Positions 1 to 64,000 of a DNA stretch of 64,000 bases are shown here, in pieces. This DNA is from a virus: positions 1-64,000 of the IMG/VR virus record IMGVR_UViG_3300045747_000182. One strand, written 5' to 3'. Under the pieces are notes generated by a model. That model saw only the letters and a program-made list of their open reading frames with translations, did not search any database and had not been told where the DNA came from. A program made the position numbers and the translations under genes. Each line of letters begins with the position of its first letter. Position 1 is the first letter of the stretch.

Positions 1-45
1 TGTATTGAGATTGCTGTTGATGGTCTAAGGAAGGAGTTGCTATGA
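1..45 (+). CDS. C-terminal end of a truncated unknown protein
   Basis: The first 14 codons of the window form an open frame ending in TGA at 43-45. This stop overlaps the next start codon (ATGA), the junction type used throughout this gene run. The sequence AAGGAG just before the end would serve as ribosome binding site for the next gene. Too little is present to say what it is. Confidence 0.4.
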   Translation, partial: CIEIAVDGLRKELL

Positions 46-335
46 AAATTTATGTTCAAATTGATGTGCCTGACGATTGGGAAAAGCGTCTGGATATGCA
101 GCAAACTGTTGAGCGCGAAATCAAGGCTGACAGGTGGGCATGGTTCTCAGAGGGAAAAATACGCGCTGCGCACATTGCCGAGTTGTGCAGTGTGGAGATG
201 CCAGAGCCGCTGACGCAAAAGCAAGTAGTCGATGCCTTCTGCGCGTTGCCTCATAACGTCCAGTACGTCAGCATTTTTGATGCTGGTGTTCGCTTTGCTG
301 AAAAGCACCACAACATAGGAGCAAAAGAACAATGA
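42..335 (+). CDS. Unknown accessory phage protein, 97 aa
   Basis: I do not recognise a function. The start follows AAGGAG with good spacing. The middle carries the segment AAHIAELCSVEMPEP, which recurs almost unchanged in the next gene. The C-terminus ends in HNIGAKEQ, which recurs as HNIGAKE at the end of the protein at 63,076-63,873. These shared blocks mark a family of modular accessory proteins at both ends of the window. No catalytic motif, signal peptide or membrane segment is visible. Confidence 0.7.
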   Translation: MKIYVQIDVPDDWEKRLDMQQTVEREIKADRWAWFSEGKIRAAHIAELCSVEMPEPLTQKQVVDAFCALPHNVQYVSIFDAGVRFAEKHHNIGAKEQ

Positions 336-508
336 CCAAATCAATTATTGAGATTGCGCGTGAAGCGGGAGCGTTGACAGAAATTAGAACTAGCTTGAAC
401 GTAGACGGTGACAGCATACTGTTTATGCCAGAAGAACTTGAAGCCTTCGCTGCCGCCATCAAAGCCGCGCACATTGAAGAACTGTGCAGTGTGGAGATGC
501 CAGAGCCA
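165..508 (+). repeat. Diverged 45-bp direct repeat in two accessory genes
   Basis: The stretch at 165-209 is repeated at 464-508 with few changes. Both code for the AAHIxELCSVEMPEP block in the same relative frame. The repeat may be a site where accessory modules recombine. Confidence 0.8.
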
Positions 509-874
509 GTGGGTTATGTATCAACTCACACAAGTCTAGAACAAGACCCGTACCACATCCAATTTAATCAAAAACTTACTCACGTTTACAGAGATACGGC
601 AGTCAGAATTGACCCTGTTGTCACCCTCGACCAACTCCAGCAAACAGTGGCAGCGGCAGTGGCGCGGCACAAACAGGATTGGAACCGCTTTCACCACTTG
701 ATGAAAAAGTATGGACTGCACCAGGGACGCACTGACGATGACTTGCTTGATATTCTTGACAAGCACTTAGCCGCACTCACAGCCGAGCGCGATGCGTACC
801 AACAGGCAGCAGATAATCTGGCAATGGATTGCAAAGTGCTGCGGGAGGTAATCTATGAAGACCCCACAAAATAA
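332..874 (+). CDS. Unknown modular accessory phage protein, 180 aa
   Basis: No function recognised. The start overlaps the stop of the preceding gene (ATGA). The N-terminal part, roughly residues 1-45, resembles the helical start of many phage accessory proteins. It is followed by AAHIEELCSVEMPEP, shared with the upstream gene, and by an EPVGYVS segment of a kind that also occurs in the protein at 63,076. The C-terminal half is predicted helical and rich in charged residues, possibly a coiled coil. It looks like a member of a rearranging set of accessory proteins. Confidence 0.7.
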   Translation: MTKSIIEIAREAGALTEIRTSLNVDGDSILFMPEELEAFAAAIKAAHIEELCSVEMPEPVGYVSTHTSLEQDPYHIQFNQKLTHVYRDTAVRIDPVVTLDQLQQTVAAAVARHKQDWNRFHHLMKKYGLHQGRTDDDLLDILDKHLAALTAERDAYQQAADNLAMDCKVLREVIYEDPTK

Positions 875-953
875 CAATAGCTATAATGCTTATTACACAA
901 GACCATACCTTGAGTGTGCTGACGATATCCGCAAACTTGGAGGACTGACATGA
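855..953 (+). CDS. Small unknown protein, 32 aa
   Basis: A short frame starts inside the end of the preceding gene, preceded by GGAGG at 844-848 with normal spacing. Its TGA stop overlaps the next ATG. The product is polar, with a Tyr- and Asn-rich start, and I do not recognise it. The strong ribosome binding site and the overlap on both sides are the reasons to call it. Confidence 0.5.
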   Translation: MKTPQNNNSYNAYYTRPYLECADDIRKLGGLT

Positions 954-1173
954 GCATATTCTCACAAACCCGTATAGTTATATCTCCTCATGAAAACAAA
1001 TACATCCTTGAATACAAAAATGGTGTTGCAGTCTGTGGTGGTCTAAAGAATCTGAATACCACTATGACGAAAGTCTGCTTTCAAAATCCCATGCGCTAAG
1101 TCAGGCCAAAGAACAGGCAGAAATATTAATGGCAAAATTCGTTGTATGGGAAAGATCCAGTATCCAATGGTAA
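950..1173 (+). pseudogene. Small gene that appears frameshifted
   Basis: The frame from ATG at 950 runs 49 codons to TAA at 1097. From about 1034 on, another frame reads as a protein-like sequence (WWSKESEYHYDESLLSKSHA and onward) to TAA at 1171. Joining the two at a TG-rich stretch (TGTGGTGG) gives one coherent polypeptide of about 73 residues. Either the gene is broken, the assembly has an indel here, or the ribosome shifts frame. I saw no classical slippery heptamer. The start follows GGAGG. Confidence 0.45.
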
Positions 1174-1272
1174 CAGGTTGGCAGAACGGTCTCTCACAAG
1201 ACTACTCCCGACCTCTCAGTGCTTGGTTCCTGAGCAGACTTGAATCAAGATACCTCTTAAGGAAAATGTTTA

Positions 1273-1506
1273 ATGAAAACAGCGGATGTACCTATGAAGA
1301 CAAAACACAAGTATCGGCTGCGAGTAGACCCGTCCCGACAAATAATCTATCTGGAGAAAAAGAAATGGTGGTCGTGGACCTACGTAAAAATGTGGGCCTA
1401 CGATGATAACTTAAAATACCTACCTGAATGGAGCAAAGAAGCGCAACTCGAAATAGCAAAAAAGGTACTTAAAGATTGTAACAACGGAGAAGAAATCTAT
1501 GTCTGA
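1273..1506 (+). CDS. Unknown basic phage protein, 77 aa
   Basis: No function recognised. The ATG at 1273 follows AAGGAAAA, and an internal ATG at 1294 is an alternative. The protein is basic and aromatic at the start (a WWSW cluster near residue 32) and helical and charged at the end. The stop overlaps the next gene. The roughly 100 bases upstream (1,174-1,272) hold no gene that I can support. Confidence 0.6.
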   Translation: MKTADVPMKTKHKYRLRVDPSRQIIYLEKKKWWSWTYVKMWAYDDNLKYLPEWSKEAQLEIAKKVLKDCNNGEEIYV

Positions 1507-1648
1507 CGTCGAACGATTCTACACGGCAGTATGCGCCAAGTGGCCCTCACCACAACCATCTTGGCATGAACTCCATCCACAACGCCAAATGATTATCATG
1601 CAGTCTCTAAATATGATGATCCAAGCAATGAGTATGCCAAATGAGTAA
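1499..1648 (+). CDS. Small unknown protein, Met-rich end, 49 aa
   Basis: The start lies within the end of the preceding gene and follows the sequence GGAGAAGAAATCT, which contains GGAG. The stop overlaps the next start codon. The C-terminal third is unusually rich in methionine and glutamine. No family recognised. Called because it fills the gap exactly and keeps the overlapping-gene pattern. Confidence 0.5.
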   Translation: MSDVERFYTAVCAKWPSPQPSWHELHPQRQMIIMQSLNMMIQAMSMPNE

Positions 1649-1928
1649 TCTACTTATCAACCATTGGGATATCGAGCTGGATGTCGAATACGACTACTCT
1701 CCGGCAGAACCCCAAACATATGACGAACCCGGATGTCCAGCAGAAGTTGTTATTAACGGCGTATACCATGAAAAAATCGATATCATTGAAATCCTCAACC
1801 AAGCAACCCTTGACCGCATCTCTGAAATCATCCTCGAGAAAATTGATGAAGAATGTAAAAACGCAGAATACGATCGTGCCGACCAGTACTGGCAAGACCG
1901 TAAAGACAGGGAGCTTGAGACTTACTAA
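1641..1928 (+). CDS. Unknown acidic phage protein, 95 aa
   Basis: An acidic protein with the block PGCPAEVVINGVYHEKIDI, a pattern I associate with a conserved hypothetical family in podophages. It probably folds as a few beta strands followed by a C-terminal helix rich in Glu and Asp. No catalytic motif seen. It overlaps both neighbours slightly. Confidence 0.65.
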   Translation: MSNLLINHWDIELDVEYDYSPAEPQTYDEPGCPAEVVINGVYHEKIDIIEILNQATLDRISEIILEKIDEECKNAEYDRADQYWQDRKDRELETY

Positions 1929-2211
1929 ACGCAAAGGCCCACCGCAAGAAGTCATCGACAAAGCTCAGGCAGGTCTGGCTCAATGGCGTAAAGAAAAGGT
2001 CTATGCCGAGAAGAAAGGCGGGAAGTTCCTTGAGGCATGGAAAGAAGAGCAAGAAATGAAGAAGCTTCAAAAGCGTACATCGCCAATGCAAGCTATCAAG
2101 AACTTCTGCAATAGCTGTGTCGGTGATATCCGAAGTGACATTACTAACTGTACAGCCAAGCAGTGTAAACTCTATATTTACCGTCCTTACCAGAAGGAGT
2201 CCGATGACTAG
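1915..2211 (+). CDS. Cys-motif (zinc-finger-like) phage protein, 98 aa
   Basis: The C-terminal region carries FCNSCVGD, about ten residues, then NCTAKQCKLYIYR: two cysteine pairs that could bind zinc. This is a pattern I know from a widespread small phage protein family of unknown function. The frame is open upstream to 1681, but that part overlaps the preceding gene in another frame. The likely start is TTG at 1915 after ACAGGGAG. The N-terminus is strongly basic, which fits nucleic acid binding. The function itself is an inference. Confidence 0.55.
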   Translation: MRLTKRKGPPQEVIDKAQAGLAQWRKEKVYAEKKGGKFLEAWKEEQEMKKLQKRTSPMQAIKNFCNSCVGDIRSDITNCTAKQCKLYIYRPYQKESDD

Positions 2212-2368
2212 TATCTTTGTCGTAGTCTTCACAGACTTAAAAGGTGACTGGGAAACTGTAGTTAAGGCTTTTAAACATAAAGTATCCGCAGAATACTTCT
2301 GTGATGCCCAAAATAAAGCTAACCCGCGTCTAAAATACCGTTACGAGGAAGTTGAGTATGTCGATTAA
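2204..2368 (+). CDS. Unknown small phage protein, 54 aa
   Basis: ATG at 2204 follows AAGGAG with a six-base spacer. The N-terminus is a hydrophobic beta strand (IFVVVFTD), and the rest is a mixture of Lys, Glu and Tyr. It looks like a small alpha/beta protein of unknown role. The stop overlaps the next gene. Confidence 0.6.
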   Translation: MTSIFVVVFTDLKGDWETVVKAFKHKVSAEYFCDAQNKANPRLKYRYEEVEYVD

Positions 2369-2585
2369 TCCGCAAGTATCCCGCTATCGTGCAGTCGTTA
2401 TCAAACATGCTCTGATTCTCTACGCAGAAACAGGTAGGAAGGCTAACCGCATGTACACCCCAACCAATATGCTAAATGCAGCAACATCCATCACAGGTAA
2501 AACTTACAAGCGAGGTCAATATGTACAAGCAGCTGCTGATATTCAGTCTGTGCTTGATGAGCCTTTTAAAGACGTCCCATTCTGA
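2358..2585 (+). CDS. Unknown phage protein, 75 aa
   Basis: The start at 2358 follows GAGG in the end of the previous gene. A TTG six bases upstream is possible but less well placed. The product is helical, basic, and has no motif I recognise. It shares its last 65 bases with the start of the secreted protein gene that follows. Confidence 0.6.
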   Translation: MSINPQVSRYRAVVIKHALILYAETGRKANRMYTPTNMLNAATSITGKTYKRGQYVQAAADIQSVLDEPFKDVPF

Positions 2586-2904
2586 GACCATAGGGCTACA
2601 TCTCCGCAGCATGCACAATCAAGAAGGCTTTAACAATGATAATCCCGGACTGTATTACAAGCGAGACAACGGTTTCACAGCCGGAACCTACTACAATAGC
2701 GTCCGGCAACAGACGTTCTACGCTGGATACTCCCAAAGTACATCTTACGGATTCGACCTGTCGTATGCTCTCATGTCAGGATACCGCGAGTATTTGGTAC
2801 CGACAATTCTACCCAGTGTTAAAATTGGTTTCACCCGACTAACTCTTGCTTATAACCCTTTTGGAGCTTCTGCACTACACCTATCCATTGAAAAGGAATT
2901 ATGA
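2521..2904 (+). CDS. Secreted, possibly outer-membrane beta-barrel protein, 127 aa
   Basis: The N-terminus is a classical Sec signal peptide: a short basic start, a hydrophobic stretch (QLLIFSLCLMSLL) and a likely cleavage site near SHSE. The mature part alternates aromatic and polar residues (NPGLYYKRDNGFTAGTYYNS, then FDLSYALMSGYREY), as in small outer-membrane barrels such as PagP- or PagL-type proteins. It ends in a strand with a hydrophobic pattern. A phage protein placed in the host envelope could modify LPS or block superinfection, but this is inference. The start was chosen because it gives the signal peptide. Confidence 0.6.
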   Translation: MYKQLLIFSLCLMSLLKTSHSETIGLHLRSMHNQEGFNNDNPGLYYKRDNGFTAGTYYNSVRQQTFYAGYSQSTSYGFDLSYALMSGYREYLVPTILPSVKIGFTRLTLAYNPFGASALHLSIEKEL

Positions 2905-3086
2905 TGAGACTCTATGAACTTCCCCGAATGACTCACTTCAAAGTAGACAACGGTGAGATACTAAATCATGACCACCAAGAGGTGTTCCTACTAGACCACC
3001 TTGATGGTATGTACTCCGTGTGCTACGATGACATCGGTCAAATACATCATTTCTCTGTTAACACTCCTGTAATTAAGGTTGACTAA
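2901..3086 (+). CDS. Unknown small phage protein, 61 aa
   Basis: Begins ATGATG directly at the stop of the secreted protein gene (the second ATG at 2904 is equally possible), after AAGGAATT. Contains several His and Asp residues but no recognisable metal-binding pattern. Probably a small beta-rich protein. Function unknown. Confidence 0.6.
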   Translation: MMRLYELPRMTHFKVDNGEILNHDHQEVFLLDHLDGMYSVCYDDIGQIHHFSVNTPVIKVD

Positions 3087-3289
3087 TGCTAATCACACCT
3101 ATACCAACAAAAGTTAAATTTGAAATTGAATGTACTGTACAAGAATTCATTGACATATACAAAGGTATTAATCGAACATCTTACGCAAGTCGTAAGTCCG
3201 CAGGTATGAAGGAAGACGAATCATTAATCTTCCAAGAAATCTACGACCGACTGACCCCGATTGCAGAATCACTGGGCTTAACCGAATGA
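3086..3289 (+). CDS. Unknown phage protein, 67 aa
   Basis: The start overlaps the previous stop (TAATG). The sequence suggests an N-terminal beta strand followed by helices. No motif recognised. The end overlaps the start of the deoxyribosyltransferase-like gene by four bases, so the two are probably translated together. Confidence 0.6.
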   Translation: MLITPIPTKVKFEIECTVQEFIDIYKGINRTSYASRKSAGMKEDESLIFQEIYDRLTPIAESLGLTE

Positions 3290-3717
3290 AACACTTCCCA
3301 CATAACCAACACGTATATCTTGCCGGATCTATTGAAGGAATTCCGTGGGAAGATGCAATCGAATGGCGTAACAATGCTATCAACTATCTAAATAAATATG
3401 AAATTGACTGCCTTGACCCCTGCCGTAGAGTTGCGTTTAATAGCAGCACTGAACGACACGCTGACGCCCGAATCTTTAAGGCAGATCTACAAGATATCGC
3501 CTTCAGCACGGTTGTCCTTGCCAACTTATCAGATGCTATTGGTGGAAAAAAGTGGGGAACCGTTGCCGAAGTTGCACATGCTCACACCAAGAACAAGATC
3601 ATTATTGTGATTCTTGCGCCTGACCAATGGGTACATCCCTTTATCAGCCAGTATGCAACAGAAATTCACTACAGTGTTTATGACGCATGTGACGCTGTGA
3701 AGGAGTACTTTCTTTGA
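3286..3717 (+). CDS. Nucleoside 2-deoxyribosyltransferase-like protein, 143 aa
   Basis: The protein has the marks of the NDT/DUF4406 superfamily: VYLAGSIEG at residues 10-18, Asp23 and the Trp27-Arg28 pair, a LDPCRR segment near 43-48, Asp-containing strands, and the GTVAEVAHA helix with Glu95 at the place of the catalytic glutamate. Enzymes of this fold cleave or transfer the glycosidic bond of (deoxy)nucleosides or nucleotides. It lies in an early region with other nucleotide enzymes, so a role in nucleotide salvage or in handling NAD-like nucleotides is likely. The substrate cannot be told from the sequence. Confidence 0.75.
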   Translation: MKHFPHNQHVYLAGSIEGIPWEDAIEWRNNAINYLNKYEIDCLDPCRRVAFNSSTERHADARIFKADLQDIAFSTVVLANLSDAIGGKKWGTVAEVAHAHTKNKIIIVILAPDQWVHPFISQYATEIHYSVYDACDAVKEYFL

Positions 3718-3779
3718 CAGGTGTCGCAGTAATTATCATCACGTATACTATCTGGTACTATATCTCTTTTAAGGACTAA
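3714..3779 (+). CDS. Candidate 21-residue membrane peptide
   Basis: A TTG start at 3714 with GAAGGAG about nine bases upstream opens a frame of 21 codons ending just before the next gene. The product is almost one transmembrane helix (VAVIIITYTIWYYI) with a charged tail. It exactly fills a gap that otherwise holds nothing. It may be fortuitous. Confidence 0.35.
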   Translation: MTGVAVIIITYTIWYYISFKD

Positions 3780-3780
3780 C

Positions 3781-4047
3781 ATGCCATACATTCGCTCTAT
3801 TGACCGTGATCGCCTCGACTACGTTACTGATGCCCTCAGTAATGTCGGGATTAAATCTGCCGGAGAACTCAACTACCTGATTACTAAGCTTGTTGACAAC
3901 TACCTTATTGACAACGGTAAATCATACCAATACTACAATGACTGCATTGGTGCTCTTGAAGGTGCCAAGCTTGAGTTGTACCGTCGTTGTGTAGCTCCTT
4001 ATGAAGACATCAAACTAATGGAGAATGGCGATGTATATTTTGCCTGA
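3781..4047 (+). CDS. Conserved phage protein of unknown function, 88 aa
   Basis: Start preceded by AAGGAC. The sequence (MPYIRSIDR at the start, ELNYLITKLVDNYL in the middle, DCIGALEGAKLELYRR near the end) matches the general pattern of a conserved hypothetical family found next to nucleotide-metabolism genes in many phages. It is mostly helical and has no evident active site. The next gene starts inside its end. Confidence 0.7.
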   Translation: MPYIRSIDRDRLDYVTDALSNVGIKSAGELNYLITKLVDNYLIDNGKSYQYYNDCIGALEGAKLELYRRCVAPYEDIKLMENGDVYFA

Positions 4048-4786
4048 AATTATCAAACACATCGAAGTGTGGTATATCAATGAATCAGGTAAGCACAGTA
4101 AACTTCTGCAAAGTACTGTCCCTGAATCATTGTACCACTATAAAGACGAATTCAAATGTTATTACGTAATTCGATTTAAAGATGGAACTGATCTGCGTCT
4201 GTATAATGCAAGCCTTGAATACTACCTTGAAGACTCCTACGATATGCGAATGAGTGACTCTCTTGAAAAATCTTCATGGTCAATGCCATACCAAAAGGTT
4301 GACCCTAAAATGGAAGCTGCTATAAACGAATCGTGCCGTAATATGGTTGATAACGCAAATATAGTGTCCCCAACAAGTGTACAAGTAGGTAATCCTACTG
4401 TAAAACTTGGTGAAACCCATCCCAACAATCTTGTGGACACCAACCTGAAGACAGCAGCTGCGGCTAAGAAGCCACGATTGAGTGACGTCCCGCCAGTAGC
4501 CCTCTTTGCCTTGGGCGCTGCAATGAGTGACGGTAAAGAAAAGTATGGCAGGTTTAACTGGCGTGAAACCGGATCGACATCCTCTGTGTTCTATGATGCA
4601 ATGATGCGTCACCTGACAGACTGGTACAACGGTGAAGACTACGCGCATGACTCCAAAGTACACCACCTTGGTCACCTTATGGCATCCTGCGCTATCCTTC
4701 TGGACAGTGAACTGCATGGTCAACTGAATGACGACCGCCAAATCTACGGCACAATCTCCCGTAACCCTACATGGAAGTCTGAATGA
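4031..4786 (+). CDS. dATP/dGTP diphosphohydrolase-like (DUF5664) protein, 251 aa
   Basis: The C-terminal half (about residues 145-245) has the pattern of the DUF5664 family, annotated as dATP/dGTP diphosphohydrolase: RLSDVPPVALFALGAAMSDG, KYGRFNWR, a helix with DAMMRHLTDW, then HHLGHLMASCAILLD. The N-terminal third is beta-rich and unlike known domains. Such enzymes hydrolyse deoxynucleoside triphosphates and appear in phages that reshape the dNTP pool. ATG 4031 is preferred over 4025 because GGAG at 4020 is then correctly spaced. Confidence 0.7.
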   Translation: MYILPEIIKHIEVWYINESGKHSKLLQSTVPESLYHYKDEFKCYYVIRFKDGTDLRLYNASLEYYLEDSYDMRMSDSLEKSSWSMPYQKVDPKMEAAINESCRNMVDNANIVSPTSVQVGNPTVKLGETHPNNLVDTNLKTAAAAKKPRLSDVPPVALFALGAAMSDGKEKYGRFNWRETGSTSSVFYDAMMRHLTDWYNGEDYAHDSKVHHLGHLMASCAILLDSELHGQLNDDRQIYGTISRNPTWKSE

Positions 4787-4962
4787 AACTCGTTGAAATA
4801 CGTTGTCGTGAAGGCGTAATAAACGTATGGGAAAACCGTACGTTTGTCGCCGGATATACCTTTGAAATAGGTGACCTTAATACTGACATCGTTGATTATG
4901 CTCGTGAGGGTGAAATAGAGTATGACTACGGCGATGACAGTCTCTATGAAGGAGTCTGCTGA
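4783..4962 (+). CDS. Unknown small acidic protein, 59 aa
   Basis: Starts by ATGA overlap with the previous stop. Probable beta-rich fold with a very acidic C-terminal third (Asp, Glu and Tyr alternate). The end overlaps the next start in the same manner. No family recognised. Confidence 0.6.
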   Translation: MKLVEIRCREGVINVWENRTFVAGYTFEIGDLNTDIVDYAREGEIEYDYGDDSLYEGVC

Positions 4963-5120
4963 TGGGTAAACTCAAACAGATGTTCACCGATGACCGTGGT
5001 GAAATCGATTATGCAGCCTACAACCGTTGGCTTGCTGAACAACACAAGGACAAAAATGAACCATGTAAAGACAGTAAAAAGATTCGTAGCCGGAAGCCAC
5101 AAGCTGTTCGACATCTATGA
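4962..5120 (+). CDS. Unknown small basic protein, 52 aa
   Basis: ATG at 4962 overlaps the preceding TGA and follows AAGGAG. The C-terminal half is lysine- and arginine-rich. The last 65 bases are shared in another frame with the start of the GIY-YIG gene. The function is unknown. Confidence 0.5.
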   Translation: MGKLKQMFTDDRGEIDYAAYNRWLAEQHKDKNEPCKDSKKIRSRKPQAVRHL

Positions 5121-5661
5121 ATGTACTGTAGATGAAGTCGAAAAATATACATCTGCAACCTCTAAAGAGATGGTCAAGCTTACCATCGCTGGCAAGGAGT
5201 ACTCCGGTCTACACAATAAATGGGTATACGAATACCTTTGTGAAAACGAAGGCAGTCCTTCTTTCGTGGTGTTATGGAGAGCACCCAAAGGGGAACCAAT
5301 GGTTGCTTATGTCAAAGAAGTTTGGCAAGACCATATCAAGGGTGAATATAACGTCGAAGTCCCCAATGAAACAGAAGCGTATAATCATTCAGATCAGCAA
5401 GCATTCTGCTATATGTGGATAAACAAAGATGACGATCGTAAATACATTGGTATGCACACTGGAAAACCTGATGACGGTTACATCTGCAGTTCAGCTCAAC
5501 TCTTGGATGAACATGGTGAATGCCCTACAAGGTTTCTCCGGACTATCCTAGCGTATGGCTCTACTCAGGAGATGCTTGAGCTTGAAACTATAATGCTCCT
5601 TCAACTCAAAACCACAATGAGTCCTCTTTACTATAACCTCTCTAATAACCTTCGCAAATAA
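5056..5661 (+). CDS. GIY-YIG endonuclease-like protein, 201 aa
   Basis: The C-terminal half carries a GIY-YIG nuclease pattern: a first strand with CYMWIN in place of GIY, then RKYIGMHTGKPDDGYICSS for the YIG element, a basic segment TRFLRTILAYG, and Glu in LELETIML as the probable metal ligand. The N-terminal about 110 residues are of a type I do not recognise and may bind DNA. The start at 5056 follows AAGGAC and overlaps the previous gene by 65 bases. It could be a homing endonuclease or a nuclease for host DNA. It lies directly before the RNA ligase. Confidence 0.6.
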   Translation: MNHVKTVKRFVAGSHKLFDIYECTVDEVEKYTSATSKEMVKLTIAGKEYSGLHNKWVYEYLCENEGSPSFVVLWRAPKGEPMVAYVKEVWQDHIKGEYNVEVPNETEAYNHSDQQAFCYMWINKDDDRKYIGMHTGKPDDGYICSSAQLLDEHGECPTRFLRTILAYGSTQEMLELETIMLLQLKTTMSPLYYNLSNNLRK

Positions 5662-5662
5662 T

Positions 5663-6562
5663 ATGTTTGAAAAATATATCCATCTGGAACGATACGGTAC
5701 TGATGCTGTTGACGAAATCAATGTAGGTAAGTGCTATATCTTACCTAAACTCGACGGTACCAACGGTCGTATTCAATGGGATACTGAAGCAGAAATAATG
5801 CGCTATGGCTCCCGTAACCGTGACCTTGCATTAGGTGATGATAACGCAGGATTCGCTCTGCATGTATCTCAAAATAACAACCTACAAAATCTCTGTAAGA
5901 CGTACAAAGGATATACCTTCTATGGTGAATGGCTTGTACCTCATTCCCTAAAGACATACCGCGAAGATGCATGGCGTAAGTTTTATATCTTCGACGTTGT
6001 AGACCCACGCGGGAACTTCCTACATTACGATCAATACAGTGTAATGCTGAAGAACTTCAACGTAGAATTCATTCCGTGTGTAGCCACAATAACTAACCCA
6101 TCGTATGAACAACTTGTAACTGAAACAGAAAAGAACAAATATCTGCTGCAAGAAAACTCAGGTCATGGAGAAGGTATCGTCATCAAACGCTATGACTTCA
6201 CAAACAGCTTTGGGCATACTGTGTGGGCCAAACTCATCACAAATACCTTCAAAGATAAACATGTGGCAGAAATGGGTGGTTCAGTCATTGTAAACAAAAT
6301 GATTGAAGAAGAGATTGCTAATGAATTCGTCACAGAGCATGTCGTAAATAAAGTTCTGGAAAAGATTCGTAATGAGCATGGTTTGTTCTCAGCAAAGAAT
6401 ATCCCCCAATTACTCAACACTGTCTACCATGACCTCATCACAGAAGAAATGTGGGAAATCCTGAAGAAACATAAGAACCCTAGGATCGATTTCCGTACGC
6501 TAAATACCCTGACAATCACTCGTGTAAAAGCAATCTTGCCAGAACTCTTTGGAGGTAAATAA
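5663..6562 (+). CDS. RNA ligase (T4 Rnl2-like), 299 aa
   Basis: A member of the nucleotidyltransferase RNA-ligase family. Motif I is KLDGTN with the AMP-accepting Lys29, motif III is FYGEWL near 93-98, motif IV is EGIVIKRYDF and motif V is VWAKLI. The C-terminal about 90 residues are helical, as in Rnl2-type ligases. Such enzymes seal nicks or breaks in RNA, for example tRNAs cut by host anticodon nucleases. No polynucleotide kinase partner is visible in the window. It overlaps the DNA ligase gene by one base, so the two ligases are translated in tandem. Confidence 0.85.
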   Translation: MFEKYIHLERYGTDAVDEINVGKCYILPKLDGTNGRIQWDTEAEIMRYGSRNRDLALGDDNAGFALHVSQNNNLQNLCKTYKGYTFYGEWLVPHSLKTYREDAWRKFYIFDVVDPRGNFLHYDQYSVMLKNFNVEFIPCVATITNPSYEQLVTETEKNKYLLQENSGHGEGIVIKRYDFTNSFGHTVWAKLITNTFKDKHVAEMGGSVIVNKMIEEEIANEFVTEHVVNKVLEKIRNEHGLFSAKNIPQLLNTVYHDLITEEMWEILKKHKNPRIDFRTLNTLTITRVKAILPELFGGK

Positions 6563-7434
6563 TGAAACCAATGCTACTCTGCAGGGAAAACCCTGATACA
6601 TCCAAGCTACAGTACCCAATGCTGGTATTCCCCAAATTAGACGGTATCCGCTGCCCTATCGTTGATGCCAAGGCCAAGTCACGTACCCTTAAAGACATCC
6701 CAAACAAGCATGTACAGTCAATTCTTTCTTACCCCGAATTCGAGGGATTCGACGGAGAGCTTATCGTCGGAGAGCCTAATAGCCCAACAGTATATCGAGA
6801 CACTAATTCTTTCGTCATGTCGCATGACAAAGTTGGTATGTTCCGATACTTCGTATTTGATTACTGGAATCGAGATGAACCCTTCTATAAGCGATTCCAA
6901 GCATTAAGCGAATCTCTTGTCCATGAATACATCGAAGTAATCAAAGGTGTTCTTGTTAACAATGAAGAAGAACTCCTTGAAGCAGAACGACAAGTACTTG
7001 ATGCCGGATATGAAGGGTTAATCCTCCGCAGTCTTACTGGCAAGTACAAGTTTGGTCGGACAACCATGAACGAAAACAACACCTACAAGCTAAAGCGTTT
7101 TGAAGATGCTGAAGCTGTTATTGTAGGCTTCGAAGAGGAAATGCACAATGGAAATGATGCTGAGACCAACGAACTTGGAAGAACTAAACGCTCGACTGCA
7201 AAAGCTGGAATGTCAGGCAAGGGAACTCTCGGTGCTTTTATCTGCAAGACACCTGATGGAATCGAATTTCGAATCGGCTCTGGCTTTGATGCAGAGATGC
7301 GAAAACAATATTGGAATGATAAGATATCTTTACTTGGAGGTACGGTCAAATACAAACACTTCCCAATCGGCGTAAAAGATAAACCACGGCATCCTATCTT
7401 TCTGGGATTCCGTGATATGGAGATTGACGGATGA
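6562..7434 (+). CDS. ATP-dependent DNA ligase, 290 aa
   Basis: Motif I is FPKLDGIR with the adenylated Lys25, motif III is FVFDYW, motif IV is YEGLILRS and motif V is KLKRF. The C-terminal part (GTLGAFICK, GSGF, the basic end) corresponds to the OB-fold domain. The length is slightly under that of T7 ligase. It seals nicks during phage DNA replication and recombination. The stop overlaps the next gene by four bases. Confidence 0.92.
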   Translation: MKPMLLCRENPDTSKLQYPMLVFPKLDGIRCPIVDAKAKSRTLKDIPNKHVQSILSYPEFEGFDGELIVGEPNSPTVYRDTNSFVMSHDKVGMFRYFVFDYWNRDEPFYKRFQALSESLVHEYIEVIKGVLVNNEEELLEAERQVLDAGYEGLILRSLTGKYKFGRTTMNENNTYKLKRFEDAEAVIVGFEEEMHNGNDAETNELGRTKRSTAKAGMSGKGTLGAFICKTPDGIEFRIGSGFDAEMRKQYWNDKISLLGGTVKYKHFPIGVKDKPRHPIFLGFRDMEIDG

Positions 7435-7739
7435 TTGGCTACAAACTATTTCGTAAACGTAAGAACGGTACTCTTGGTCCACTCTTCATTAACAAACGAC
7501 AAGTTATTGAAGTAGGCATAGAGTACCCCTTCGAACTACACCCCACAAAGGGATATGCAGTACGTCCCGGATGGCATATCTGTGATGATACTACAGCACC
7601 ACATCTCAGCAAGAAAGGTCGTGTATGGTGTCAAGTTAAATTCACCCACATGAAGACTCTTAACCGCCCAAAATCGCAGGGTGGTACATGGTACCTTGGC
7701 AGTACCTTGCAGGTCATCAAAGAGTTAGCCGGAACCTAG
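7431..7739 (+). CDS. Conserved phage protein of unknown function, 102 aa
   Basis: The pattern YKLFRKRKNGTLGPLFIN, then GYAVRPGWHICD, APHLS and GRVWCQVKF, ending in GGTWYLGSTLQVI, matches a conserved hypothetical protein common in phages next to DNA metabolism genes. A small beta-rich fold is likely. I know of no established function. The promoter-like element at 7726 overlaps its stop codon. Confidence 0.75.
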   Translation: MIGYKLFRKRKNGTLGPLFINKRQVIEVGIEYPFELHPTKGYAVRPGWHICDDTTAPHLSKKGRVWCQVKFTHMKTLNRPKSQGGTWYLGSTLQVIKELAGT

Positions 7740-7748
7740 TACCTATTT
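7726..7748 (+). promoter_or_regulatory. Candidate phage RNA polymerase promoter
   Basis: TAGCCGGAACCTAGTA matches the element at 17147, 55544 (minus), 59747 and 60279 (minus) closely in its first 12 bases, but the downstream part differs (CCTATTT). It sits just upstream of the lipoprotein gene. It is the weakest of the intergenic copies because the first bases are also coding sequence. Confidence 0.4.
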
Positions 7749-7772
7749 TAAACTGACACAAGGAAATTTAAT

Positions 7773-8195
7773 ATGACATTCACTAAAGTAATTTTCGCAT
7801 CCATTCTTACTGCAACTTTGGCGGCATGTGGCTTGCGCGCTGACAAAGTATCCTTCGATACTCTTGAGACAGCTCGTGCTCAGAGCAAAGCCAATGTAGA
7901 ATTCAATGCACAAACTTTCCGTGCAACAAACCCACAATACAGCAACACAGCTATCGTTGCCCAAACAGACTCTACCATGTCACCGGAATGCCCTCAAGGT
8001 GACGGATGGGGTTCAGTTGTTTTGATTAACAAAGATAATCCTGCTCAGAAAATCGGACTGAAGTGCTCTACCGTGTCTGGCTCTGTAGGGTGTCTGCTGA
8101 ATGACGACTTTCAAAAGAAGTCTTACGCCGGAGATGACGGTCGTTGCCAAGACGTCTCTAAAGTACCTTTCCCACTACCTAAAGTAATGAAATGA
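7773..8195 (+). CDS. Phage-encoded lipoprotein, 140 aa
   Basis: A short basic start, a hydrophobic segment (VIFASILTATLA) and the lipobox LAAC with the lipidated cysteine at residue 19 mark a lipoprotein signal peptide. The start follows CAAGGA. The mature part has several cysteines (in ECPQGD, LKCSTVSGSVGCLL and GRCQD) that could form disulfides in the periplasm. Phage lipoproteins of this size often exclude superinfecting phages or act on the envelope. That role is inferred, since the family is not recognised. Confidence 0.75.
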   Translation: MTFTKVIFASILTATLAACGLRADKVSFDTLETARAQSKANVEFNAQTFRATNPQYSNTAIVAQTDSTMSPECPQGDGWGSVVLINKDNPAQKIGLKCSTVSGSVGCLLNDDFQKKSYAGDDGRCQDVSKVPFPLPKVMK

Positions 8196-8281
8196 TTGTT
8201 ATTGAATTCTTAATCTCTTTTGCGGTGCTAACTCTTATTGGGTTAGCTTTTTATGCTGGCTATAAACTAGGAAAGAAATGA
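8192..8281 (+). CDS. Small membrane protein, 29 aa
   Basis: ATG overlaps the lipoprotein stop (ATGA). The product is one transmembrane helix (FLISFAVLTLIGLAFYAGY) with a basic tail GKK. No clear ribosome binding site is present, so it would rely on translational coupling. A terminator-like hairpin lies inside the frame at 8227. The next gene overlaps its stop. Confidence 0.5.
   Translation: MIVIEFLISFAVLTLIGLAFYAGYKLGKK
8227..8252 (+). terminator. Terminator-like hairpin inside a short gene
   Basis: GCTAACTC and GGGTTAGC form an eight-base stem (one G-U pair) around the loop TTATT, followed directly by TTTTT. This is the form of a factor-independent terminator reading to the right. It lies within the 29-codon membrane protein gene, so either termination is partial or the frame is not used. 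Confidence 0.55.
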
Positions 8282-8445
8282 AGAAGCTTAATGCAATAAC
8301 CGTAACGTTCTACCTTGAAGACTTCCCAACGCCTGATGATGCAAGAGACTACTTAGGTGAATGGCTTGATTGTGCTAACGGTGTTATTTGTTGGGACCAC
8401 AGTATCAGCTACGACATTGTATCAACAGAGGAAATCAATGGATAA
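8278..8445 (+). CDS. Unknown small acidic protein, 55 aa
   Basis: Start overlaps the previous stop and follows AGGAAAG. The pattern AITVTFYLEDFPTPDDAR suggests a ferredoxin-like small alpha/beta protein. Acidic overall, no motif for catalysis. The stop overlaps the next start. Confidence 0.6.
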   Translation: MKKLNAITVTFYLEDFPTPDDARDYLGEWLDCANGVICWDHSISYDIVSTEEING

Positions 8446-8716
8446 ACTACCCGCTATTGTCACTCAAGAAGAATGTGCAGAAGTAATTCAGGCTATCAGC
8501 AAGTGCTTCAGGTTTGGTCTTAAGGAAAAATGGAACGGGTATACTAACAAAGAAGCCCTTGAGGAAGAAATCGGGCAACTGCAATATATGATTCACTTCT
8601 TAACCCAAGAATGGGAGCTTGATGAATTCATTATAGACAAAGCTTACGCAGACAAACATAAAGCTTACCTTAAATACAAACCATACTATGAAAAACTGGG
8701 ATCACTTCTTTCTTGA
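8438..8716 (+). CDS. MazG-like nucleotide pyrophosphohydrolase, 92 aa
   Basis: The helix EECAEVIQAISKCFRFG and the later LEEEIGQLQYMIHFL give the EExxE and ExxxD-like metal-binding pattern of all-alpha MazG-type NTP pyrophosphohydrolases, though the last acidic position (usually D) is Gln here. These enzymes hydrolyse dNTPs or alarmones. A frame upstream is open to 8357, but ATG 8438 after GAGGAAATCA fits the pattern of overlaps. It precedes the dCMP deaminase. Confidence 0.65.
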   Translation: MDKLPAIVTQEECAEVIQAISKCFRFGLKEKWNGYTNKEALEEEIGQLQYMIHFLTQEWELDEFIIDKAYADKHKAYLKYKPYYEKLGSLLS

Positions 8717-9191
8717 CTTTGCCGAGCAAGTAGCTCAACAATCCTATGATATCAAAACTAAAGTCGGAACTGTTATTACCCGAGACGACGCTATCTTATC
8801 GTACTCGTACAACGGTACCCCTAGAGGGTGGTCTAACGTTATGCGTGATGATAAGGGTAAAACCCTGCCGTGCGTTATCCATTCAGAAATTTACGCACTT
8901 GCTAAGCTATGCCGGAGTACAGAAACTTCCGTTGGAGCAACGCTATATTGCACACTGTCACCTTGTATTGAATGCTCTAAAGCATGTGTTGCTGCGGGAA
9001 TTTCCCGAGTCGTCTATCGTGATAACTACAAATGTCTCGATGGAGTAAGCTTTCTGGTTGACAACAATACAGAAACAGTGCAAATACCTATGACACCTGA
9101 CGGATATCAGCGACCTAAAATCCGTTGCTATGGCTCCTGCAATCATGAATCCCTCTTCAACCGAGATGAACTCCAACACACAGGACTTTAA
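8688..9191 (+). CDS. dCMP/cytidine deaminase-family enzyme, 167 aa
   Basis: The zinc site is visible as HSE (His65, catalytic Glu67) and PCIEC (Cys93, Cys96), in the arrangement of deoxycytidylate deaminases. The N-terminal KVGTVI strand and YNGTPRG loop are also typical. The enzyme would turn dCMP into dUMP, the precursor of dTMP. The usual HAE is HSE here, a tolerated change. The about 40 C-terminal residues after the domain include CYGSCNHE and may form an extra metal site or substrate lid. It shares 29 bases with the MazG-like gene. Confidence 0.85.
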   Translation: MKNWDHFFLDFAEQVAQQSYDIKTKVGTVITRDDAILSYSYNGTPRGWSNVMRDDKGKTLPCVIHSEIYALAKLCRSTETSVGATLYCTLSPCIECSKACVAAGISRVVYRDNYKCLDGVSFLVDNNTETVQIPMTPDGYQRPKIRCYGSCNHESLFNRDELQHTGL

Positions 9192-9373
9192 TGGAACTAT
9201 ACCTATGCTTCGCTCTTGCTTATATGCTGTGGGAAAACTGGTCTCTCACACAAGTAATTCTTCAGTTACGACATAACCAGAAGAACTATATCTCCATGTT
9301 AACTGACAAGGATACCGATGAAGAATTTAAAGATACAAGTCTCAGCGATACCCCCGATCGAAAAGGACATTAA
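9191..9373 (+). CDS. Small membrane-anchored protein, 60 aa
   Basis: The first 20 residues are hydrophobic and aromatic (YLCFALAYMLWENW), then a polar tail rich in Asp and Lys. A single membrane anchor with a cytoplasmic tail is the simplest reading. It begins at the last base of the deaminase gene and shares its last 56 bases with the metallopeptidase gene. Confidence 0.5.
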   Translation: MELYLCFALAYMLWENWSLTQVILQLRHNQKNYISMLTDKDTDEEFKDTSLSDTPDRKGH

Positions 9374-9800
9374 GAAACTTCTTCTTGATATCCTTAACGA
9401 CTACTGTAAACGGTTTAATGTTACATGCACAACAAATAAAACCGAAATACACATCTCGTTTATTAACTATGAGGAGTATATATCTTCAGGCCTTGCTACT
9501 CACGCGCCTGACTATAACAAAATTATGGTTCAGATTGGTGACCCATTCCTGACAAGCGTAAACAGTGATGACTTTTCTGTTGAACCTAACAGTTACACTC
9601 TTACGACCTTCATCTGCACTATATGTCACGAACTCGTACATGTATGTCAATACCTGACAGGTCGTAAGGGTTCAGCACTAAAGGGTAACCACAACAAAGA
9701 CGACCCCATCGAAGGTTACTACTTCGATCCTGCAGAAGTTGAGGCCAGAGCCTTGGAAAGCTTTTACAGAGCAAAATACGGACAAAAATTATATGACTAA
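9318..9800 (+). CDS. Zincin-type metallopeptidase, 160 aa
   Basis: The helix ICHELVHVCQYL holds an HExxH motif (His104, Glu105, His108). It is followed about 30 residues later by DPAEVEARALESFYR, where a Glu (140 or 142) could be the third zinc ligand, as in SprT- and minimal gluzincin-like proteins. No signal peptide is present, so it would act in the cytoplasm or in the virion. Its substrate is unknown. It lies directly before the DNA polymerase, whose start overlaps its stop. Confidence 0.7.
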   Translation: MKNLKIQVSAIPPIEKDIKKLLLDILNDYCKRFNVTCTTNKTEIHISFINYEEYISSGLATHAPDYNKIMVQIGDPFLTSVNSDDFSVEPNSYTLTTFICTICHELVHVCQYLTGRKGSALKGNHNKDDPIEGYYFDPAEVEARALESFYRAKYGQKLYD

Positions 9801-11643
9801 AAGGTATGTCTTCGACATTGAGACCAATGGTTTCATGCCAGAAGTTAATAAGTGCTGGATGATTGTCATCCTAGATGTAGATACAGGTGAAGTGTTTACA
9901 TATGTTTCCAAGACAGGAGACATGTGCAAAGAACTCTACAACGGTATGATGAAGTTGTATGAGGCAGACATCCTTATCGGTCACAACATAATCGGTTATG
10001 ATTTGGTTGTGCTCAAACACTTGTTCGACTGGGCTCCTATGGCGCAACAACGCATCATGGATACCTACGTGTTGTCTCAGCTGATACAGTACCAGCGAAA
10101 CCACAAACATAGCCTTGAGGGTTGGGGTACAGCGCTAGGATATCCTAAGCTGGAGTTCAAAGAGTTCGATAAGTACAGTAATGAGATGCTCACGTACTGT
10201 ATCCGAGACGTCCAGCTGAATACTAAGGTATATTTAGACCTACAAGAAGACGGTACCCGTATCATCAAGCGTAATCCACTATTCATCAAAGGTATCTCTG
10301 TTGAAATGGAATTCGCCAAGATCGAAGCAGACATCCGGTCTAAGGGCTGGTGCTTTGATATGGAAACAGCTCTTAAACTACAGGAACATTTAAGTGAACG
10401 ACTTGCGAAGTCCGAGGCCTATCTCGAGCCTCTTATTGGAATGCGTTGTATTCCCAAAGATGGAAGAGATGACTACAAGGAACCTGCTTGGCGTAAAGAC
10501 GGCTGCTACACTGTCAATACAGTCAAGTGGTTTGACATTCCAATTGAGTCAGGACGACCTTCTCGTACTGGAAGACCTATTGAAGGCCCGTACTGCCGAG
10601 TGTCATTCGAGCAGGGCAAGGTCTCATCTATTGAAGTGGTCAAAAATTATCTCTACAGTATTGGATGGGAACCCGATGAATGGAATTGGGAACGTATTAA
10701 AGGAGTAATGCTCAAGAAAGGACCAAAGCTTACTGAAACAAGCTTACTACCCTTGGGTGAATCAGGAAGGTTAATCAATGAATACTACACAGTACGCTCG
10801 CGGCGAGACATCCTTAAAGGGTGGATTGAAGCAGCTCAAAAAGATGGTCGGCTACATGGTCGTATGTGGACTATTGGTACCCCTACATTCCGATGCCGCC
10901 ATGAGGTGGTCGCGAACATGCCGAGTGTTGACACCGAATACGGTAAGGAGATGCGTGCGCTTCTTAAATGCGAAGAGGGATTTACCATCGTGGGTGCTGA
11001 CTCCGCTGGTAATCAGATGCGAGGACTCTGTCACTATATTGGAAACGAAGACTTTACGAACGAGGTAATCAATGGAGACGTCCACCAACGAAATGCCAAT
11101 GCGCTGGGTGTTACTCGCAAACTTGCTAAACCCTTCTTGTACGCGTTTCTTTTCGGCGGGGGCGCTGGTAAGTTGGGCCTCATCCTTTCCGGAAAGCGTG
11201 ATGCAGCCTTGGGACAGTCTGCAATCGAAAAGTTTCAAGACTCAATTCCCGGACTTAAAGAACTCAGAGAGTCCCTTGAAGCGCAGTTCTCTAAAACCTC
11301 TGAGGCCTTTGGCAGCAAGAACGCCTTCATCAGAGGTATCGACGGGCGAACCATCTTTGTAAGCAGCAAGCATCAAGTACTGAACTACCTGTTGCAGACC
11401 CTTGAAGGTATTACATGCAAGGCAGCTATTGTATGGATGAAAAAGGAGTTAATCAAGCGTGGTATTCCTCATTATTTCGCTCTTCATTATCATGATGAGT
11501 TTGCAGTGGTCGTACCAGATGAGTACGCAGAAGAAGTTAGACTCTTGTCTATTGATTCTTTCACAGAAGCACCAAAAGACTTTGGAGTAACATGTATGAA
11601 CGGAGACGCTCATACGGGGAAGAACTATGCGGAGGTACACTGA
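9793..11643 (+). CDS. Family A DNA polymerase with 3'-5' exonuclease, 616 aa
   Basis: The N-terminus has the proofreading exonuclease: FDIETNG (Asp8, Glu10), GHNIIGYDL and YCIRDVQLN (ExoIII). The polymerase domain has motif A as VGADSAGNQMRGLCHYI, motif B as RKLAKPFLYAFLFGGGAGKLG and motif C as HYHDEFAVVV. This is the T7-type replicative enzyme, somewhat shorter than T7 gp5 (704 aa). ATG 9793 overlaps the previous stop and gives a start directly before the exonuclease motif. Whether it uses the phage thioredoxin (19,582) as a processivity factor, as T7 uses the host one, cannot be seen. Confidence 0.93.
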   Translation: MTKRYVFDIETNGFMPEVNKCWMIVILDVDTGEVFTYVSKTGDMCKELYNGMMKLYEADILIGHNIIGYDLVVLKHLFDWAPMAQQRIMDTYVLSQLIQYQRNHKHSLEGWGTALGYPKLEFKEFDKYSNEMLTYCIRDVQLNTKVYLDLQEDGTRIIKRNPLFIKGISVEMEFAKIEADIRSKGWCFDMETALKLQEHLSERLAKSEAYLEPLIGMRCIPKDGRDDYKEPAWRKDGCYTVNTVKWFDIPIESGRPSRTGRPIEGPYCRVSFEQGKVSSIEVVKNYLYSIGWEPDEWNWERIKGVMLKKGPKLTETSLLPLGESGRLINEYYTVRSRRDILKGWIEAAQKDGRLHGRMWTIGTPTFRCRHEVVANMPSVDTEYGKEMRALLKCEEGFTIVGADSAGNQMRGLCHYIGNEDFTNEVINGDVHQRNANALGVTRKLAKPFLYAFLFGGGAGKLGLILSGKRDAALGQSAIEKFQDSIPGLKELRESLEAQFSKTSEAFGSKNAFIRGIDGRTIFVSSKHQVLNYLLQTLEGITCKAAIVWMKKELIKRGIPHYFALHYHDEFAVVVPDEYAEEVRLLSIDSFTEAPKDFGVTCMNGDAHTGKNYAEVH

Positions 11644-11819
11644 TGAGTCTGGCCTGTATACCTTGGTGGGTCTACGATCTGGAATACCAGTATCATCTTG
11701 CCAAACAATCTGGCTGCATGGAATCCGAGTGGGTTCCTGAATGGAGCATTGCTATTGATGCTTACAACTACCGTAACTTAACGTACTTTAAATATGACAA
11801 CTCAACTACTTATAATTGA
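11643..11819 (+). CDS. Unknown small Trp/Tyr-rich protein, 58 aa
   Basis: ATG overlaps the DNA polymerase stop and follows GGAGG. The product has many aromatic residues (PWWVYDLEYQYHLAKQ) and is acidic. The final 26 bases overlap the exonuclease gene. No family recognised. Confidence 0.6.
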   Translation: MSLACIPWWVYDLEYQYHLAKQSGCMESEWVPEWSIAIDAYNYRNLTYFKYDNSTTYN

Positions 11820-12609
11820 TGCAGACAGTATCATCTACCAGATTGCCTACACGCAACCCTCAGTAGCCCTTGGCAAGCGGGAATTCGATCAATACATTGA
11901 CAAGATTATCTTTGCTAATGAGCCGGAGAACACAATCATCTTTATTAAGGGTGACAAGAACTTTCGTATTGACTACGAGCCAACCTACAAAGGTAATCGT
12001 AAGGATAACATCGAACCGGAAGTAAAAGAAAGAATTGTGGAACTGTATGAACATGCCAAGAATTATTGTGCAGAAGCTGATAACGCTGAAGCAGATGACT
12101 ACGTCTGCTTTACAGCAAACAATGCTATCCGCGATGGGGTTACTTTTGTTGTCTCTCATATTGACAAGGATCTTAATTGTATTCCTGGCAAGCATCATAA
12201 CTTTAGAACCGGTCTGTTTACTGATATTCCTTATGCAACCGCTTATAGGTTCCAGATGGAACAACTCCTACAAGGTGACGCGACAGACAATATTAAAGGT
12301 ATCAAAGGCGTGGGACCAAAGACAGCTACTAAACTACTGATAGAAGCTAAGGATGAGGATCTCTGGGAGGAAGTCTGTCGGGTATGGGAACTTAAGGTAG
12401 GTCGTGAATGGAAAGAACAGTTTGTGATTTGCGCTAATCTCATCTACATGAGAGAGTCACCCGACGACCTCCGTCCATTATCGTTTGAAGAACTAAAAGA
12501 AAGGTTAGAATGGAAGACTACGGACACTGGATCGCTCTCAGTCCAAGACCTGAAGGAAGCTTCGGCTTCGTTTATGCCATCTTTGGGCCAACCGGAAGAC
12601 AATACATAG
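11794..12609 (+). CDS. 5'-3' exonuclease / flap endonuclease (T7 gp6-like), 271 aa
   Basis: Metal-binding carboxylates appear in LIIDADSIIY, in the AEADDYVC cluster and in SHIDKDL. The helix-hairpin-helix element is GDATDNIKGIKGVGPKTATKLL. This is the FEN/T7 gp6 family that removes RNA primers and helps degrade host DNA. It belongs with the polymerase and primase-helicase around it. Its last 100 bases are overlapped by the GIY-YIG gene in a different frame, an unusually long overlap. Confidence 0.9.
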   Translation: MTTQLLIIDADSIIYQIAYTQPSVALGKREFDQYIDKIIFANEPENTIIFIKGDKNFRIDYEPTYKGNRKDNIEPEVKERIVELYEHAKNYCAEADNAEADDYVCFTANNAIRDGVTFVVSHIDKDLNCIPGKHHNFRTGLFTDIPYATAYRFQMEQLLQGDATDNIKGIKGVGPKTATKLLIEAKDEDLWEEVCRVWELKVGREWKEQFVICANLIYMRESPDDLRPLSFEELKERLEWKTTDTGSLSVQDLKEASASFMPSLGQPEDNT

Positions 12610-12926
12610 GGAGAAAACAACTTGTTTCAATTTCAAAACGACTCGTCGCCGGATCTAAGCGACGAAGGGTTACTCGAAGAGAGAGTGACTGGAGATCATA
12701 TACATCCTCCTGCAGGGAACTCCTTGATGATATTGAGTTGTACGGACTTGGATCATTTACTTTTGTTATATACAAATGGTGCTTCGGCGCAGGAGATCTC
12801 ACATATAGCGAGGTCCAAGAGCAGTGGCAATCAGAGGTCTTATCAAGAGATGAGACGCCTGATGGGGAACGTCTTTGGTACAACGGGAACATCGGCGCGG
12901 TTAAATTCCTTAAGCCCCGAGTATAA
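12510..12926 (+). CDS. GIY-YIG nuclease, 138 aa
   Basis: FGFVYAIFGPTGRQYIGRK gives the GIY-YIG element (as FVY and YIG), followed by a strongly basic segment and then SDWRSYTSSCRELLDDI, a pattern I know from phage GIY-YIG proteins. The acidic residue in YSEVQEQWQSEVL probably binds the metal. Its first 100 bases lie inside the exonuclease gene. In T7 a Holliday-junction endonuclease occurs in this part of the genome. No gp3-like gene is seen here, so a branch-resolving role is possible but unproven. Confidence 0.7.
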   Translation: MEDYGHWIALSPRPEGSFGFVYAIFGPTGRQYIGRKQLVSISKRLVAGSKRRRVTRRESDWRSYTSSCRELLDDIELYGLGSFTFVIYKWCFGAGDLTYSEVQEQWQSEVLSRDETPDGERLWYNGNIGAVKFLKPRV

Positions 12927-12946
12927 TACAACATTAGCTTTTACAG

Positions 12947-13108
12947 ATGACTAAGAAACAAACACCTAAGCCAGAAATCCTTGAGGAATATGTCAAGGTA
13001 AAAGATGAATTCAAAGAACAATGGGAGCGTAAAAAGCAAACCCAACGTGACGCCAAACAACGTCGTAATTTTGTACGTGAAATGAAAGAAGACCGTGACT
13101 ACTCTTAA
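12947..13108 (+). CDS. Unknown small, highly charged helical protein, 53 aa
   Basis: A Lys/Glu/Arg-rich helical protein without hydrophobic core, possibly DNA- or RNA-binding. It starts 20 bases after the GIY-YIG stop, with no strong ribosome binding site. The following gene begins at a GTG inside its end. Confidence 0.55.
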   Translation: MTKKQTPKPEILEEYVKVKDEFKEQWERKKQTQRDAKQRRNFVREMKEDRDYS

Positions 13109-13280
13109 TCGATTCATTGAAGTTATCCACCCATGTGGCCGTGAAGGTATCATGCTTAACACAGCTCATATTGTGCATGTAGAACCACACCATGCCAAAG
13201 GAAGTCTGATCATGATGGCAGGCGGTATCAAGCTTGTGACGCCCACAGAGTACATTACTATCTTCGAGGAATTACAATGA
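13095..13280 (+). CDS. Unknown small protein, 61 aa (GTG start)
   Basis: GTG at 13095 follows AAAGAAGA. The sequence IEVIHPCGREGIMLNTAHIVHVEP suggests a small beta-barrel or Sm-like strand arrangement. The stop overlaps the primase-helicase start by four bases, implying translational coupling. No function recognised. Confidence 0.6.
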   Translation: MTTLNRFIEVIHPCGREGIMLNTAHIVHVEPHHAKGSLIMMAGGIKLVTPTEYITIFEELQ

Positions 13281-14878
13281 GCAGGTGGATCCACTCACCA
13301 TGCCCTAAGTGTGGATCCTCTGATGCGTTCTCCTACAAAGAGGACGATGAATGGGGTTATTGCTTTAGCTGCACTAAAAATAGCCCTGTAGACCCCAACT
13401 CAATTAAAGTATTTAAAGAGAACTACGATATGCATACACTAGAAGAGATCGATTCATATGACACTCGCGGATTCCAAGAACGTGACATCAAAAAGATTGT
13501 CGCTAAGCATTACGGTGTTAAAGTATCTTATGGTGAGGACGGTACTATTGCCAGTCACTTTTATCCTTATACTAAAGATAACCAGATCGTTGCGTACAAG
13601 GAGCGTAAACTTCCTAAGTCTTTCGTTATCCATGGAGAATTCAAAGGCATACAACTCTTTGGTCAGAACGCTGCATCAGGTGGAAAACGAATTGTCATCA
13701 CAGAAGGTGAACTGGACTGTCTCGCCGTGGCTCAAGCTCAACACGACAAGTATGGCAGGTTCTATCCAGTGGTGGCCATACCTTCAGCGTCGAACACAAA
13801 GATGCTCCTTGAACAACGAGAGTTCCTGAGATCATTCGATGAAGTCGTCTTAATGTTTGACATGGATGAGCCCGGACAGAAGGCCACTCAGGATGCTGCT
13901 CGAATTATCGGCTTCGATAAGGTTAAGGTTGCAGACCTCCCCGAGAAAGACCCATGTGAGGTGCTCATCAAGAATGGTTCTGAAGCATTGATGATGTGCG
14001 TGTTTAACGCCCGTACATTTAGCCCTGCAGGTGTAGTCAAAGGTGAAGAAGTGTGGGCACAGTATCTACGCCGGAAGAACACCGAGAGTCTCCCATATCC
14101 GGACTGTCTTGCCGGACTAAACGACAAACTACAGGGTATGCGTGAAGGTGAAATTGCTCTGTTTACCTCCGGTACAGGCTCCGGTAAGAGTACTGTCATC
14201 AAAGAGATTGTCATGCAGGTGCTCGACAAAACAGAGTCCATGGTAGGTATGGTATCCCTTGAAGAATCTGTAGGTGACACCGCACAAAAGTTCATTGGGA
14301 TGAAACTCAATAAGAACCTTTCAACCGAAGATGTAGGAGAAGAGGAACAATATGCAGCATTTCAAAGCGTGTTTGGAGATGAACGACTCATTCTGCTTGA
14401 TCATCAAGGATCTGTTAGCGATGAATCGCTCATTGATAAACTGGAACACTTGGCTCTTATGGGTTGTAAGTATATTATCCTTGATCATATTACTATTGCT
14501 GTCAGTGAAGGTATGAATGGCAAGACAGGTAATGAAGCAGTAGATGCATTCATGAGTGACCTGCTCAAGATCGTCAAGAAGCATAACATATGGCTTGGTG
14601 TTGTGTCTCACCTGCGTAAAGGCGATAAGAAAGTTTTTGAAGAGGGTGACCTACCTTCTATCGATGACATCAAAGGTAGTGGCTCCATCAAGCAGATTTC
14701 TTTTGACATCATTGCTTTTGCTCGTAATATGATTGCTGAGACAGTCCAAATGCGGAACACCATCAAGCTTCGTGTACTGAAGTGTCGCTTTACTGGTCTG
14801 ACCGGAGACTGCGGCAGTACATGTTATAATCCTGAGACGGGACGTCTGTATAAACCGACTTTTGTAGACTTCGAATAA
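13277..14878 (+). CDS. Primase-helicase (T7 gp4-like), 533 aa
   Basis: The N-terminal zinc-binding domain has CPKC and CFSC (Cys9, 12, 29, 32). The TOPRIM core has VITEGELD with Glu143 and MFDMDEPG near 195-200. The RecA-type helicase domain has the Walker A motif SGTGSGKS near 298-305, with the later helicase motifs including YIILDHITI. This one protein would prime lagging-strand synthesis and drive the fork, as T7 gp4 does. Spacing to the RNA polymerase gene is eight bases. Confidence 0.93.
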   Translation: MSRWIHSPCPKCGSSDAFSYKEDDEWGYCFSCTKNSPVDPNSIKVFKENYDMHTLEEIDSYDTRGFQERDIKKIVAKHYGVKVSYGEDGTIASHFYPYTKDNQIVAYKERKLPKSFVIHGEFKGIQLFGQNAASGGKRIVITEGELDCLAVAQAQHDKYGRFYPVVAIPSASNTKMLLEQREFLRSFDEVVLMFDMDEPGQKATQDAARIIGFDKVKVADLPEKDPCEVLIKNGSEALMMCVFNARTFSPAGVVKGEEVWAQYLRRKNTESLPYPDCLAGLNDKLQGMREGEIALFTSGTGSGKSTVIKEIVMQVLDKTESMVGMVSLEESVGDTAQKFIGMKLNKNLSTEDVGEEEQYAAFQSVFGDERLILLDHQGSVSDESLIDKLEHLALMGCKYIILDHITIAVSEGMNGKTGNEAVDAFMSDLLKIVKKHNIWLGVVSHLRKGDKKVFEEGDLPSIDDIKGSGSIKQISFDIIAFARNMIAETVQMRNTIKLRVLKCRFTGLTGDCGSTCYNPETGRLYKPTFVDFE

Positions 14879-14885
14879 GGAAAAT

Positions 14886-17099
14886 ATGAATCCACTAGAC
14901 TATCTCACGGCACGAGTTGAGAAAGTAGTAGTCAACTCCGACAAGATTTACAACGAGGGTGCTCGCCTTCTGGCACACTATCCAACATGGGAATACGAAC
15001 TTGAACGCTTTATTAATGAAAGTTGGGATACTCTCCTACGATACTGTATACGAAACAAAAATGCTAAGTTTACTGCAACCGTCAAACTTACCTTTGCTAG
15101 TGACCTCATTGGCAAACGGGTGGTTAGGGCTATTGGTGGTGATGAATCAGACATTAAGTCTACTCTTGCCATCGGTGATCTCCTCCTTGAAACGTTTCTT
15201 CAGGATGGTCTAATTGATATCTTCAGGGAATACAATGGGATCAAGGCTCCCTACATGGTACGGATTGTCAATCAGACATGTGATATTAAGCCCACACTTA
15301 TTGGCACCGTCTTTGAGCCTCCGTTACCCATCACAGGATTGTTCAGTGGAATTACCAAAGAACCCTTTATCAAAGGCTGGACCAACGGTAAACTGTTTTA
15401 CGACTACCTCGACAGACCCTTTGTTAAGGCACTTGAGACGCTTAGACAGCAGCCTTGGGCTCTCAACAACCCTCTCCTAACTGCTATTCAAAGCAATCCA
15501 CCACCAGAAACTCTTGCTCTGGTAGACGCCGATGGTGAAATCCATGAGTGGAATATCCACCATGAGAACCTGCACCTGCCCAAGAAGCTTACTCATACAG
15601 ATAGTACTGCTTTTGCCGGAAAGAAAGATCCCAAGCTACAGCGTCTGGTAAGTAAGTACTTTGAGTATGTTCAGGTAGTACGCAAAGCGGAGTTGGTACA
15701 GTCACAAGGGTACCCATTCTACCAAGAAGTCAGCTGTGACTACCGTGGCCGGATATACTATGCAGAATCCTTTCTGGAATTCCAAGGTAGTGACTTGGCC
15801 CGTAGTCTGTTCTTGTTTCATAACAAGAAGGTGGTTGATCAGCGTGGCTTCTACTGGCTATGTATTCATGCAGCCAGTTGCTTTAATCGATCCTTCACTA
15901 TTGAAGATCTTCGTTTGGTAAAGTACTTCGAGACAGACTACATAAACTATCTGCAGAAGGAAGGTCTTGACACTATATCCGTGGATAAGATGACACTCGA
16001 TGACCGCTACAAATGGGTCATCCACAATATGGATATGGTCAAGGATGTCTCAGCCCGTAAACTAATCATGGACTACGCGGAAAAACCCTATAGCTTCCTT
16101 GCTGTATGTATGGAGATCACAAAATACTATGACTGCAAGAAAGCAGGTATCCCTTGCTTGAGTGGCTTTCCAGTACCTATTGATGGCAGTAATAACGGCT
16201 GGCAACATCTGGCAGCTATGAGTAAGGATGCTCAAGCAGGTGAACTTGTTTCTCTGACTAACACACCTATTCAAAAAGACTTCTACGTGGCTGTAGCAAA
16301 AGAGCTTATCACTCTGATGCCTGAATGGTTCTCCGAAAAGAAAATCCCCATGAAGCATATCCGTAAGGGTATCGCTAAACGGGGGTCTATGACTCGGGCC
16401 TACTCAGCCGGACGTAATCGTATTGCAAAGAACATGTACGATGACTGCCATATGGAAGGGTTTACTGTTAAATACGGTATTGATGAGAATACCTGCGGTG
16501 AACTGGCAAAGAACCTTATTGAGGCAATCAATGCTGTCTGTGCCGGACCTCTTCAAACAACCAAATACTTACAAAAGATTGCTGAGCATGAGCTTAATAA
16601 CAGTCGCAACTCTTTATCTTGGCATACTCCAAGCGGATTTCCTGTCGTTTATAAGGCCTTTTTACAGCACGAACGTAAACAACGAGGTACTATCAAGGGT
16701 ATCGACGGGAACAAAGATGGGAGAGTAATGCATGTACTTAAAGTTGATGTCCTTAATCAAGAGACTGGCGAAAAGGTGCCATGCCGTAGAAGTTTTGCAA
16801 GTGGTATCAGTCCTAATGTTGTACACAGCTATGACGCAGCCCACATGGCAAATACAATCGTCGCTTTTAACGGCAGTTTCGCTGCTGTCCATGATTCATT
16901 CTCAGTACACGCATCGGAAGTTGACTTCCTACAAGACGTAACTAAAATGACGTTCATCGCGCAATACGATGTGGACAACTTCTTTGATATCCTGATGGAT
17001 ACTTTGATGCTGCATAAGGATACTTTCATGTTCCCTAAACCTGAAACAGGTAACTTAAACCTGAAGGAAGTCAACGAGAGTAAATACTTCTTTTGCTGA
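14886..17099 (+). CDS. T7-type single-subunit RNA polymerase, 737 aa
   Basis: Diagnostic blocks of the T7 RNA polymerase family are present in order: DGSNNGWQHLAAMS with the catalytic Asp433, KRGSMTRAYSAG with Tyr506 at the T7 Tyr639 place, SPNVVHSYDAAHM, and HDSFSVHA with the second catalytic Asp. The N-terminal domain is about 150 residues shorter than in T7 (883 aa), so promoter recognition may differ. The enzyme would transcribe middle and late genes from the short repeated elements described separately. Start preceded by AAGGAAAAT. Confidence 0.93.
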   Translation: MNPLDYLTARVEKVVVNSDKIYNEGARLLAHYPTWEYELERFINESWDTLLRYCIRNKNAKFTATVKLTFASDLIGKRVVRAIGGDESDIKSTLAIGDLLLETFLQDGLIDIFREYNGIKAPYMVRIVNQTCDIKPTLIGTVFEPPLPITGLFSGITKEPFIKGWTNGKLFYDYLDRPFVKALETLRQQPWALNNPLLTAIQSNPPPETLALVDADGEIHEWNIHHENLHLPKKLTHTDSTAFAGKKDPKLQRLVSKYFEYVQVVRKAELVQSQGYPFYQEVSCDYRGRIYYAESFLEFQGSDLARSLFLFHNKKVVDQRGFYWLCIHAASCFNRSFTIEDLRLVKYFETDYINYLQKEGLDTISVDKMTLDDRYKWVIHNMDMVKDVSARKLIMDYAEKPYSFLAVCMEITKYYDCKKAGIPCLSGFPVPIDGSNNGWQHLAAMSKDAQAGELVSLTNTPIQKDFYVAVAKELITLMPEWFSEKKIPMKHIRKGIAKRGSMTRAYSAGRNRIAKNMYDDCHMEGFTVKYGIDENTCGELAKNLIEAINAVCAGPLQTTKYLQKIAEHELNNSRNSLSWHTPSGFPVVYKAFLQHERKQRGTIKGIDGNKDGRVMHVLKVDVLNQETGEKVPCRRSFASGISPNVVHSYDAAHMANTIVAFNGSFAAVHDSFSVHASEVDFLQDVTKMTFIAQYDVDNFFDILMDTLMLHKDTFMFPKPETGNLNLKEVNESKYFFC

Positions 17100-17149
17100 T
17101 GATTACCTTTCTTATCCTCTTAACTCTTTGGTTGATCGTACTCCAGTAG
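17099..17149 (+). CDS. Candidate 16-residue membrane peptide
   Basis: ATG overlaps the RNA polymerase stop (ATGA), and 16 codons encode one very hydrophobic helix (ITFLILLTLWLIVL). The stop is the TAG that begins the promoter-like element at 17147. Similar micro-membrane frames occur at 3714 and 8192. Could be chance. Confidence 0.3.
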   Translation: MITFLILLTLWLIVLQ

Positions 17150-17169
17150 ACGGAACCTAATAAGAAACA
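17147..17169 (+). promoter_or_regulatory. Candidate phage RNA polymerase promoter
   Basis: TAGACGGAACCTAATAAG matches the intergenic elements at 59747 (plus), 55544 and 60279 (minus), and is placed in the gap after the RNA polymerase gene, about ten bases before the homing endonuclease gene. By analogy with T7 promoters, initiation would fall at or just after the AATAAG end. It would drive the endonuclease, reductase, thioredoxin and the following genes. Confidence 0.6.
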
Positions 17170-17178
17170 CATGAAAGG

Positions 17179-17751
17179 ATGTATATGAACTACGTTGTGT
17201 ACAGCCATCATAGGTTAACTGATTGGGGTACTTTCTATATTGGTCAAGGTAAAAACCGAAAAAGAGCATACAGCAAAAGTAACCGTAACAAACACTGGAT
17301 AAACACAGTAAATAAATATGGTTATTTTATTATTGTAAGAGCCACCAATCTAACTAAGGAACAGGCCAACCAACTTGAAATATCTTTAATAAAGCAATAC
17401 GGCAGAAAAGATAAACAAGAAGGCCGCTTAGTTAACCAAACGGATGGCGGTGAAGGTAATACCAGACTCACAAACAGTCAAAAAAAAGCCATACAAAAGT
17501 CAAACAGCACCAGGAAAGTAACAGAGGAAACTAAACGAAAAATCTCTGAATCTTTAAAAGGTAAATGTTTATCTGAAGAAACCAAAAACAAGATGTCAAT
17601 GCTCCGAAAAGGAATTTGTCATTCAGAAGAACACAAATATAAACTAGCACTTGCAAACAAGCTACGATTTAATAAAATAACTTTACAGGAATATAATGAA
17701 CTCTTATCAATCCATAATCGCGAAAAGCCGCTACGCCCGTTATCTCCCTGA
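17179..17751 (+). CDS. GIY-YIG homing endonuclease with NUMOD repeats, 190 aa
   Basis: The N-terminus has NYVVYSHH for GIY, then [13 protein letters not shown] for YIG plus the catalytic arginine region, and Glu in QLEISLI. The C-terminal half has two DNA-binding modules of the NUMOD3 type ([15 protein letters not shown] and [14 protein letters not shown]). This is the usual architecture of free-standing homing endonucleases such as the Seg family. The gene is richer in A and AAA codons than its neighbours, suggesting recent arrival. It overlaps the reductase start by 56 bases. Start at 17179 or 17185, after AAAGGATG. Confidence 0.8.
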
Positions 17752-19570
17752 AGAAAGTCGTCGAGAGGATTGGCCTGAAACGTCAGCCCGTTGGATTGAA
17801 TTCTTTAAAGAAAAATTGTCAGACAAAATTGCAGTAAACGATTCTATTTGGGATATCTTAGGTACAAGTATTACCAACCTAGAAACTCTACCATCTATGC
17901 GTTCAATCATGACTGCTGGGCCTGCGCTTACTCGCACAAACGTAGCAGCTTATAACTGCGCATACCTAACTGTAGATCACCGTCGTGCGTTTGACGAGGC
18001 AGCGTACATTCTTCTGTGTGGCACTGGTGTCGGCTTCAGCTGTGAACAACGTTATGTTTCTAAATTGCCACCTATCCCTGTTATAAAAGAATACGATCGT
18101 ACAATCGTTGTAGAAGATTCTAAGGAGGGTTGGTGTGAAGCATACAAATCACTCGTTAAGCACCTGTTCCTCGGCGAAATCCCTAAATGGGACGTATCAA
18201 AGGTACGTCCTGCAGGAGCACCACTCAAGACCTTCGGTGGGCGAGCATCAGGACCAGACCCTTTGTGTTCACTATTTGATTACACTGTTACAAAATTTAA
18301 GGCGGCACAGGGTCGCCAACTCAAGCCTATCGAGGCTCACGACATCATGTGTAAGATCGGAGAAGTCGTGGTGGTCGGTGGCGTTAGACGATCTGCAATG
18401 ATTTCCTTGGGCGATCTCGGAGACTATGACCATGCCACGGCTAAGTCAGGTGCTTGGTGGGAAACTCATGGTGAACGCGCACTGGCAAATAACTCTGCAG
18501 TGTACGACAGCAAACCTTCTATCGGTGCATTCATGAAGGAATGGCTAGACATCTACAACAGTCACTCCGGTGAACGAGGAATCTTTAATCGTGAAGCAAG
18601 CCAAAAGCAAGCAGCTAAGTGGGGTCGTCGTGATGGTACCATCGACTATGGAACCAACCCTTGCAGCGAAATTATTCTCAAGCCCTATCAATTCTGTAAT
18701 CTCAGTACCGTTGTTGTATCACCATACGATACATTGGACTCCCTTAAACACAAGGTTAGACTCGCTGCCATTATGGGAACTATGCAGTCAACCCTGACTG
18801 AGTTCCCTTATCTGCGGTCTATCTGGAAGAAGAATACTGAGCAAGAACGCTTGTTAGGTGTATCTATGACAGGTATCCTTGACAATCCAAACTTAAACCG
18901 TATGGATGATAATGGTAAATCTCTTAAATTTGTTCTTGAAACTCTTCGGGAAGTTGCTCGGCAAACAAATGAAGAGTGGGCAGAAATCCTTGGAATTAAT
19001 CCTTCTGCAGCTATTACTTGTGTGAAGCCTGAAGGTACTGTCTCTCAGCTTACTCAAACATCCAGTGGTATTCATGCCGGACACTCTCGGTATTACATTC
19101 GCCGTATTCGTCAGGACATCAAAGACCCATTGACTCAATTCTTGATGGACCAAGGTGTTGCTTATGAACCCTGCGTTATGAAGCCGGATACTACTGTTGT
19201 GTTTAGTTTCCCTCAAGAAGCTAAAGGTAAAACCCGTAATGACCTTACTGCCATTGAACATCTTGAAATCTGGTTGGCATATCAGCGTAATTACTGCGAG
19301 CATAAGCCTTCAGTAACTATCAGCATCAAGGACAATGAATGGCTGGAAGTAGGTGCATGGGTGTATGAGCACTTCGATGAATGTACTGGCATCAGCTTCT
19401 TACCTGACGACGGTGGTACATACCGCCAAGCCCCTTACGAAGAAATTGATGAAGATCAATTCAACCATATGACAATGCCCGTAATTGACTGGTCTCTCTT
19501 TCATGAAGACCGTGATAACGTAGAAGGTGCTCAAATGCTTGCTTGCACTAGTGGCTCATGTGCAATCTAA
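17696..19570 (+). CDS. nrdJ: Class II (adenosylcobalamin) ribonucleotide reductase, 624 aa
   Basis: The protein matches the monomeric Lactobacillus-type ribonucleoside triphosphate reductase: AAYNCAY (Cys88) and the later Cys334 as the active-site redox pair, NPCSEI with the thiyl-radical Cys323 and Glu325, and the mobile C-terminal pair CTSGSC (Cys617, Cys622). It makes deoxynucleotides from ribonucleotides with oxygen-independent cobalamin chemistry. It is shorter than the L. leichmannii enzyme (739 aa). The start follows CAGGAATATA. Thioredoxin, its likely reductant, is the next gene. Confidence 0.9.
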
Positions 19571-19581
19571 AGAAAGAACAA

Positions 19582-19851
19582 ATGAAAATTCTTAAGTTCA
19601 GTGGTGACTGGTGCCAACCCTGCAAGGCACTGCAAGCGGTACTCGAAGACGTTCTACCCTATGACTTCCCCGAAATTGATCTTGTCGAAGTTGATGTCAA
19701 GAAAGATCCTGACATGACTCGTGAGTGGGGTATTCGATCGGTACCTACTCTTATTCTTATTGATAGTGACGATAACTGGTTGAAGACTTCTGTAGGCTTC
19801 ATGGACAATGCCAAGCTTAAAGCATGGTTGACTAACCCAAACAAGGACTGA
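19582..19851 (+). CDS. Thioredoxin, 89 aa
   Basis: A compact thioredoxin fold: KILKFSGDWCQPC with the redox pair Cys11/Cys14, VDVKKDP, and the cis-proline loop RSVPTLILI. The active site is WCQPC rather than WCGPC. Placement directly after the class II reductase suggests that it reduces that enzyme. It could also serve the DNA polymerase. ATG 19582 follows AAAGAA and gives the usual N-terminus, and an in-frame ATG at 19558 is less likely. Confidence 0.88.
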   Translation: MKILKFSGDWCQPCKALQAVLEDVLPYDFPEIDLVEVDVKKDPDMTREWGIRSVPTLILIDSDDNWLKTSVGFMDNAKLKAWLTNPNKD

Positions 19852-19852
19852 T

Positions 19853-19990
19853 ATGTATTACAAAGAAATTGAATCTAACCGTGACAAGAAAGAAGCTCAT
19901 GATAACGCAGCTAAACGTACTGCAGGTGACCGTGCTCTGAAACGTCAGGACTATAACCGTAAAGCAAAGAAGGAGCAAGCAGCTAAATGA
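19853..19990 (+). CDS. Unknown small basic helical protein, 45 aa
   Basis: A lysine-, arginine- and alanine-rich helix starting one base after the thioredoxin stop, after AAGGAC. The stop overlaps the Tad2-like gene by four bases. No motif beyond its charge. It may bind nucleic acid. Confidence 0.6.
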   Translation: MYYKEIESNRDKKEAHDNAAKRTAGDRALKRQDYNRKAKKEQAAK

Positions 19991-20265
19991 ACGAACTATT
20001 TGATTTTGGACAAGCAATCCATTCACTAAAAGCAGGTAACAAAGTTACTCGATCAGGGTGGAATGGAAAAGGTATGTTCTTGTTTCTAGTACAAGGGTCT
20101 ACCTTTGAGGTATCTCGATCGCCATTGTTTGGTATCTATCCTGCAGGAACAGTTATCAATTACTGCCCTCACGTAGATATGCGTACTGCGGATGGCTCCA
20201 TTGTGCCTTGGCTAGCGTCTCAATCAGACATCCTTGCAAATGACTGGATGGTAGTATATGGGTAA
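19987..20265 (+). CDS. DUF2829 / Tad2-like anti-Thoeris candidate, 92 aa
   Basis: The sequence follows the DUF2829 pattern from start to end: FGQAIHSLKAGNKVTRSGWN, GKGMFLFLVQGS, VDMRTADGSIVPWLASQSD and LANDWMVV. DUF2829 proteins include Thoeris anti-defence protein 2 (Tad2), a small oligomeric protein that captures the cyclic ADP-ribose-type signal made by the Thoeris ThsB TIR protein, so that ThsA is not activated. The family link is clear to me. Activity of this member is an inference. It starts after AAGGAG in the preceding gene. Confidence 0.8.
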   Translation: MNELFDFGQAIHSLKAGNKVTRSGWNGKGMFLFLVQGSTFEVSRSPLFGIYPAGTVINYCPHVDMRTADGSIVPWLASQSDILANDWMVVYG

Positions 20266-20431
20266 AGGGTCTTCACGACGACCTACTGACACCAGTAAGT
20301 TTGACAACAACTATGAGGCTATCTTCGGTAAGAAGAAACCTGTGGAGACCCCTTCGCAGGAAGAGCTTGAGCAGAAGCATAATAACAGCTATGATGAATA
20401 CTTAATGGAGGCAACTCATGACCCAATCTAA
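20258..20431 (+). CDS. Unknown small charged protein, 57 aa
   Basis: ATG lies eight bases inside the end of the Tad2-like gene. The product is polar and probably disordered, with a basic start (GKGSSRRPTDTSK) and an acidic end. The end overlaps the Dps-like gene. No family recognised. Confidence 0.55.
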   Translation: MGKGSSRRPTDTSKFDNNYEAIFGKKKPVETPSQEELEQKHNNSYDEYLMEATHDPI

Positions 20432-20870
20432 AGGATTTGTTTCCCCTTTAAAGAACTTTCATAGTGACAACTTTGTTGCTTACTTTAAAGCACACTATTA
20501 TCACTTTGCAGTACAAGGTACTACCTTCGCGCAAGACCATGGCTTGCTGAACGAAATCTATGACTTCCTTTGGGCTGCTCATGATGATATAGGCGAGCAA
20601 CTTCGTCAACTAGACGCCCTACCGTTTCCCTCTATGGCGGCAATGATTGATGCTGCATGCCTGTCTGAGGCTAAAGCGGGTAAGATGTCCTCAGCGGATA
20701 TGTTTACAGACCTCAACAAAGTTTTTGATGTATTAGCCGACTGCGCTCAGGGGCTGTATCAATCAACTGAAATGTATGGTGGACTGCAGACGTATCTTGG
20801 AGACTACCTTAAGGGTCTTTCCAAACTACATTGGAAAATCAAAGCAACTATTGGAAAGAGTATCGAATGA
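20418..20870 (+). CDS. Dps-like ferritin-family protein, 150 aa
   Basis: The helices match Dps: HYYHFAVQGTTFAQDHGLLNEIYDFL then AHDDIGEQLRQLDALPFP (spaced in blocks). The Dps ferroxidase ligands fall in register: His29, His41, Asp56 and Glu60, with the family spacing (12, 15 and 4 residues). Dps proteins oxidise iron and shield DNA from oxidative damage as a 12-mer. Here it may protect replicating phage DNA or counter host oxidative defence. There is no long basic N-terminal tail for DNA binding. Start preceded by ATGGAGG. Confidence 0.75.
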   Translation: MTQSKGFVSPLKNFHSDNFVAYFKAHYYHFAVQGTTFAQDHGLLNEIYDFLWAAHDDIGEQLRQLDALPFPSMAAMIDAACLSEAKAGKMSSADMFTDLNKVFDVLADCAQGLYQSTEMYGGLQTYLGDYLKGLSKLHWKIKATIGKSIE

Positions 20871-21151
20871 AAAGCTATAACAGTGCAGCCCTTCGGGGTA
20901 TCGAATATGATGACATGGACTTTAAGAAAGACATGTATGAATCTTCAGGTATTACTATCCCTGACCATCTCTTGTACAAGCCTGAAATGAATGACTGGAT
21001 GCTAAATGAAATGCATGGTCGTAATGTTGCAGGTCTTCAGCGAACTGTCAACCCAACTACCAGCAAAAACTATACTGCTGAAGAAGCCTTAAACGAAGCT
21101 AACAAACTACGCTCATTGGCTAAAAATAATATCAACTCATTGATGTCGTAA
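20867..21151 (+). CDS. Unknown protein, last gene of the rightward run, 94 aa
   Basis: ATG overlaps the Dps-like stop. A polar, helical protein with NDWMLNEMHGRN in the middle. I recognise no family. It is directly followed by the strong terminator between the two convergent gene blocks. Confidence 0.65.
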   Translation: MKSYNSAALRGIEYDDMDFKKDMYESSGITIPDHLLYKPEMNDWMLNEMHGRNVAGLQRTVNPTTSKNYTAEEALNEANKLRSLAKNNINSLMS

Positions 21152-21158
21152 AAAAAAT

Positions 21159-21193
21159 AACCCCTACCGGAGTAATCCAGTAGGGGGTTTTTT
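21159..21193. terminator. Bidirectional terminator between early and late blocks
   Basis: AACCCCTAC and GTAGGGGGTT form a GC-rich stem around a 12-base loop, with an A run on the left and a T run on the right, so it can end transcripts from either side. It lies between the stops of the convergent genes at 21,151 and 21,199. Confidence 0.85.
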
Positions 21194-21198
21194 ATTTG

Positions 21199-24100
21199 CT
21201 AGTTCATGAAGTAAACTAAGCCTCGACGAGCCATCTCCTTGATCTTCTCAAGGTAGTAATTCTTCTCTTTCTGTCCAAGCTTCTGCCACTCACTCAACTT
21301 ACTCTTGCTTTTGTATTCACCTTTATCATCTTTGTAAACAGAGTTCAAGCTGATTTGTTGGTAACTATGCACCAACTTAGCAGCCATCTTTCCGGATATC
21401 GTTAAACTATCTTCCTTAGAGTTAATATCAAAGGGTAAGCTTTCCATAGTCTTAACAATCATCAAGTCTTTTTCACTTGGTTTAGGACCATCTCCAGCTT
21501 TATACCTTTCGACATTACCTTTAGAGTAACCATACATGAGCCTCCAGTTCATAAGCAAACCTTTGAACATACCTTTAGCTCCAATGTCTACCTCTTTTTC
21601 AACCGACAAATTGCGCAGACCATCATCGTACTGTTTAGTAAAGTCAGAGATAAGAGCATCCTGAACGTTCCACTCAAGTACCTTTGGTAAGACAATATTG
21701 TTAGCCACATGCATAAACGCAAGATAGCTGTCGGTATTAAGAATCAAGTTATCAAACACAGATGCCACAAACTTCATATCCTTAGGTGCTTTACCACCGT
21801 TGATATAATTAAGAGTTTCAGCAACAAGAACCGACTCACGGTATTGTCCAAGGATAGGGCCAATCTGATTACGTGCGGCACTTCCGGGCTCCGGCACATA
21901 ATGAACATCATCAGGGCGCTTACCCGTTTTAGGATCTACGTCTTGATAACCCTGAATCATCTTCTCTTTGGCACGCCCCATAGAATCCACTTGAGAAACC
22001 GTTTTAGGTATTCGCGTGGTAGTACCGTCGGCATTAGAGATCTGCATGAAGTCGCCCGTAGGTTGGTTCATGAAGCTACCAATACCAAGAGTCTCACCCC
22101 AATAGCCTTTCGCTTGTGGTAATCGGTTAAGTGTTTGAAGGATAGACACCAAATGCTTAGGTAAAGCCATTTGATTCATGTCAACAACTGACTTGAGTGT
22201 TGCATGGAAGATATCGTTCAAACCTTCAACAAGTTTAGCTCGGCTATTGTCGTATAAAGGTAACAGCTTTTGAGTTAGCTCGGGATTCTTTTGAAGGAAC
22301 TTAACTGCCTGATCAAAATTGTATTGAGCAGCTTTGCCGTAGTCAGTAGTCAGCAGTACACCCTTACCAAATTCGTCAGCCTTACTAAAGTCTTTTGCAT
22401 CAATTGTCTTATTAAAAAAGTCTTGCCATGCTTCTTTCAGTCCAGGGATATTAGCAGGAACAGCTGTATGGATTGTTTTGTCAGCTGCTACCTTCATAAA
22501 GTAAAACCGTGGGTTACCATCAGGCTGAGTAGACTCAAAACCACCCTCATGTGCAACAAACGGATCCCACAACATACCTGTCCGGCGAAGAACAACCTCG
22601 TTACCGATATCAGCAGCAAGGAAAGCCCGACCTGCAGAATTCATGTCGATATCTGTGGTTGCTTTAGGTGTAAAGGACAATCCCTTTTCTTTTGCATTCA
22701 GATAATCTGCTGCATCGAGGTAAGCTTGCAAACGGAATCCCCAATTCTTCTTGGTAGACCCATTAACAAAGTTAGTAATTACCTGCTGTTGCTTTGGCGT
22801 CAGCTGAAACCCCTCAAGAGTTTTAGGGTTCAAACCCGCTGTGACAATACCGTTTTTATCTGTAGGAATAACTGATTTTAGCACTGCACCAATCTCTGCT
22901 GCTTTACCAATAAATTCAGGACTAACCAAGCTAACCATGTCATGAATTTGTAATGACTCGGTACGCACACCACGCTCTGATCCAACATCAAGGTTCTTAC
23001 CTAGCACTGCCAAGAAAGAGAACTCTTTTTGTTTATCAGTCAAATCAAAGTTCTTTTGATTGAACTGCGTTTGCATACCCTTCCAGATTTCTCCGGCTTC
23101 CATTTTGCTAATTGGATTGGTGTGCCATTTAGGAGTGTTGCTGACATTCATTGCTACATTAACACCGCCAAGGGTAGCACGCAATGGTAGATTACCCTGC
23201 ATATTTAAGTCTTCGGCGTCATTATAAGCGCGTTGAACAACATAGTCTGCCCAATGAGGTGCGTAACGAAGACCACCATGAAGAATGTTTTGAGAGTTGT
23301 AATTCAAAGTCTTCATCAGGCCAGTTGCTTGTGCGCGAAATGCTGAAGTCTCAGTAGCACCGTCTGCTGAAAGACCCATCAGCTTAGATACATTGGGGAT
23401 ACCTTGGATAGGTAGAGGTAAGCGAGTACGGGCGTCTTTATTGGCTGTAAATGAGTTGCCGCCGCCCTCTATACTAGGTAAAGGTAAAGCTCCTGCAGCA
23501 TCATGAATAGCATTAATACCAAACAAGATACCATAAAATGCGCGTTCAGGTGAAGGTACATACCCCACAGACCCAAGAATACGCATAGTCTCAGTCATCA
23601 CAGGTACTTCTGTCTTGTTAACACGGTTAGGTGCTCCGCGACGAGTATTGATTTGTGCTCCAACTGGATTACCAAAGTTAGTAACTGGCGTAGCTTGCGA
23701 CCGACCACGACCGCCTTCAGTAAGGTCAGCTGCAAGGCCACGTGAAGAAGTAATAAACTCGCGGCCATTAATCGGGCTGAATTGGTACATTTCTTTACCG
23801 TCAACTATATCCCTTAGCATTGTACCTGACTCAACTGCAGCGTTAAGCAGAAGAGCACCGCCATAATTTGAGTTCATTGTAGACAGCGGTTTAAGAGCTT
23901 GTCCTGTTAATGGATCTACAGCAGTACGCCTTGTAAGGTTTTGGAGGCCTTTACCGAATACACCAATAGCAGTGTCTCTATCAATCTTACCTACTTTGGC
24001 TTGTGGTTCTACAATACCTTCATCTTCAAACAAAGAACCAAATTCGTTGCTATTAAGGAAGTCCAATGAGTCAGCCGCCTCTTTATGTCCACTGGCAATA

Positions 24101-24813
24101 TCCCCATCTTTAACTTCTTCAGCACCCATAAAAATTGGAGCGGTAATAGCCAATACTTTCGTGGCAAGGGCAGCTGCTGCCGGAGCACTCTTAAGGTGAT
24201 AACCTTCCATAAGAGCTACAAGACCGTTCGAATGGGCGTTCATACCAATACCACCATCAATTTGGGATACTGTCATTGAATTCAGGGTATCGCCAATCCG
24301 ACGAGCAGTCTTCATGATAGTCGCTGACTCTTGAGTATCAGGTCTAGCCATAGAAAAAGCTTGCTGAAGCTCTTCTTCATTACGGAAACCCTCGGAACCC
24401 CGCAAAGCATTAAGCTTTTGCAGTCTCATAGTTTCTTCGTAGTGCGCTCTGGCTTGTTCAATGTTCAAAGGTAGACCGTCCGGCCCCATTGCTTCCAATT
24501 GGGGTTGCCCTTGATTAGGGAAGGGTTCTTGAACAGCTTCTTCCGGCTGAGCTTGCTGTGCAAATTCATCGGTAAACTCAGGTACACTATAATTGTTTGC
24601 ACTCCCTGTAGACTGTCTATTCTCGGGAAGATCACCCATAGCATTTGCACGAGTATAATCCAGCGCAGACTGGTCCATAATAAGACCTTGACCTGCCAGG
24701 TCTTGTCCAAAGTTCTTTTGGGTATTAGCTGACGGAGGTACCGGAGCAGGCTTAGGAATCTCAATAGGGGTTGTCTGGGAATTAAAGTTGCCAGAGCTTG
24801 AAAACTTACTCAT
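21199..24813 (-). CDS. Large virion protein, probable ejection protein, 1204 aa
   Basis: The last gene of the late block, and very long. It begins with a Pro/Gln-rich, probably disordered 100-residue segment (for example PIEIPKPAPVPPSA), followed by long helical and Ala-rich stretches. By size and position as the last of three large genes at the end of a podophage late operon, it corresponds to a T7 gp16-like internal core or ejection protein. I see no transglycosylase or nuclease motif in it. Start preceded by GGAG, with its ATG directly after the stop of the upstream gene. Confidence 0.7.
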   Translation of the reverse strand: MSKFSSSGNFNSQTTPIEIPKPAPVPPSANTQKNFGQDLAGQGLIMDQSALDYTRANAMGDLPENRQSTGSANNYSVPEFTDEFAQQAQPEEAVQEPFPNQGQPQLEAMGPDGLPLNIEQARAHYEETMRLQKLNALRGSEGFRNEEELQQAFSMARPDTQESATIMKTARRIGDTLNSMTVSQIDGGIGMNAHSNGLVALMEGYHLKSAPAAAALATKVLAITAPIFMGAEEVKDGDIASGHKEAADSLDFLNSNEFGSLFEDEGIVEPQAKVGKIDRDTAIGVFGKGLQNLTRRTAVDPLTGQALKPLSTMNSNYGGALLLNAAVESGTMLRDIVDGKEMYQFSPINGREFITSSRGLAADLTEGGRGRSQATPVTNFGNPVGAQINTRRGAPNRVNKTEVPVMTETMRILGSVGYVPSPERAFYGILFGINAIHDAAGALPLPSIEGGGNSFTANKDARTRLPLPIQGIPNVSKLMGLSADGATETSAFRAQATGLMKTLNYNSQNILHGGLRYAPHWADYVVQRAYNDAEDLNMQGNLPLRATLGGVNVAMNVSNTPKWHTNPISKMEAGEIWKGMQTQFNQKNFDLTDKQKEFSFLAVLGKNLDVGSERGVRTESLQIHDMVSLVSPEFIGKAAEIGAVLKSVIPTDKNGIVTAGLNPKTLEGFQLTPKQQQVITNFVNGSTKKNWGFRLQAYLDAADYLNAKEKGLSFTPKATTDIDMNSAGRAFLAADIGNEVVLRRTGMLWDPFVAHEGGFESTQPDGNPRFYFMKVAADKTIHTAVPANIPGLKEAWQDFFNKTIDAKDFSKADEFGKGVLLTTDYGKAAQYNFDQAVKFLQKNPELTQKLLPLYDNSRAKLVEGLNDIFHATLKSVVDMNQMALPKHLVSILQTLNRLPQAKGYWGETLGIGSFMNQPTGDFMQISNADGTTTRIPKTVSQVDSMGRAKEKMIQGYQDVDPKTGKRPDDVHYVPEPGSAARNQIGPILGQYRESVLVAETLNYINGGKAPKDMKFVASVFDNLILNTDSYLAFMHVANNIVLPKVLEWNVQDALISDFTKQYDDGLRNLSVEKEVDIGAKGMFKGLLMNWRLMYGYSKGNVERYKAGDGPKPSEKDLMIVKTMESLPFDINSKEDSLTISGKMAAKLVHSYQQISLNSVYKDDKGEYKSKSKLSEWQKLGQKEKNYYLEKIKEMARRGLVYFMN

Positions 24814-27800
24814 TTAATAATCTCCTAGTTCTTTCTGCAAATACTTTGCGAAAGCTGGTGTTGTTCCAAACACAGGCAATGTTCTTACTAAAGTCTGTGT
24901 CTTGTGTCCGGGTTTAGCGGATAGAGCATCATCTATTTTGTTTAGATATGCTAAAGCAGGGGCTTGATCAGCAACATTAGAGGCTATTGTTGCAGCAAAT
25001 CCTTTTGCTTTTGTAGATTCGGGTACTGTTGGTGAGATAGCATCCCATACGCGTTGTCCTGATCCAAGGAATCCGGCCTGACCTATAAAGCGTTGAAACT
25101 TCTTGTCATCTTTAAGCCATTCAGGTGGGGATTCGCCGTACTTAATAAGGTCTTTCATATACAACGCAAAGAAGGTGAGAGCCATCATCATAGCAGCCGT
25201 AGCAGCAGCGTTAACTTGATCTGCTGAACCTGACTTGCGAAGATCTTTTAGCAACAACGGCAACACATTTGCTGTGAACGCCGAAGTGTAACCCTGAAAC
25301 TGAGTAAACAATTGCAGATAAGGATCGTTGTAAAACTTTGGCCGATTCATTTTTGTAGGATGAATAACAGCTTCAGTTGTAAAATTATGAGCGCCTGTAG
25401 TGAGTTGTTCCCGCATGCGTTGTTCATAATCAGGATGTGATGGTTCTGCGTTAAGCATCCAATCAACATCCACACCAATACGTATCAGATGCTCTCTTGC
25501 ATCTTGTGCCTTTTGTGTAGGAGGCCCATTAGGGCTATCCTTAAGGTCTTGCAGTATAGTGTTGTTCCAGTTGTTAATAGCATCAGCACCAATAGATAAC
25601 TTAGCAAAGCGAGTAATGTTAGTTACACTGGTTAGACCAGTCATCTTAAAGAAACCTTCAGTCCACTTACGAAATATTCCATTAATAACATCTTGCCTGT
25701 GACCCATATCACCTTCGGCAGAGAATCCATGAACAAACAAAGTGTTACGGTAATCTTTTACAAGTGGTGACTTCTCAGGATTCTTCCCAAGAGATTGTAT
25801 TGCATTGGCCATTTCCGCACCAAAGCCTTTTAAGAGTGCTTTAGTTGCCTTCAAAGCTTGAGGCATTGTCAAATGACGATAGACCTGAGCGAACTCTACG
25901 GTACTAGAGATAGCAGCCAAAGGAAGACTACTAACCACAGAAAGGAAATTAACAGTATCAAGGGCACCTTTCACATAAGGGTTATTTACAGGGTGATACT
26001 CACCATTACGCATTGCAATCCAGTCTTGAAGCTCTTTGGCAAACATAGATCCACGCTCAGGGCTGATAGATCCCTCGTCAATTGCCCCTTTAACCAGAGC
26101 CGCCAGATGACTTCCATTTTTACCTAAAAGGTTTTTATGAGTATAAATAGCTGCACCTTTAGCTGCCAAAGAACTGGCATTGGCAAGGGGGTCGTGATGC
26201 AGGAACTTATGGAAGGCTGTCTTGACTGCAGGGTCATTTAATGCTTGTTCAGTTCTATTTTTTAAATCAGCTAGAGGATCAGAAGCACCAAAGAAAGCTT
26301 CCATTGGGTCTGTAATTGCATTGACATCTACGTTGTTAAGTATCTTGTTAACAACTTCGTCTGCTTCGTGCGGAGCTAGTTTCATGTGTTGCATCAAGAG
26401 CTTTTTGAATTCTCCTGTATTACGAGCAATAGCTTGTTTGTTAACGGGTTTACTTTCTAGGGCCTGTTGTAAAGATAGCTCTTGTCCGGTTACTCTGTTG
26501 TACTCCTTAACCAATGCACCAAGCTTTTCAGTGTAAGCAATAATACCCTCACGGTACTTAACATTGTGAGCCCCGATGTCTGCATTAAGGTCATACCGAG
26601 TTACAGCATCACGAACTCCTTTAACGTCAAGACCTTCACTAACACGATTCAGCTTAAGGATTGCTTCAGTGATTTTAGGATCAGACAAAAGCATACTGAT
26701 TTCAGCAAGAGACTTTGTGCCAAATGCTACTTTAATTTCGTCAGGAGAACCAAACATATTACTCAGTTGCTGAGCCATATGTCGTTGTTGTTCCTCAATA
26801 CTGCCACCATTGAAAGCACGAGAAGAACCTAGCAGTGATTGTAATGCTAAAAGGTTATTACCTTCTTTACCATCGGCTGTAAACATATTTGACCACTTAT
26901 CCCAAAGGCTTTTCACACCTTTGTTCTGCCACCAATTGCTGATAGCACTAGTTACTCCAGAAGTTTCACGCCGGAGGTTTTCTGCTTGAGCTAGATCCGC
27001 AAGGTTTGCTTCTTCACTACCTTGTACAGCACGATCAATCTGCTCAGACGCATTAGGTACATATCCAAAAGTGTTAATCAAGCTTGCTTGCCGTTGGAGA
27101 TCATTCATCTTAGGTGTTACATCAGCGCTAGTAGTTCCACGTAACAGCAAATGACCACCTGCACCGAATGCACCACCAAGACCAACACCACCTGCGGAAG
27201 CATTCAGCACGCGGTTCTTCAACGCAGACATATCTGTTTGATTGTCAGGCAAACTCAGAGAACCTTGTTCACCGAAGTATTGAGTAAGCTCTTGTAAGCC
27301 TTCTGTTCCACCTTCAGCCAAAGCGTCGCCAACAACAATAGAAGGAAGACGACCCAAAGATCTTTCTGCAGTCCATTTTACTTGTTTAGTTGCTTGCTCT
27401 GCATCTTTAAACGCTTGCAGCTTACTGAAGTCAGTGATATCTTTAATAGACTTCTTGGCACTATCCAGTAGTGCTTCTTCTGCAGCTGGTTTTGAATAAC
27501 CCTTTTTAACTAGTTCTTCAATAACCTTATCACGAGTTTCTTTTTGAAAGAAGCTACCGTGAATATGTCCAATAGAGAAATTGTCAAGTGCGGCCTGAAG
27601 AATACCTGAGCCAATAGCAAAGGTTGCATTTTTACTTTCTTGGTTTTGCCATGTCTGTCCGGCGTAAACAATTGCAGGTGCAGACAAAGAAGCACCCATG
27701 GTTAGAGGTGCTGCAGCAGTAGCCGCAATTGAGAGCATCATTTGAGGTGCAGAAGCAAAGGCATTACCAACAAGCCAATCAGATGTTTTGGAAAAAGAAT

Positions 27801-28641
27801 CAAGAGTCCACTTACCGTCTTCATTAAACGCATTGCCATTACGAAGATTAGGCAGGTCACTTAAGTCAGCTTCGTAAGCATTTGTCTTACGCTGAGCCAT
27901 TGTCTGCAAGTAATCACTACCAATGGAGTTGCCAAGTATATCTAAACTTGCCCAAGCACCCTGCTTCATGCTGGCCATGCCTTGTTCCCAACCAGTAGCT
28001 ATGTTACTTCGAGCTTCACCCTTATAGTTTTCATCAGACTTTATCTGTGCTGGGGCAATATAGTAGGGGTTGTTACCTTGATGGTCAAGAGTAGCACCAT
28101 AAGATTTTGCGTCAGGCGCATAAAGCTTTGCCATGAAAGTATCTTCATTGAAAATACTGTTCATTGCATTAAGATATTTATCTTCTTTTGTTGGTGCTTT
28201 AAACTGTTGTCGGTTTATAGCCTTATCAAAGTCTGCAAAATCTCTGCGGTTACTTGCATTAGGGTCAAACGTAGTTGTATCCGCAAGACGGTTTGCAGCA
28301 AGGTAGTCGCTGAGACCTTCTCCGCGATCGTTAACCAAGTCGCCTACAACTCGATTGTACTTATCTTTTTTCTCTGTAAGAACAGGCTTATTAAAACCCT
28401 TTTCAGCTCTAATACGCCGCACCATTTCCGTTTGAGCATCTGCTCCAGTATAGGAAGGTGAGAAGTCTCCGGCTACAGTACCAATCTTCTGAGTTTCACG
28501 AGTGTTAACCGATGGTAGCCGCAGGGACGTACTGTCTAGTAACTCAAACGTGTCGCCATCCTTGTTGTATGGTACTTGCTTAAGAGGAGGAACATAAGGG
28601 ACTTCTCCCTGTTGCCTTAATGCATCATCAAATTGCCCCAT
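24814..28641 (-). CDS. Large virion protein with N-terminal SNase-like domain, 1275 aa
   Basis: Residues about 20-125 resemble a staphylococcal-nuclease (thermonuclease) domain. DGDT at 28-31 holds the calcium-binding Asp, SLRLPSVNTRET has Arg41 at the SNase Arg35 place and Arg48-Glu49 near the Glu43 place, and KYNRVVGDL has Arg97 at the Arg87 place. The remaining 1100 residues are helical with a glycine-rich hydrophobic segment near 490-510 and another (ALTFFALYMKDLI) near 1170. Position and size suggest a DNA-ejection core protein. A nuclease fused to it would travel into the cell with the DNA. Start follows AAAGGA. Confidence 0.7.
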   Translation of the reverse strand: MGQFDDALRQQGEVPYVPPLKQVPYNKDGDTFELLDSTSLRLPSVNTRETQKIGTVAGDFSPSYTGADAQTEMVRRIRAEKGFNKPVLTEKKDKYNRVVGDLVNDRGEGLSDYLAANRLADTTTFDPNASNRRDFADFDKAINRQQFKAPTKEDKYLNAMNSIFNEDTFMAKLYAPDAKSYGATLDHQGNNPYYIAPAQIKSDENYKGEARSNIATGWEQGMASMKQGAWASLDILGNSIGSDYLQTMAQRKTNAYEADLSDLPNLRNGNAFNEDGKWTLDSFSKTSDWLVGNAFASAPQMMLSIAATAAAPLTMGASLSAPAIVYAGQTWQNQESKNATFAIGSGILQAALDNFSIGHIHGSFFQKETRDKVIEELVKKGYSKPAAEEALLDSAKKSIKDITDFSKLQAFKDAEQATKQVKWTAERSLGRLPSIVVGDALAEGGTEGLQELTQYFGEQGSLSLPDNQTDMSALKNRVLNASAGGVGLGGAFGAGGHLLLRGTTSADVTPKMNDLQRQASLINTFGYVPNASEQIDRAVQGSEEANLADLAQAENLRRETSGVTSAISNWWQNKGVKSLWDKWSNMFTADGKEGNNLLALQSLLGSSRAFNGGSIEEQQRHMAQQLSNMFGSPDEIKVAFGTKSLAEISMLLSDPKITEAILKLNRVSEGLDVKGVRDAVTRYDLNADIGAHNVKYREGIIAYTEKLGALVKEYNRVTGQELSLQQALESKPVNKQAIARNTGEFKKLLMQHMKLAPHEADEVVNKILNNVDVNAITDPMEAFFGASDPLADLKNRTEQALNDPAVKTAFHKFLHHDPLANASSLAAKGAAIYTHKNLLGKNGSHLAALVKGAIDEGSISPERGSMFAKELQDWIAMRNGEYHPVNNPYVKGALDTVNFLSVVSSLPLAAISSTVEFAQVYRHLTMPQALKATKALLKGFGAEMANAIQSLGKNPEKSPLVKDYRNTLFVHGFSAEGDMGHRQDVINGIFRKWTEGFFKMTGLTSVTNITRFAKLSIGADAINNWNNTILQDLKDSPNGPPTQKAQDAREHLIRIGVDVDWMLNAEPSHPDYEQRMREQLTTGAHNFTTEAVIHPTKMNRPKFYNDPYLQLFTQFQGYTSAFTANVLPLLLKDLRKSGSADQVNAAATAAMMMALTFFALYMKDLIKYGESPPEWLKDDKKFQRFIGQAGFLGSGQRVWDAISPTVPESTKAKGFAATIASNVADQAPALAYLNKIDDALSAKPGHKTQTLVRTLPVFGTTPAFAKYLQKELGDY

Positions 28642-28654
28642 ATATTCCTTTCAG

Positions 28655-31600
28655 TTATTTAAGCTTAGACATTGCGTATTGATAAAACGCTGACTGCTCT
28701 TTGCTGTCTTCAAATTTAAGTGTCTTATCTTTGACTTCTTTTTGGTAAGCCATTTTGATATCTTTCAAGGTATCAACACGACGGTTGTAGTATGCAGAAG
28801 GACTTTCATCCTCTTGCCGTTTAACTTTATTACTAAGCTTTGTATCTAAACCTGCAATCATATCCGCACTCATACGCTTGTTACCAATAGTAAAGTCAGC
28901 AGGACTAATACCTTGTTGAGCCACCAATCGGTTAGCTGCGATGTAAGGTGTTATGTCGTTAACAGTTACTTTACCTGCATCAATATTCTCTTTTTGATCA
29001 AGAATAAACTGACGTACAGCTGCAGTTGTTATAGTACTCATTTCAGATTTAACACGAGGGTCTTGCGGATTCAACCCACTGGTAACAGCCCACTTAGCTG
29101 CTTGGTTAGCAATTGTAGCTGCGTCAAGACCTATTGACTTGGCATTGTTATGCTGGTCTTTAGGTGCGGCTGCACGAATAGCCGATTCAGTATCATCCTT
29201 AAGTTGCTTATGAAGTGAATCAAAGGTAGCTGCTTGTGCTGCCTTAGAGTGAAGAGCATCATCGTAGGGTACTGCACGATAACCATCGTACAAATAGCCC
29301 TTGTCAGGACTATTGCGCGAAAGGGTAGCTGCGTATTGATTCATTGGGATACCGTTAATCAAAACATCCTCATCACCTTTACGGCGACCTGTGGCGTACT
29401 TAACAGGTTGGCCCCATACAACTTCGCCCATTAAAGGGCCAGCATTCATAGTGTACTTTTTAAGCTCACCAGTGTTAGTTACTGTTGTTTTGGGTTCACC
29501 AAGCAAAGAAGGGTCACCAAGACGCTTAGGATCTTTACGAACTGACTCAATATACTTACGAACGTTATCTGGCGCGTAACCATCTTTAACGTATTCTGTG
29601 TGTTGAGCACGCAAGTCTTTAGTCATATCCCTCTCATCTTGCTGATCAAAGCTAATTTTTTGGCGATTCAATGCAGCATCTTCGGATTGCTCAAAGGTAT
29701 GCCGCTTATCGGAGGTAGTAATAGTGTCAACAGACGCACCGCGAAGAGCACGATTAATGTTGTCACCTGTAGCCGCACGAAAAGCTGCACCACCAATAAA
29801 CCTAATAAGGTCTTTTTGGTTGAACATACTATCTTTACCACCGTATAAATCTTTAAGAATACTTTCCCAAAAAGATTGCTTTTGTTCTGGAGGTAATTGT
29901 GCAGCAGTCTTTTCTGCTTCTGCCAAGGTTGGTTGATTATTTTGTGTAACACCCGCAAGATACTTATTAAGTAAATCAGTTGGTGGAGGAGGCACTTCGT
30001 TTGTCGCAGTAGGCGTGGGTTCCGAAGTAGTAGGTTCCGGAACTTCTTTACTTGAAAAGGGTGTCACTGCTCGGTTAAATGCAGAGCTTTGAGGTTGTGG
30101 AATACTTACAACATTTCCTGTTGCAGGGTCTGTAACCTTATAAGTACCCTCTGCCCTACGTTCTGCGTTTGGAGAAGCGTCATTAGGTTTAGTCAGCCAA
30201 TTAGGGCTTACTGTTTGAACATCATATCCAAATTTGCTTATTGAAGGAGGTGGTGCTACAGGGTTTAAAGGGTCAACAACCGTGGGGTTTACCTTGCGAC
30301 CGTTTGGCCCTGAAGAGTATTCAATATCTTCTCCGTATTTTTGTCGGTTGATATTACGAAATTGACCTGCTGTCATTCCACGTAGGTGTGGGTTTGCCGC
30401 CAAATCTTTTTCTTGCAAGAAGCTGTCAAGCTTTGCATCCTGAGGTGCATTAACTACTTTAGCATATTCTGATGGGTTTAAAAAGTGAGCACCATACAGA
30501 TCTGCATTTGTTGGGGTAATGCCTTTATTAACTAAAGCCTTACTGTTTTCATTAGTATAATCTTTCATCAGATCTGTTTGAACTACTCCTGAGTAATATT
30601 CAGGGGACTTGAATGCGGTTTTAGCGTAAGAAGCATTTGGGTTATTCTTTTTCAAGCCTTCAAAAGTACCTGCCGTAAACTGGCCAAGTCCCCCTGCAGT
30701 AGAGCGAGGGTTTTGTGCTGTTGCTTTGCCTCCAGACTCAATACCAAAAGTTTTGTTTTGATATTCGGGGGACCATGTCGCCGTTAATGGAGCACTAATT
30801 ACAACAGGATCAATTCCCTGACGAGACAACCTTGCAGAACTATCGTAGGCTAGAGGGGACTCAACATATTCGTCACCATCAGCATACCCACGAAGCTGCT
30901 TATCAATCTCTTCGTCAATTTTCTTTGTACGAGTTTTAAGAGCTTCTTGAGCTTGTCCAGCCATACCACCTAGCTTAGGCGCTTCTACAGGTACATCCTT
31001 TTGACCAAACACTCTTTTGATTTTGTCAAGGTAAGATTCATTCTCTGGTACAGGAACTTCGGTAGTACCTCCTGCGTAACCGTTAATCTGCTTATTGATT
31101 TCATCATCCAACTTTTTGGTACGAGTCTTCAATGCTTCCTGAGCTTGTCCTACCATACCACCTAGTTGTGGTGCCTCAACTGGAACATCTTTCTTACCAA
31201 GAACACGCTTAAGCTTCTCCAAGTAAGTTTCTTCTACAGGAGCCGTAACAGGAACTCCGGTAGTACCGTCCGCATATCCCAAGCGATGTTTCTTTGGACC
31301 TACTTGAGGCATAACCGCAAGTTGATTCTGCAGTTGTACTTTACCAGTCATTGTAGGAACCATACCGCCATTAGCAAAGCCATTTACAGGCATACCTTGG
31401 GCCTGACGTCCTTGCTGGACCATCCTCTGAATAGCGGGTTTGTTACGAGGATCTTGAGCAGCAGCACGAGGAATAACAGCTTCTCCGGGAGTAAGCATTG
31501 CGGGTACTGTGTCGGAGGGCATTACAGGGTGACGTCCACCAAGAGGTCTGCCACCTACGCGAGGTTGTCCTGACAGAGGCTTCCCAATGACTCCACCGTT

Positions 31601-31915
31601 GGCATGCCCTTGAGTAAGCTGCGAACCATTACCTTGAACAGTAGATGTCATAGCAGGGTTAATTGCTTCAACATTCTTTGAGCCAAGAATCATACCTGCA
31701 CTCAGAGGACCACCATGCTCGGACATCTTAGCTTTGTGCTCATTCTCTTTATGTCCCAGAGATTGATTAGCTTTGTTAGCTGCTTCCATAAGTTTAATTT
31801 CATGAAGCTCTTGCTTGCGAGTTTCTTCCAACTCTGCTTTGTTATCTTCACGTTTTTCCTTAGCAGCAAACTTCAAGTATTCCCGATGTTGCTTGCCGGA
31901 TAGTGGTCCATTCAT
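28655..31915 (-). CDS. Virion-associated lytic transglycosylase, 1086 aa
   Basis: Residues about 385-480 form an SLT-like lytic transglycosylase domain: KTFGIESGGKATA with the catalytic Glu393, then STAGGLGQFTAGTFEGL and YGAHFLNPSEYAKVV. The N-terminal 230 residues are charged, then Gly-rich with the segment AMLTPGEAVIPRAA, which recurs in phage tape-measure and core proteins. A tandem duplication spans residues 229-345. This protein would open the peptidoglycan during DNA entry, the role of T7 gp16's N-terminus. Start follows AAGGAG. Confidence 0.85.
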   Translation of the reverse strand: MNGPLSGKQHREYLKFAAKEKREDNKAELEETRKQELHEIKLMEAANKANQSLGHKENEHKAKMSEHGGPLSAGMILGSKNVEAINPAMTSTVQGNGSQLTQGHANGGVIGKPLSGQPRVGGRPLGGRHPVMPSDTVPAMLTPGEAVIPRAAAQDPRNKPAIQRMVQQGRQAQGMPVNGFANGGMVPTMTGKVQLQNQLAVMPQVGPKKHRLGYADGTTGVPVTAPVEETYLEKLKRVLGKKDVPVEAPQLGGMVGQAQEALKTRTKKLDDEINKQINGYAGGTTEVPVPENESYLDKIKRVFGQKDVPVEAPKLGGMAGQAQEALKTRTKKIDEEIDKQLRGYADGDEYVESPLAYDSSARLSRQGIDPVVISAPLTATWSPEYQNKTFGIESGGKATAQNPRSTAGGLGQFTAGTFEGLKKNNPNASYAKTAFKSPEYYSGVVQTDLMKDYTNENSKALVNKGITPTNADLYGAHFLNPSEYAKVVNAPQDAKLDSFLQEKDLAANPHLRGMTAGQFRNINRQKYGEDIEYSSGPNGRKVNPTVVDPLNPVAPPPSISKFGYDVQTVSPNWLTKPNDASPNAERRAEGTYKVTDPATGNVVSIPQPQSSAFNRAVTPFSSKEVPEPTTSEPTPTATNEVPPPPTDLLNKYLAGVTQNNQPTLAEAEKTAAQLPPEQKQSFWESILKDLYGGKDSMFNQKDLIRFIGGAAFRAATGDNINRALRGASVDTITTSDKRHTFEQSEDAALNRQKISFDQQDERDMTKDLRAQHTEYVKDGYAPDNVRKYIESVRKDPKRLGDPSLLGEPKTTVTNTGELKKYTMNAGPLMGEVVWGQPVKYATGRRKGDEDVLINGIPMNQYAATLSRNSPDKGYLYDGYRAVPYDDALHSKAAQAATFDSLHKQLKDDTESAIRAAAPKDQHNNAKSIGLDAATIANQAAKWAVTSGLNPQDPRVKSEMSTITTAAVRQFILDQKENIDAGKVTVNDITPYIAANRLVAQQGISPADFTIGNKRMSADMIAGLDTKLSNKVKRQEDESPSAYYNRRVDTLKDIKMAYQKEVKDKTLKFEDSKEQSAFYQYAMSKLK
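30881..31231 (-). repeat. Tandem duplication within the transglycosylase gene
   Basis: Two copies of a unit of about 52 residues (229-281 and 294-345) share blocks such as KKDVPVEAP, GQAQEALKTRTKK and GYADG or GYAGG. The DNA copies remain similar. Each unit looks like two helices with a flexible Gly/Pro linker and may extend the N-terminal arm. Confidence 0.85.
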
Positions 31916-31924
31916 AGGAACTCC

Positions 31925-32443
31925 TTAAAATAATTTCAATCGTTTAGCTGCCATAAGACCTAGCATACCCCATCCAACAGGACCCATTGCACCCATCATA
32001 GCTTCTCCGGCCCCACCTGCAGCGGCGGCACCCATAGGAGCACCTGTGAGGGTAGCTGCAGTGAGACCACCTCCAGCGGCTTCAGCGCCAAGAACTGCTG
32101 GTGCTGTTCCTGCAACTGCCAAAGAGCTTTCTGCAGCAGGAGCAAGTGCAATACCTGCTTGTGGAGCACCAGCTGAAAGACCTGCGTTTGTAGCTGGTGT
32201 TGCAATACTGTATTGGCTTAGAGGTGCCTTATAATTAATACCTGCATCGGCAGCGTTAATCATTTGATTGGCACCACGATTCATGGCAATGCCAGTAACA
32301 AGCCCTGTAAGAGGGTCTTGTTGTTCCTGAACATGCTGTATAGGCTGTGCTTCAGGTTGTTGTTGATAAGTTACGGTATTAGGTACCGTCTGTACGGCTG
32401 GTTTTTGTTGGTCCATCCATGCCCAAGGATCTTGGTAACTCAT
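31925..32443 (-). CDS. Small hydrophobic virion protein, 172 aa
   Basis: Gln/Pro-rich first 50 residues, then long Ala/Gly-rich hydrophobic stretches and a basic end (MAAKRLKLF). This is the style of small podophage internal or ejection proteins that insert into membranes, and it lies directly upstream of the transglycosylase. Start chosen at ATG 32443 after GGAGCG. A GTG at 32464 would add seven residues. A promoter-like element lies within the gene at 32371-32393. Confidence 0.55.
   Translation of the reverse strand: MSYQDPWAWMDQQKPAVQTVPNTVTYQQQPEAQPIQHVQEQQDPLTGLVTGIAMNRGANQMINAADAGINYKAPLSQYSIATPATNAGLSAGAPQAGIALAPAAESSLAVAGTAPAVLGAEAAGGGLTAATLTGAPMGAAAAGGAGEAMMGAMGPVGWGMLGLMAAKRLKLF
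32371..32393 (-). promoter_or_regulatory. Possible internal phage promoter
   Basis: On the minus strand the bases read ACAGACGGTACCTAATA, sharing GACGG, ACCTAATA and the spacing with the element at 17147. It is inside a coding region, so the match may be partly chance. If active it would raise transcription of the three ejection-protein genes downstream, as internal late promoters do in T7. Confidence 0.35.
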
Positions 32444-32444
32444 A

Positions 32445-32723
32445 TTAGTGCTCGCTCCAGCCACTATTTTGGCCGATGGATGGTTGTTCTACTGGAGCAG
32501 GATGCAATGCCGCAATAGCTGCGTTAGATTGGTCCATACCAATAGGTGCAAAACCATGGGTCATGGGTATACCACCACCCTTAGAGCCACCTGCCTGAGG
32601 TGCTTCCGACGTGTGTGCTCCGGCGAACATATTTGCGTAGGAGCCACTACCGTGAAAGTTTGGTTGAGTGAGAGCTGCCGGAGCAGCAGCAATGTTAGAG
32701 GGGACTCCTGAGCCGCCAGCCAT
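32445..32723 (-). CDS. Small Gly/Ala-rich virion-block protein, 92 aa
   Basis: Low-complexity Ala, Gly, Pro and His sequence without recognisable motif, probably disordered. The ATG lies at the end of the upstream gene (one base shared with its stop). Located within the ejection-protein block, so it is probably a minor virion or assembly protein. Confidence 0.6.
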   Translation of the reverse strand: MAGGSGVPSNIAAAPAALTQPNFHGSGSYANMFAGAHTSEAPQAGGSKGGGIPMTHGFAPIGMDQSNAAIAALHPAPVEQPSIGQNSGWSEH

Positions 32724-33436
32724 TATTTACCTCCTCCACCAGATTGGGTAGTTGTCTGCCGTGCTGGATTACCATACACAGTAGAAGCATACCGCTGAAG
32801 ACCTTGCCAACCTGCGTCAAGTTGACTTTGATTAATACCACGCTCTTGATTACCGAGATTAGCCAGTCCGGATGCCGTAGCATTAGCCAACTGACTGGAC
32901 TGTCCAACAGAGGAACCAATAGCAGACTCTGCCTGAAGACGATTCTGGAACATCTTGTTCTCGTAGTCAGCATTTACTTGGGCAAGCTTACCAGTAGTGT
33001 CTGCGTTCTGAGCACCCTGCATGACAGCACTACGCGCAGAACCCAAAGCACCATTCTGACCGAAGTTGCTGTTGATTCCTGCAGTAGCTTTTTGTGCATC
33101 AAGAACAATAGCATTCTTTTGAGCGTCAAGAGTAGCAGCAGATGGAGCCATCGCCATACTACTTAAGCGAGCTTGTTGGCTGGATAACGTATCAAGTCCG
33201 GCTCCACCTGTCTGAGCAATGGCTTGCCCACCACCACCGAAGGCTGCTTGTTGATTCCCTGTTGCACCAGCTACCTGCGAAAGGTTTCCTGACTGGAACA
33301 TTCCCTGAGCATTTTGATTGGCATTAACCAAATAAGGCATTAACTCCGGTGGAACATTCTGCGAAGTAGTTGTGGAGCCACCCCCACCCGAGCCTCCTCC
33401 AGCACGTTTAGTTATTTTACCGTAACTATATTTCAT
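32723..33436 (-). CDS. Probable minor virion / ejection protein, 237 aa
   Basis: Begins with a basic, Gly-rich segment. The body is Gln/Asn/Ala-rich with helical pattern (LDAQKNAIVLDAQKATAGIN, then SARSAVMQGAQNAD) and ends in a GGGG tail. I associate this composition with DNA-ejection proteins such as P22 gp7/gp20-like products, but similarity is compositional only. It overlaps the acetyltransferase-like gene by four bases. Confidence 0.55.
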   Translation of the reverse strand: MKYSYGKITKRAGGGSGGGGSTTTSQNVPPELMPYLVNANQNAQGMFQSGNLSQVAGATGNQQAAFGGGGQAIAQTGGAGLDTLSSQQARLSSMAMAPSAATLDAQKNAIVLDAQKATAGINSNFGQNGALGSARSAVMQGAQNADTTGKLAQVNADYENKMFQNRLQAESAIGSSVGQSSQLANATASGLANLGNQERGINQSQLDAGWQGLQRYASTVYGNPARQTTTQSGGGGK

Positions 33437-33852
33437 AAATCTATCCTCATAACTGTGTATACTTCTTTGAATTCAGGAATATACTTGGGTAATACTTTGG
33501 CCCAACCTTTACGGCCCCATTGTTCAATTGATTTACAACCGCAATCTTTTGCGTATTGAATAATGGTTGGGAATACTTGTGCTTGTTCATCAAAGTTATC
33601 ACCGCTGAAGGCAATAATATGAAGTGTTTTATGTTGGCTGTATTGCAGGATTTCGGTGAGACCTACTCCGACAATATTACCTTCCGCAGTCATAACCGCC
33701 CAACATATTGCTTGGTTATTAAGACACTTACGAAGGTAGTCTGTCAGGGAAGATTCGCCCTGACCTGTTTCAATAACTCGGGTAAGATACTCTGAGATAC
33801 GATTCCAGTTAGAAGCTACCTGATCTTGGGTTAATGCGAAGATATTTGTCAT
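33433..33852 (-). CDS. GNAT acetyltransferase-like late protein, 139 aa
   Basis: The order of elements (AVMTAEGNIVGVGLTEIL, HIIAFSGDN, YAKDCGCKSIEQWGRKGWAKVL) fits a GNAT-type acyltransferase core. Proteins of this kind are commonly encoded among podophage tail and ejection genes, T7 gp13 being the example I have in mind. The acetyl-CoA loop is not obvious, so the fold may have become structural. It is coupled by short overlaps to both neighbours. Confidence 0.6.
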   Translation of the reverse strand: MTNIFALTQDQVASNWNRISEYLTRVIETGQGESSLTDYLRKCLNNQAICWAVMTAEGNIVGVGLTEILQYSQHKTLHIIAFSGDNFDEQAQVFPTIIQYAKDCGCKSIEQWGRKGWAKVLPKYIPEFKEVYTVMRIDL

Positions 33853-35246
33853 ATTGCAAAGTCCATTATGCTTATGTACCCATTAGCGTCAGGTGCTCCA
33901 TAAAGTTCAGCTATACCTGTACCAAGGGAATTTACTAAAGTACATTTCGTGGTTATCCTTATACTGAAACTTATACTATGACCTGCCCATATTACAGGCG
34001 TACCGTCTGAATAAGATAGAGTACCCGCAAAAGAATATCCCAGAGTTGAAAATGAATAAGGCATCTTTACGTTTGATGCTTGGTTCGGGGTAACAAAATA
34101 GTTTACATAGCTGGCTAATGGAGCAGGTACTGTGTAGAATCCGGTAACATATATGTAGGAACCTTTGGTATTATCGTACGCAATTACTTCTACTGTACCC
34201 GCGATCATTCTTTCTACTGTCCCATTCCAATATGCATTCAGAACCCCATGAGCATTAATAAGAAATTTACTACTGTTCATAGTAACAGGTGTTACTGTGC
34301 TCTGAGTAGATATTACTGTTGTTACAGGAAAGGTGGTAGTACCAGATACGGCAGCGTAAGTACTAAATGTTGTAGGTGTTAAAAAACCATTAATAGAAAG
34401 TACAGAACCGTTATTAACGACGTTACGATTAACGTCACCAAGGGCAAAAGTACCATTAGTCTTTATAAGAGCTCCGCTACCTGTCATGGTAGTACCACTA
34501 ATATTGGGTGCATCACCCACAATAATATTGTTTGCAGTAAGACTTCCTACTTTGAGTTTAGCTAAATAAGGTGGACCCCACGTAGTCAATCCAGTAGATG
34601 TATCGAATATACCATCAATTTGATACATAGTAGATCCCGGACTTAGGTAAGGAACAACCGAAGACCATGTTTCACCGCCGGACCAAGTATTAATTGGAGG
34701 CACCGATAATGATCCTGTTGAGGTATAAAAGGAGGGAGATGCCGATAGGTAATCAAACACCAAAGAGTAAGCTACTCTGGCAGACTGGGTAGCAATTGTG
34801 GATATCAGATTAAGATCGATTGCAACCCCACCATCAACACTATATAAAGTTCCTGGAGTTGTTATACTAATATAATAGTTAAATTGTCGTCCGGCTGTAA
34901 CAACATACCACAGACCGTACCCTGTACCAAACCCTCCGTTAGACGCCTCAATCCAAGTGTAGTCTGTTGGGTTTGTCGATTCAGTACTCAAGTCAGAGTT
35001 ATATATACCAAAGAACTTTTTTCCAGAGGGCGTATTAGCAAAACCAGTACCGACATTATCATCTGCATACTTAATATGCATATACCTGTAAGGGTATCCT
35101 GTGGCGGTACCTGCATTAGGATTGGTATATGAGCTGCTACTTCCACCACCTGTAGTGGTAACACCTGTATAACTGGACAGGGTTTCTCCAATATTATACA
35201 AGAATGAATCTAATTCTTGATCACCAGTTATAGGTGCTGTAAGCAT
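33849..35246 (-). CDS. Tail tip / fibre-like structural protein, 465 aa
   Basis: A beta-rich Ser/Thr/Gly/Tyr protein. The segment AKLKVGSLTANNIIVGD near residues 235-255 is a pattern seen in central tail-tip and receptor-binding proteins before their distal domains. ATG 35246 follows AAGGAG, and the frame is open ten codons further upstream. It probably forms part of the tail tip or a fibre. Confidence 0.6.
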   Translation of the reverse strand: MLTAPITGDQELDSFLYNIGETLSSYTGVTTTGGGSSSSYTNPNAGTATGYPYRYMHIKYADDNVGTGFANTPSGKKFFGIYNSDLSTESTNPTDYTWIEASNGGFGTGYGLWYVVTAGRQFNYYISITTPGTLYSVDGGVAIDLNLISTIATQSARVAYSLVFDYLSASPSFYTSTGSLSVPPINTWSGGETWSSVVPYLSPGSTMYQIDGIFDTSTGLTTWGPPYLAKLKVGSLTANNIIVGDAPNISGTTMTGSGALIKTNGTFALGDVNRNVVNNGSVLSINGFLTPTTFSTYAAVSGTTTFPVTTVISTQSTVTPVTMNSSKFLINAHGVLNAYWNGTVERMIAGTVEVIAYDNTKGSYIYVTGFYTVPAPLASYVNYFVTPNQASNVKMPYSFSTLGYSFAGTLSYSDGTPVIWAGHSISFSIRITTKCTLVNSLGTGIAELYGAPDANGYISIMDFAI

Positions 35247-35247
35247 G

Positions 35248-36786
35248 TTATCTCCTTGCTGTTGGCTTGGCGTCAATATACAAAGTAGGTATACGCCAGT
35301 AGTCCGTGGATGTTATCCGATAATTGATTAATCGACCTGACACTCGCGGGTCCACTTTATAGCTCTGGTTATTTTCTGCGGTCGGGTATATTGTGAAGGT
35401 ATCTTCAAGGCCACCGTTATCAACTGACAAGTCATAGTCTTTTGTATAATTATTCTGGCCTATAACCCTGATAGTTATTGCTGCAGTAGAAGGTACCCGA
35501 TCAAACAAAGGATAAAGAGAGCTTATAACCATATTATGCGATGGATCACCTACGTTAAGTTTTAGCCTTTCGACATACGAGGAATATCCTGCCAGAGCAG
35601 TTCCATCCCACATAGTATACACGTCATCCGTCTGCAGGGTCTGTGTTCCTGTAGTGGTCATATAAAGACGTTCTTTGCCGTACTGCCACGCGTTGGATAC
35701 ATTGGCCGGACCATTAAACACGTAAGTTGTATTACCAAGAGTTCTCTTTGTCCACGTCTTAGAAGCAAAGTTAAACACAAGAGCCATGTTGTTCGATGTA
35801 GATGACCCCATAGGGAAGCATATCCAGATCTCTTTGTACTGAGGGTTCTTTACGACAACTACCTTATTGATAGCTGCTTGATTAAGATTCCTGAAAAACC
35901 ATTTCTTTACACGGCCCTCTGCCAAGGATGTTATCTGTCCACTTCCGTTATGAGCGTATATATCGTTACGATCAACCACAAAATGATTGCCATCGTACTC
36001 AACAACGCAGTCAGTGTTAAGGATACCATAAGTATTGCTGTAGGGAGCAACGCGAGTAGTTCCAGCAATAGAGAGCATAGAAATACTGTCGCTAGAATAA
36101 ACGAACATGTTGCCCCTAAGAGTAAGCATATCAAGGACAGGTGATGTAGAGCTAATTTCGAATTCATCTGCGGTATCCGTGGTTAGTCCAGGTTGCCATA
36201 CGGTGGGTATACTTCCTGTAGCTGCTTGAACAGACACTCTGATAGTTCCCGGAGCATATGTTGTTACACCTCCAGAAACAAGCTTAAGGTTGGCAGCAAC
36301 CAAAGAGTAGTTAAGGGATCTGATTACTTTTGCAGTAACAGTAAGACCCCCAATATAGTTCCAGTTAGGTAGAGGCTGAAATGAAGATCCTGCTGAAGGG
36401 TCTCCGTAGAGACAGTACAAAGGTGTATTGACTCCATCATTAAGGATAATAGCAAAGCCACCATTAAAGGTACATCCCTGCCAGTCAGCTCCAACATAAG
36501 GAGCACCACCAGTAAACATTGTGGAGACACCTCCAGCAGCATTTACACGGACAATGTTACCGTCCTTAGCAAAGATATTATAGCCCTGATCAGGACGTCT
36601 CCAGTGGATACCATAGTCAGGAATTATCGCCACGGTTCTGGACAGGATTTCTCCCGTAGTGGTACTCACCGAAGAGTCATCAAAACGTACATTGAGTACA
36701 TCTGAGAATACGTTCGGTGGTAGCATCACGGAAGGAGGGTCCGGCGTGAACCCCCCTGAGCCAAGATCACTTACTGGTTGAGCCAT
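35248..36786 (-). CDS. Tail hub / nozzle-like beta-propeller candidate, 512 aa
   Basis: Begins with DLGSGGFTPDPPSVMLPPNV then FSDVLNVRFDDSSV, a start I associate with podophage proteins that read as repeated beta-sheet blades (tail nozzle or P22 gp10-like stabilisation proteins). Repeated Trp/Gly/Asn strand motifs run through the body (for example EYDGNHFVVDRNDIYAHNGS). By elimination it is the best candidate in the window for the tail tube nozzle next to the adaptor at 46,080. Confidence 0.6.
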   Translation of the reverse strand: MAQPVSDLGSGGFTPDPPSVMLPPNVFSDVLNVRFDDSSVSTTTGEILSRTVAIIPDYGIHWRRPDQGYNIFAKDGNIVRVNAAGGVSTMFTGGAPYVGADWQGCTFNGGFAIILNDGVNTPLYCLYGDPSAGSSFQPLPNWNYIGGLTVTAKVIRSLNYSLVAANLKLVSGGVTTYAPGTIRVSVQAATGSIPTVWQPGLTTDTADEFEISSTSPVLDMLTLRGNMFVYSSDSISMLSIAGTTRVAPYSNTYGILNTDCVVEYDGNHFVVDRNDIYAHNGSGQITSLAEGRVKKWFFRNLNQAAINKVVVVKNPQYKEIWICFPMGSSTSNNMALVFNFASKTWTKRTLGNTTYVFNGPANVSNAWQYGKERLYMTTTGTQTLQTDDVYTMWDGTALAGYSSYVERLKLNVGDPSHNMVISSLYPLFDRVPSTAAITIRVIGQNNYTKDYDLSVDNGGLEDTFTIYPTAENNQSYKVDPRVSGRLINYRITSTDYWRIPTLYIDAKPTARR

Positions 36787-37070
36787 TATTTATCCTTCAC
36801 TTTGATAACAATCTCTGCTTGTTTAACTCTGCCACCAAGGGTAGTAACGACTACCACAATAGTATAGCTCTGGCCATCAGTACCTCCTGATACCCACACC
36901 TTTACAACCCCATCGGGGTCTATTTCTGTGGATATCAGGTTGATACCTGCGCTTGCAGAACCTGTTACGGTCTCTGCAGAATCAGCAAGAGCTAAAAGCC
37001 AATTAACAAAAGAGATATCGTAGTCTTGCACCTCAATAGGTTGCTTATCGAACGTTGCGAGTATAGCCAT
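36786..37070 (-). CDS. Fibre-associated small beta protein, 94 aa
   Basis: Starts ILATFDKQPIEVQDYDISFV, followed by NWL and later VWVSGGTDGQSYTIVVVV. This is the pattern of a small phage family (Gp77-like, fibre-tail adaptor) found between fibre genes: an Ig-like sheet with a conserved SGGT turn. It overlaps the end of the long fibre gene by 26 bases and the hub gene by one base. Confidence 0.65.
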   Translation of the reverse strand: MAILATFDKQPIEVQDYDISFVNWLLALADSAETVTGSASAGINLISTEIDPDGVVKVWVSGGTDGQSYTIVVVVTTLGGRVKQAEIVIKVKDK

Positions 37071-40000
37071 TATAGTTTTCCTTTGGTACAGATACCTTGT
37101 TGTTTATTGGTTTGAGACTTGTTAAATAGATAGGGGTTGGTACACCCACAGAAACCCGAGGAGGTTTAACCGAAGTTAGATTAATCTGTTTAGGTACTTC
37201 GACCTTATACTTACTTGTACTGAATCCAAAACAGTACACTATTGTCTGATCATTTCCTGAGGTATTAATCTCAAAGCAGTCAGCAGACGTTAATACATGA
37301 CCCTGTATAATACTATTAATAGTACTACTTCCGGACTGTCCGCATAAGGCTCCGACTAGAGCATGATTCTGCGTAAGGGTATTTGCCGTGCTATTGTTGC
37401 TATTATTAGAATTTGCTGCAACAAGCGTACGAGATACTGTGACATTACCTGCACCTGAAGATGCATTCTGCGTCGAACCTGCAGCCACAAATGATTGTGA
37501 TTGTGATACTGCGTTTGCAGAACTGGTTGAGTACTGGTCTGCGTTTAGTTTTGTAAGCTGGTGATTTTGGGTTACAACGAGGCTACCTGTAGGGTTGTAA
37601 GTAACTACAATGATACCCTGACCGCCAGTTCCAAACGATGATTGGTCAGACAGTGTGCTTGCACCACCCCCACCGCCGCCATAGAGCCCACCATTTCCGG
37701 GCAATGCTGCTCCAAGATAAGAAATAGAGGCAGCACCGCCACCGCCACCACCACCAGAACCAACAGAACCCCATTCGGTACCGTTACCCCCATTACCACC
37801 TACGCCGCTATTAGATGAGTTACCAGCAGCACCAGCCAGACCACCAAGGCTGTTACCTCCGCGACCTCCTGCTCCGCCGGAATAGACTCCACCAACATTA
37901 ACAAAGCTTCCGGTTACACCATTAGCTCCTGCTCCGTTAGGTCCTGCTGCTCCACCACCGCCTGAGCCACCTGCATTGGACCCTCCGGCGTCATTACCTC
38001 CGACGTCACCACCTCCTCCGGCGTATTTAACGTCTCCAACACAAGCTGATATCTGAGAGCTGAACCCTGACCCCGCACGGTATCCACCCTTAGCTAGTAG
38101 CGTTGAAGTGGATTGGAAGTATGTGTCACCACCATTATTACTTTCTGCTGTGGTTGTAGGACCAACTGAGATACCTACTACATCTCCTGCGGTTAGACTT
38201 ACATTGCTTATTTTAGCGTAGCAACCACCGCCTCCAGCTTGTCCTACGTTAACGGCAGTAAACGGACTGGTACCCGAAGCACCAGCGCCAATAGCCTCAA
38301 CAGTACTTCCTGCAGAAGTCCAGTTAGAGGGTACCGTCCAAGACGTCAATGCAGTATTTGTAATTAATACTTGTACTGCAGAAGCTGGCGGTGCGCTTGA
38401 GGATGCTTGTTGATTACTTGAGCTTGCAAGCAGAGTAGATGCTTTGCTTACTATACCCGTTCCGGAGTTTGCACTTTGAGAACTACCTGCTCCAACAAGT
38501 ATAACGTTGTTACCAACGATATTAGTTGTGCAATAATTTACCTGAGACGCAGTAGCAGATACCACCAGATGATTTTGGGTAATAGCGCCTGATCCGGACA
38601 AATTGTACTGATAGCTGTTAGACCAATCAGTGACTACAAGAGTCTGATTGCGGAATACCGTTATAGATCCTGTGCCGGATGTTGCTGTTTGAGTAGAGTC
38701 TGCAGCCACCAACTGAGGTACACCCATAACACCTGTGCCTGACGAAGCCGACTGCGATAAGTCTGCTTTGACAAGGATATGGTTCTGAGTTACTGCAGCA
38801 GTTCCAGAGGATGCAGCCTGATCTGAGTTTGCAGATACAAGAGTTATACCTGAAGACGACTGGCTAATGACTCCTGTGCCAGAAGTCTGGTTTTGGGTAC
38901 TGTTTGCAAAGACAAGTAACTGAACCTGAGTTACTACACCAGTGCCTGAGGTAGAAGCCTCTGAAACGTTTGCTGCCACAAGTATTTGCACTTGTGTTAC
39001 TGCTCCGGTTCCTGAGGTTTGATCCTGTGTGGATGTTGCAGCAACAAGACCGTTACCAGCCGTTATTACTCCGGTTCCAGACGTTGCTGACTGACTTGAA
39101 CCTGCACCAACCAATATATGGTTTTGGGTTACTACACCAGTCCCTGAAGTAGAAGCTTCAGAGGAGTTGGCATGAACTAGTACATGATTCTGAGTTACTG
39201 TTCCTGTACCCGAAGTTTGGTCTTGAGTACTATTTGCTACAACAAGAGACCCAATAACAGAGATAACACCAGTACCCGAGGTGGACGCCTGTGTGGAGTC
39301 TGCCTTTACAAGTATATGGTTTTGAGCTACTGTTCCGGTTCCTGAAGTAGAATCCTCTGAAGAATTAGCCGATACAAGAATCTGTACCTGTGTTACTACG
39401 CCAGTACCTGAAGTGGATGCCTGTAACGAATCTGCTTTAACCAACGAATGATTCTGCGATATTGTTACTGCGGAACTGGTTGGTGCCTGAGAAGCACCTG
39501 ATCCAACCATTATCTGCGTTTGGATTATGTTTGCAGTACCCGAGGTTTGATCCTGCGTACTGTTAGCTGAAACGAGAGTTACACCTGAAGATGCCTGAGA
39601 GATAATACCTGTACCAGAAGTTGCAGACTGTGATGCCGGAGCACCAACAAGAAGCTGATTCTGAGTTATAGCTCCAGTGCCTGAGGTAGAAGCTTCGGAA
39701 ACATTAACCGATACAAGGATCTGTACTTGTGATACTGTTCCAGTTCCTGACGTTGCTGCTTGATTTGAAGGGCTTGCTACAAGAGCCGAGCCCGAGGTTG
39801 CTCCTCCAATAAGCTCATAAGAGAACCATGCTGCAGGAACTTGTGTGCTGTCAAAGAAAGTTTCATACCGTAGTAACTCATCAAATACACCTACTTTATC
39901 CGTGGGTGTAGGTGGCGTTACTGATACGTATGTTATTGGTGTTGGATTAGATAAACCACCACCGTTAGTTGTACTGATCGTCTTGGCACCAACGCTGGCA

Positions 40001-40815
40001 GGGGTATAAGTGAAGGTTCCTGTGGGAGACCCTGTGCTGATACCTACCGTTGTAGGCGTGAAGGTTCCTCCACCTGCACCATCGTTAGGCGTTACTACGA
40101 CAGTACCTGATATTGGACCATTTGCGCCGACTGTAAAGTTTGTGGATGCTACACTTACGTTACCTGTTGTAGGTCCTGTGAGAGTAGTGGCAGTTGCCCC
40201 ACCATCGGCAAAGGTGGCAATAGCAACAGACCACTGATCGGCAGAAGTCAGCGTTCCCCAAGATGCTGTTTGCGTACCTGTGGCAGAAACAATTTTGTAG
40301 TCAGCAGCGAGCGATGTGTTGGTTGATATGCTCCCTGCGCTGGTATACCCCGTTGCAGGGATTGTTGCGCCAGTACGCGATAGTGAGTCATCGCCCCAAA
40401 CTGCAAATACAACTTCTGATGCAGTTGTTGTAGCAGCTGTCGGGCCGATTGTTGGGTTTGCCCCAAAAGCACCACCACCCAAGGATTTATCTACAGCAGC
40501 AAGCGCGGTCCACTCCGTTAGTACACCACCCAAAGAATCATTGGTGTTGTTAGGAGTGATGGTAATGGTTGTGCTGCCAGCCGCTACACCATCAAGTCTC
40601 CAGATGCTGACTGCATTGTGGAATGCTACAACATTTCCAGAGACAACCTGCGACCAAGTACCACCACCGCTAACAGTGGGTATACCTGTACCTGTGCCGT
40701 TGTTATATTCCGAGATTGCAAGTAGCAGTGTGCTCCCTGCGGTCAGCGTCTTGGTTAAGGCAAGGTTACCCGTTGCTGAGTTACCTGTAACGGGAGCGCC
40801 GATGATTGTTGGCAT
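37045..40815 (-). CDS. Long repeat-containing fibre protein, 1256 aa
   Basis: The N-terminal 200 residues look like a lectin- or jelly-roll-like domain, followed by an Ig-like domain near 205-300. Residues about 350-820 consist of 21 units of 22-25 residues with the consensus SxQxxTSGTGxVxQNHxLVxA. Next is a glycine-rich domain typical of phage fibre tips (GGGGG runs near 950-1080), then four or five more repeat units and a Pro/Val/Lys C-terminus. It is the largest fibre and the probable host-contact structure. Confidence 0.75.
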   Translation of the reverse strand: MPTIIGAPVTGNSATGNLALTKTLTAGSTLLLAISEYNNGTGTGIPTVSGGGTWSQVVSGNVVAFHNAVSIWRLDGVAAGSTTITITPNNTNDSLGGVLTEWTALAAVDKSLGGGAFGANPTIGPTAATTTASEVVFAVWGDDSLSRTGATIPATGYTSAGSISTNTSLAADYKIVSATGTQTASWGTLTSADQWSVAIATFADGGATATTLTGPTTGNVSVASTNFTVGANGPISGTVVVTPNDGAGGGTFTPTTVGISTGSPTGTFTYTPASVGAKTISTTNGGGLSNPTPITYVSVTPPTPTDKVGVFDELLRYETFFDSTQVPAAWFSYELIGGATSGSALVASPSNQAATSGTGTVSQVQILVSVNVSEASTSGTGAITQNQLLVGAPASQSATSGTGIISQASSGVTLVSANSTQDQTSGTANIIQTQIMVGSGASQAPTSSAVTISQNHSLVKADSLQASTSGTGVVTQVQILVSANSSEDSTSGTGTVAQNHILVKADSTQASTSGTGVISVIGSLVVANSTQDQTSGTGTVTQNHVLVHANSSEASTSGTGVVTQNHILVGAGSSQSATSGTGVITAGNGLVAATSTQDQTSGTGAVTQVQILVAANVSEASTSGTGVVTQVQLLVFANSTQNQTSGTGVISQSSSGITLVSANSDQAASSGTAAVTQNHILVKADLSQSASSGTGVMGVPQLVAADSTQTATSGTGSITVFRNQTLVVTDWSNSYQYNLSGSGAITQNHLVVSATASQVNYCTTNIVGNNVILVGAGSSQSANSGTGIVSKASTLLASSSNQQASSSAPPASAVQVLITNTALTSWTVPSNWTSAGSTVEAIGAGASGTSPFTAVNVGQAGGGGCYAKISNVSLTAGDVVGISVGPTTTAESNNGGDTYFQSTSTLLAKGGYRAGSGFSSQISACVGDVKYAGGGGDVGGNDAGGSNAGGSGGGGAAGPNGAGANGVTGSFVNVGGVYSGGAGGRGGNSLGGLAGAAGNSSNSGVGGNGGNGTEWGSVGSGGGGGGGAASISYLGAALPGNGGLYGGGGGGASTLSDQSSFGTGGQGIIVVTYNPTGSLVVTQNHQLTKLNADQYSTSSANAVSQSQSFVAAGSTQNASSGAGNVTVSRTLVAANSNNSNNSTANTLTQNHALVGALCGQSGSSTINSIIQGHVLTSADCFEINTSGNDQTIVYCFGFSTSKYKVEVPKQINLTSVKPPRVSVGVPTPIYLTSLKPINNKVSVPKENYNGYTRNVR
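38356..39768 (-). repeat. 21 tandem 22-residue repeats in the fibre gene
   Basis: Units such as NSTQDQTSGTGTVTQNHVLV and NSSEASTSGTGVVTQNHILV alternate along the protein with little change in length. A few further units follow the glycine-rich domain (37,230-37,600). The codons differ between copies, so the array is held at protein level rather than being recently amplified. Confidence 0.9.
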
Positions 40816-40847
40816 AAGTTACTCCCTGTAATTACAAACCGTTAACA

Positions 40848-41246
40848 TTAGGTGCCAAGTATTTCTGCTACCCTTGTTTGAGCTATCAATCCAAGACTTG
40901 CAATAAACGTAACACCACTAATAATATCAGGATCATCAAGATGAACCTGCTCCGCTACTGACAAGTCAGAGAGCATTGTGCGCATTGCTGCTCTTGCTTC
41001 CAAAGGAAGTAATAAACTTTCAGGAGCGTTGTCTATAGAGATGCGCTCCAAAGCAGTAAATAACCTGCGGAACTCCAACCTACTCATTACTTTACCAATA
41101 ACTGGTGTAGAGGTAGGAGCAGGTTGGCTTTCCAGTTGTTCACTGAAGTTTAACTCAGGGTACATATCCTGCAGTGTTTGAAGGTAGTCAGGGTCAATGC
41201 TGACACAGACTTCGGTTATACCATTTTTAGTGCCAACCAGTATCAT
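40848..41246 (-). CDS. Unknown protein between fibre genes, 132 aa
   Basis: An N-terminal strand region (ILVGTKNGITEVCVSIDPDY) is followed by helices. Proteins of this size next to phage fibre genes often act as fibre assembly factors. I cannot confirm the family. It ends 32 bases before the long fibre gene starts. Confidence 0.55.
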   Translation of the reverse strand: MILVGTKNGITEVCVSIDPDYLQTLQDMYPELNFSEQLESQPAPTSTPVIGKVMSRLEFRRLFTALERISIDNAPESLLLPLEARAAMRTMLSDLSVAEQVHLDDPDIISGVTFIASLGLIAQTRVAEILGT

Positions 41247-41248
41247 TG

Positions 41249-42436
41249 TTATTTCTCCATCACAGCTAAAGAACCACTGAAGAATGTCGCCGTAGCAGCA
41301 GAAGCAAGTATGTTATGTAGCATGCATGTACCGTTATAAAGTCTTATTCCGGGAGCGCCAATTGTTTTAGGTGTAGATACGTTGACTACTGCAGTACCAA
41401 TTTTACTGATATCGCGGCAGATCATCATACTGATAGAACCTGTAACCAGAGAAGTACCAAGAGTAACTGACTGAATAGACTGAACACCCTTGTCTCCGGC
41501 GGCGAGCTGGAACCATACGATAGTACCGATAACGGGTGTAGCAGGTATTTGTGATCCTGCAATAGCCGACAGTGTGGCTGTTCGCCCTGCTGTACCTGCA
41601 CTATTAGTGTAGCTAACTGTTGTATTTGCAATTGCAGCAGCGTTGGTTGCTGCAGCTGTAAACAACATTGCAATAGTACAGCCCTCACCAGACGTTGCAC
41701 CGTTAACATCTCTAGGAGGAAGTGTTGGTGTGGTTATAGCTTGGGCCGTAATGGTAGTTACTACCAGACCAGAGTTCACCCATAGTACATCAAAAAAGTC
41801 ATTGGTGTGAACTACACTTGCGGCCATTTCAAGGGCAGTCAAATAGTTAGCGCCTGTAGAAGCATTTGGGATGGGGATACATCCGAAGTCAGCTGTGGTG
41901 GTACCATCAGTAACACGGCCATTAACTCCGGGCGTTCCGGGGGCCCATGCTCCGGGATAACCTGCATCTTTAGAGGTACAATACCAGCATCCGGCAACGT
42001 CAGGGGCTGTACTTGTCTTCATAAAGCCAATATTCATGCCGTTATAGTTTCCGAGTCCTGACGGAGGATACTCAGCGCCGTTCTGATCACGGTGAACCCA
42101 TGAGCCATCTTCCCGATAACCCATGTTTTCTCCGGGCAATAACGGGAACTGCATAAGCTCAACAGAGTTAGTACCATCAAAGTGTTCTACACCAACAACG
42201 CAGGAAGTTTCTGTACTGTTATTAGTGATGTATATAGCTCGTACGTTTCGTTGAGCACCGGAGGCAGGGCTACCAACAATTGTTGTTGTAGCCGCAGTAG
42301 TAATACGAGTATTAGTTCGTGCGGGTGTGATTGTTGTACCGTTCACATCTACATAGCTAGCATGCACCTCAATGGTTGACGTAGCAGTAGCAGTAGTGAT
42401 ACGGATGATGTCACTTATTGAGGTTAGTAGTAGCAT
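41249..42436 (-). CDS. Unknown structural protein, Thr/Ala-rich, 395 aa
   Basis: A beta-rich sequence with many Thr, Ala and Gly, including YITNNSTETSCVVGVEHFDG and FPLLPGENMGYREDGSWVH. Located with tail genes and directly after a small partner gene at 42,442, a pairing I believe recurs in related phages. Decoration, spike or fibre component is the likely role. The start codon at 42,436 lies close to the AT-rich sequence ACCTAATACATATG. Confidence 0.55.
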   Translation of the reverse strand: MLLLTSISDIIRITTATATSTIEVHASYVDVNGTTITPARTNTRITTAATTTIVGSPASGAQRNVRAIYITNNSTETSCVVGVEHFDGTNSVELMQFPLLPGENMGYREDGSWVHRDQNGAEYPPSGLGNYNGMNIGFMKTSTAPDVAGCWYCTSKDAGYPGAWAPGTPGVNGRVTDGTTTADFGCIPIPNASTGANYLTALEMAASVVHTNDFFDVLWVNSGLVVTTITAQAITTPTLPPRDVNGATSGEGCTIAMLFTAAATNAAAIANTTVSYTNSAGTAGRTATLSAIAGSQIPATPVIGTIVWFQLAAGDKGVQSIQSVTLGTSLVTGSISMMICRDISKIGTAVVNVSTPKTIGAPGIRLYNGTCMLHNILASAATATFFSGSLAVMEK

Positions 42437-42441
42437 ATGTA

Positions 42442-42828
42442 TTAGGTAGGTTGGTTAGAGGTATATACTGGGCCAGGGAAGGTCAGAGTATTACCAGAAG
42501 TAATTGCTTGGTTAGACGTTTCATCAGTAACCCAAATAACGTTTGCAGTACCGTCCGTGAAAGCAATATGCAGGTCAGGAGTACCAGTAGCAGAAGCCGT
42601 GGCTGTTGCAGTCTTACCAGCAGCTACCGTCAATGTGCGGTTAGAGCCTGAAGAAGCAAGAGTGTAGTCACCTGACACCATTGCAACACCTGCGTTAAGT
42701 TTATTTGCCGTTACAGTTGCGTAAGAGTCTCCTGCAGCGTATGCAGAGATAAGCAACATTGTAGATGCATTAGTTTTGATGTCATTCAGACCACTGTCCA
42801 AGACACCTGAGCGTACCCATTTTGCCAT
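42442..42828 (-). CDS. Small structural protein, Thr/Ala-rich, 128 aa
   Basis: Starts AKWVRSGVLDSGLNDIKTNA and continues as a beta-rich Ala/Thr protein. It overlaps the endolysin gene by one base and precedes the 395-residue structural gene. Probably a virion component encoded with it. The function is not known. Confidence 0.6.
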   Translation of the reverse strand: MAKWVRSGVLDSGLNDIKTNASTMLLISAYAAGDSYATVTANKLNAGVAMVSGDYTLASSGSNRTLTVAAGKTATATASATGTPDLHIAFTDGTANVIWVTDETSNQAITSGNTLTFPGPVYTSNQPT

Positions 42829-43277
42829 TATATTTTCCTTTGTTTAATTAACAGAGCTTCTGCCTGTCTGCGCAGGACAAGTCCCGCAAGTATTTTACCG
42901 CCACCACGATTCCATTTAAGGATCTCGAGTATGGCTTCATCCCATTGTTCTGCATTAATTTTTCTGCGCAGAGTTGATGTCTGTAGACGTCCTGATCCAA
43001 GATTATATACGAAGTCAATCAAAGCATTAAGTATATTAATGTCAGTTAACTTAGGGCATAATCTCAGAACAGAGGACAGACATTTACGTAATTCTATATC
43101 AAGCCAAGATACGGCCTGATCCATTGTACATGGAGGGTCCTGAAGGGTTACTCTGCGACCATCCGGATAAAATGTTGTTCCAAAACCTATTGTAGGTACT
43201 CCGGCTGGACATAGGTAGGGTTTAGATTTGAACCCTTCAAACCTCACACAAAGTGCTTTTGCGGGTTCAGTATCCAT
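42828..43277 (-). CDS. Endolysin, GH24 (T4/P22 lysozyme type), 149 aa
   Basis: The catalytic triad is visible at the start: Glu14 in RFEGFKSK, Cys23 in YLCPAG and Thr29 in VPTIGFGTT, with the spacing of P22-type lysozymes. The C-terminal helices include ALIDFVYNLGSG, also typical. There is no signal peptide, so release needs a holin, which is probably encoded just upstream. It cleaves the glycan strands of peptidoglycan at lysis. Confidence 0.9.
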   Translation of the reverse strand: MDTEPAKALCVRFEGFKSKPYLCPAGVPTIGFGTTFYPDGRRVTLQDPPCTMDQAVSWLDIELRKCLSSVLRLCPKLTDINILNALIDFVYNLGSGRLQTSTLRRKINAEQWDEAILEILKWNRGGGKILAGLVLRRQAEALLIKQRKI

Positions 43278-43519
43278 CAGGGTTTATCCGCCTTGTTATC
43301 TATCTTACTTTCAATACGTGTAAGCATCTGCATTAGTGTATCTTTGAAATCTTTGAAGTCATCTTTTCGGGTGTAGTTGTCATGCAACTTTTCCTTTAAC
43401 TCTGTAATATGTTCTTGAGTCTTTTCAGTCTTCTCCCAAAGAGTTCTCATAAGCCACCCCATAACCGCAAATGTTCCGAATACGACAGCATGTAGCACCT
43501 CTACTCCTAAAATTTCCAT
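43277..43519 (-). CDS. Single-TM coiled-coil protein of the lysis cluster, 80 aa
   Basis: One N-terminal transmembrane segment (AVVFGTFAVMGWLM) followed by a charged coiled coil to the C-terminus. This is the shape of holin accessory or XhlA-like proteins. It lies directly between the endolysin and the presumed holin with one-base overlaps. Confidence 0.6.
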   Translation of the reverse strand: MEILGVEVLHAVVFGTFAVMGWLMRTLWEKTEKTQEHITELKEKLHDNYTRKDDFKDFKDTLMQMLTRIESKIDNKADKP

Positions 43520-44004
43520 TATAAACCTCGCTTTGTTAAAGTCCGGTCCAAGAACCAGTAGTTAATAGTACCGGATACCAATGCAGTAAAGTCCGGTGTC
43601 ATGATCAGTTTAAAGATCTCGGCAGTGCCAAGACCTGTGGTAAGAACAGTATACACATGGAACCACAAGTACAGGCCAACCACAAGATATGTGACCAGAG
43701 GACGTACTGCTGCAGACATATCCGCAATCCACTTACTGGATACCTTAACCATTTCGGTCTGCTGTGTGATAGCCGCATTAAATGCTGCCATAGCACCAAC
43801 ATCTACATCTGCATTACGTTGAGCACCAATCTCTTCCAAACGAATACTTCCGCGAACTTTCTCAAGCGCAGACTGTTCTTGGAACATCTTCAGCTCATGC
43901 TCTCGCTCATTCTTCTTATCAAAGAACTTCATTATTTCGGGGAATAATCGGAAAGCACCACCAAGCAGTGTCCCGAATACGCCACCACTTAGGATGTCGA
44001 ACAT
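43519..44004 (-). CDS. Probable holin (3TM type), 161 aa
   Basis: A glycine-rich hydrophobic N-terminus, a charged helix (residues 28-70) and two C-terminal transmembrane segments around AVRPLVTYLVVGLYLWFHVYTV and the FKLIMTPDFTALVSGTINYW region. This resembles GTA-type 3TM holins (the RPLVTY segment is characteristic). It would form the membrane lesion that lets the endolysin out. Confidence 0.65.
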   Translation of the reverse strand: MFDILSGGVFGTLLGGAFRLFPEIMKFFDKKNEREHELKMFQEQSALEKVRGSIRLEEIGAQRNADVDVGAMAAFNAAITQQTEMVKVSSKWIADMSAAVRPLVTYLVVGLYLWFHVYTVLTTGLGTAEIFKLIMTPDFTALVSGTINYWFLDRTLTKRGL

Positions 44005-44231
44005 TATTTTTCCTTATCTAGTATTTGTTGTTTCTGATTGAAGAATCTGGCCACAGACTCATGTGCGACGACTATTCCACCGTATGCCATCCAAAGCCAT
44101 TCAGTTCCACTACCTTTAAGTACCGTGAATATGAATGCCCATGTCATAGCTGCTTTACCTATGTTAGACCACAGAGAGGTTTCTCGGAGCTTCCCTGTAG
44201 CATGATCGGTTATGAGTTCCAAAAATTTCAT
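44004..44231 (-). CDS. Small membrane protein of the lysis cluster, 75 aa
   Basis: Two hydrophobic segments (AAMTWAFIFTVL and WLWMAYGGIVVA) with a charged C-terminus. It begins in an overlap with the next membrane protein and ends at the holin start. An antiholin or second lysis protein is possible, but the sequence alone does not decide it. Confidence 0.6.
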   Translation of the reverse strand: MKFLELITDHATGKLRETSLWSNIGKAAMTWAFIFTVLKGSGTEWLWMAYGGIVVAHESVARFFNQKQQILDKEK

Positions 44232-44605
44232 TTGAAGAGTCCGTAAGTTTTGTGTTGCTTTGGCTTTGTATTGTCGAAGGGCTCAAGGAACCTTCCAACA
44301 ATTTGTATTGCCAACCACTGTCTCCAGCCTGAACCGTTCAATATCAGATCGTCCATACGAGTAGACAGCATAAGACGCTGTACGGAAGGCCATTGAAGGA
44401 ACAGAAGTGTTCCCCAAAAGATGTCTACGTAGACGTCTACTGCAATGACTATTGCGCCTATTCCTTGTACGATTGGGTTGAAAACTTTACGATCCCATTG
44501 GCTGGTCTTGTCTGCAAGAATATCGAAGAACAAGAGGTATCCAGCCCAAAGAATAAATGGAGCAAAGAAATGGAATGAGAGCCAATAGCTAAATATTTCT
44601 TGCAT
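44228..44605 (-). CDS. Membrane protein of unknown function, 125 aa
   Basis: Hydrophobic, aromatic N-terminus (FFAPFILWAGYLLFF), a second hydrophobic region (VQGIGAIVIAVDVYVDIFWG), then a polar C-terminus. Located between the tail fibre and the lysis cluster, with overlaps on both sides. It resembles conserved membrane proteins near phage lysis genes. The role is unknown. Confidence 0.6.
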   Translation of the reverse strand: MQEIFSYWLSFHFFAPFILWAGYLLFFDILADKTSQWDRKVFNPIVQGIGAIVIAVDVYVDIFWGTLLFLQWPSVQRLMLSTRMDDLILNGSGWRQWLAIQIVGRFLEPFDNTKPKQHKTYGLFK

Positions 44606-46071
44606 TATACCTCCGCAGAAAAATCAATCCAGGCCGTACCGAGGCTAAATCTCCACCAACCAGAAACGCCAATAGTAGGTCCTGATGTCAAATTAAAAGC
44701 TAATTCTGAGCAGTTAGGGGTGTTAACTGTGCCTATTATAGTGGTTGCAGGGTAAACACCCCCAGTAGCAAAATAAGTTAAATGTGTTGCCGCAGATTGG
44801 CTAAAAATTGGATTGCTTCTCATAGCTATGGGGAAATAAAATACCCCGTAGATCTGAGTAGACGAATAAGCGGAGGCAGTAAACACAGGTGAGTTTGCGG
44901 CCCCATTGGCGGAAAATCTGTAGTAATACCTATGACACAAAGCCAACTCCGTACCATAAGGACGGTGTTCAAACTCGGTAGCAGCAGAGCCAATTTCAAG
45001 TTGAACAAATCCAAAGGAAAGCATCTTACCAACACCCATGGCAGTTGCAGGACCACTTTGGTAAGCCAGATCGACAATCAAACCATTTGTTGCGGCTGCA
45101 GGGATAGTTACAGTTTTGTAGACCTTGGTCCAAGTGTTTGTTGGAATAGAGGTTGAGCTACCTGTGCCTGAGATGTCTACGATTGTCGCCAATGTAAACA
45201 CATCCGCTGCACCGGAGTTGTATCCAATCCTTGGTGTGACGGTGTAGTTGCTAACGTTGTCGTGGTATACCCAATACGATAGTGTTACTGTTTTATTAAT
45301 TAAGTGCCTGCTATTGAGTGCTTCGATACGCTGATGGACGTTAAGTACTTTTGTATTCGTGCCTGCAGTCATCCTGAATACGTTTCCATACGGCATACCT
45401 GTAACGTTATTGGGACCCAAAGGGTTGGTGCATGACCCTGCATTACCCGTAGTACTGTCGTGTACAACATACCAACGATCCGCGCAATACACTGGTGTTG
45501 GAGCGGTGTCTGGAGTTGTTGCAAAGCTTGAGCCACGTTGAGAAACCCTGAAGTCACCATTAATTAAAACGTTACGGAAGCCAGCAAGCTCTGAGTTATC
45601 AACATATTGCTTTGTTGCAGCCTGAAGAGCACTCACAGGATCCTGCGCTAGGGTCACTACTCCCGTAAATGTAGGGCTAGCTACAGGTGCTCTGGTTGTA
45701 TCTGTTGGATGGACATGATCTCCACGAGTATAAAGCGTAGAAACACCCGCAGTGGCGGTACCATTAATTAAAGGTGCTGCGCTTGAGGGTGTATAAGCAG
45801 AAGCACTGGCGGCAGCGGCAATGGCACTGTTATTTGCATTAGTAGCAGATGTACTTGCTGCAGATGCGCTATTAGAGGCATTAGTTGCGGATGTACTTGC
45901 TGCAGATGCGCTATTAGAGGCATTAGTTGCGGATGTACTTGCTGCAGATGCAAGAGAAGCAGCGGCCTCTACTATTGAGGAGCCATTAGCCGAGGATGGT
46001 CCTGCTCCATTATCGTACTGACCTCCGGCGGCGTTACTACCTGTGGAGCCTGTTTTTGTTGTGTATCCCAT
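44605..46071 (-). CDS. Tail fibre with Ala/Ser repeats and jelly-roll tip, 488 aa
   Basis: Residues about 38-85 are 14-residue Ala/Ser/Thr/Asn repeats, a trimeric coiled-coil shaft. Then follow the fibre motif LYTRGDHVHPTDT, ATKQYVDN, and FRNVLINGDFRVSQRGSSFA leading into a carbohydrate-binding jelly-roll domain ending in VQLEIGSAATEFEHRPY, with LCHRYYYR after it. This domain order is common in receptor-binding fibres of podophages. It is the first fibre gene after the head-tail adaptor. Confidence 0.85.
   Translation of the reverse strand: MGYTTKTGSTGSNAAGGQYDNGAGPSSANGSSIVEAAASLASAASTSATNASNSASAASTSATNASNSASAASTSATNANNSAIAAAASASAYTPSSAAPLINGTATAGVSTLYTRGDHVHPTDTTRAPVASPTFTGVVTLAQDPVSALQAATKQYVDNSELAGFRNVLINGDFRVSQRGSSFATTPDTAPTPVYCADRWYVVHDSTTGNAGSCTNPLGPNNVTGMPYGNVFRMTAGTNTKVLNVHQRIEALNSRHLINKTVTLSYWVYHDNVSNYTVTPRIGYNSGAADVFTLATIVDISGTGSSTSIPTNTWTKVYKTVTIPAAATNGLIVDLAYQSGPATAMGVGKMLSFGFVQLEIGSAATEFEHRPYGTELALCHRYYYRFSANGAANSPVFTASAYSSTQIYGVFYFPIAMRSNPIFSQSAATHLTYFATGGVYPATTIIGTVNTPNCSELAFNLTSGPTIGVSGWWRFSLGTAWIDFSAEV
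45838..45960 (-). repeat. Three 42-bp direct repeats in the tail fibre gene
   Basis: Nearly identical 42-base units at about 45,838, 45,880 and 45,922 encode the 14-residue unit AASTSATNASNSAS. Copies two and three are the same over most of their length, so they could change number by recombination or slippage without breaking the frame. Confidence 0.9.
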
Positions 46072-46079
46072 AAGACTCC

Positions 46080-46976
46080 TTAAATAAGACCGTTAGCGTT
46101 AAAACCGATATGTACGTTACCACCACGAGCCCTGCGCATCTTCTCTTCTCTGTTCATGAGTTCCATTGCGTTAGCTGCCTTCATCATGAATCTCTTTTCC
46201 ATTACGTCATCCATAAGGAATCCACCAATATGACTCAGGGCAGACCACAGAAGGAGCTGTTCATTACTGTCTCTCAGCCAATTCGGTACAGGTTTACCCG
46301 TAAAGTACTTTGTGGTTACTACGGGGTTATATGAGGTTGCTTCCGCTAATGTAGCAAAACAAAGGGTTACTGAGCCGGAGGTTGACAGATACAATGGGGT
46401 ATCGGATGAGACACCTACCGCAAGGTATGGTTGTGTGGCGTCAGCAATACCAACCGTATAGTTAGTTGGTACAACAGAATACAAGGCATCTAACGCGGGA
46501 AGTCGGCGATAGTAACCTATCTGCAGGACTGTCCCTACGGGAAGCTGTGGACGGACAAAGATTTTACCTTCAGACCACATCCAGTTATAGGAGGAATACG
46601 TCTCAGAGAAGATATCAAAGAAAGCACGTCGATCAGTAATCTCATTGAAGACCCGATTAGACGACATTGTGTTTGAGCTTGTTACTTTAGTTCTGAGGAA
46701 AATAAACTCAGTAAGGTCTGTGGGGATAGCAAAAGAGGTGTATGCACTGTTGTACATACTATTAGTCATATCACCATCACCTACGTTATCTGCAGTCTCT
46801 ACAGTATACTCAACTGAGGTTTCCAGCGGAGGAATCCTCAGGATTTTATAGCAATCATCAGCACCATACGACAAACAACTTTCAATAACGCTGTCTGAGA
46901 GTGCGGCTCCTTCTGGTTTATTACTCCAGCTCCGGACCTTCTCGATCAGAGCGTTATATTGGGTTGTTGTTGACAT
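46080..46976 (-). CDS. Head-tail adaptor (tail tubular A-like), 298 aa
   Basis: The protein starts with a helical region (YNALIEKVRSWSNKP) followed by beta strands with FIFLRTKV, an aromatic WMWSEGKIFVRPQL segment and GYYRRLPAL, and ends in helices (LLLWSALSHIGGFL). This is the layout of podophage adaptor proteins (T7 gp11 / DUF6682-like) that connect portal and tail. Its position after the capsid genes supports that. Confidence 0.7.
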   Translation of the reverse strand: MSTTTQYNALIEKVRSWSNKPEGAALSDSVIESCLSYGADDCYKILRIPPLETSVEYTVETADNVGDGDMTNSMYNSAYTSFAIPTDLTEFIFLRTKVTSSNTMSSNRVFNEITDRRAFFDIFSETYSSYNWMWSEGKIFVRPQLPVGTVLQIGYYRRLPALDALYSVVPTNYTVGIADATQPYLAVGVSSDTPLYLSTSGSVTLCFATLAEATSYNPVVTTKYFTGKPVPNWLRDSNEQLLLWSALSHIGGFLMDDVMEKRFMMKAANAMELMNREEKMRRARGGNVHIGFNANGLI

Positions 46977-46984
46977 GATGCTCC

Positions 46985-47308
46985 TTAAGCAGATCTCACA
47001 TTACTTGTCAGTAGATGCGGGTATTCAGAGATAATAATATTCTTGAATCGACGCATAAGGACAGGATCCTTCATGGTTTCTTCATCATGAATATTGATGT
47101 GGTATTTTGTGAGGATATCGATTGATACGATGTCCGGAATAATAGCAAACGAACGATACTGTCGTTTGGAGGAAGCAGTCTCATCTTCCTGACGAGAGCG
47201 TTCTGCGTATGCCTTATAAGCTGATACGTCCTGAGCAAGCTGAAAGTCTCGCTCATTTGTGTTTACACGGAAACTATTAGCGTTACCGTCTTGTGATAGA
47301 AATCCCAT
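46985..47308 (-). CDS. Conserved late protein of unknown function, 107 aa
   Basis: The segment YRSFAIIPDIVSIDILTKYH followed by NIHDEETM and a C-terminal helix with a YPHLL motif forms a recognisable conserved pattern in podophages. The role is not known to me. It lies between capsid and adaptor genes, so a head-completion function is possible. Confidence 0.6.
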   Translation of the reverse strand: MGFLSQDGNANSFRVNTNERDFQLAQDVSAYKAYAERSRQEDETASSKRQYRSFAIIPDIVSIDILTKYHINIHDEETMKDPVLMRRFKNIIISEYPHLLTSNVRSA

Positions 47309-47322
47309 ATGTGTCCTTATAG

Positions 47323-47346
47323 GTTACGTTAGTAAACTATCGTAAC
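47323..47346 (-). promoter_or_regulatory. Small intergenic hairpin
   Basis: GTTACG and CGTAAC form a perfect six-base stem in the 42-base gap between two late genes. No T run follows on the minus strand, so it is more likely an RNA-processing or translation-control hairpin than a terminator. Confidence 0.35.
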
Positions 47347-47350
47347 GTGA

Positions 47351-47620
47351 TTAGTTGGAAGCAATAACTCGGAAAGAGCCAGCTTCAGAGAGTTCGCCGT
47401 ATTCGTACCGGACGTTAGCGCCAGTATATGCAGCAACAGTATCATTGAAATACGTCAGAGTTGTGGTTACAAGCTTAGAATACATTGCGCCGACAATCTT
47501 GGCTGGCTGCAGAATAGAGCCGCTTGAAAGTGCTGGTGCAGAGAATTGAATAGCAATGCAATTTGTGTCTGAAATAATTTCGGATGTACCGTTTGTTTGA
47601 GTAATTTTTAATCCAAACAT
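47351..47620 (-). CDS. Candidate head decoration protein, 89 aa
   Basis: A beta-rich small protein (LKITQTNGTSEIIS, then IAIQFSAPALSSG) directly downstream of the major capsid gene and its terminator. Size and place fit a capsid cement or stabilising protein. No family recognised. Start preceded by AAGGAT. Confidence 0.55.
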   Translation of the reverse strand: MFGLKITQTNGTSEIISDTNCIAIQFSAPALSSGSILQPAKIVGAMYSKLVTTTLTYFNDTVAAYTGANVRYEYGELSEAGSFRVIASN

Positions 47621-47636
47621 GTGTATCCTTAAATGA

Positions 47637-47666
47637 AATAAGGGAAGGATTTCTCCCTCCCTTATT
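47637..47666 (-). terminator. Terminator-like hairpin after the capsid gene
   Basis: On the minus strand an AATAAGGGAGGGA arm pairs with TCCTTCCCTTATT with one mismatch around a four-base loop, followed by a T-rich stretch. T7 has its main late terminator at the same place, after the capsid gene. Partial termination here would give more capsid protein than tail proteins. Confidence 0.7.
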
Positions 47667-47671
47667 ATTGA

Positions 47672-48763
47672 TTACGTACCGGAAAGACCGAGAATTAAAC
47701 CGCTTCCTTTCGGATTGCGACACTCAAGAGTACCCTCTTGCAGAATCTGACCGATGATAGAATCACCAAGCTGACCCAAGTCAACTTCTTGCAGAGGCCG
47801 CAGAGAGGCCCAAGAGAACCACGAAGGATCGTAAACCATACCGGCCCAGTTAGCACCGCCGCCAGCAACACCAGTCAGAGTACGCGAAATACCCATGATG
47901 TAGTTAGGTACAACCATGATGTCACCGAAGTCACTCATGTACACTTCGACGGACTGACGCAGTTTGCCATCAGCGTCGATGTTACGGCGTGCGTTACCAT
48001 CTCCGGGATTGGAGGTCGTAGAACCGCCCAATTGAGCCTTGGCAGAGAACACACGACGGTTGGCCGGAGACAGCATCAAGCGAGTAGCCTTACCACCCTG
48101 CTCATACACTGCTTGCATAACTTGGTCGATGTGCGACAGAGTCAAGGAAGCGCCAACACCAGTAGTGTAAGTACCAGAAACACCGCCACCAGCGTTGGTA
48201 GGAGGAGTATAAGTACCTGTACCAACGTACAGAGCAGTACCAGACGAAGCCAGTGGATAGTTAACCCACGAAGCATAGCCACCGAAGGTACGTGTGCCGG
48301 AACCGTTAGATGATTGGAAACCAACCAAATCGTATTCAACGTCACGTTGCATTTCAGTGCCGCGCTTCTTCAGTTGGTATGCGTATTCATCAGCAACACC
48401 AGCTTGGTCAACCGCACGTTTGGTACCAGTAACGGTAACAGTTTTGCTGTTGATTTGGGTGTAATTGCCCAGACGAGTACGGAACAACTCTGCAGGTTGA
48501 GCACCAGTAACGGTGGAGTAAGACACACCTTCAGCAACCGCAGACGATGCGGGGGTTGCCAATTCGTCAGTTTGCCACTCATGGAAAACTGCAGTAGCCT
48601 TTGTCTTGCCGATAGACGACAAGAAGGGCGTTTCATCACGAGAAATCATCGAGATGAAGTTTGCCAGATCTTCGCGCTCGGAAACGTTACCTGCGTTACC
48701 AGTTGCGCCAGACGAGCGAGCAACGGCCTTAGGGCCGCCAGTTTGAAAAGTATTACCAGCCAT
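47672..48763 (-). CDS. Major capsid protein (SU10 / DUF5309-like), 363 aa
   Basis: DLANFISMISRDETPFLSSI, followed by KATAVFHEWQTDEL and the long beta region, matches the SU10-type major capsid family (DUF5309). It includes the C-terminal part VPNYIMGISRTL and DPSWFSWASLRPLQ. It has the HK97 fold in family members. T7 itself uses a different capsid family, so the head genes here are not T7-type. Position directly after the scaffold gene agrees. Confidence 0.85.
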   Translation of the reverse strand: MAGNTFQTGGPKAVARSSGATGNAGNVSEREDLANFISMISRDETPFLSSIGKTKATAVFHEWQTDELATPASSAVAEGVSYSTVTGAQPAELFRTRLGNYTQINSKTVTVTGTKRAVDQAGVADEYAYQLKKRGTEMQRDVEYDLVGFQSSNGSGTRTFGGYASWVNYPLASSGTALYVGTGTYTPPTNAGGGVSGTYTTGVGASLTLSHIDQVMQAVYEQGGKATRLMLSPANRRVFSAKAQLGGSTTSNPGDGNARRNIDADGKLRQSVEVYMSDFGDIMVVPNYIMGISRTLTGVAGGGANWAGMVYDPSWFSWASLRPLQEVDLGQLGDSIIGQILQEGTLECRNPKGSGLILGLSGT

Positions 48764-48789
48764 TTTAATTTATCCTTACATAATTATAG

Positions 48790-49926
48790 TTAGAGTTTTC
48801 GGCTTATGGAAGAAATGCTTTTAAGAAAATCGTTTTGAGACTTTGCATCAGCTTGTCCCGACAGGACTTTATTACGCAAAGATGTATCAGCAGCTTTCTT
48901 CTGAGAGTTGGTCTGACCTCCGTTTTTAAGCGGGACAGATTTAGTCTGAGTAGTTTGCTTGCGTTTTACTTCTCCGGTTTCTTTTGCACCTTTGAGTTTA
49001 CGGTAGTCGTTAATAAACTTTACAACAGCAGGTTCATAGATGGATTCTAGCAGTGCTGCAGGAATACCCTCTTTGATTGCGAAGTCTCGTACTGAAACAG
49101 CTACTTTTTCATTGTAGTCTGGAACGAAATCCTTGATTGTTTCGTTATATTTCTTCAGCGATTCTTGTGCCTGAGCTTGCGCATCAGCTTGCCATTTTTC
49201 AGCAACAGCTTTTAACTGTGCTTCTCGTTTATTACGTACACCCCAATACTGTTCTTGCACGGTCTCAAGTTCATCCTTGAGTTCTCGTGCCGTATAGGAG
49301 TCACCATCTTCTTTGGCTTTGTCAATATCTGCTTTTAGTTTTTGATATTTATTAGCCAATGAAGTTTCTGCGGCGGTATACTCTTCATTAAGAGCAGTTC
49401 CAAGAGTAATTACTTCTTGAAGTTTTTCCGCACGTTCTTGCTCAACTTGTTTCTTCAATTCACCAAGTTCGCGCCCCTTCTGAGATAGATGCTGATCAGT
49501 CTGAAAACCTTTACGGATTTCTTCGAGTGTCTTGTATTCTGTTTTACCATCAACGGTAACAGGTACTTTGTACTCCCAGTCGATATCTTCTTCGGAAGGC
49601 AAGTCTGCGTTGGTAGACGTATCATCGTCGCCGGACTTTTCTTCATCAGTTGATTCTTCTGTCTTATCTTCATCTAGGTCATTTTCGGAGGACTCATCTG
49701 TTTCTTGGGCTTCTTGTTCTACAGATGTGTCTTCCGGAGTGGAATCATTTGTCTCTTCATTGCTTGGAGATTCTGCGTCAAGTCCTAGCAGGGCTGCTGC
49801 AGGAGAATTACGCATAATGTCGGCAAGAGCTTTTGATTCGCCCTCTGCACTATAACTACCGTCATTTCCAAAGCTCGCAGAGGAAATCTCAGATGCGGGT
49901 GTGGAAGTAGAGAGTGTATTTAGCAT
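48790..49926 (-). CDS. Head scaffolding protein candidate, 378 aa
   Basis: Residues about 40-110 are strongly acidic (Asp, Glu, Ser and Thr), followed by a long charged coiled coil (about 150-280) and a basic, Lys/Gln-rich end. This is the usual composition of scaffolding proteins, and it lies between portal and capsid genes. The protein would shape the procapsid and leave before packaging. Confidence 0.75.
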   Translation of the reverse strand: MLNTLSTSTPASEISSASFGNDGSYSAEGESKALADIMRNSPAAALLGLDAESPSNEETNDSTPEDTSVEQEAQETDESSENDLDEDKTEESTDEEKSGDDDTSTNADLPSEEDIDWEYKVPVTVDGKTEYKTLEEIRKGFQTDQHLSQKGRELGELKKQVEQERAEKLQEVITLGTALNEEYTAAETSLANKYQKLKADIDKAKEDGDSYTARELKDELETVQEQYWGVRNKREAQLKAVAEKWQADAQAQAQESLKKYNETIKDFVPDYNEKVAVSVRDFAIKEGIPAALLESIYEPAVVKFINDYRKLKGAKETGEVKRKQTTQTKSVPLKNGGQTNSQKKAADTSLRNKVLSGQADAKSQNDFLKSISSISRKL

Positions 49927-49951
49927 GTTTGTATATTACCTTTGTGTCTTA

Positions 49952-50197
49952 TTATTTGTTCTTTGCGGCACGCACTGCAGCCATACGGTCTGCGGGAGAT
50001 ACTGCGGGAACAGGATTAGGGGCCTCTTGCCCATCAAGTCGTTCGATGATATCGATTGCATTTTGAATCGTTACCAGAACATTCGCATATTGTTGTGATC
50101 GGCCAATACCGCCGTTGTTACCTGACTCAGCAATGTCATGGATAAGCTCTTTACGCGATCGTTCAAGAGTTTGGATTGCTGTTTGATATTCATTCAT
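49952..50197 (-). CDS. Unknown small head-block protein, 81 aa
   Basis: Helical first 50 residues (YQTAIQTLERSRKELIHDI) and an Ala/Pro-rich tail. Located between portal and scaffold with a four-base overlap to the upstream gene. Probably a minor head or assembly protein. No family recognised. Confidence 0.6.
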   Translation of the reverse strand: MNEYQTAIQTLERSRKELIHDIAESGNNGGIGRSQQYANVLVTIQNAIDIIERLDGQEAPNPVPAVSPADRMAAVRAAKNK

Positions 50198-50544
50198 TCG
50201 TTATCTACCTTGTCAGAGCCTTCTTGCTCGATAAATTTCATGTTGTTTCCATATGTTTCAATATTGATCATACGGGACTTTACTTCACCAAGAGCCATAG
50301 CAGAAGCGTAAAGGAATTCACGCTCCTTGGTTGCATGAGGCTCGCTCTTAAGCCACGTAACGAAGAGATCACAGAGGATCTCCGCGTACGCGTCATTAAA
50401 GAACATCTCACGCTCGGTCTTGACGAAGGTAGCTCTACGAAGAGCTTGTTGGGCATCACGGAATGGTTCAACTTTCATTTCACCTGTTTCATGATTCATC
50501 TTAGGCTTTACTTTCTCTTGAAACGCCTTGCGATACTTATCCAT
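50194..50544 (-). CDS. Unknown head-block protein, 116 aa
   Basis: Helical, charged protein (FRDAQQALRRATFVKTEREM and FFNDAYAEILCDLFVTWLKS). It follows the portal gene by eight bases. Similar small helical proteins stand next to portals in other podophages. Its role is unknown. Confidence 0.6.
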   Translation of the reverse strand: MDKYRKAFQEKVKPKMNHETGEMKVEPFRDAQQALRRATFVKTEREMFFNDAYAEILCDLFVTWLKSEPHATKEREFLYASAMALGEVKSRMINIETYGNNMKFIEQEGSDKVDNE

Positions 50545-50552
50545 TAATTACC

Positions 50553-52802
50553 TTACATTGTTGGTTGTGGTTGATTCATTGCTGCAGCAGGACCATTCAC
50601 TTCAGGAATAGCGGGTGCTCCGGCGGGTGATGAACCGTCGTTATGAATATCGGCATCAATAACCATTTTAGCTTGTTTAAGGATGTCCATGATATTCGGT
50701 TGATCAGGTAGTTCAATACCTTCTTTACCTGCAGAAATATACAGCTTGGCCCACTCTTGATAAGACTTGTCAATAGCAACCATAAGCTGTTTGGTGTTAT
50801 CTTGAATGGCATTCTTCGCTTGGATATTCGTGAGGGTAAGTGTGGCCTGACGCTGCAAAAGATCAATCTGTTTAGCTTGTTCTTCAAGAGCCTTTTGCTT
50901 CTCTCCGGCTTGCTGTTCAGCTTGACGGGACTGCAGTGCCTGTTGAATAAACTTGGGGTCAGTATAATCAACAAGGAAGTCAAGAGGATCCAAGTCCATA
51001 GCTTCCAGAGTTTTACATGCGATCTTTACAGCGGCAGATGGGTCCACTGCAGAGCCTGCACCCGCCTGCTGTAGCGCGGGGATAAGCTGCTGACCAACCA
51101 TCTGCATTTTCTTAATTACGTTACTGTTGCTGTTCTCACCTACGTCTGCATCAACAAACATCAGCATATTATCCGGTAACATAGACGGATCAATAGACTT
51201 CATGAAGTTGTTCTGATCGTAATAGTTAATCTCACGACCACGGAACTTATCACGCATCATCATGTAGATGCCTTCAGCCAGACGCTTGAATCCGGTCTCA
51301 GCAAACCTACGAGCCATGTATTGTATGCGGACCTGTGCTGCCGACATAGCGCGAGACATCTTTTCTTCGGAATTACCCGAAACATAAAGAGTATCATTTA
51401 AACCTTGTGCCGCTTTTGACAGTCCGGTTGATTGTTCTTTATGTAGTTGCAAAGCTTCCAATAAAGGCACCGTACCAGTACTGATTGTGTCAGGACTTAG
51501 TGGCGCAACAGCTGCCATGGGGTTACCATTGGTAGCAATAATCTGTTTTGGCTTCATATTCTGCAAAGCACTGAAGTCAACCACGTTAGGGTCAGCCAGT
51601 TTTGGAGAATAGTTAGTCAGATATACGTTTTCGACGAATCCACGCAGAATAGCCGTGGAAGCAAGAGTAGAAGGGCGAATCATGTCAGCAACTGACAGAC
51701 CAAAGAACTCGTGAGGCACCTCAAATGGGCAGAGTGTGGCCAAAGGGATACTATCTACGTCTTCTTCGAGCAAAATTTTGTTTCCGGCAAGAATCAGGTG
51801 CTTAAGTTCAGCAATACCATCACCATCGCGGTCAATTCTGATCCAGCATTCAATAGTAACGATCATTTGATTTGCTTCTGCAGGAAATAGCTCCTTAGAA
51901 TGACCACCCATCCAGTATTCTTGTCCGGTCAGACGCTTACGTGCTGCCTGTTCTTCGGTATAACGGGTATTCCATGATGCAGAGCCATCACCAATCTGCT
52001 GCCAGTCAATTTCGTCAGCCATATCGGGCCAAAGCTTTCGAATATCGCTCCGAGTCAGGTCAGTTTGGATACCTACGAATGCAGCATCGTCCAGATTGTG
52101 TGCATCACGTGTGATACGGAAGCATTCTGGAGGTACATTCTTGATTCGTACCCTGCTCTTCTCAGTTTTCTTCTTCAGACGGACTTCTTTGTAGACAATT
52201 CCGTAGGAAGCTTGCCCATCTTCACCTGTAATGAGCTTGTTGTCATACTTGAGGTCACCGACAATCTCTACATTAGGTTCAGCAAGGAGTACATCAAGGT
52301 TATCTTGACTGATCTCATCATACTCTTCGAATTTATAGTCGAAGTCTTCAACAAAATCCCATTTAACAATAGAATTCTTCCACAGAAGAGCTGACTTGGT
52401 CCACGTATTGAGGATTTCCCAGCCATTATTCTGCTTGAAGATAGTGTAGTTTACCATATCACCCGCTACTTTAGCATTGTGATAGTCTTTTGGTTGAGTT
52501 CCTGTGGGGACAAACCGAGCAAGCTTGTTGTTATTGAACATGAGTTCAGCAATAATAGCTGTAAACCCTTCAACTGCTTCTACAGTGTCCGAAGAAACTA
52601 TTTGAGAGACGCCCTGAGGAGACAAATGCCCTTCAGGAAGCATACCGTATTCATAGGTAGCCTTCTGACGCTCTCTGGCCATGTCAGAACTGTTGAGGAA
52701 GTCCCCAACCGAGTTCATGATACCAGCTTCAACTGTATTAATCAGTTCTTCGTCAGTTACTTTTTCTTTGTAACCGGCGGTAAGACGTCCGTTTGTGATC
52801 AT
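50553..52802 (-). CDS. Portal protein, 749 aa
   Basis: The long protein next to the terminase has the features of P22/phiEco32-type portals: an N-terminal helical region with GVSQIVSSDTVEAVEGF, NGWEILNTWTKSALLWKNSI, KNVPPECFRI, RGFVENVYLTNYSPKLADPN, an Ala/Gln-rich helical barrel (about 600-690) and a disordered C-terminus. It forms the ring through which DNA enters and leaves the head. Confidence 0.85.
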   Translation of the reverse strand: MITNGRLTAGYKEKVTDEELINTVEAGIMNSVGDFLNSSDMARERQKATYEYGMLPEGHLSPQGVSQIVSSDTVEAVEGFTAIIAELMFNNNKLARFVPTGTQPKDYHNAKVAGDMVNYTIFKQNNGWEILNTWTKSALLWKNSIVKWDFVEDFDYKFEEYDEISQDNLDVLLAEPNVEIVGDLKYDNKLITGEDGQASYGIVYKEVRLKKKTEKSRVRIKNVPPECFRITRDAHNLDDAAFVGIQTDLTRSDIRKLWPDMADEIDWQQIGDGSASWNTRYTEEQAARKRLTGQEYWMGGHSKELFPAEANQMIVTIECWIRIDRDGDGIAELKHLILAGNKILLEEDVDSIPLATLCPFEVPHEFFGLSVADMIRPSTLASTAILRGFVENVYLTNYSPKLADPNVVDFSALQNMKPKQIIATNGNPMAAVAPLSPDTISTGTVPLLEALQLHKEQSTGLSKAAQGLNDTLYVSGNSEEKMSRAMSAAQVRIQYMARRFAETGFKRLAEGIYMMMRDKFRGREINYYDQNNFMKSIDPSMLPDNMLMFVDADVGENSNSNVIKKMQMVGQQLIPALQQAGAGSAVDPSAAVKIACKTLEAMDLDPLDFLVDYTDPKFIQQALQSRQAEQQAGEKQKALEEQAKQIDLLQRQATLTLTNIQAKNAIQDNTKQLMVAIDKSYQEWAKLYISAGKEGIELPDQPNIMDILKQAKMVIDADIHNDGSSPAGAPAIPEVNGPAAAMNQPQPTM

Positions 52803-52945
52803 TGTTTTCCTTCATTCAATCAAACAAGGTCAACAATGACCTGAATAGGTGGTGCCGTATGATGGTTTATCATATCCATTACTAGCACCGTGTAACTACT
52901 TTTAATCCGTGCACGAGTTACCAACGCAGGACACAAGGGATAATC

Positions 52946-53551
52946 TTATGGTAGGGGAACGGTAACCGTGAGAGGTACAAACCGTTGTGCAGCAAGGAGC
53001 GCATCCCGCAAATTTTGAGTAACACCTGCGTTAATCAAGTCACGAGTGCGATTAGCTTCTGCACTTACCAATTCTTTTACTTCGCAGCAACATTCTGCAG
53101 CCTGAGCCAATGCCAAGGCATGGTTCTGAGTTGCCAGCAAGACTCCTGCAGCAGAGGTTTTCTCTGTGGCAAGAATCTGAGCAGCACCAATCTTTTCGGA
53201 GGTCAGTTGCTGGGCTGCAGCCACTTTTTCCGTTGTGAGTTGTTGCGCTGCGGCTGTCTTTTCAATAGCCAACTGCATAGCAGCTGCTGTCTTCTCGATA
53301 GCGAGTTGACTGGCTGCAGCAGTCTTTTCTGTTGCGAGTTCACTTGCGGCTGCAATCTTTTCGATCGCAATACCGTTAGCAAAAATACTGTCATTCAAAT
53401 GTTTTGATTCAAAACGTTGTCCAAACATAACGTCACGAGTACGTTCGTTGGCTTCGATAGTCATGGCAAGACGCGCCTGATCACCAAAATTGTCATTGTT
53501 GTTTTGACCAAAACCCACCACTGAAGGTGTACCGATAATTGCTTCTGTCAT
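52946..53551 (-). CDS. Hendecad-repeat protein beside the portal, 201 aa
   Basis: Residues 62-138 are seven uninterrupted 11-residue repeats with the consensus ATEKTAAAQQL, a hendecad pattern that predicts a straight, slightly right-handed coiled coil about 115 A long. The part after it (LAQAAECCCEVKELVSAEAN) has three cysteines in a row and further helix. The N-terminus is polar with GFGQNNNDNFGDQARLA. It lies between terminase and portal, so a virion or packaging-related role is likely. I do not recognise a characterised homologue. Confidence 0.7.
   Translation of the reverse strand: MTEAIIGTPSVVGFGQNNNDNFGDQARLAMTIEANERTRDVMFGQRFESKHLNDSIFANGIAIEKIAAASELATEKTAAASQLAIEKTAAAMQLAIEKTAAAQQLTTEKVAAAQQLTSEKIGAAQILATEKTSAAGVLLATQNHALALAQAAECCCEVKELVSAEANRTRDLINAGVTQNLRDALLAAQRFVPLTVTVPLP
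53138..53368 (-). repeat. Seven 33-bp repeats coding for hendecads
   Basis: Seven successive units of 11 codons encode variants of ATEKTAAAQQL (first copy AIEKIAAASEL, last ATEKTSAAGVL). Codons differ between units, so the array is old enough to have diverged at DNA level. Confidence 0.9.
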
Positions 53552-53685
53552 ATATTTTCCTTTGTAATTATGACCATGAAGTGCAAAATTACACTCCTCA
53601 ATAATACCACGTCGGTAGGTGTATTAGGGGAGTAATCTTCCTTTAGACAGGGTTTGAGCCTATCGAAGATTGTTTGATTTTAGTT

Positions 53686-53823
53686 TTATCGACCACGGAT
53701 TGGTAGTGTACGTTCAGACTTGGAAGTCTTAGCAGTGTCCAATACTTTTCCCATTGGTTTGGGCTTAATCAAAGAAGCCAATTGTTTATTCTGTTCCGGA
53801 GTTTGTTTTTGAACGCCTGACAT
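53686..53823 (-). CDS. Unknown small basic protein, 45 aa
   Basis: ATG at 53,823 (minus strand) follows AGAGGA with good spacing, 12 bases after the large terminase stop. The product is basic and polar (KPKPMGKVLDTAKTSKSERT). No family recognised. The 134 bases after it (53,552-53,685) hold no gene that I can support. Confidence 0.55.
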   Translation of the reverse strand: MSGVQKQTPEQNKQLASLIKPKPMGKVLDTAKTSKSERTLPIRGR

Positions 53824-53835
53824 GTTAATCCTCTT

Positions 53836-55488
53836 TTATAACCAGTTTGTTTCAACTGTTTGAAACCCACCCTGCTTCTGCGAGAAGGGTACGTTAGTGT
53901 TAGTTAATCGATCACCGTGGGTACGGATCACTTCGAGTGCAATAGCAAGAGCAATGACTGTATCGTCATTATAGCCAAACTGAGCATTCGTTTTACCTGA
54001 CTCATCTGCAACATAATTCATGAGTTCCCTGATTACAACTATCGAAGGAATCCATACGTCATCTTGCTCAATGGCATTTTTAAGGAATCCAATGATTGCA
54101 GGTTTGGTCTGAGCAGTGGTCTTCCAACCTACCCTCATACCGTCTTCTTTTGAAACATTAGCTATCTTTGTTTGATAGTAAAGGTTCACATATTTCATTT
54201 GTGTAAGTCTGTTCAGAGTAGCAATACCCATACTGTTAGACTCTACAGCCAGAAGAGCATTGTTGTAGTACCTGCCAAGGTAAAACAAAAGATCTCCGAA
54301 CTGAGAAGGATCAATAAGGTTATTACGGTATACCGCGCAGACTTCTCTCTTGGAATTCATTACGACTGCAGCTGAAGAATCCTTACCGACACCAAGAGCA
54401 ACGTCTGCTCCTATAGCAAAAGAATCATCAAAGGTCGGATATTTAAATATCTCAATAGAACCTTGACGAGCATCTTCGAAGAGACAACTCTCGAAGTTAA
54501 ACTCTCTTTTTGCCAGTATTGGTTGGGGTATCAGAGTGTTGAGCTTACCAAGGTTAAACACGTTAGATCCTGAAGCAATAAAAGCTTCTTCAGGGCTTGA
54601 TGGATACTCTTGCTTGAACTTATCTGCTCCGGACTCCGCAATCTTAAGTCTACGCCAGTACATCTGTTCGTTACTGAGGGTAAACTTCTTTGATATAATC
54701 TCTTCTTCTGTGGTTAACTCAAACCCTTCAGGGACTTTCCTCTGATACTCGGGCATAAGAAACCATGGGACGAATATAGGCAGGTAGTCATTTTCTCCTG
54801 CCACAGCACCCATCCATAACCTGTGAAACTCATTACCAATACCATTGGCAGTACTCTCAAGGATTACTTCGGTACCATCAGCTTGGGATATCCCTTGGAA
54901 TAGTCCCGCCAAGATCTTAACATCATGGGTCCAGAAAGCAACTTCCGAAAGATGAGCGATTGTAGGTGTCGTACCGCGACCTGCTTCGGGTGCTCCTGCC
55001 GTGTACAGCCGATACCCTGAGTCATTGTGTTCAAAGATAATCTCTTTGGCATTTGACTTTCTGAACTTGGGACGATAGTCCTCAGGCATATTGTCAATAG
55101 TATTTCGAGACATCGTGAACAGAGAGTCCGATGTGGCGGCATCATGAGCCATGACGACTGACTTGTTGTGTGCATTGAAGTAACTCTTCCAGAATACCCT
55201 TGCGGTAGTAAATGTTGATAGACCCATCTGACGAGCTTTTAAAATTATTGCTCTTACTTTTCCTGTTTCCTTCAACTGCTTCTCGATAGCATCATTCGCA
55301 ATGACCTGTGCTGCATTGAATTCGAATGGCAGAAAACCTTTGGAAGTATCTTTGGGTAGAATCTTGATCTGTTCTTTGGCGAATGTTCTGAAGTCTGTTT
55401 TGTAGACCTCAAGACGTTCTCGCCGCTTTATTTCTCTGAGTGCTTCCAGCTTCTGCAGGTTAGCGCCCTTGGTAGACTTAGTAGCCAT
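53836..55488 (-). CDS. Terminase large subunit, 550 aa
   Basis: The ATPase domain has a Walker A-like ARQMGLST after a LKARQ strand, and IAHLSEVAFW as the Walker B segment typical of this branch, with VILESTANG as the coupling motif. The C-terminal RNase H-like nuclease has FAIGADVALGVGKDSS, LLAVESNSMG and DDTVIALAIALE as metal-binding acidic positions. It cuts and pumps DNA into the head. It is the first large gene of the late operon, 34 bases downstream of the promoter-like element at 55,522-55,544. Confidence 0.92.
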   Translation of the reverse strand: MATKSTKGANLQKLEALREIKRRERLEVYKTDFRTFAKEQIKILPKDTSKGFLPFEFNAAQVIANDAIEKQLKETGKVRAIILKARQMGLSTFTTARVFWKSYFNAHNKSVVMAHDAATSDSLFTMSRNTIDNMPEDYRPKFRKSNAKEIIFEHNDSGYRLYTAGAPEAGRGTTPTIAHLSEVAFWTHDVKILAGLFQGISQADGTEVILESTANGIGNEFHRLWMGAVAGENDYLPIFVPWFLMPEYQRKVPEGFELTTEEEIISKKFTLSNEQMYWRRLKIAESGADKFKQEYPSSPEEAFIASGSNVFNLGKLNTLIPQPILAKREFNFESCLFEDARQGSIEIFKYPTFDDSFAIGADVALGVGKDSSAAVVMNSKREVCAVYRNNLIDPSQFGDLLFYLGRYYNNALLAVESNSMGIATLNRLTQMKYVNLYYQTKIANVSKEDGMRVGWKTTAQTKPAIIGFLKNAIEQDDVWIPSIVVIRELMNYVADESGKTNAQFGYNDDTVIALAIALEVIRTHGDRLTNTNVPFSQKQGGFQTVETNWL

Positions 55489-55521
55489 GATAATTTTTGT
55501 CCTTGTGTCGTGGAAAATATA

Positions 55522-55544
55522 TTTTCCTTATAAGGTTCCGGCTA
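55522..55544 (-). promoter_or_regulatory. Candidate late phage promoter
   Basis: On the minus strand TAGCCGGAACCTTATAAG precedes the terminase by about 35 bases. It matches the element at 60279 (minus), 17147 and 59747. It stands at the head of the whole leftward late block, the place where a phage RNA polymerase promoter is expected. Confidence 0.65.
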
Positions 55545-55849
55545 GACAGTTTGACCGTAATTTTAGTCGATAGGGTAGTTATGGACTGAGATTACGGACA
55601 AAGATATCCCTACGTAGAGGAAGGGTATAGGCTGGGAATTACTTGGTAATAATTTTTGAAAATGGATTTTTGGGGGAATTTCTTTGGGGTACCCTTCTCT
55701 TTGTGTGTGGAAAAATTTTTTGTGTTGTTTGGGTTCGCCTTGCTTGCTTTGAGCACCCCCTGACTTTCTTGGGCGCTCGCTGGTTGGTGGGCGGCACCCG
55801 CTTCGGGTCGTACTGGCAGCACCTTTGCTGTGTTCTTTTAGGATACATC
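55545..55849 (+). other. Noncoding divergent region with GC-rich segment
   Basis: About 300 bases between the divergent late and small-gene blocks hold no convincing gene. The left half is AT-rich with runs of T and G. From about 55,735 it becomes GC-rich with several small hairpins, among them ACCCG-CTT-CGGGT (55,796-55,808) and GCAGCA-CCTT-TGCTGT followed by TTCTTTT (55,816-55,838), the latter terminator-like. The segment CTTCGGGTCGTACTGGCA at 55,801 is nearly the inverse of a stretch at 56,115. Packaging site, origin or control region are possibilities. Confidence 0.5.
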
Positions 55850-56083
55850 ATGATTCTCCGTACGACAGCTCAAGCCTACTACAACGCTCGCCGTTCTACC
55901 GCAGCAATAGACCGCTGCTGGGACGACGTTGTAACAGCGATTGACTTGGTGTTGGCTGAGGTGCATCCTGGTAATCTCGGTGCTCTTCCCCCATCACCTG
56001 CCAATCTGTTGTGGAAGGCTTACAGTGTTGGCATTCTGTCTAGGAATGATTACAACCGTATCCAAGATACGTTCATTCTGTGA
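55850..56083 (+). CDS. Unknown protein, 77 aa
   Basis: The frame is open further upstream, but ATG 55,850 after TAGGATAC is the natural start. The product is helical (TAQAYYNARRSTAAIDRCWD and PANLLWKAYSVGIL). No family recognised. First gene of the rightward small-gene block. Confidence 0.55.
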   Translation: MILRTTAQAYYNARRSTAAIDRCWDDVVTAIDLVLAEVHPGNLGALPPSPANLLWKAYSVGILSRNDYNRIQDTFIL

Positions 56084-56086
56084 TAA

Positions 56087-56239
56087 ATGTCTGTGCGACA
56101 TACCGCAAGTATGTTGCCAATACGACCTGAAGAGACAACATTCCGATATGCCTGTTGTGGGTATATCAGAGTGCGTCTTTGCATTCTAACCGCCGATGGT
56201 CGGGTACCATCAGGATGTCATTACGGAGAAATACCATGA
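56087..56239 (+). CDS. Unknown small protein, 50 aa
   Basis: The frame from ATG 56,087 ends with TGA overlapping the next ATG, and GGAG for the next gene lies within it. The product is Cys- and Arg-containing (TFRYACCGYIRVRLC). The overlap supports it, but the start has no clear ribosome binding site, so the frame may be only a leader. Confidence 0.4.
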   Translation: MSVRHTASMLPIRPEETTFRYACCGYIRVRLCILTADGRVPSGCHYGEIP

Positions 56240-56607
56240 CTACACGTACCGCAAACCTGTCCTTTGCCCAAATGGGCGCTATCCTTGCTGCTCACAACAG
56301 CACAGAGCAGACACCTGTGACGACATTCATCTGCGCTAATCCTACCAAGGGTGACGCTATCAGTGAGCCGATGAAGATCATCCATGTGCAGCGTAATGCA
56401 GCAAAGGGTGAGTTGTATGTTATCGGTGATGACGGTAACACACGTACCTGCCAGATCCGTCGCTTGAGTGACAACAAGATCATTGCAGCGAAAATGGGCA
56501 ATGAACTCTATGATATGGCACAGCTCTGCAAAGAGCGTGGTGTTGAAGTCAAGTTTGTTGCTGCTGGTGGTAACAACACCAACAAATGGTTCTACAAGTT
56601 CGCCTAA
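56236..56607 (+). CDS. Unknown protein, 123 aa
   Basis: ATG follows CGGAGAAAT. N-terminal NLSFAQMGAILAAHNSTEQT and a beta-rich remainder with a conserved-looking end NKWFYKFA. It does not match a family I know. It is followed by the first copy of the structured leader. Confidence 0.65.
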   Translation: MTTRTANLSFAQMGAILAAHNSTEQTPVTTFICANPTKGDAISEPMKIIHVQRNAAKGELYVIGDDGNTRTCQIRRLSDNKIIAAKMGNELYDMAQLCKERGVEVKFVAAGGNNTNKWFYKFA

Positions 56608-56613
56608 CTAAGG

Positions 56614-56680
56614 CCTCTTTCTCAGAGTAACAGAGAGACCATAGCACAGGGTAAGTACTGTGCAAACATCCCACTAACGA
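56614..56680 (+). promoter_or_regulatory. Structured leader element, copy 1
   Basis: This untranslated stretch contains TTTCTC and GAGAGA arms, then GCACAG-GGTAAGTA-CTGTGC, a six-base stem with the eight-base loop GGTAAGTA, then CATCCCA. Copy 2 at 57,061 keeps the loop and flanks but has other bases on both sides of the stem that still pair. It lies 20-25 bases before the ribosome binding site of the next gene. Confidence 0.75.
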
Positions 56681-56703
56681 TATCTTCACACAGGAGATCC
56701 ATC

Positions 56704-56985
56704 ATGGATAATCCCTCATATGACCACCTAGTAGTGGTTAATCGCAATGAATGCCAGACCAAGCTCTCCACTTGGTACAGCAAGAGACCTGAATTCGCAG
56801 GACGTCCTTGGGTAGTTCTTAACAAGAACACCGGCTATTTCATCTCACCAGCATTCCTCACCAAGGAAGATGCCGAAGATGAACGTGCGGAGATCATCGT
56901 GCAGGATATGTTCTCGGACTACGATGACGGAATATATTATCCCGAAGAATATTCCGATGTATCTGTGCAGAAAGCCTCAGAATAA
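56704..56985 (+). CDS. Unknown acidic protein, 93 aa
   Basis: ATG follows CAGGAGATCC. A polar start (DNPSYDHLVVVNRNECQTK) precedes GRPWVVLNKNTGYF, which could be small beta strands, and the C-terminal 35 residues are very acidic. No family recognised. Its mRNA carries leader copy 1. Confidence 0.65.
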   Translation: MDNPSYDHLVVVNRNECQTKLSTWYSKRPEFAGRPWVVLNKNTGYFISPAFLTKEDAEDERAEIIVQDMFSDYDDGIYYPEEYSDVSVQKASE

Positions 56986-57060
56986 CTGAGGTATTGCGGA
57001 GAGTCCAGTGAGGGATGACCTTTGGCAGATGTCGTCGTGGGGACTCAGCTTGTCAATGCT
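56986..57060 (+). other. Intergenic segment with potential RNA structure
   Basis: GAGTCC near the start and GGACTC 30-odd bases later can pair, and inside them GATGAC can pair with GTCGTC (one G-U) around CTTTGGCAGAT. No gene fits here. It directly precedes leader copy 2, so the two may form one long structured 5' region. Confidence 0.4.
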
Positions 57061-57120
57061 ACCTTTCTCAGGTTAACAGAGAGACCCTTACATGGGGTAA
57101 GTACCATGTAGACTTCCCAT
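57061..57120 (+). promoter_or_regulatory. Structured leader element, copy 2
   Basis: Same order as copy 1: CTTTCTCAG, TAACAGAGAGACC, then ACATGG-GGTAAGTA-CCATGT and TTCCCATCAAC. Four of the six stem positions differ from copy 1, on both arms, and pairing is kept. CAGGAG and the ATG at 57,147 follow. Confidence 0.75.
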
Positions 57121-57146
57121 CAACTACTTCCCATCAGGAGTATCCT

Positions 57147-57266
57147 ATGTACTACATCATCTCTCGTGCTTCCGGAGATATCATCGACAAACTCCCTCTC
57201 TATGCCTCAGCTTCAGACCTCAACAGGTGGTCAAGCAAAGACGTCTCAATCGTTATCTACAACTAA
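57147..57266 (+). CDS. Small unknown protein, 39 aa
   Basis: ATG follows CAGGAGTATCCT. The product is YYIISRASGDIIDKLPLYAS followed by a Ser- and Asp-rich end, probably a small alpha/beta peptide. Its mRNA carries leader copy 2. No family recognised. Confidence 0.6.
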   Translation: MYYIISRASGDIIDKLPLYASASDLNRWSSKDVSIVIYN

Positions 57267-57278
57267 AGGCATCATATC

Positions 57279-57491
57279 ATGGGCACTCTATCAACACTCT
57301 TCATGGTTCTCATAACCTTTTGTAACACAACTGTCTTCTTCACAGTACTCCATATTCTGGAACGTAATGAAGGAGGCTATCTACACTGGGGTACCGCTGC
57401 ACTCTGCATCATGATCTTTGCAGCAATCATCACATACCTTATGGTATTCATCAACCACGAGTACTTAGGAGAACAAACATGGCAAGATTAA
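57279..57491 (+). CDS. Small membrane protein with two TM helices, 70 aa
   Basis: Two hydrophobic helices (TLFMVLITFCNTTVFFTVL and ALCIMIFAAIITYLMVFI) with a short charged loop between. No recognisable family. The next gene starts inside its end after AGGAGAAC. Such proteins in phages often act on the host membrane or on lysis timing. That is only inference here. Confidence 0.6.
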   Translation: MGTLSTLFMVLITFCNTTVFFTVLHILERNEGGYLHWGTAALCIMIFAAIITYLMVFINHEYLGEQTWQD

Positions 57492-57688
57492 TTGAAGATG
57501 GCATACAAGTGTCCATACAAGAACTCTACTACGTAGCATCATTCTTCGATGATAAATGTGTGAGCCTCATTAGAGGCCCATACGTAGACATCCTTGATGC
57601 ACTAACTAATGTAGACGACCAACGTCTGCTGGCAATCCATACTGACATCCGTGTAGTAAAATCTTTTGTAACTGTTGGTGAATTGTAA
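57479..57688 (+). CDS. Unknown small protein, 69 aa
   Basis: ATG 57,479 follows TTAGGAGAACA. The end (LLAIHTDIRVVKSFVTV) suggests alternating strands and helices. No family recognised. It is followed by a gene of similar size and composition. Confidence 0.6.
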   Translation: MARLIEDGIQVSIQELYYVASFFDDKCVSLIRGPYVDILDALTNVDDQRLLAIHTDIRVVKSFVTVGEL

Positions 57689-57713
57689 ATTAACCAAACT
57701 TAGGAAAACTGTA

Positions 57714-57959
57714 ATGACAAAGAAATACCTTCTATTAACACCTATTCAAGGTGCTGACTATCAAATGACCAACAAGCAAATGATCATTGCCTTGACTGAA
57801 CAAGGTTGCGGTCATATCATTGCCAAAGACGTCAACGGTGAGACCATCATCTATGCATCTGCCCCAAAAGTAGAACTTCTCGAAGCCCTCTGCTCAAACA
57901 ATGAGTTTGATGGTATCGTTATCGAGTACACAGGGGTGTATGATTGTGTCATTGACTAA
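57714..57959 (+). CDS. Unknown small protein, 81 aa
   Basis: ATG 57,714 follows TAGGAAAACTGTA. The frame is open upstream to 57,675, but that part overlaps the previous gene. Possible alpha/beta fold with HIIAKDVNGETIIYAS. No family recognised. Confidence 0.6.
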   Translation: MTKKYLLLTPIQGADYQMTNKQMIIALTEQGCGHIIAKDVNGETIIYASAPKVELLEALCSNNEFDGIVIEYTGVYDCVID

Positions 57960-57986
57960 CGAATGTAATAAGTAAAGGAGAATGAG

Positions 57987-58241
57987 ATGACCAATGCCTA
58001 TGCTATCATAACTAAAGGGGAGTCTACAGAGACATTCCAAAAAGGAACCCCACCACTAAACAAGTGGATCTTATGCAAAACTATAGAAGAAGGCTTAAGT
58101 TATGTCTTCGCAACTAACTACGGGTATATCAGAGTAAACCAAGATGGCTACATAAGTAACGGTTCCCTTGAATTCTTCATCGATGAAGAGTTCGAGTGGA
58201 GAGAGTCCGATGAAAAAATCTCTATCACTATCACTAACTAA
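57987..58241 (+). CDS. Unknown small protein, 84 aa
   Basis: ATG follows AAAGGAGAATGAG. The protein looks beta-rich with an acidic end (FIDEEFEWRESDEKISITI). No family recognised. The next gene follows after nine bases. Confidence 0.6.
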   Translation: MTNAYAIITKGESTETFQKGTPPLNKWILCKTIEEGLSYVFATNYGYIRVNQDGYISNGSLEFFIDEEFEWRESDEKISITITN

Positions 58242-58250
58242 AGAATCCAA

Positions 58251-58466
58251 ATGAAGACAATCGTAGTAAACCCATCCCAAGAATTCCAACCAGTAACCAT
58301 ACAAGTTACTTTTGAGAATGCCAAAGAGCTTAAACTCTTCAAAGATATGTGTTCATGGAACATGACCATCCCAAAACTCATAACAGATGAAACAGAAGAA
58401 GGAGCTAACTACAAAGTCATGCGTGATATCCTAGATAACATCCGAGAAGCTCTCGCCGGACGTTAG
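58251..58466 (+). CDS. Unknown small protein, 71 aa
   Basis: ATG 58,251 follows AAAGAATCCA. A beta strand start (TIVVNPSQEFQPVTIQVTF) is followed by helices. No family recognised. After it come about 95 bases with a hairpin and an AT-rich stretch. Confidence 0.6.
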   Translation: MKTIVVNPSQEFQPVTIQVTFENAKELKLFKDMCSWNMTIPKLITDETEEGANYKVMRDILDNIREALAGR

Positions 58467-58481
58467 CATACCCATGGTAAT

Positions 58482-58501
58482 GACACCCTTCAAACGGTGT
58501 C
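58482..58501 (+). promoter_or_regulatory. Intergenic hairpin
   Basis: GACACC and GGTGTC form a perfect six-base stem with an eight-base loop CTTCAAAC. Loop size and stem length recall the two structured leaders nearby, but the loop bases differ. The T-rich stretch begins about 15 bases later, so a terminator is doubtful. Confidence 0.4.
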
Positions 58502-58560
58502 TCCTACAACATCCTTTATTTATTTTCTTATATACATTATGAAACACCTTAATAACCACT

Positions 58561-58773
58561 GTGATAGCTAAACATACCCTTGAAGTAACCCACGAAGAAG
58601 CAATCCTGCTTGCATACCTGACAGGAAGTATCCTTGGGGGTGGCACTGCCCGAGAACTCTGTTCAGCAATGTATGAAGTGTTCCATGAAGACTTCAAAAT
58701 AACCATTGATGATATCGACAAATGTGGTCTGACAGGTGAAGTCTACACAAAGGAATACAATGGAACACGTTAA
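58561..58773 (+). CDS. Unknown protein, paralogue of the next gene, 70 aa
   Basis: GTG start at 58,561. The segment HTLEVTHEEAILLAYLTGSI with LGGGTARELCSAMYEVF corresponds to HSLKISHDEAIVIKAAVGGI and GTGYWRNLADRIHDCLE in the following gene, so the two arose by duplication. The role is unknown. No strong ribosome binding site is visible. Confidence 0.55.
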   Translation: MIAKHTLEVTHEEAILLAYLTGSILGGGTARELCSAMYEVFHEDFKITIDDIDKCGLTGEVYTKEYNGTR

Positions 58774-58987
58774 TACATCAAAAGAGACTAAGCATAGCTT
58801 AAAGATATCCCATGACGAAGCCATCGTTATAAAGGCTGCAGTAGGCGGTATCAGTGGAACAGGCTACTGGAGAAACCTTGCAGATCGTATCCACGATTGC
58901 TTAGAACAAAAGTGTGAGGTGACCTTCTCAGAATCTCACAAACTTCTTGATGGTGAATTAACCTTAACTACAAAGGTGAAACAATGA
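58760..58987 (+). CDS. Unknown protein, paralogue of the previous gene, 75 aa
   Basis: ATG 58,760 follows CAAAGGAATACA and overlaps the previous gene by 14 bases. It shares the HxLxxxHxEAI start and the following helix with it. No catalytic signature. The stop overlaps the next start. Confidence 0.6.
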   Translation: MEHVNTSKETKHSLKISHDEAIVIKAAVGGISGTGYWRNLADRIHDCLEQKCEVTFSESHKLLDGELTLTTKVKQ

Positions 58988-59310
58988 TATCTGACAACTA
59001 CACATGCTATGAAGCCTTCGAGGTAAATCTTGTCAAGAGATACCTCAATGGTGAAACTGTACAATGGTCTATCCTTATAGAAGATAATTGGGATAATGTA
59101 ACTCCATACGAAAGCCCTGAAGACATCTATAGGATATCCAACCCTAGCTACCGATTTAGAATCAAAGAAAAGATTACATATCAATACCGTCATTTAGCCT
59201 TAGACCGAAATAATAACATACTCCACTATGCACCTAATGGCAACTATAAAGCAAACGTCTGCTATATATTCGACCATGATAATGAACTCATCGGAGTAGA
59301 GCTCGTATGA
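58984..59310 (+). CDS. Unknown protein, 108 aa
   Basis: ATGA overlap with the previous gene, after AAAGGTGAAACA. The product is Tyr/Asn-rich and acidic, beta-rich in appearance. No family recognised. The stop overlaps the next start by four bases. Confidence 0.6.
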   Translation: MISDNYTCYEAFEVNLVKRYLNGETVQWSILIEDNWDNVTPYESPEDIYRISNPSYRFRIKEKITYQYRHLALDRNNNILHYAPNGNYKANVCYIFDHDNELIGVELV

Positions 59311-59489
59311 AGTCCGCCAAAGAAATCTACGATGAACTTATCGTCAGAGTCAAGCGTACATCACTCGTAGAACACCTTGCAAAGAAGCGTGTAGTGTATA
59401 ACCCCGAAGATGGTACCCAACGGTTCTATCTTGACGACAAACTTATCGGTATCAAACACGTAAGGAGTAATCTTAATGGCAACAGTTGA
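59307..59489 (+). CDS. Unknown small basic protein, 60 aa
   Basis: ATG overlaps the previous stop. Helical, basic start (AKEIYDELIVRVKRTSLVEH) and a strand-like end with GTQRFYLDDKLIGI. The next gene begins 14 bases before its stop. No family recognised. Confidence 0.6.
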   Translation: MKSAKEIYDELIVRVKRTSLVEHLAKKRVVYNPEDGTQRFYLDDKLIGIKHVRSNLNGNS

Positions 59490-59715
59490 TAAAGATTTAG
59501 CAGACAACATCATCGCTAACAACGGCTACTATAACGGAGACTCTGAAAATGAACTCGGTGATAATCCTCGGTGTGTTATTGTTACTCGCTACGATAATGC
59601 TTTCGGAGGAACCTCCTATGGGTTGACCTTCGAAGGAGATCCCTACCGTTATTCTGCAACATACTTCGTGAAGAATCCTGAAATCGTATGGAGCTTTTAC
59701 CCAACAACCGCATAG
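59476..59715 (+). CDS. Unknown small acidic protein, 79 aa
   Basis: ATG 59,476 follows AAGGAGTAATCTTA. Asp/Asn-rich with NPRCVIVTRYDNAFGGTSYG, possibly a small sheet. Last gene of this rightward block. An AT-rich gap with promoter-like and hairpin elements follows. Confidence 0.6.
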   Translation: MATVDKDLADNIIANNGYYNGDSENELGDNPRCVIVTRYDNAFGGTSYGLTFEGDPYRYSATYFVKNPEIVWSFYPTTA

Positions 59716-59746
59716 GTGAATTCTAGTCTGTAATCATACTGAATCC

Positions 59747-59769
59747 TAGCCGGTACCTAATAGGGACTT
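59747..59769 (+). promoter_or_regulatory. Candidate phage RNA polymerase promoter
   Basis: TAGCCGGTACCTAATAGG, followed by GACTT, is the most T7-like copy of the element, with AATAGGGA at the expected start site. It points right, toward the single-stranded DNA-binding protein gene. Its transcript would run antisense through the leftward gene at 59,850-60,239. Confidence 0.65.
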
Positions 59770-59796
59770 CCTTAATAGGATATCCTTATAAGATAA

Positions 59797-59835
59797 TAAA
59801 GGTAATTAATAACAATAAATCATTAAATACCTTTA
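59797..59835. terminator. AT-rich inverted repeat between convergent genes
   Basis: TAAAGGTA and TACCTTTA form a perfect eight-base stem around a 23-base AT-rich loop. It lies between the ends of the convergent genes at 59,715 and 59,850. It could be a weak terminator or a protein-binding site. There is no T run. Confidence 0.35.
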
Positions 59836-59849
59836 AGAATTCCTATTGA

Positions 59850-60239
59850 TTAATCCTCAGTAGGATTCTTCTGTAAGCCTTCTTGCTCAATGATAGCCAA
59901 AAGCTCTTCATCGGTCAAGTCAGCGGTCTTAGTCGTAACAGACTGGTCAATCCGCTGAAGCTTAGGTTGCTCGTACTCTGCTATCTGTGATGCATACCGA
60001 GCAGCATCGTCCATCTTATCCTCTTGGAGAGCCAAGTGCATAGCCATCTTTAAAATATCCAATGCTGTAATGTCTGGAAGATCTTCTTTGATCTTCATGA
60101 ATGCTTTAGCCGTAACCTTAAACTGTTGCTGTAGCTCAAGATTCAACAACCGACTCTGAACAGACTTCCTTTGATTCTCACGAGCAGTCTCCGAAGTAAT
60201 CAATTTAAGGTTCTTAAGTGAGTTAGGTGATACTTTCAT
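59850..60239 (-). CDS. Small terminase subunit candidate, 129 aa
   Basis: A helical protein whose end resembles small terminase subunits: ILKMAMHLALQEDKMDDAAR followed by YASQIAEYEQPKLQRIDQS and an acidic TADLTDEELLAIIEQEG tail. In many phages the helix before an EYxxPKL-like turn is the oligomerisation part, and the tail contacts the large subunit. It is the only leftward gene in a rightward region, about 4.4 kb from the large subunit, with its own promoter-like element. No other candidate for this role is visible in the window. Confidence 0.5.
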   Translation of the reverse strand: MKVSPNSLKNLKLITSETARENQRKSVQSRLLNLELQQQFKVTAKAFMKIKEDLPDITALDILKMAMHLALQEDKMDDAARYASQIAEYEQPKLQRIDQSVTTKTADLTDEELLAIIEQEGLQKNPTED

Positions 60240-60256
60240 TTTTAATCCTTTGTAAA

Positions 60257-60279
60257 ATATATCTTTAAGGTACCAGCTA
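60257..60279 (-). promoter_or_regulatory. Candidate late promoter of the isolated leftward gene
   Basis: On the minus strand TAGCTGGTACCTTAAAGATA matches the terminase element at 55,544 in 15 of the first 18 bases, and both are followed by an ATATATTTT stretch. It is 18 bases upstream of the start codon. Shared elements suggest that both packaging genes are switched on together. Confidence 0.6.
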
Positions 60280-60370
60280 GTAATAGTTGGTAGTACAGCT
60301 AATCATGGCCACTTCTTCCACTCGTTTCTCTCCTAAAACTCTCACTCAACGTCCTTCTGAAAGCAAATCA

Positions 60371-60931
60371 ATGTCTAATCAATTCGAACCCCGTAACGTC
60401 ATCCTCAAAAACATTACCCTGTTCTGGGCCAAGCTGGATAAGCCAGTAGATAACTTCGCCGGAGATGCCCAACAATGGGAAATCCAAGCTCGTGTTCCTA
60501 AGAAGCGTCGTGCTGAACTGGAACAATTCGGTAAAGTCAAAGAGCAGGATGACGGTTCAGTGTCTATCAACTTCCGCAAGAAGTCTGAAAAGGCTGACGG
60601 TTCCCCATCGGCTAAAGTACGCGTAGTTGATGGTTCTAAAGAGCCTATTGACTCCAAGTCCATCGGTAACGGTTCTGTAGGTAACATCATGCTGATGCTC
60701 AAAGACTACGAAATCAAGCACCCTAAGACTGGTAAAGTGACTAAGTCTGGTACTCAGACCATGTTGACTGCGGTACAAGTCACTGACCTGAAGATCTTCG
60801 AAAAGACTGGTGGAGAAAACTTCACTGACTTTGACATGGAAGATGAAGCTCCTGCAGCAAAGAAAGCGCCTGCAAAAGGTAAGGCTAAACCAGCAGCTGA
60901 CGAACAAGATGACGACGACATCCCATTCTAA
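60371..60931 (+). CDS. Single-stranded DNA-binding protein, 186 aa
   Basis: The N-terminal about 140 residues (VILKNITLFWAKLDKPVDNF, QWEIQARVPKKRRAEL, NIMLMLKDYEI, AVQVTDLKIFE) fit an OB-fold phage SSB of the gp2.5/Enc34-like kind. The last 45 residues are Lys/Ala-rich, then strongly acidic, ending DDDDIPF, the classical partner-binding tail. It protects ssDNA and recruits replication proteins. ATG 60,371 is chosen, with 60,305 possible. A terminator follows. Confidence 0.8.
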   Translation: MSNQFEPRNVILKNITLFWAKLDKPVDNFAGDAQQWEIQARVPKKRRAELEQFGKVKEQDDGSVSINFRKKSEKADGSPSAKVRVVDGSKEPIDSKSIGNGSVGNIMLMLKDYEIKHPKTGKVTKSGTQTMLTAVQVTDLKIFEKTGGENFTDFDMEDEAPAAKKAPAKGKAKPAADEQDDDDIPF

Positions 60932-60945
60932 TCCATAGAATATAC

Positions 60946-60970
60946 ACCCCAAGGTAACACTTGGGGTTTT
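60946..60970 (+). terminator. Factor-independent terminator after the SSB gene
   Basis: ACCCCAAG and CTTGGGGT form a perfect eight-base stem around GTAACA, followed by a T run (TTTTC). Reads to the right. It would limit the promoter at 59,747 mostly to the SSB message. Confidence 0.85.
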
Positions 60971-60996
60971 CTTTTCCAGTTATCAAAAGGCACAAA

Positions 60997-61437
60997 ATGC
61001 TAATTAAAGATGAAGATAGTGATCGCGGAAGTAATATCTACCATACAAACGTACCCTGTAAGTGGCCGGGAACTAAAGAAGATATTGCTGAAATGGTAGG
61101 ACGTACATTCAGTGAAATCACTGGTGAATTCAACGATAGTGAGGTCTGCTTCAAATCAACTGACGGTTTCACATTCAAATTCTATCATGAACAAGATTGT
61201 TGCGAAAGTGTATACCTCGAAGACATCACCGGAAATCTTAATGATCTGCTAAACACGCCAATCTTGCTTGCCGAAGAGCGCCATAACCATGACAACCCTC
61301 CAGAAGAATACACAGAAAGCCATACGTGGACATTCTACGAATTTCGTACCATCAAAGCTTCTGTAACATTGCGCTGGTTAGGTGAGTCCAACGGATACTA
61401 CTCTGAAAGTGTTGACTTGATGATAACAAAGGACTAA
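60997..61437 (+). CDS. Conserved phage protein (DUF7448-like), 146 aa
   Basis: The segment FKFYHEQDCCESVYLEDITG followed by NLNDLLNTPILLAEE matches the DUF7448-like phage family of unknown function, which keeps an HEQDCCE core. The C-terminus (WTFYEFRTIKASVTLRWLG, then SNGYYSESVDL) also fits. Two adjacent cysteines with His and Glu suggest a metal site. ATG 60,997 follows AAAAGGCACA. Confidence 0.7.
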   Translation: MLIKDEDSDRGSNIYHTNVPCKWPGTKEDIAEMVGRTFSEITGEFNDSEVCFKSTDGFTFKFYHEQDCCESVYLEDITGNLNDLLNTPILLAEERHNHDNPPEEYTESHTWTFYEFRTIKASVTLRWLGESNGYYSESVDLMITKD

Positions 61438-61438
61438 T

Positions 61439-61723
61439 ATGTATAACGCTAAACTACACTCTGTATTCTCCCTCGCCCACAACGCCCTGATCAAAGAATT
61501 GCATGAAGTCGAAAACAGGTTAATGCTTGATAAGTTCTTTGCAGGGCTATACTGGGCCAGCGCCGACAAATCAAAACCTGAATCAACAAAACATTCCTTC
61601 GAACAATACAAAGCAACCAAAGAGCGTATCACCTTCGGCAAGGACAAGGCCAAGCGTCTTCGTTATGCTATCCGTGTGATGAAACTCTCCAAGTCTGCAG
61701 CCGGACTTATTGACAGAGAATGA
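61439..61723 (+). CDS. Unknown helical protein, 94 aa
   Basis: ATG one base after the previous stop. The protein is all helical and basic (HNALIKELHEVENRLMLDKF, then KDKAKRLRYAIRVMKLSKS). No family recognised. The next gene overlaps by four bases. Confidence 0.6.
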   Translation: MYNAKLHSVFSLAHNALIKELHEVENRLMLDKFFAGLYWASADKSKPESTKHSFEQYKATKERITFGKDKAKRLRYAIRVMKLSKSAAGLIDRE

Positions 61724-61944
61724 AAATCGTATATTACAACCCTGAAAAATCACTTTTTATAGCAAAAGGAGGTCGTGCGTTAGTGTTTCCCTATGACCAC
61801 CCCAACTGCTCAAATACTCAAGTTGCCTTAACAAGTATGGTAACTAAAGTACTTCCTGACGGTCAATTCTTTACTGAGAACTCTCATTATGTACCTGCTT
61901 CTAGTTTTCCAACTGATAAGTGTCAACCCGCAGACCAAAGATGA
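61720..61944 (+). CDS. Unknown small protein, 74 aa
   Basis: ATGA overlap with the previous stop. Probable beta-rich fold (KIVYYNPEKSLFIAKGGRAL). No family recognised. Its last third is overlapped by the next gene in another frame. Confidence 0.55.
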   Translation: MKIVYYNPEKSLFIAKGGRALVFPYDHPNCSNTQVALTSMVTKVLPDGQFFTENSHYVPASSFPTDKCQPADQR

Positions 61945-62089
61945 GTACTATGGCTGGATGCCAGCTGGTATGTTCGAGTCCGAAAAGCTATGTTTAGCAG
62001 TAGGCTCTGTCATGGGTAAAATAAGCAATACCCAAAAAGGTGTAAAGCAAATCATCTGTGTTCCATCACGTAATCCGGAAATGATATGA
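61889..62089 (+). CDS. Small protein with hydrophobic N-terminus, 66 aa
   Basis: The first 12 residues (MYLLLVFQLISV) are hydrophobic, the rest polar with a conserved-looking MFESEKLCLAVG and a cysteine near the end. It resembles the gene at 62,199 in layout: a short hydrophobic start, then FESEKxC or LEQCQ with a later Cys. Both may be exported by a short signal. It overlaps its upstream neighbour by 56 bases. Confidence 0.5.
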   Translation: MYLLLVFQLISVNPQTKDEYYGWMPAGMFESEKLCLAVGSVMGKISNTQKGVKQIICVPSRNPEMI

Positions 62090-62202
62090 AAAATAAAATC
62101 GTTATTGCAGTGTTCTCTCCATTCATCCTTATTGGTTTTATTTGGCATGGAATCGACATAGGTTTTCATGCGGGAAGATTCCTTGGAGATAAGTACCTAT
62201 GA
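62086..62202 (+). CDS. Small membrane protein, 38 aa
   Basis: One transmembrane helix (IVIAVFSPFILIGFIWHGI) with a basic start and a polar end. Overlaps both neighbours by four bases. No family recognised. Confidence 0.55.
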   Translation: MKNKIVIAVFSPFILIGFIWHGIDIGFHAGRFLGDKYL

Positions 62203-62342
62203 TTTATATTCTTATTGTCATAATGCACGCAGGAGTAGGCACTGCAGAGTTTAATACTTTGGAACAATGCCAATACGTAGCAAAAACTCTGCGTCAGGGG
62301 TATGTAACTAATGCACAATGTTTCGAAAAAGGTATCAAATGA
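62199..62342 (+). CDS. Small protein with hydrophobic N-terminus, 47 aa
   Basis: Start by ATGA overlap, after GGAGATAAG. A hydrophobic start (IYILIVIMHAGVG) is followed by NTLEQCQYVAKTL and a second cysteine near the end, a two-Cys layout similar to the gene at 61,889. A secreted or membrane-anchored small protein is likely. Confidence 0.55.
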   Translation: MIYILIVIMHAGVGTAEFNTLEQCQYVAKTLRQGYVTNAQCFEKGIK

Positions 62343-62641
62343 CAAAACTCAAAATAAACAGAGAGGTATCCACACTGTATATCGACGGTGATACGTTAAC
62401 AAGTATCATCGATGAATTCCAAGGACTTGTTGACATCTATGGCCCTGAAACTTTCGTGAGTCTTGAAGAAGAATCTTACAGTGACAACAAATACTTGGCA
62501 CTGATAGTACCTACCCTTGAGAGTGATGCAGAATACGAAGCTCGCGTAGGTAGAGAAAAAGCAATTGCGGAAAAGCGTAAGCAATGGACAGAAAGATGGG
62601 GAACAGCTAGTGAATGTGCTGACGCTACCTTCTATCGTTGA
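62339..62641 (+). CDS. Unknown protein, 100 aa
   Basis: ATGA overlap with the previous stop. A beta-alpha start (INREVSTLYIDGDTLTSIID), an acidic middle and a long Lys/Glu/Arg helix. No family recognised. The next gene begins within its end. Confidence 0.6.
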   Translation: MTKLKINREVSTLYIDGDTLTSIIDEFQGLVDIYGPETFVSLEEESYSDNKYLALIVPTLESDAEYEARVGREKAIAEKRKQWTERWGTASECADATFYR

Positions 62642-62861
62642 TGCCGTGGAGTTCAGGCGCGAACAGTACCTACTTACACAAAAGCAGTGGGCGCAAGTGA
62701 TTGGCATGAGTCAGTCGCACTACTCTGAATTTAGGTCGGGGAAGAGGAATCTCACGATGGCACAGGCCGCTAAGTGTTTTGAGTATGGCGTACCCGCCGA
62801 GTGTCTATTCCAAAACCTTGGCAACAAGGACTATCGACACATCAAGAAAGTATTGAAATGA
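62616..62861 (+). CDS. XRE-type helix-turn-helix protein, 81 aa
   Basis: The central part FRREQYLLTQKQWAQVIGMS followed by SHYSEFRSGKRNLTMAQAAK is a Cro/CI-like helix-turn-helix (LTQKQWAQVIG as helix 2, QSHYSEFRSGKR as recognition helix). It could repress or activate early phage genes, or be an antitoxin-like regulator. No partner toxin is visible. The start is uncertain: GTG 62,616 is taken. The frame is open to 62,565. Confidence 0.7.
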   Translation: MLTLPSIVDAVEFRREQYLLTQKQWAQVIGMSQSHYSEFRSGKRNLTMAQAAKCFEYGVPAECLFQNLGNKDYRHIKKVLK

Positions 62862-63079
62862 CCAACTTCAAAGAAGAAATGAAACTGCGCAGCCACAACA
62901 TCATGCAAAGTAGATCGCGTGGTTTGCCGCTGGTGCGAATGGCTAAGTATCAAAACGACATTACCAAATTGGAAAAGCAAGTCCAAATGCTAATGGAGCA
63001 GCTAACTGTGGTTGCTCAACAACGTGATGCATTGGACAAAACACTGCGCAGCATCTATGAAGGAGCGAAAGAACGATGA
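62858..63079 (+). CDS. Unknown coiled-coil protein, 73 aa
   Basis: ATGA overlap with the regulator gene. A basic start, then the coiled coil NDITKLEKQVQMLMEQLTVV and QQRDALDKTLRSIYEGAKER. No family recognised. The end overlaps the next gene by four bases. Confidence 0.6.
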   Translation: MTNFKEEMKLRSHNIMQSRSRGLPLVRMAKYQNDITKLEKQVQMLMEQLTVVAQQRDALDKTLRSIYEGAKER

Positions 63080-63873
63080 CCATTGAAAACATCGAAAACC
63101 ACATGGCTAAAGCCTGTAATTGTGGAAGTGTCAACTTTGTCCTGCTCAAGTCTGGCGGCATTGAATGCAACAAATGCGGAACTGTCTTACAAAATATCAA
63201 ATGGGATCATACTGATGAACGCAGCGATTGGGAGCAGGCATGGCACACACTCAACAATGAAGTGCTACAACTCAAAGCCGAACTAGGCGACCTACCGGAA
63301 TCGCAGGCAGAAATGTTGGGGACTATTAAGCAACTACGCTATCGCATCCATGAACTTGAAGGTGAAGTGATTGGCTATAAGCGCATTCTTGATGAAGCCT
63401 CATCCGCTGCCGCAATGAGTGAGCCTGTGAAGCCTATCGGCTACATCAGCAAGACAGGACACGGCACTTATTTCCGCGAGTCCATTACTCCTGAACTTGC
63501 AGCACTTACGCACGGGGGCAACCCTATGTGGACGCCAGTCGGCCCCATAACACCCGCTGCCGCAGTGAGTGAGCCTGTTGGCGTCAAGGGCTACGCAATG
63601 GCGCTGAATGAAGTCGCATTGAAGCTGCGAAAACGCTATGAGCATGATTTGCTGTCTACACCGCTGTGGGCTGAGTTTGAAAAAGCCAGAAACAAGTTTG
63701 CCGCAAGCATTGCCACCCCACCCGCTGCCCCGCCGCCTTTGAGCGTTAAGCAAATTCACGATTGGTGGGCAAGTGAAAACGGCTTAGAGGATTGCGATAT
63801 GTGCAAGCTGGAGGACTTTGCCAAAGTAGTTCAAGCAGTGGAAAAGGCACACAACATAGGAGCGAAAGAATGA
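63076..63873 (+). CDS. Modular accessory protein with zinc ribbon, 265 aa
   Basis: The N-terminus has ACNCGSVNFVLL and later IECNKCGTVL, a CxC and CxxC pair that forms a short zinc ribbon. A coiled coil follows (about 60-105). The middle has two SEPV blocks (EPVKPIGYISK and EPVGVKGYA), and the end has a helix with VQAVEKAHNIGAKE, shared with the protein at 42-335. This suggests a mosaic, recombining accessory family. The function is unknown. Confidence 0.65.
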   Translation: MTIENIENHMAKACNCGSVNFVLLKSGGIECNKCGTVLQNIKWDHTDERSDWEQAWHTLNNEVLQLKAELGDLPESQAEMLGTIKQLRYRIHELEGEVIGYKRILDEASSAAAMSEPVKPIGYISKTGHGTYFRESITPELAALTHGGNPMWTPVGPITPAAAVSEPVGVKGYAMALNEVALKLRKRYEHDLLSTPLWAEFEKARNKFAASIATPPAAPPPLSVKQIHDWWASENGLEDCDMCKLEDFAKVVQAVEKAHNIGAKE

Positions 63874-64000
63874 CCAACATCATTGAACCACCCGCCAATG
63901 TAGTGCAACTGATGCCACAAAGAACAGTTTGCGATGACTTGGTGCAATCTATTCGTGATGCTGTTTACAGCTATGCAGGGCGCTTGTCAGTGGCGGAAAC
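63870..64000 (+). CDS. Unknown protein, truncated by the window end
   Basis: ATG overlaps the preceding stop. Forty-three codons are visible (TNIIEPPANVVQLMPQRTV onward) with no stop. Helical appearance. The family cannot be assigned. Confidence 0.5.
   Translation, partial: MTNIIEPPANVVQLMPQRTVCDDLVQSIRDAVYSYAGRLSVAE

Follow-up and report, generated by a model that had tools for sequence, protein, structure and literature searches.

Why should two small early genes of one phage be preceded by closely similar untranslated RNAs, and what might such an RNA do? The question arises in the window analyzed here, 64,000 of the 64,134 bases of a virus record. The terminase it encodes shares 59% identity with the one from Roseobacter phage CRP-7, a podovirus that infects a marine roseobacter (PMC6918029); a search for the host through TerL matches in genome contigs gave no assignment. 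Early genes lie on the + strand from about 55.6 kb to the window end and continue to about 20 kb, with late genes on the − strand, and a single-subunit RNA polymerase gene with N4-like similarity is found at 14886-17099. Within a late-strand gene, ATGTACTTGCTGCAGAT occurs three times with 42-base spacing (45849-45951).

Two untranslated copies near the start of the early genes

The first-pass annotation of this DNA had described two untranslated stretches of about 60 bases, each before a small gene, whose stems differ in sequence on both arms yet keep their pairing (GCACAG/CTGTGC in one, ACATGG/CCATGT in the other). The window sequence bears out this description exactly. The copies occupy 56618-56663 and 57064-57109, 446 bases apart and near the start of the early gene block. 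One follows a stop at 56607 and the other lies after 56985, and 40 to 46 bases separate the loop end from the next start codon (56704 and 57147; Table 1). Compared without gaps, two 62-base stretches agree at 48 of 62 positions (77% identity), whereas the best comparable pair in eight first-order resamples of the region reached 34 to 37 of 62; the likeness is well beyond chance. The only open frame through either copy, 57015-57266 across copy 2, is not conserved, since in a close relative (L051) the spacing to the corresponding start codon is 2 bases shorter. The copies are untranslated, and the annotation's concern that they might be part of a coding frame can be set aside. A hairpin over the ribosome-binding site of both window copies was also considered and was dropped because relatives do not share it. 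Before the gA gene, the window has a hairpin at 56195-56211 (GATGGT-CGGGT-ACCATC), perhaps a decayed or different leader element; contig L091 carries a full copy of the element (type I below) at that place.

Table 1. Element copies, neighboring genes and operon signals in the window
Feature	Positions	Strand	Description	Basis
G/T-rich motif	55693-55735	+	TCTTTGTGTGTG..AAAA (TCTTTGTGTGTGnnAAAAGAATCA); upstream of first early gene; in 12 of 13 early regions examined
gA family gene, 123 aa	56236-56607	+	Upstream neighbor of copy 1; most relatives have the element before gA
Copy 1, hairpin 1	56618-56638	+	TTTCTC (56618-56623) / GAGAGA (56633-56638), loop AGAGTAACA	Sequence, minimum-energy fold
Copy 1, ACC between hairpins	56638-56640	+	Tail of GAGACC, invariant across aligned copies
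Copy 1, hairpin 2	56644-56663	+	GCACAG (56644-56649) / CTGTGC (56658-56663), loop GGTAAGTA (56650-56657)	Sequence, minimum-energy fold
F5 small gene, 93 aa	56704-56985	+	Follows copy 1; AGGAGA immediately upstream as ribosome-binding site
Copy 2, hairpin 1	57064-57084	+	TTTCTC (57064-57069) / GAGAGA (57079-57084), loop AGGTTAACA	Sequence, minimum-energy fold
Copy 2, hairpin 2	57089-57110	+	TACATGG - GGTAAGTA - CCATGTA; core ACATGG (57090-57095) / CCATGT (57104-57109), loop at 57096-57103	Sequence, minimum-energy fold
F6 small gene, 39 aa	57147-57266	+	Downstream of copy 2; by eye resembles the F6 that precedes the element in relatives
F3 family gene	57714-57959	+	In relatives often directly after the element or type II; not in the window
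SSB-like gene	60305-60931	+	Acidic tail ..DDDDIPF; last gene before terminator; homologs in 13 of 13 early arms examined
Intrinsic terminator	60946-60967	+	ACCCCAAG-GTAACA-CTTGGGGT then TTTTCTTTT; within early arm; about 30 bases to the next start codon

A compact RNA family in related phages

Searches with the terminase and the polymerase recovered more than 120 related viral loci. A scan for the loop with its flanking stem placed the element in roughly 30 of these, where it adjoins the terminase and lies on the early strand. We built a covariance model on 28 copies, and DNA pattern scans added further ones, giving about 58 distinct copies in related IMG/VR contigs, each of them on the early strand. 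Wherever the gene context was readable, copies sat in untranslated gaps of one small-gene module, a restriction in keeping with the cis-acting role that the annotation had suggested. When 28 records were searched over their full length, each returned 0 to 4 copies in the early module and nothing convincing outside it; element-bearing genomes had 1 to 4 copies, some head to tail. Pattern matches in L195, L197 and L198 were rejected because hairpin 1 is missing, short seeds yielding many chance matches.

Copies share a fixed anatomy. Hairpin 1 (UUCUC/GAGAG, with a loop of about 4 to 14 bases) ends in an invariant GAGACC. After its ACC come 0 to 5 free bases and then hairpin 2, in which 5 to 8 pairs close the octaloop GGUADGUW (D = A, G or U; W = A or U), a loop present in every copy. 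Conservation immediately 3′ of hairpin 2 is poor. Units measure 38 to 48 nt. In seven contigs (L141, L154, L178, L231, L235 and, later, L289 and L292), two full units follow one another head to tail and repeat every 38 bases, which sets the minimal unit at that length. Neither the ACC between the hairpins nor the GGU of the loop varies in the aligned copies, and the two could possibly pair as a pseudoknot.

Conserved unpaired bases, this possible pseudoknot and the tandem arrangement, which some riboswitches also have, would fit a riboswitch or an RNA of some different class (a new small self-cleaving RNA, for instance) present in the module by chance. Given a length of just 38 to 48 bases, the small number of conserved unpaired positions, the lack of association with a metabolic gene and the fact that no expression platform was seen, we regard such an identity as very unlikely.

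The annotation had recognized no known family. Our searches agree: the window has no Rfam 15 match at gathering scores, and permissive scans gave no match on the element. No convincing element was found in the named phages CRP-7, DSS3_VP1 and DSS3_PM1 or by blastn against a phage collection, and a pattern scan of cellular genomes produced ten matches, none convincing. The element defines a structured RNA family not catalogued before, of a general kind that is known; dozens of aquatic phages related to this one carry it, as does a single phage group that is not related.

Both hairpins covary

Selection for RNA structure, proposed from the two window copies, is borne out by further copies, which add compensatory changes in both hairpins; covariation persisted as the sample grew. 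Across 53 distinct rows, 92.9% of cells are paired, and the covariation score is 0.288, against 0.087 in shuffles and 0.02 to 0.06 for slid structures. Alignment A2 was fitted to the model and is biased toward it; the MAFFT alignment A1 agrees. Parsimony on a tree counted 19 compensatory events over the model pairs, or 15 without the loosely defined outer pair, and three or more events fell in four of the six variable structural pairs, compared with 20 of 761 other column pairs. Hairpin 1 covariation, absent from the first-pass annotation, takes the form U-A, A-U and C-G (the fourth pair of the stem homologous to that of copy 1, T-A/A-T/C-G in DNA). Hairpin 1 also has U-G in 51 rows, replaced once by C-G, and hairpin 2 stems are nearly free of G-U pairs. 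The two-hairpin structure is well supported, and each copy is a two-hairpin unit in early mRNA.

An unrelated double hairpin at the same junctions

In sister phages, a different double hairpin (type II) occupies the same gene junctions, in several genomes that lack type I (type II contigs: L081, L083, L085, L086, L087, L088, L095, L097, L098 and L268). In contig G027, gA is preceded by type I and followed by type II. Like type I, type II consists of two consecutive hairpins with covarying stems; unlike it in sequence, it has a 13-pair stem (CYURUAG..CUAUGGG), a variable second hairpin and no GGUADGUW loop. Covariation is strong (98.9% of cells paired), with numerous conserved wobble pairs (U-G and G-U) on the early strand. 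Type II is a second uncatalogued covarying RNA family. Its conserved same-strand wobble pairs point to early-strand transcripts and are hard to explain as DNA structure.

These wobble pairs bear on whether the element might act as DNA, for example as a palindromic binding site or as a hairpin promoter of the N4 type used by a virion RNA polymerase. The early promoters of N4 are short hairpins too, and N4 likewise has a single-subunit RNA polymerase; the polymerase encoded here has N4-like similarity, and hairpin 2 stems have almost no G-U pairs. In an N4 hairpin promoter, however, the loop has 3 bases and conservation extends from the hairpin as far as the transcription start, whereas the element has a loop of eight, a second conserved hairpin upstream and weak conservation 3′ of hairpin 2. 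If a site were read through the major groove, changes on both arms would not be tolerated, and the U-G/C-G variation in hairpin 1, together with the abundant U-G pairs of type II, points to RNA. No virion RNA polymerase gene was matched among the scanned large structural proteins, a search that a very diverged one could escape. Action as DNA is thus highly improbable.

Genes that follow the element

In relatives, the module runs TM, F4, F6, element, gA, element, F3. Genes directly after the element belong to at least five unrelated families, which makes autoregulation by one gene unlikely. Nor is the element the private operator of one gene, as it occurs before unrelated genes and also in Naomviridae-like phages without the window's terminase.

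The same variety weighs against a protein-bound translational operator, in which a phage or host RNA-binding protein would sit on the octaloop and GAGACC and tune how the small gene that follows is translated. Hairpins bound by proteins typically combine a fixed loop with a variable stem, and the hairpin 2 loop usually lies 34 to 46 bases from the start codon, although the distance to the ribosome-binding site varies from 0 to about 60 bases. Predicted folds of gA and F3 (OB-like and ferredoxin-like) are of kinds that can bind nucleic acid; these fold matches are weak, and gA, F3 and F6 all occur in genomes without type I, so that neither gA nor F3 is an obvious dedicated partner. The gA model is a small OB-like barrel whose top matches are toxin B subunits at 13 to 17% identity; because a sequence profile of gA found no such relative, we read this likeness to OB-fold barrels at the level of the fold only. 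The 93-aa F5 product matched nothing in Pfam or PHROG. Taken together, we consider a translational operator doubtful.

Near the start of the early arm, L063, L083 and L091 carry a further conserved leader around TTTCYCGGTTGG..CCGAGAGCGTCTTGC, which is possibly structured.

The module in a second phage group

Among the contigs with tandem units, those searched contain no relative of the window's terminase, and the L154 RNA polymerase is 50% identical to that of the Naomviridae phage DSS3_VP1. These Naomviridae-like contigs carry the segment F6 - element - element - F3; most likely, module and element moved together between phage families. A terminator lies between the element and the phage RNA polymerase gene. 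In L154, a −35/−10-like pair overlaps this terminator, so the polymerase gene may have its own promoter. The same region (L154 3999-4065) looks like an attenuator: CTCCC-TGCCAGC-GGGAG overlaps the terminator GCCAGC..GCTGGC, giving mutually exclusive hairpins and a TATAAT-like box. L154 also has a heme-oxygenase-like gene, judged from its translation (624-1160), and L264 and L265 have tRNA-like sequences, identified by eye, after the terminator behind SSB.

Another gap of the early operon in this group holds a hammerhead-ribozyme-like core, CUGAUGA..GAAA..UC (L154 2283-2352; also L141, L264, L266, L289 and L292). One of its stems changes on both sides, from CCGUU/AACGG to CCGCU/AGCGG; its Rfam score of 28.7 is below the gathering cut-off of 48.5.

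A conserved ribozyme-like sequence of this kind makes intergenic cutting plausible in that operon and is relevant to a role of the element in mRNA processing or stability, whereby a host or phage ribonuclease would cut at, or be blocked by, the double hairpin and the early polycistronic RNA would be split into segments with separate fates. Location suits such a role, since copies are intercistronic and directly follow stop codons, and the interchangeable type II stem, at 13 pairs, is long enough for a double-strand-specific nuclease. The type I stems (5 to 8 pairs), however, are short for RNase III, and the invariant octaloop and GAGACC suggest specific recognition instead of simple double-strand cutting. 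Processing or stability is a credible if rather unlikely explanation.

A terminator downstream of the elements

Almost all early arms in the window's group carry, on the early strand, one strong intrinsic terminator; it comes immediately after the SSB-like gene and lies downstream of the elements (shuffles: 0 to 2 such sites per arm). The next start codon follows about 15 to 70 bases past it in most genomes, which leaves little or no room for a promoter. Ahead of the first early gene, the conserved G/T-rich motif is a candidate early promoter region or genome-end feature. Promoter, untranslated double-hairpin RNA, terminator and distal genes together form the layout of lambdoid antitermination, and we therefore rank first, tentatively and by analogy, an RNA that would bring about antitermination in the manner of HK022 put or lambda nut.

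Under antitermination, the nascent element RNA would act on the elongating host RNA polymerase, either directly or through a bound factor, which, if there is one, would read the loop and GAGACC. The polymerase would then pass the terminator behind the SSB gene, and read-through would allow expression of the distal replication and RNA polymerase genes. Early-only location, independence of the downstream gene, tandem units and occurrence in a second phage group all favor antitermination. The SSB terminator does not itself require the element, as G010 has the same terminator and neither type I nor type II. Copies lie 1 to 2 kb into the operon, often just before a ribosome-binding site, a position that suits translational or stability roles as well. 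We place antitermination slightly above the protein-binding and processing roles guessed at in the first-pass annotation, both possible in themselves. At a more general level, the element probably governs transcription or handling of the early message.

Comparison with known antitermination RNAs

Structured cis-acting RNAs are barely catalogued for phages outside model systems, and the element combines strong covariation, a sharp consensus and a fixed genomic niche, which makes its function testable. Its replacement by an unrelated structure at the same sites and its apparent crossing between phage families add to this interest. A wider proposal is that types I and II represent a new class of RNA-only phage antiterminator (or polymerase-binding RNA) outside the lambdoid phages, in phages of roseobacter-type hosts, with at least two unrelated, interchangeable types at the same operon positions that travel with the small-gene module between phage families; in this full form the proposal is unlikely to hold.

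Lambda nut (boxA and boxB, with the N protein) resembles the element as an intercistronic early RNA before early terminators that has a small hairpin with a conserved loop. Its anatomy differs. A boxA-like GCTCTT occurs in only some copies of the element, where it is base-paired within the hairpin 1 stem, and is absent from the window and the tandem copies; in place of the nut pentaloop, all copies have the octaloop. Nothing obvious among the module genes read resembles an N-like arginine-rich early protein.

The HK022 put RNA is about 70 nt long and forms two stem-loops; it has two copies per genome, one of them 270 nt into its transcript, and acts over at least 10 kb (PMC9378689). The phage lineages differ, and the element is shorter (38 to 48 nt), has the GGUADGUW octaloop, GAGACC and tandem copies, and lies 1 to 2 kb into the operon; covariance model R1 had no match in HK022 at E values up to 10, so putL and putR are not its sequence relatives. 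What the two share is an arrangement: two adjacent hairpins in an untranslated part of the early transcript, in more than one copy per genome, independent of the adjoining gene and upstream of terminators that separate distal early genes (for the element, the SSB-end terminator in nearly all arms). If antitermination is the element's function, RNA-based modification of polymerase would extend well beyond HK022.
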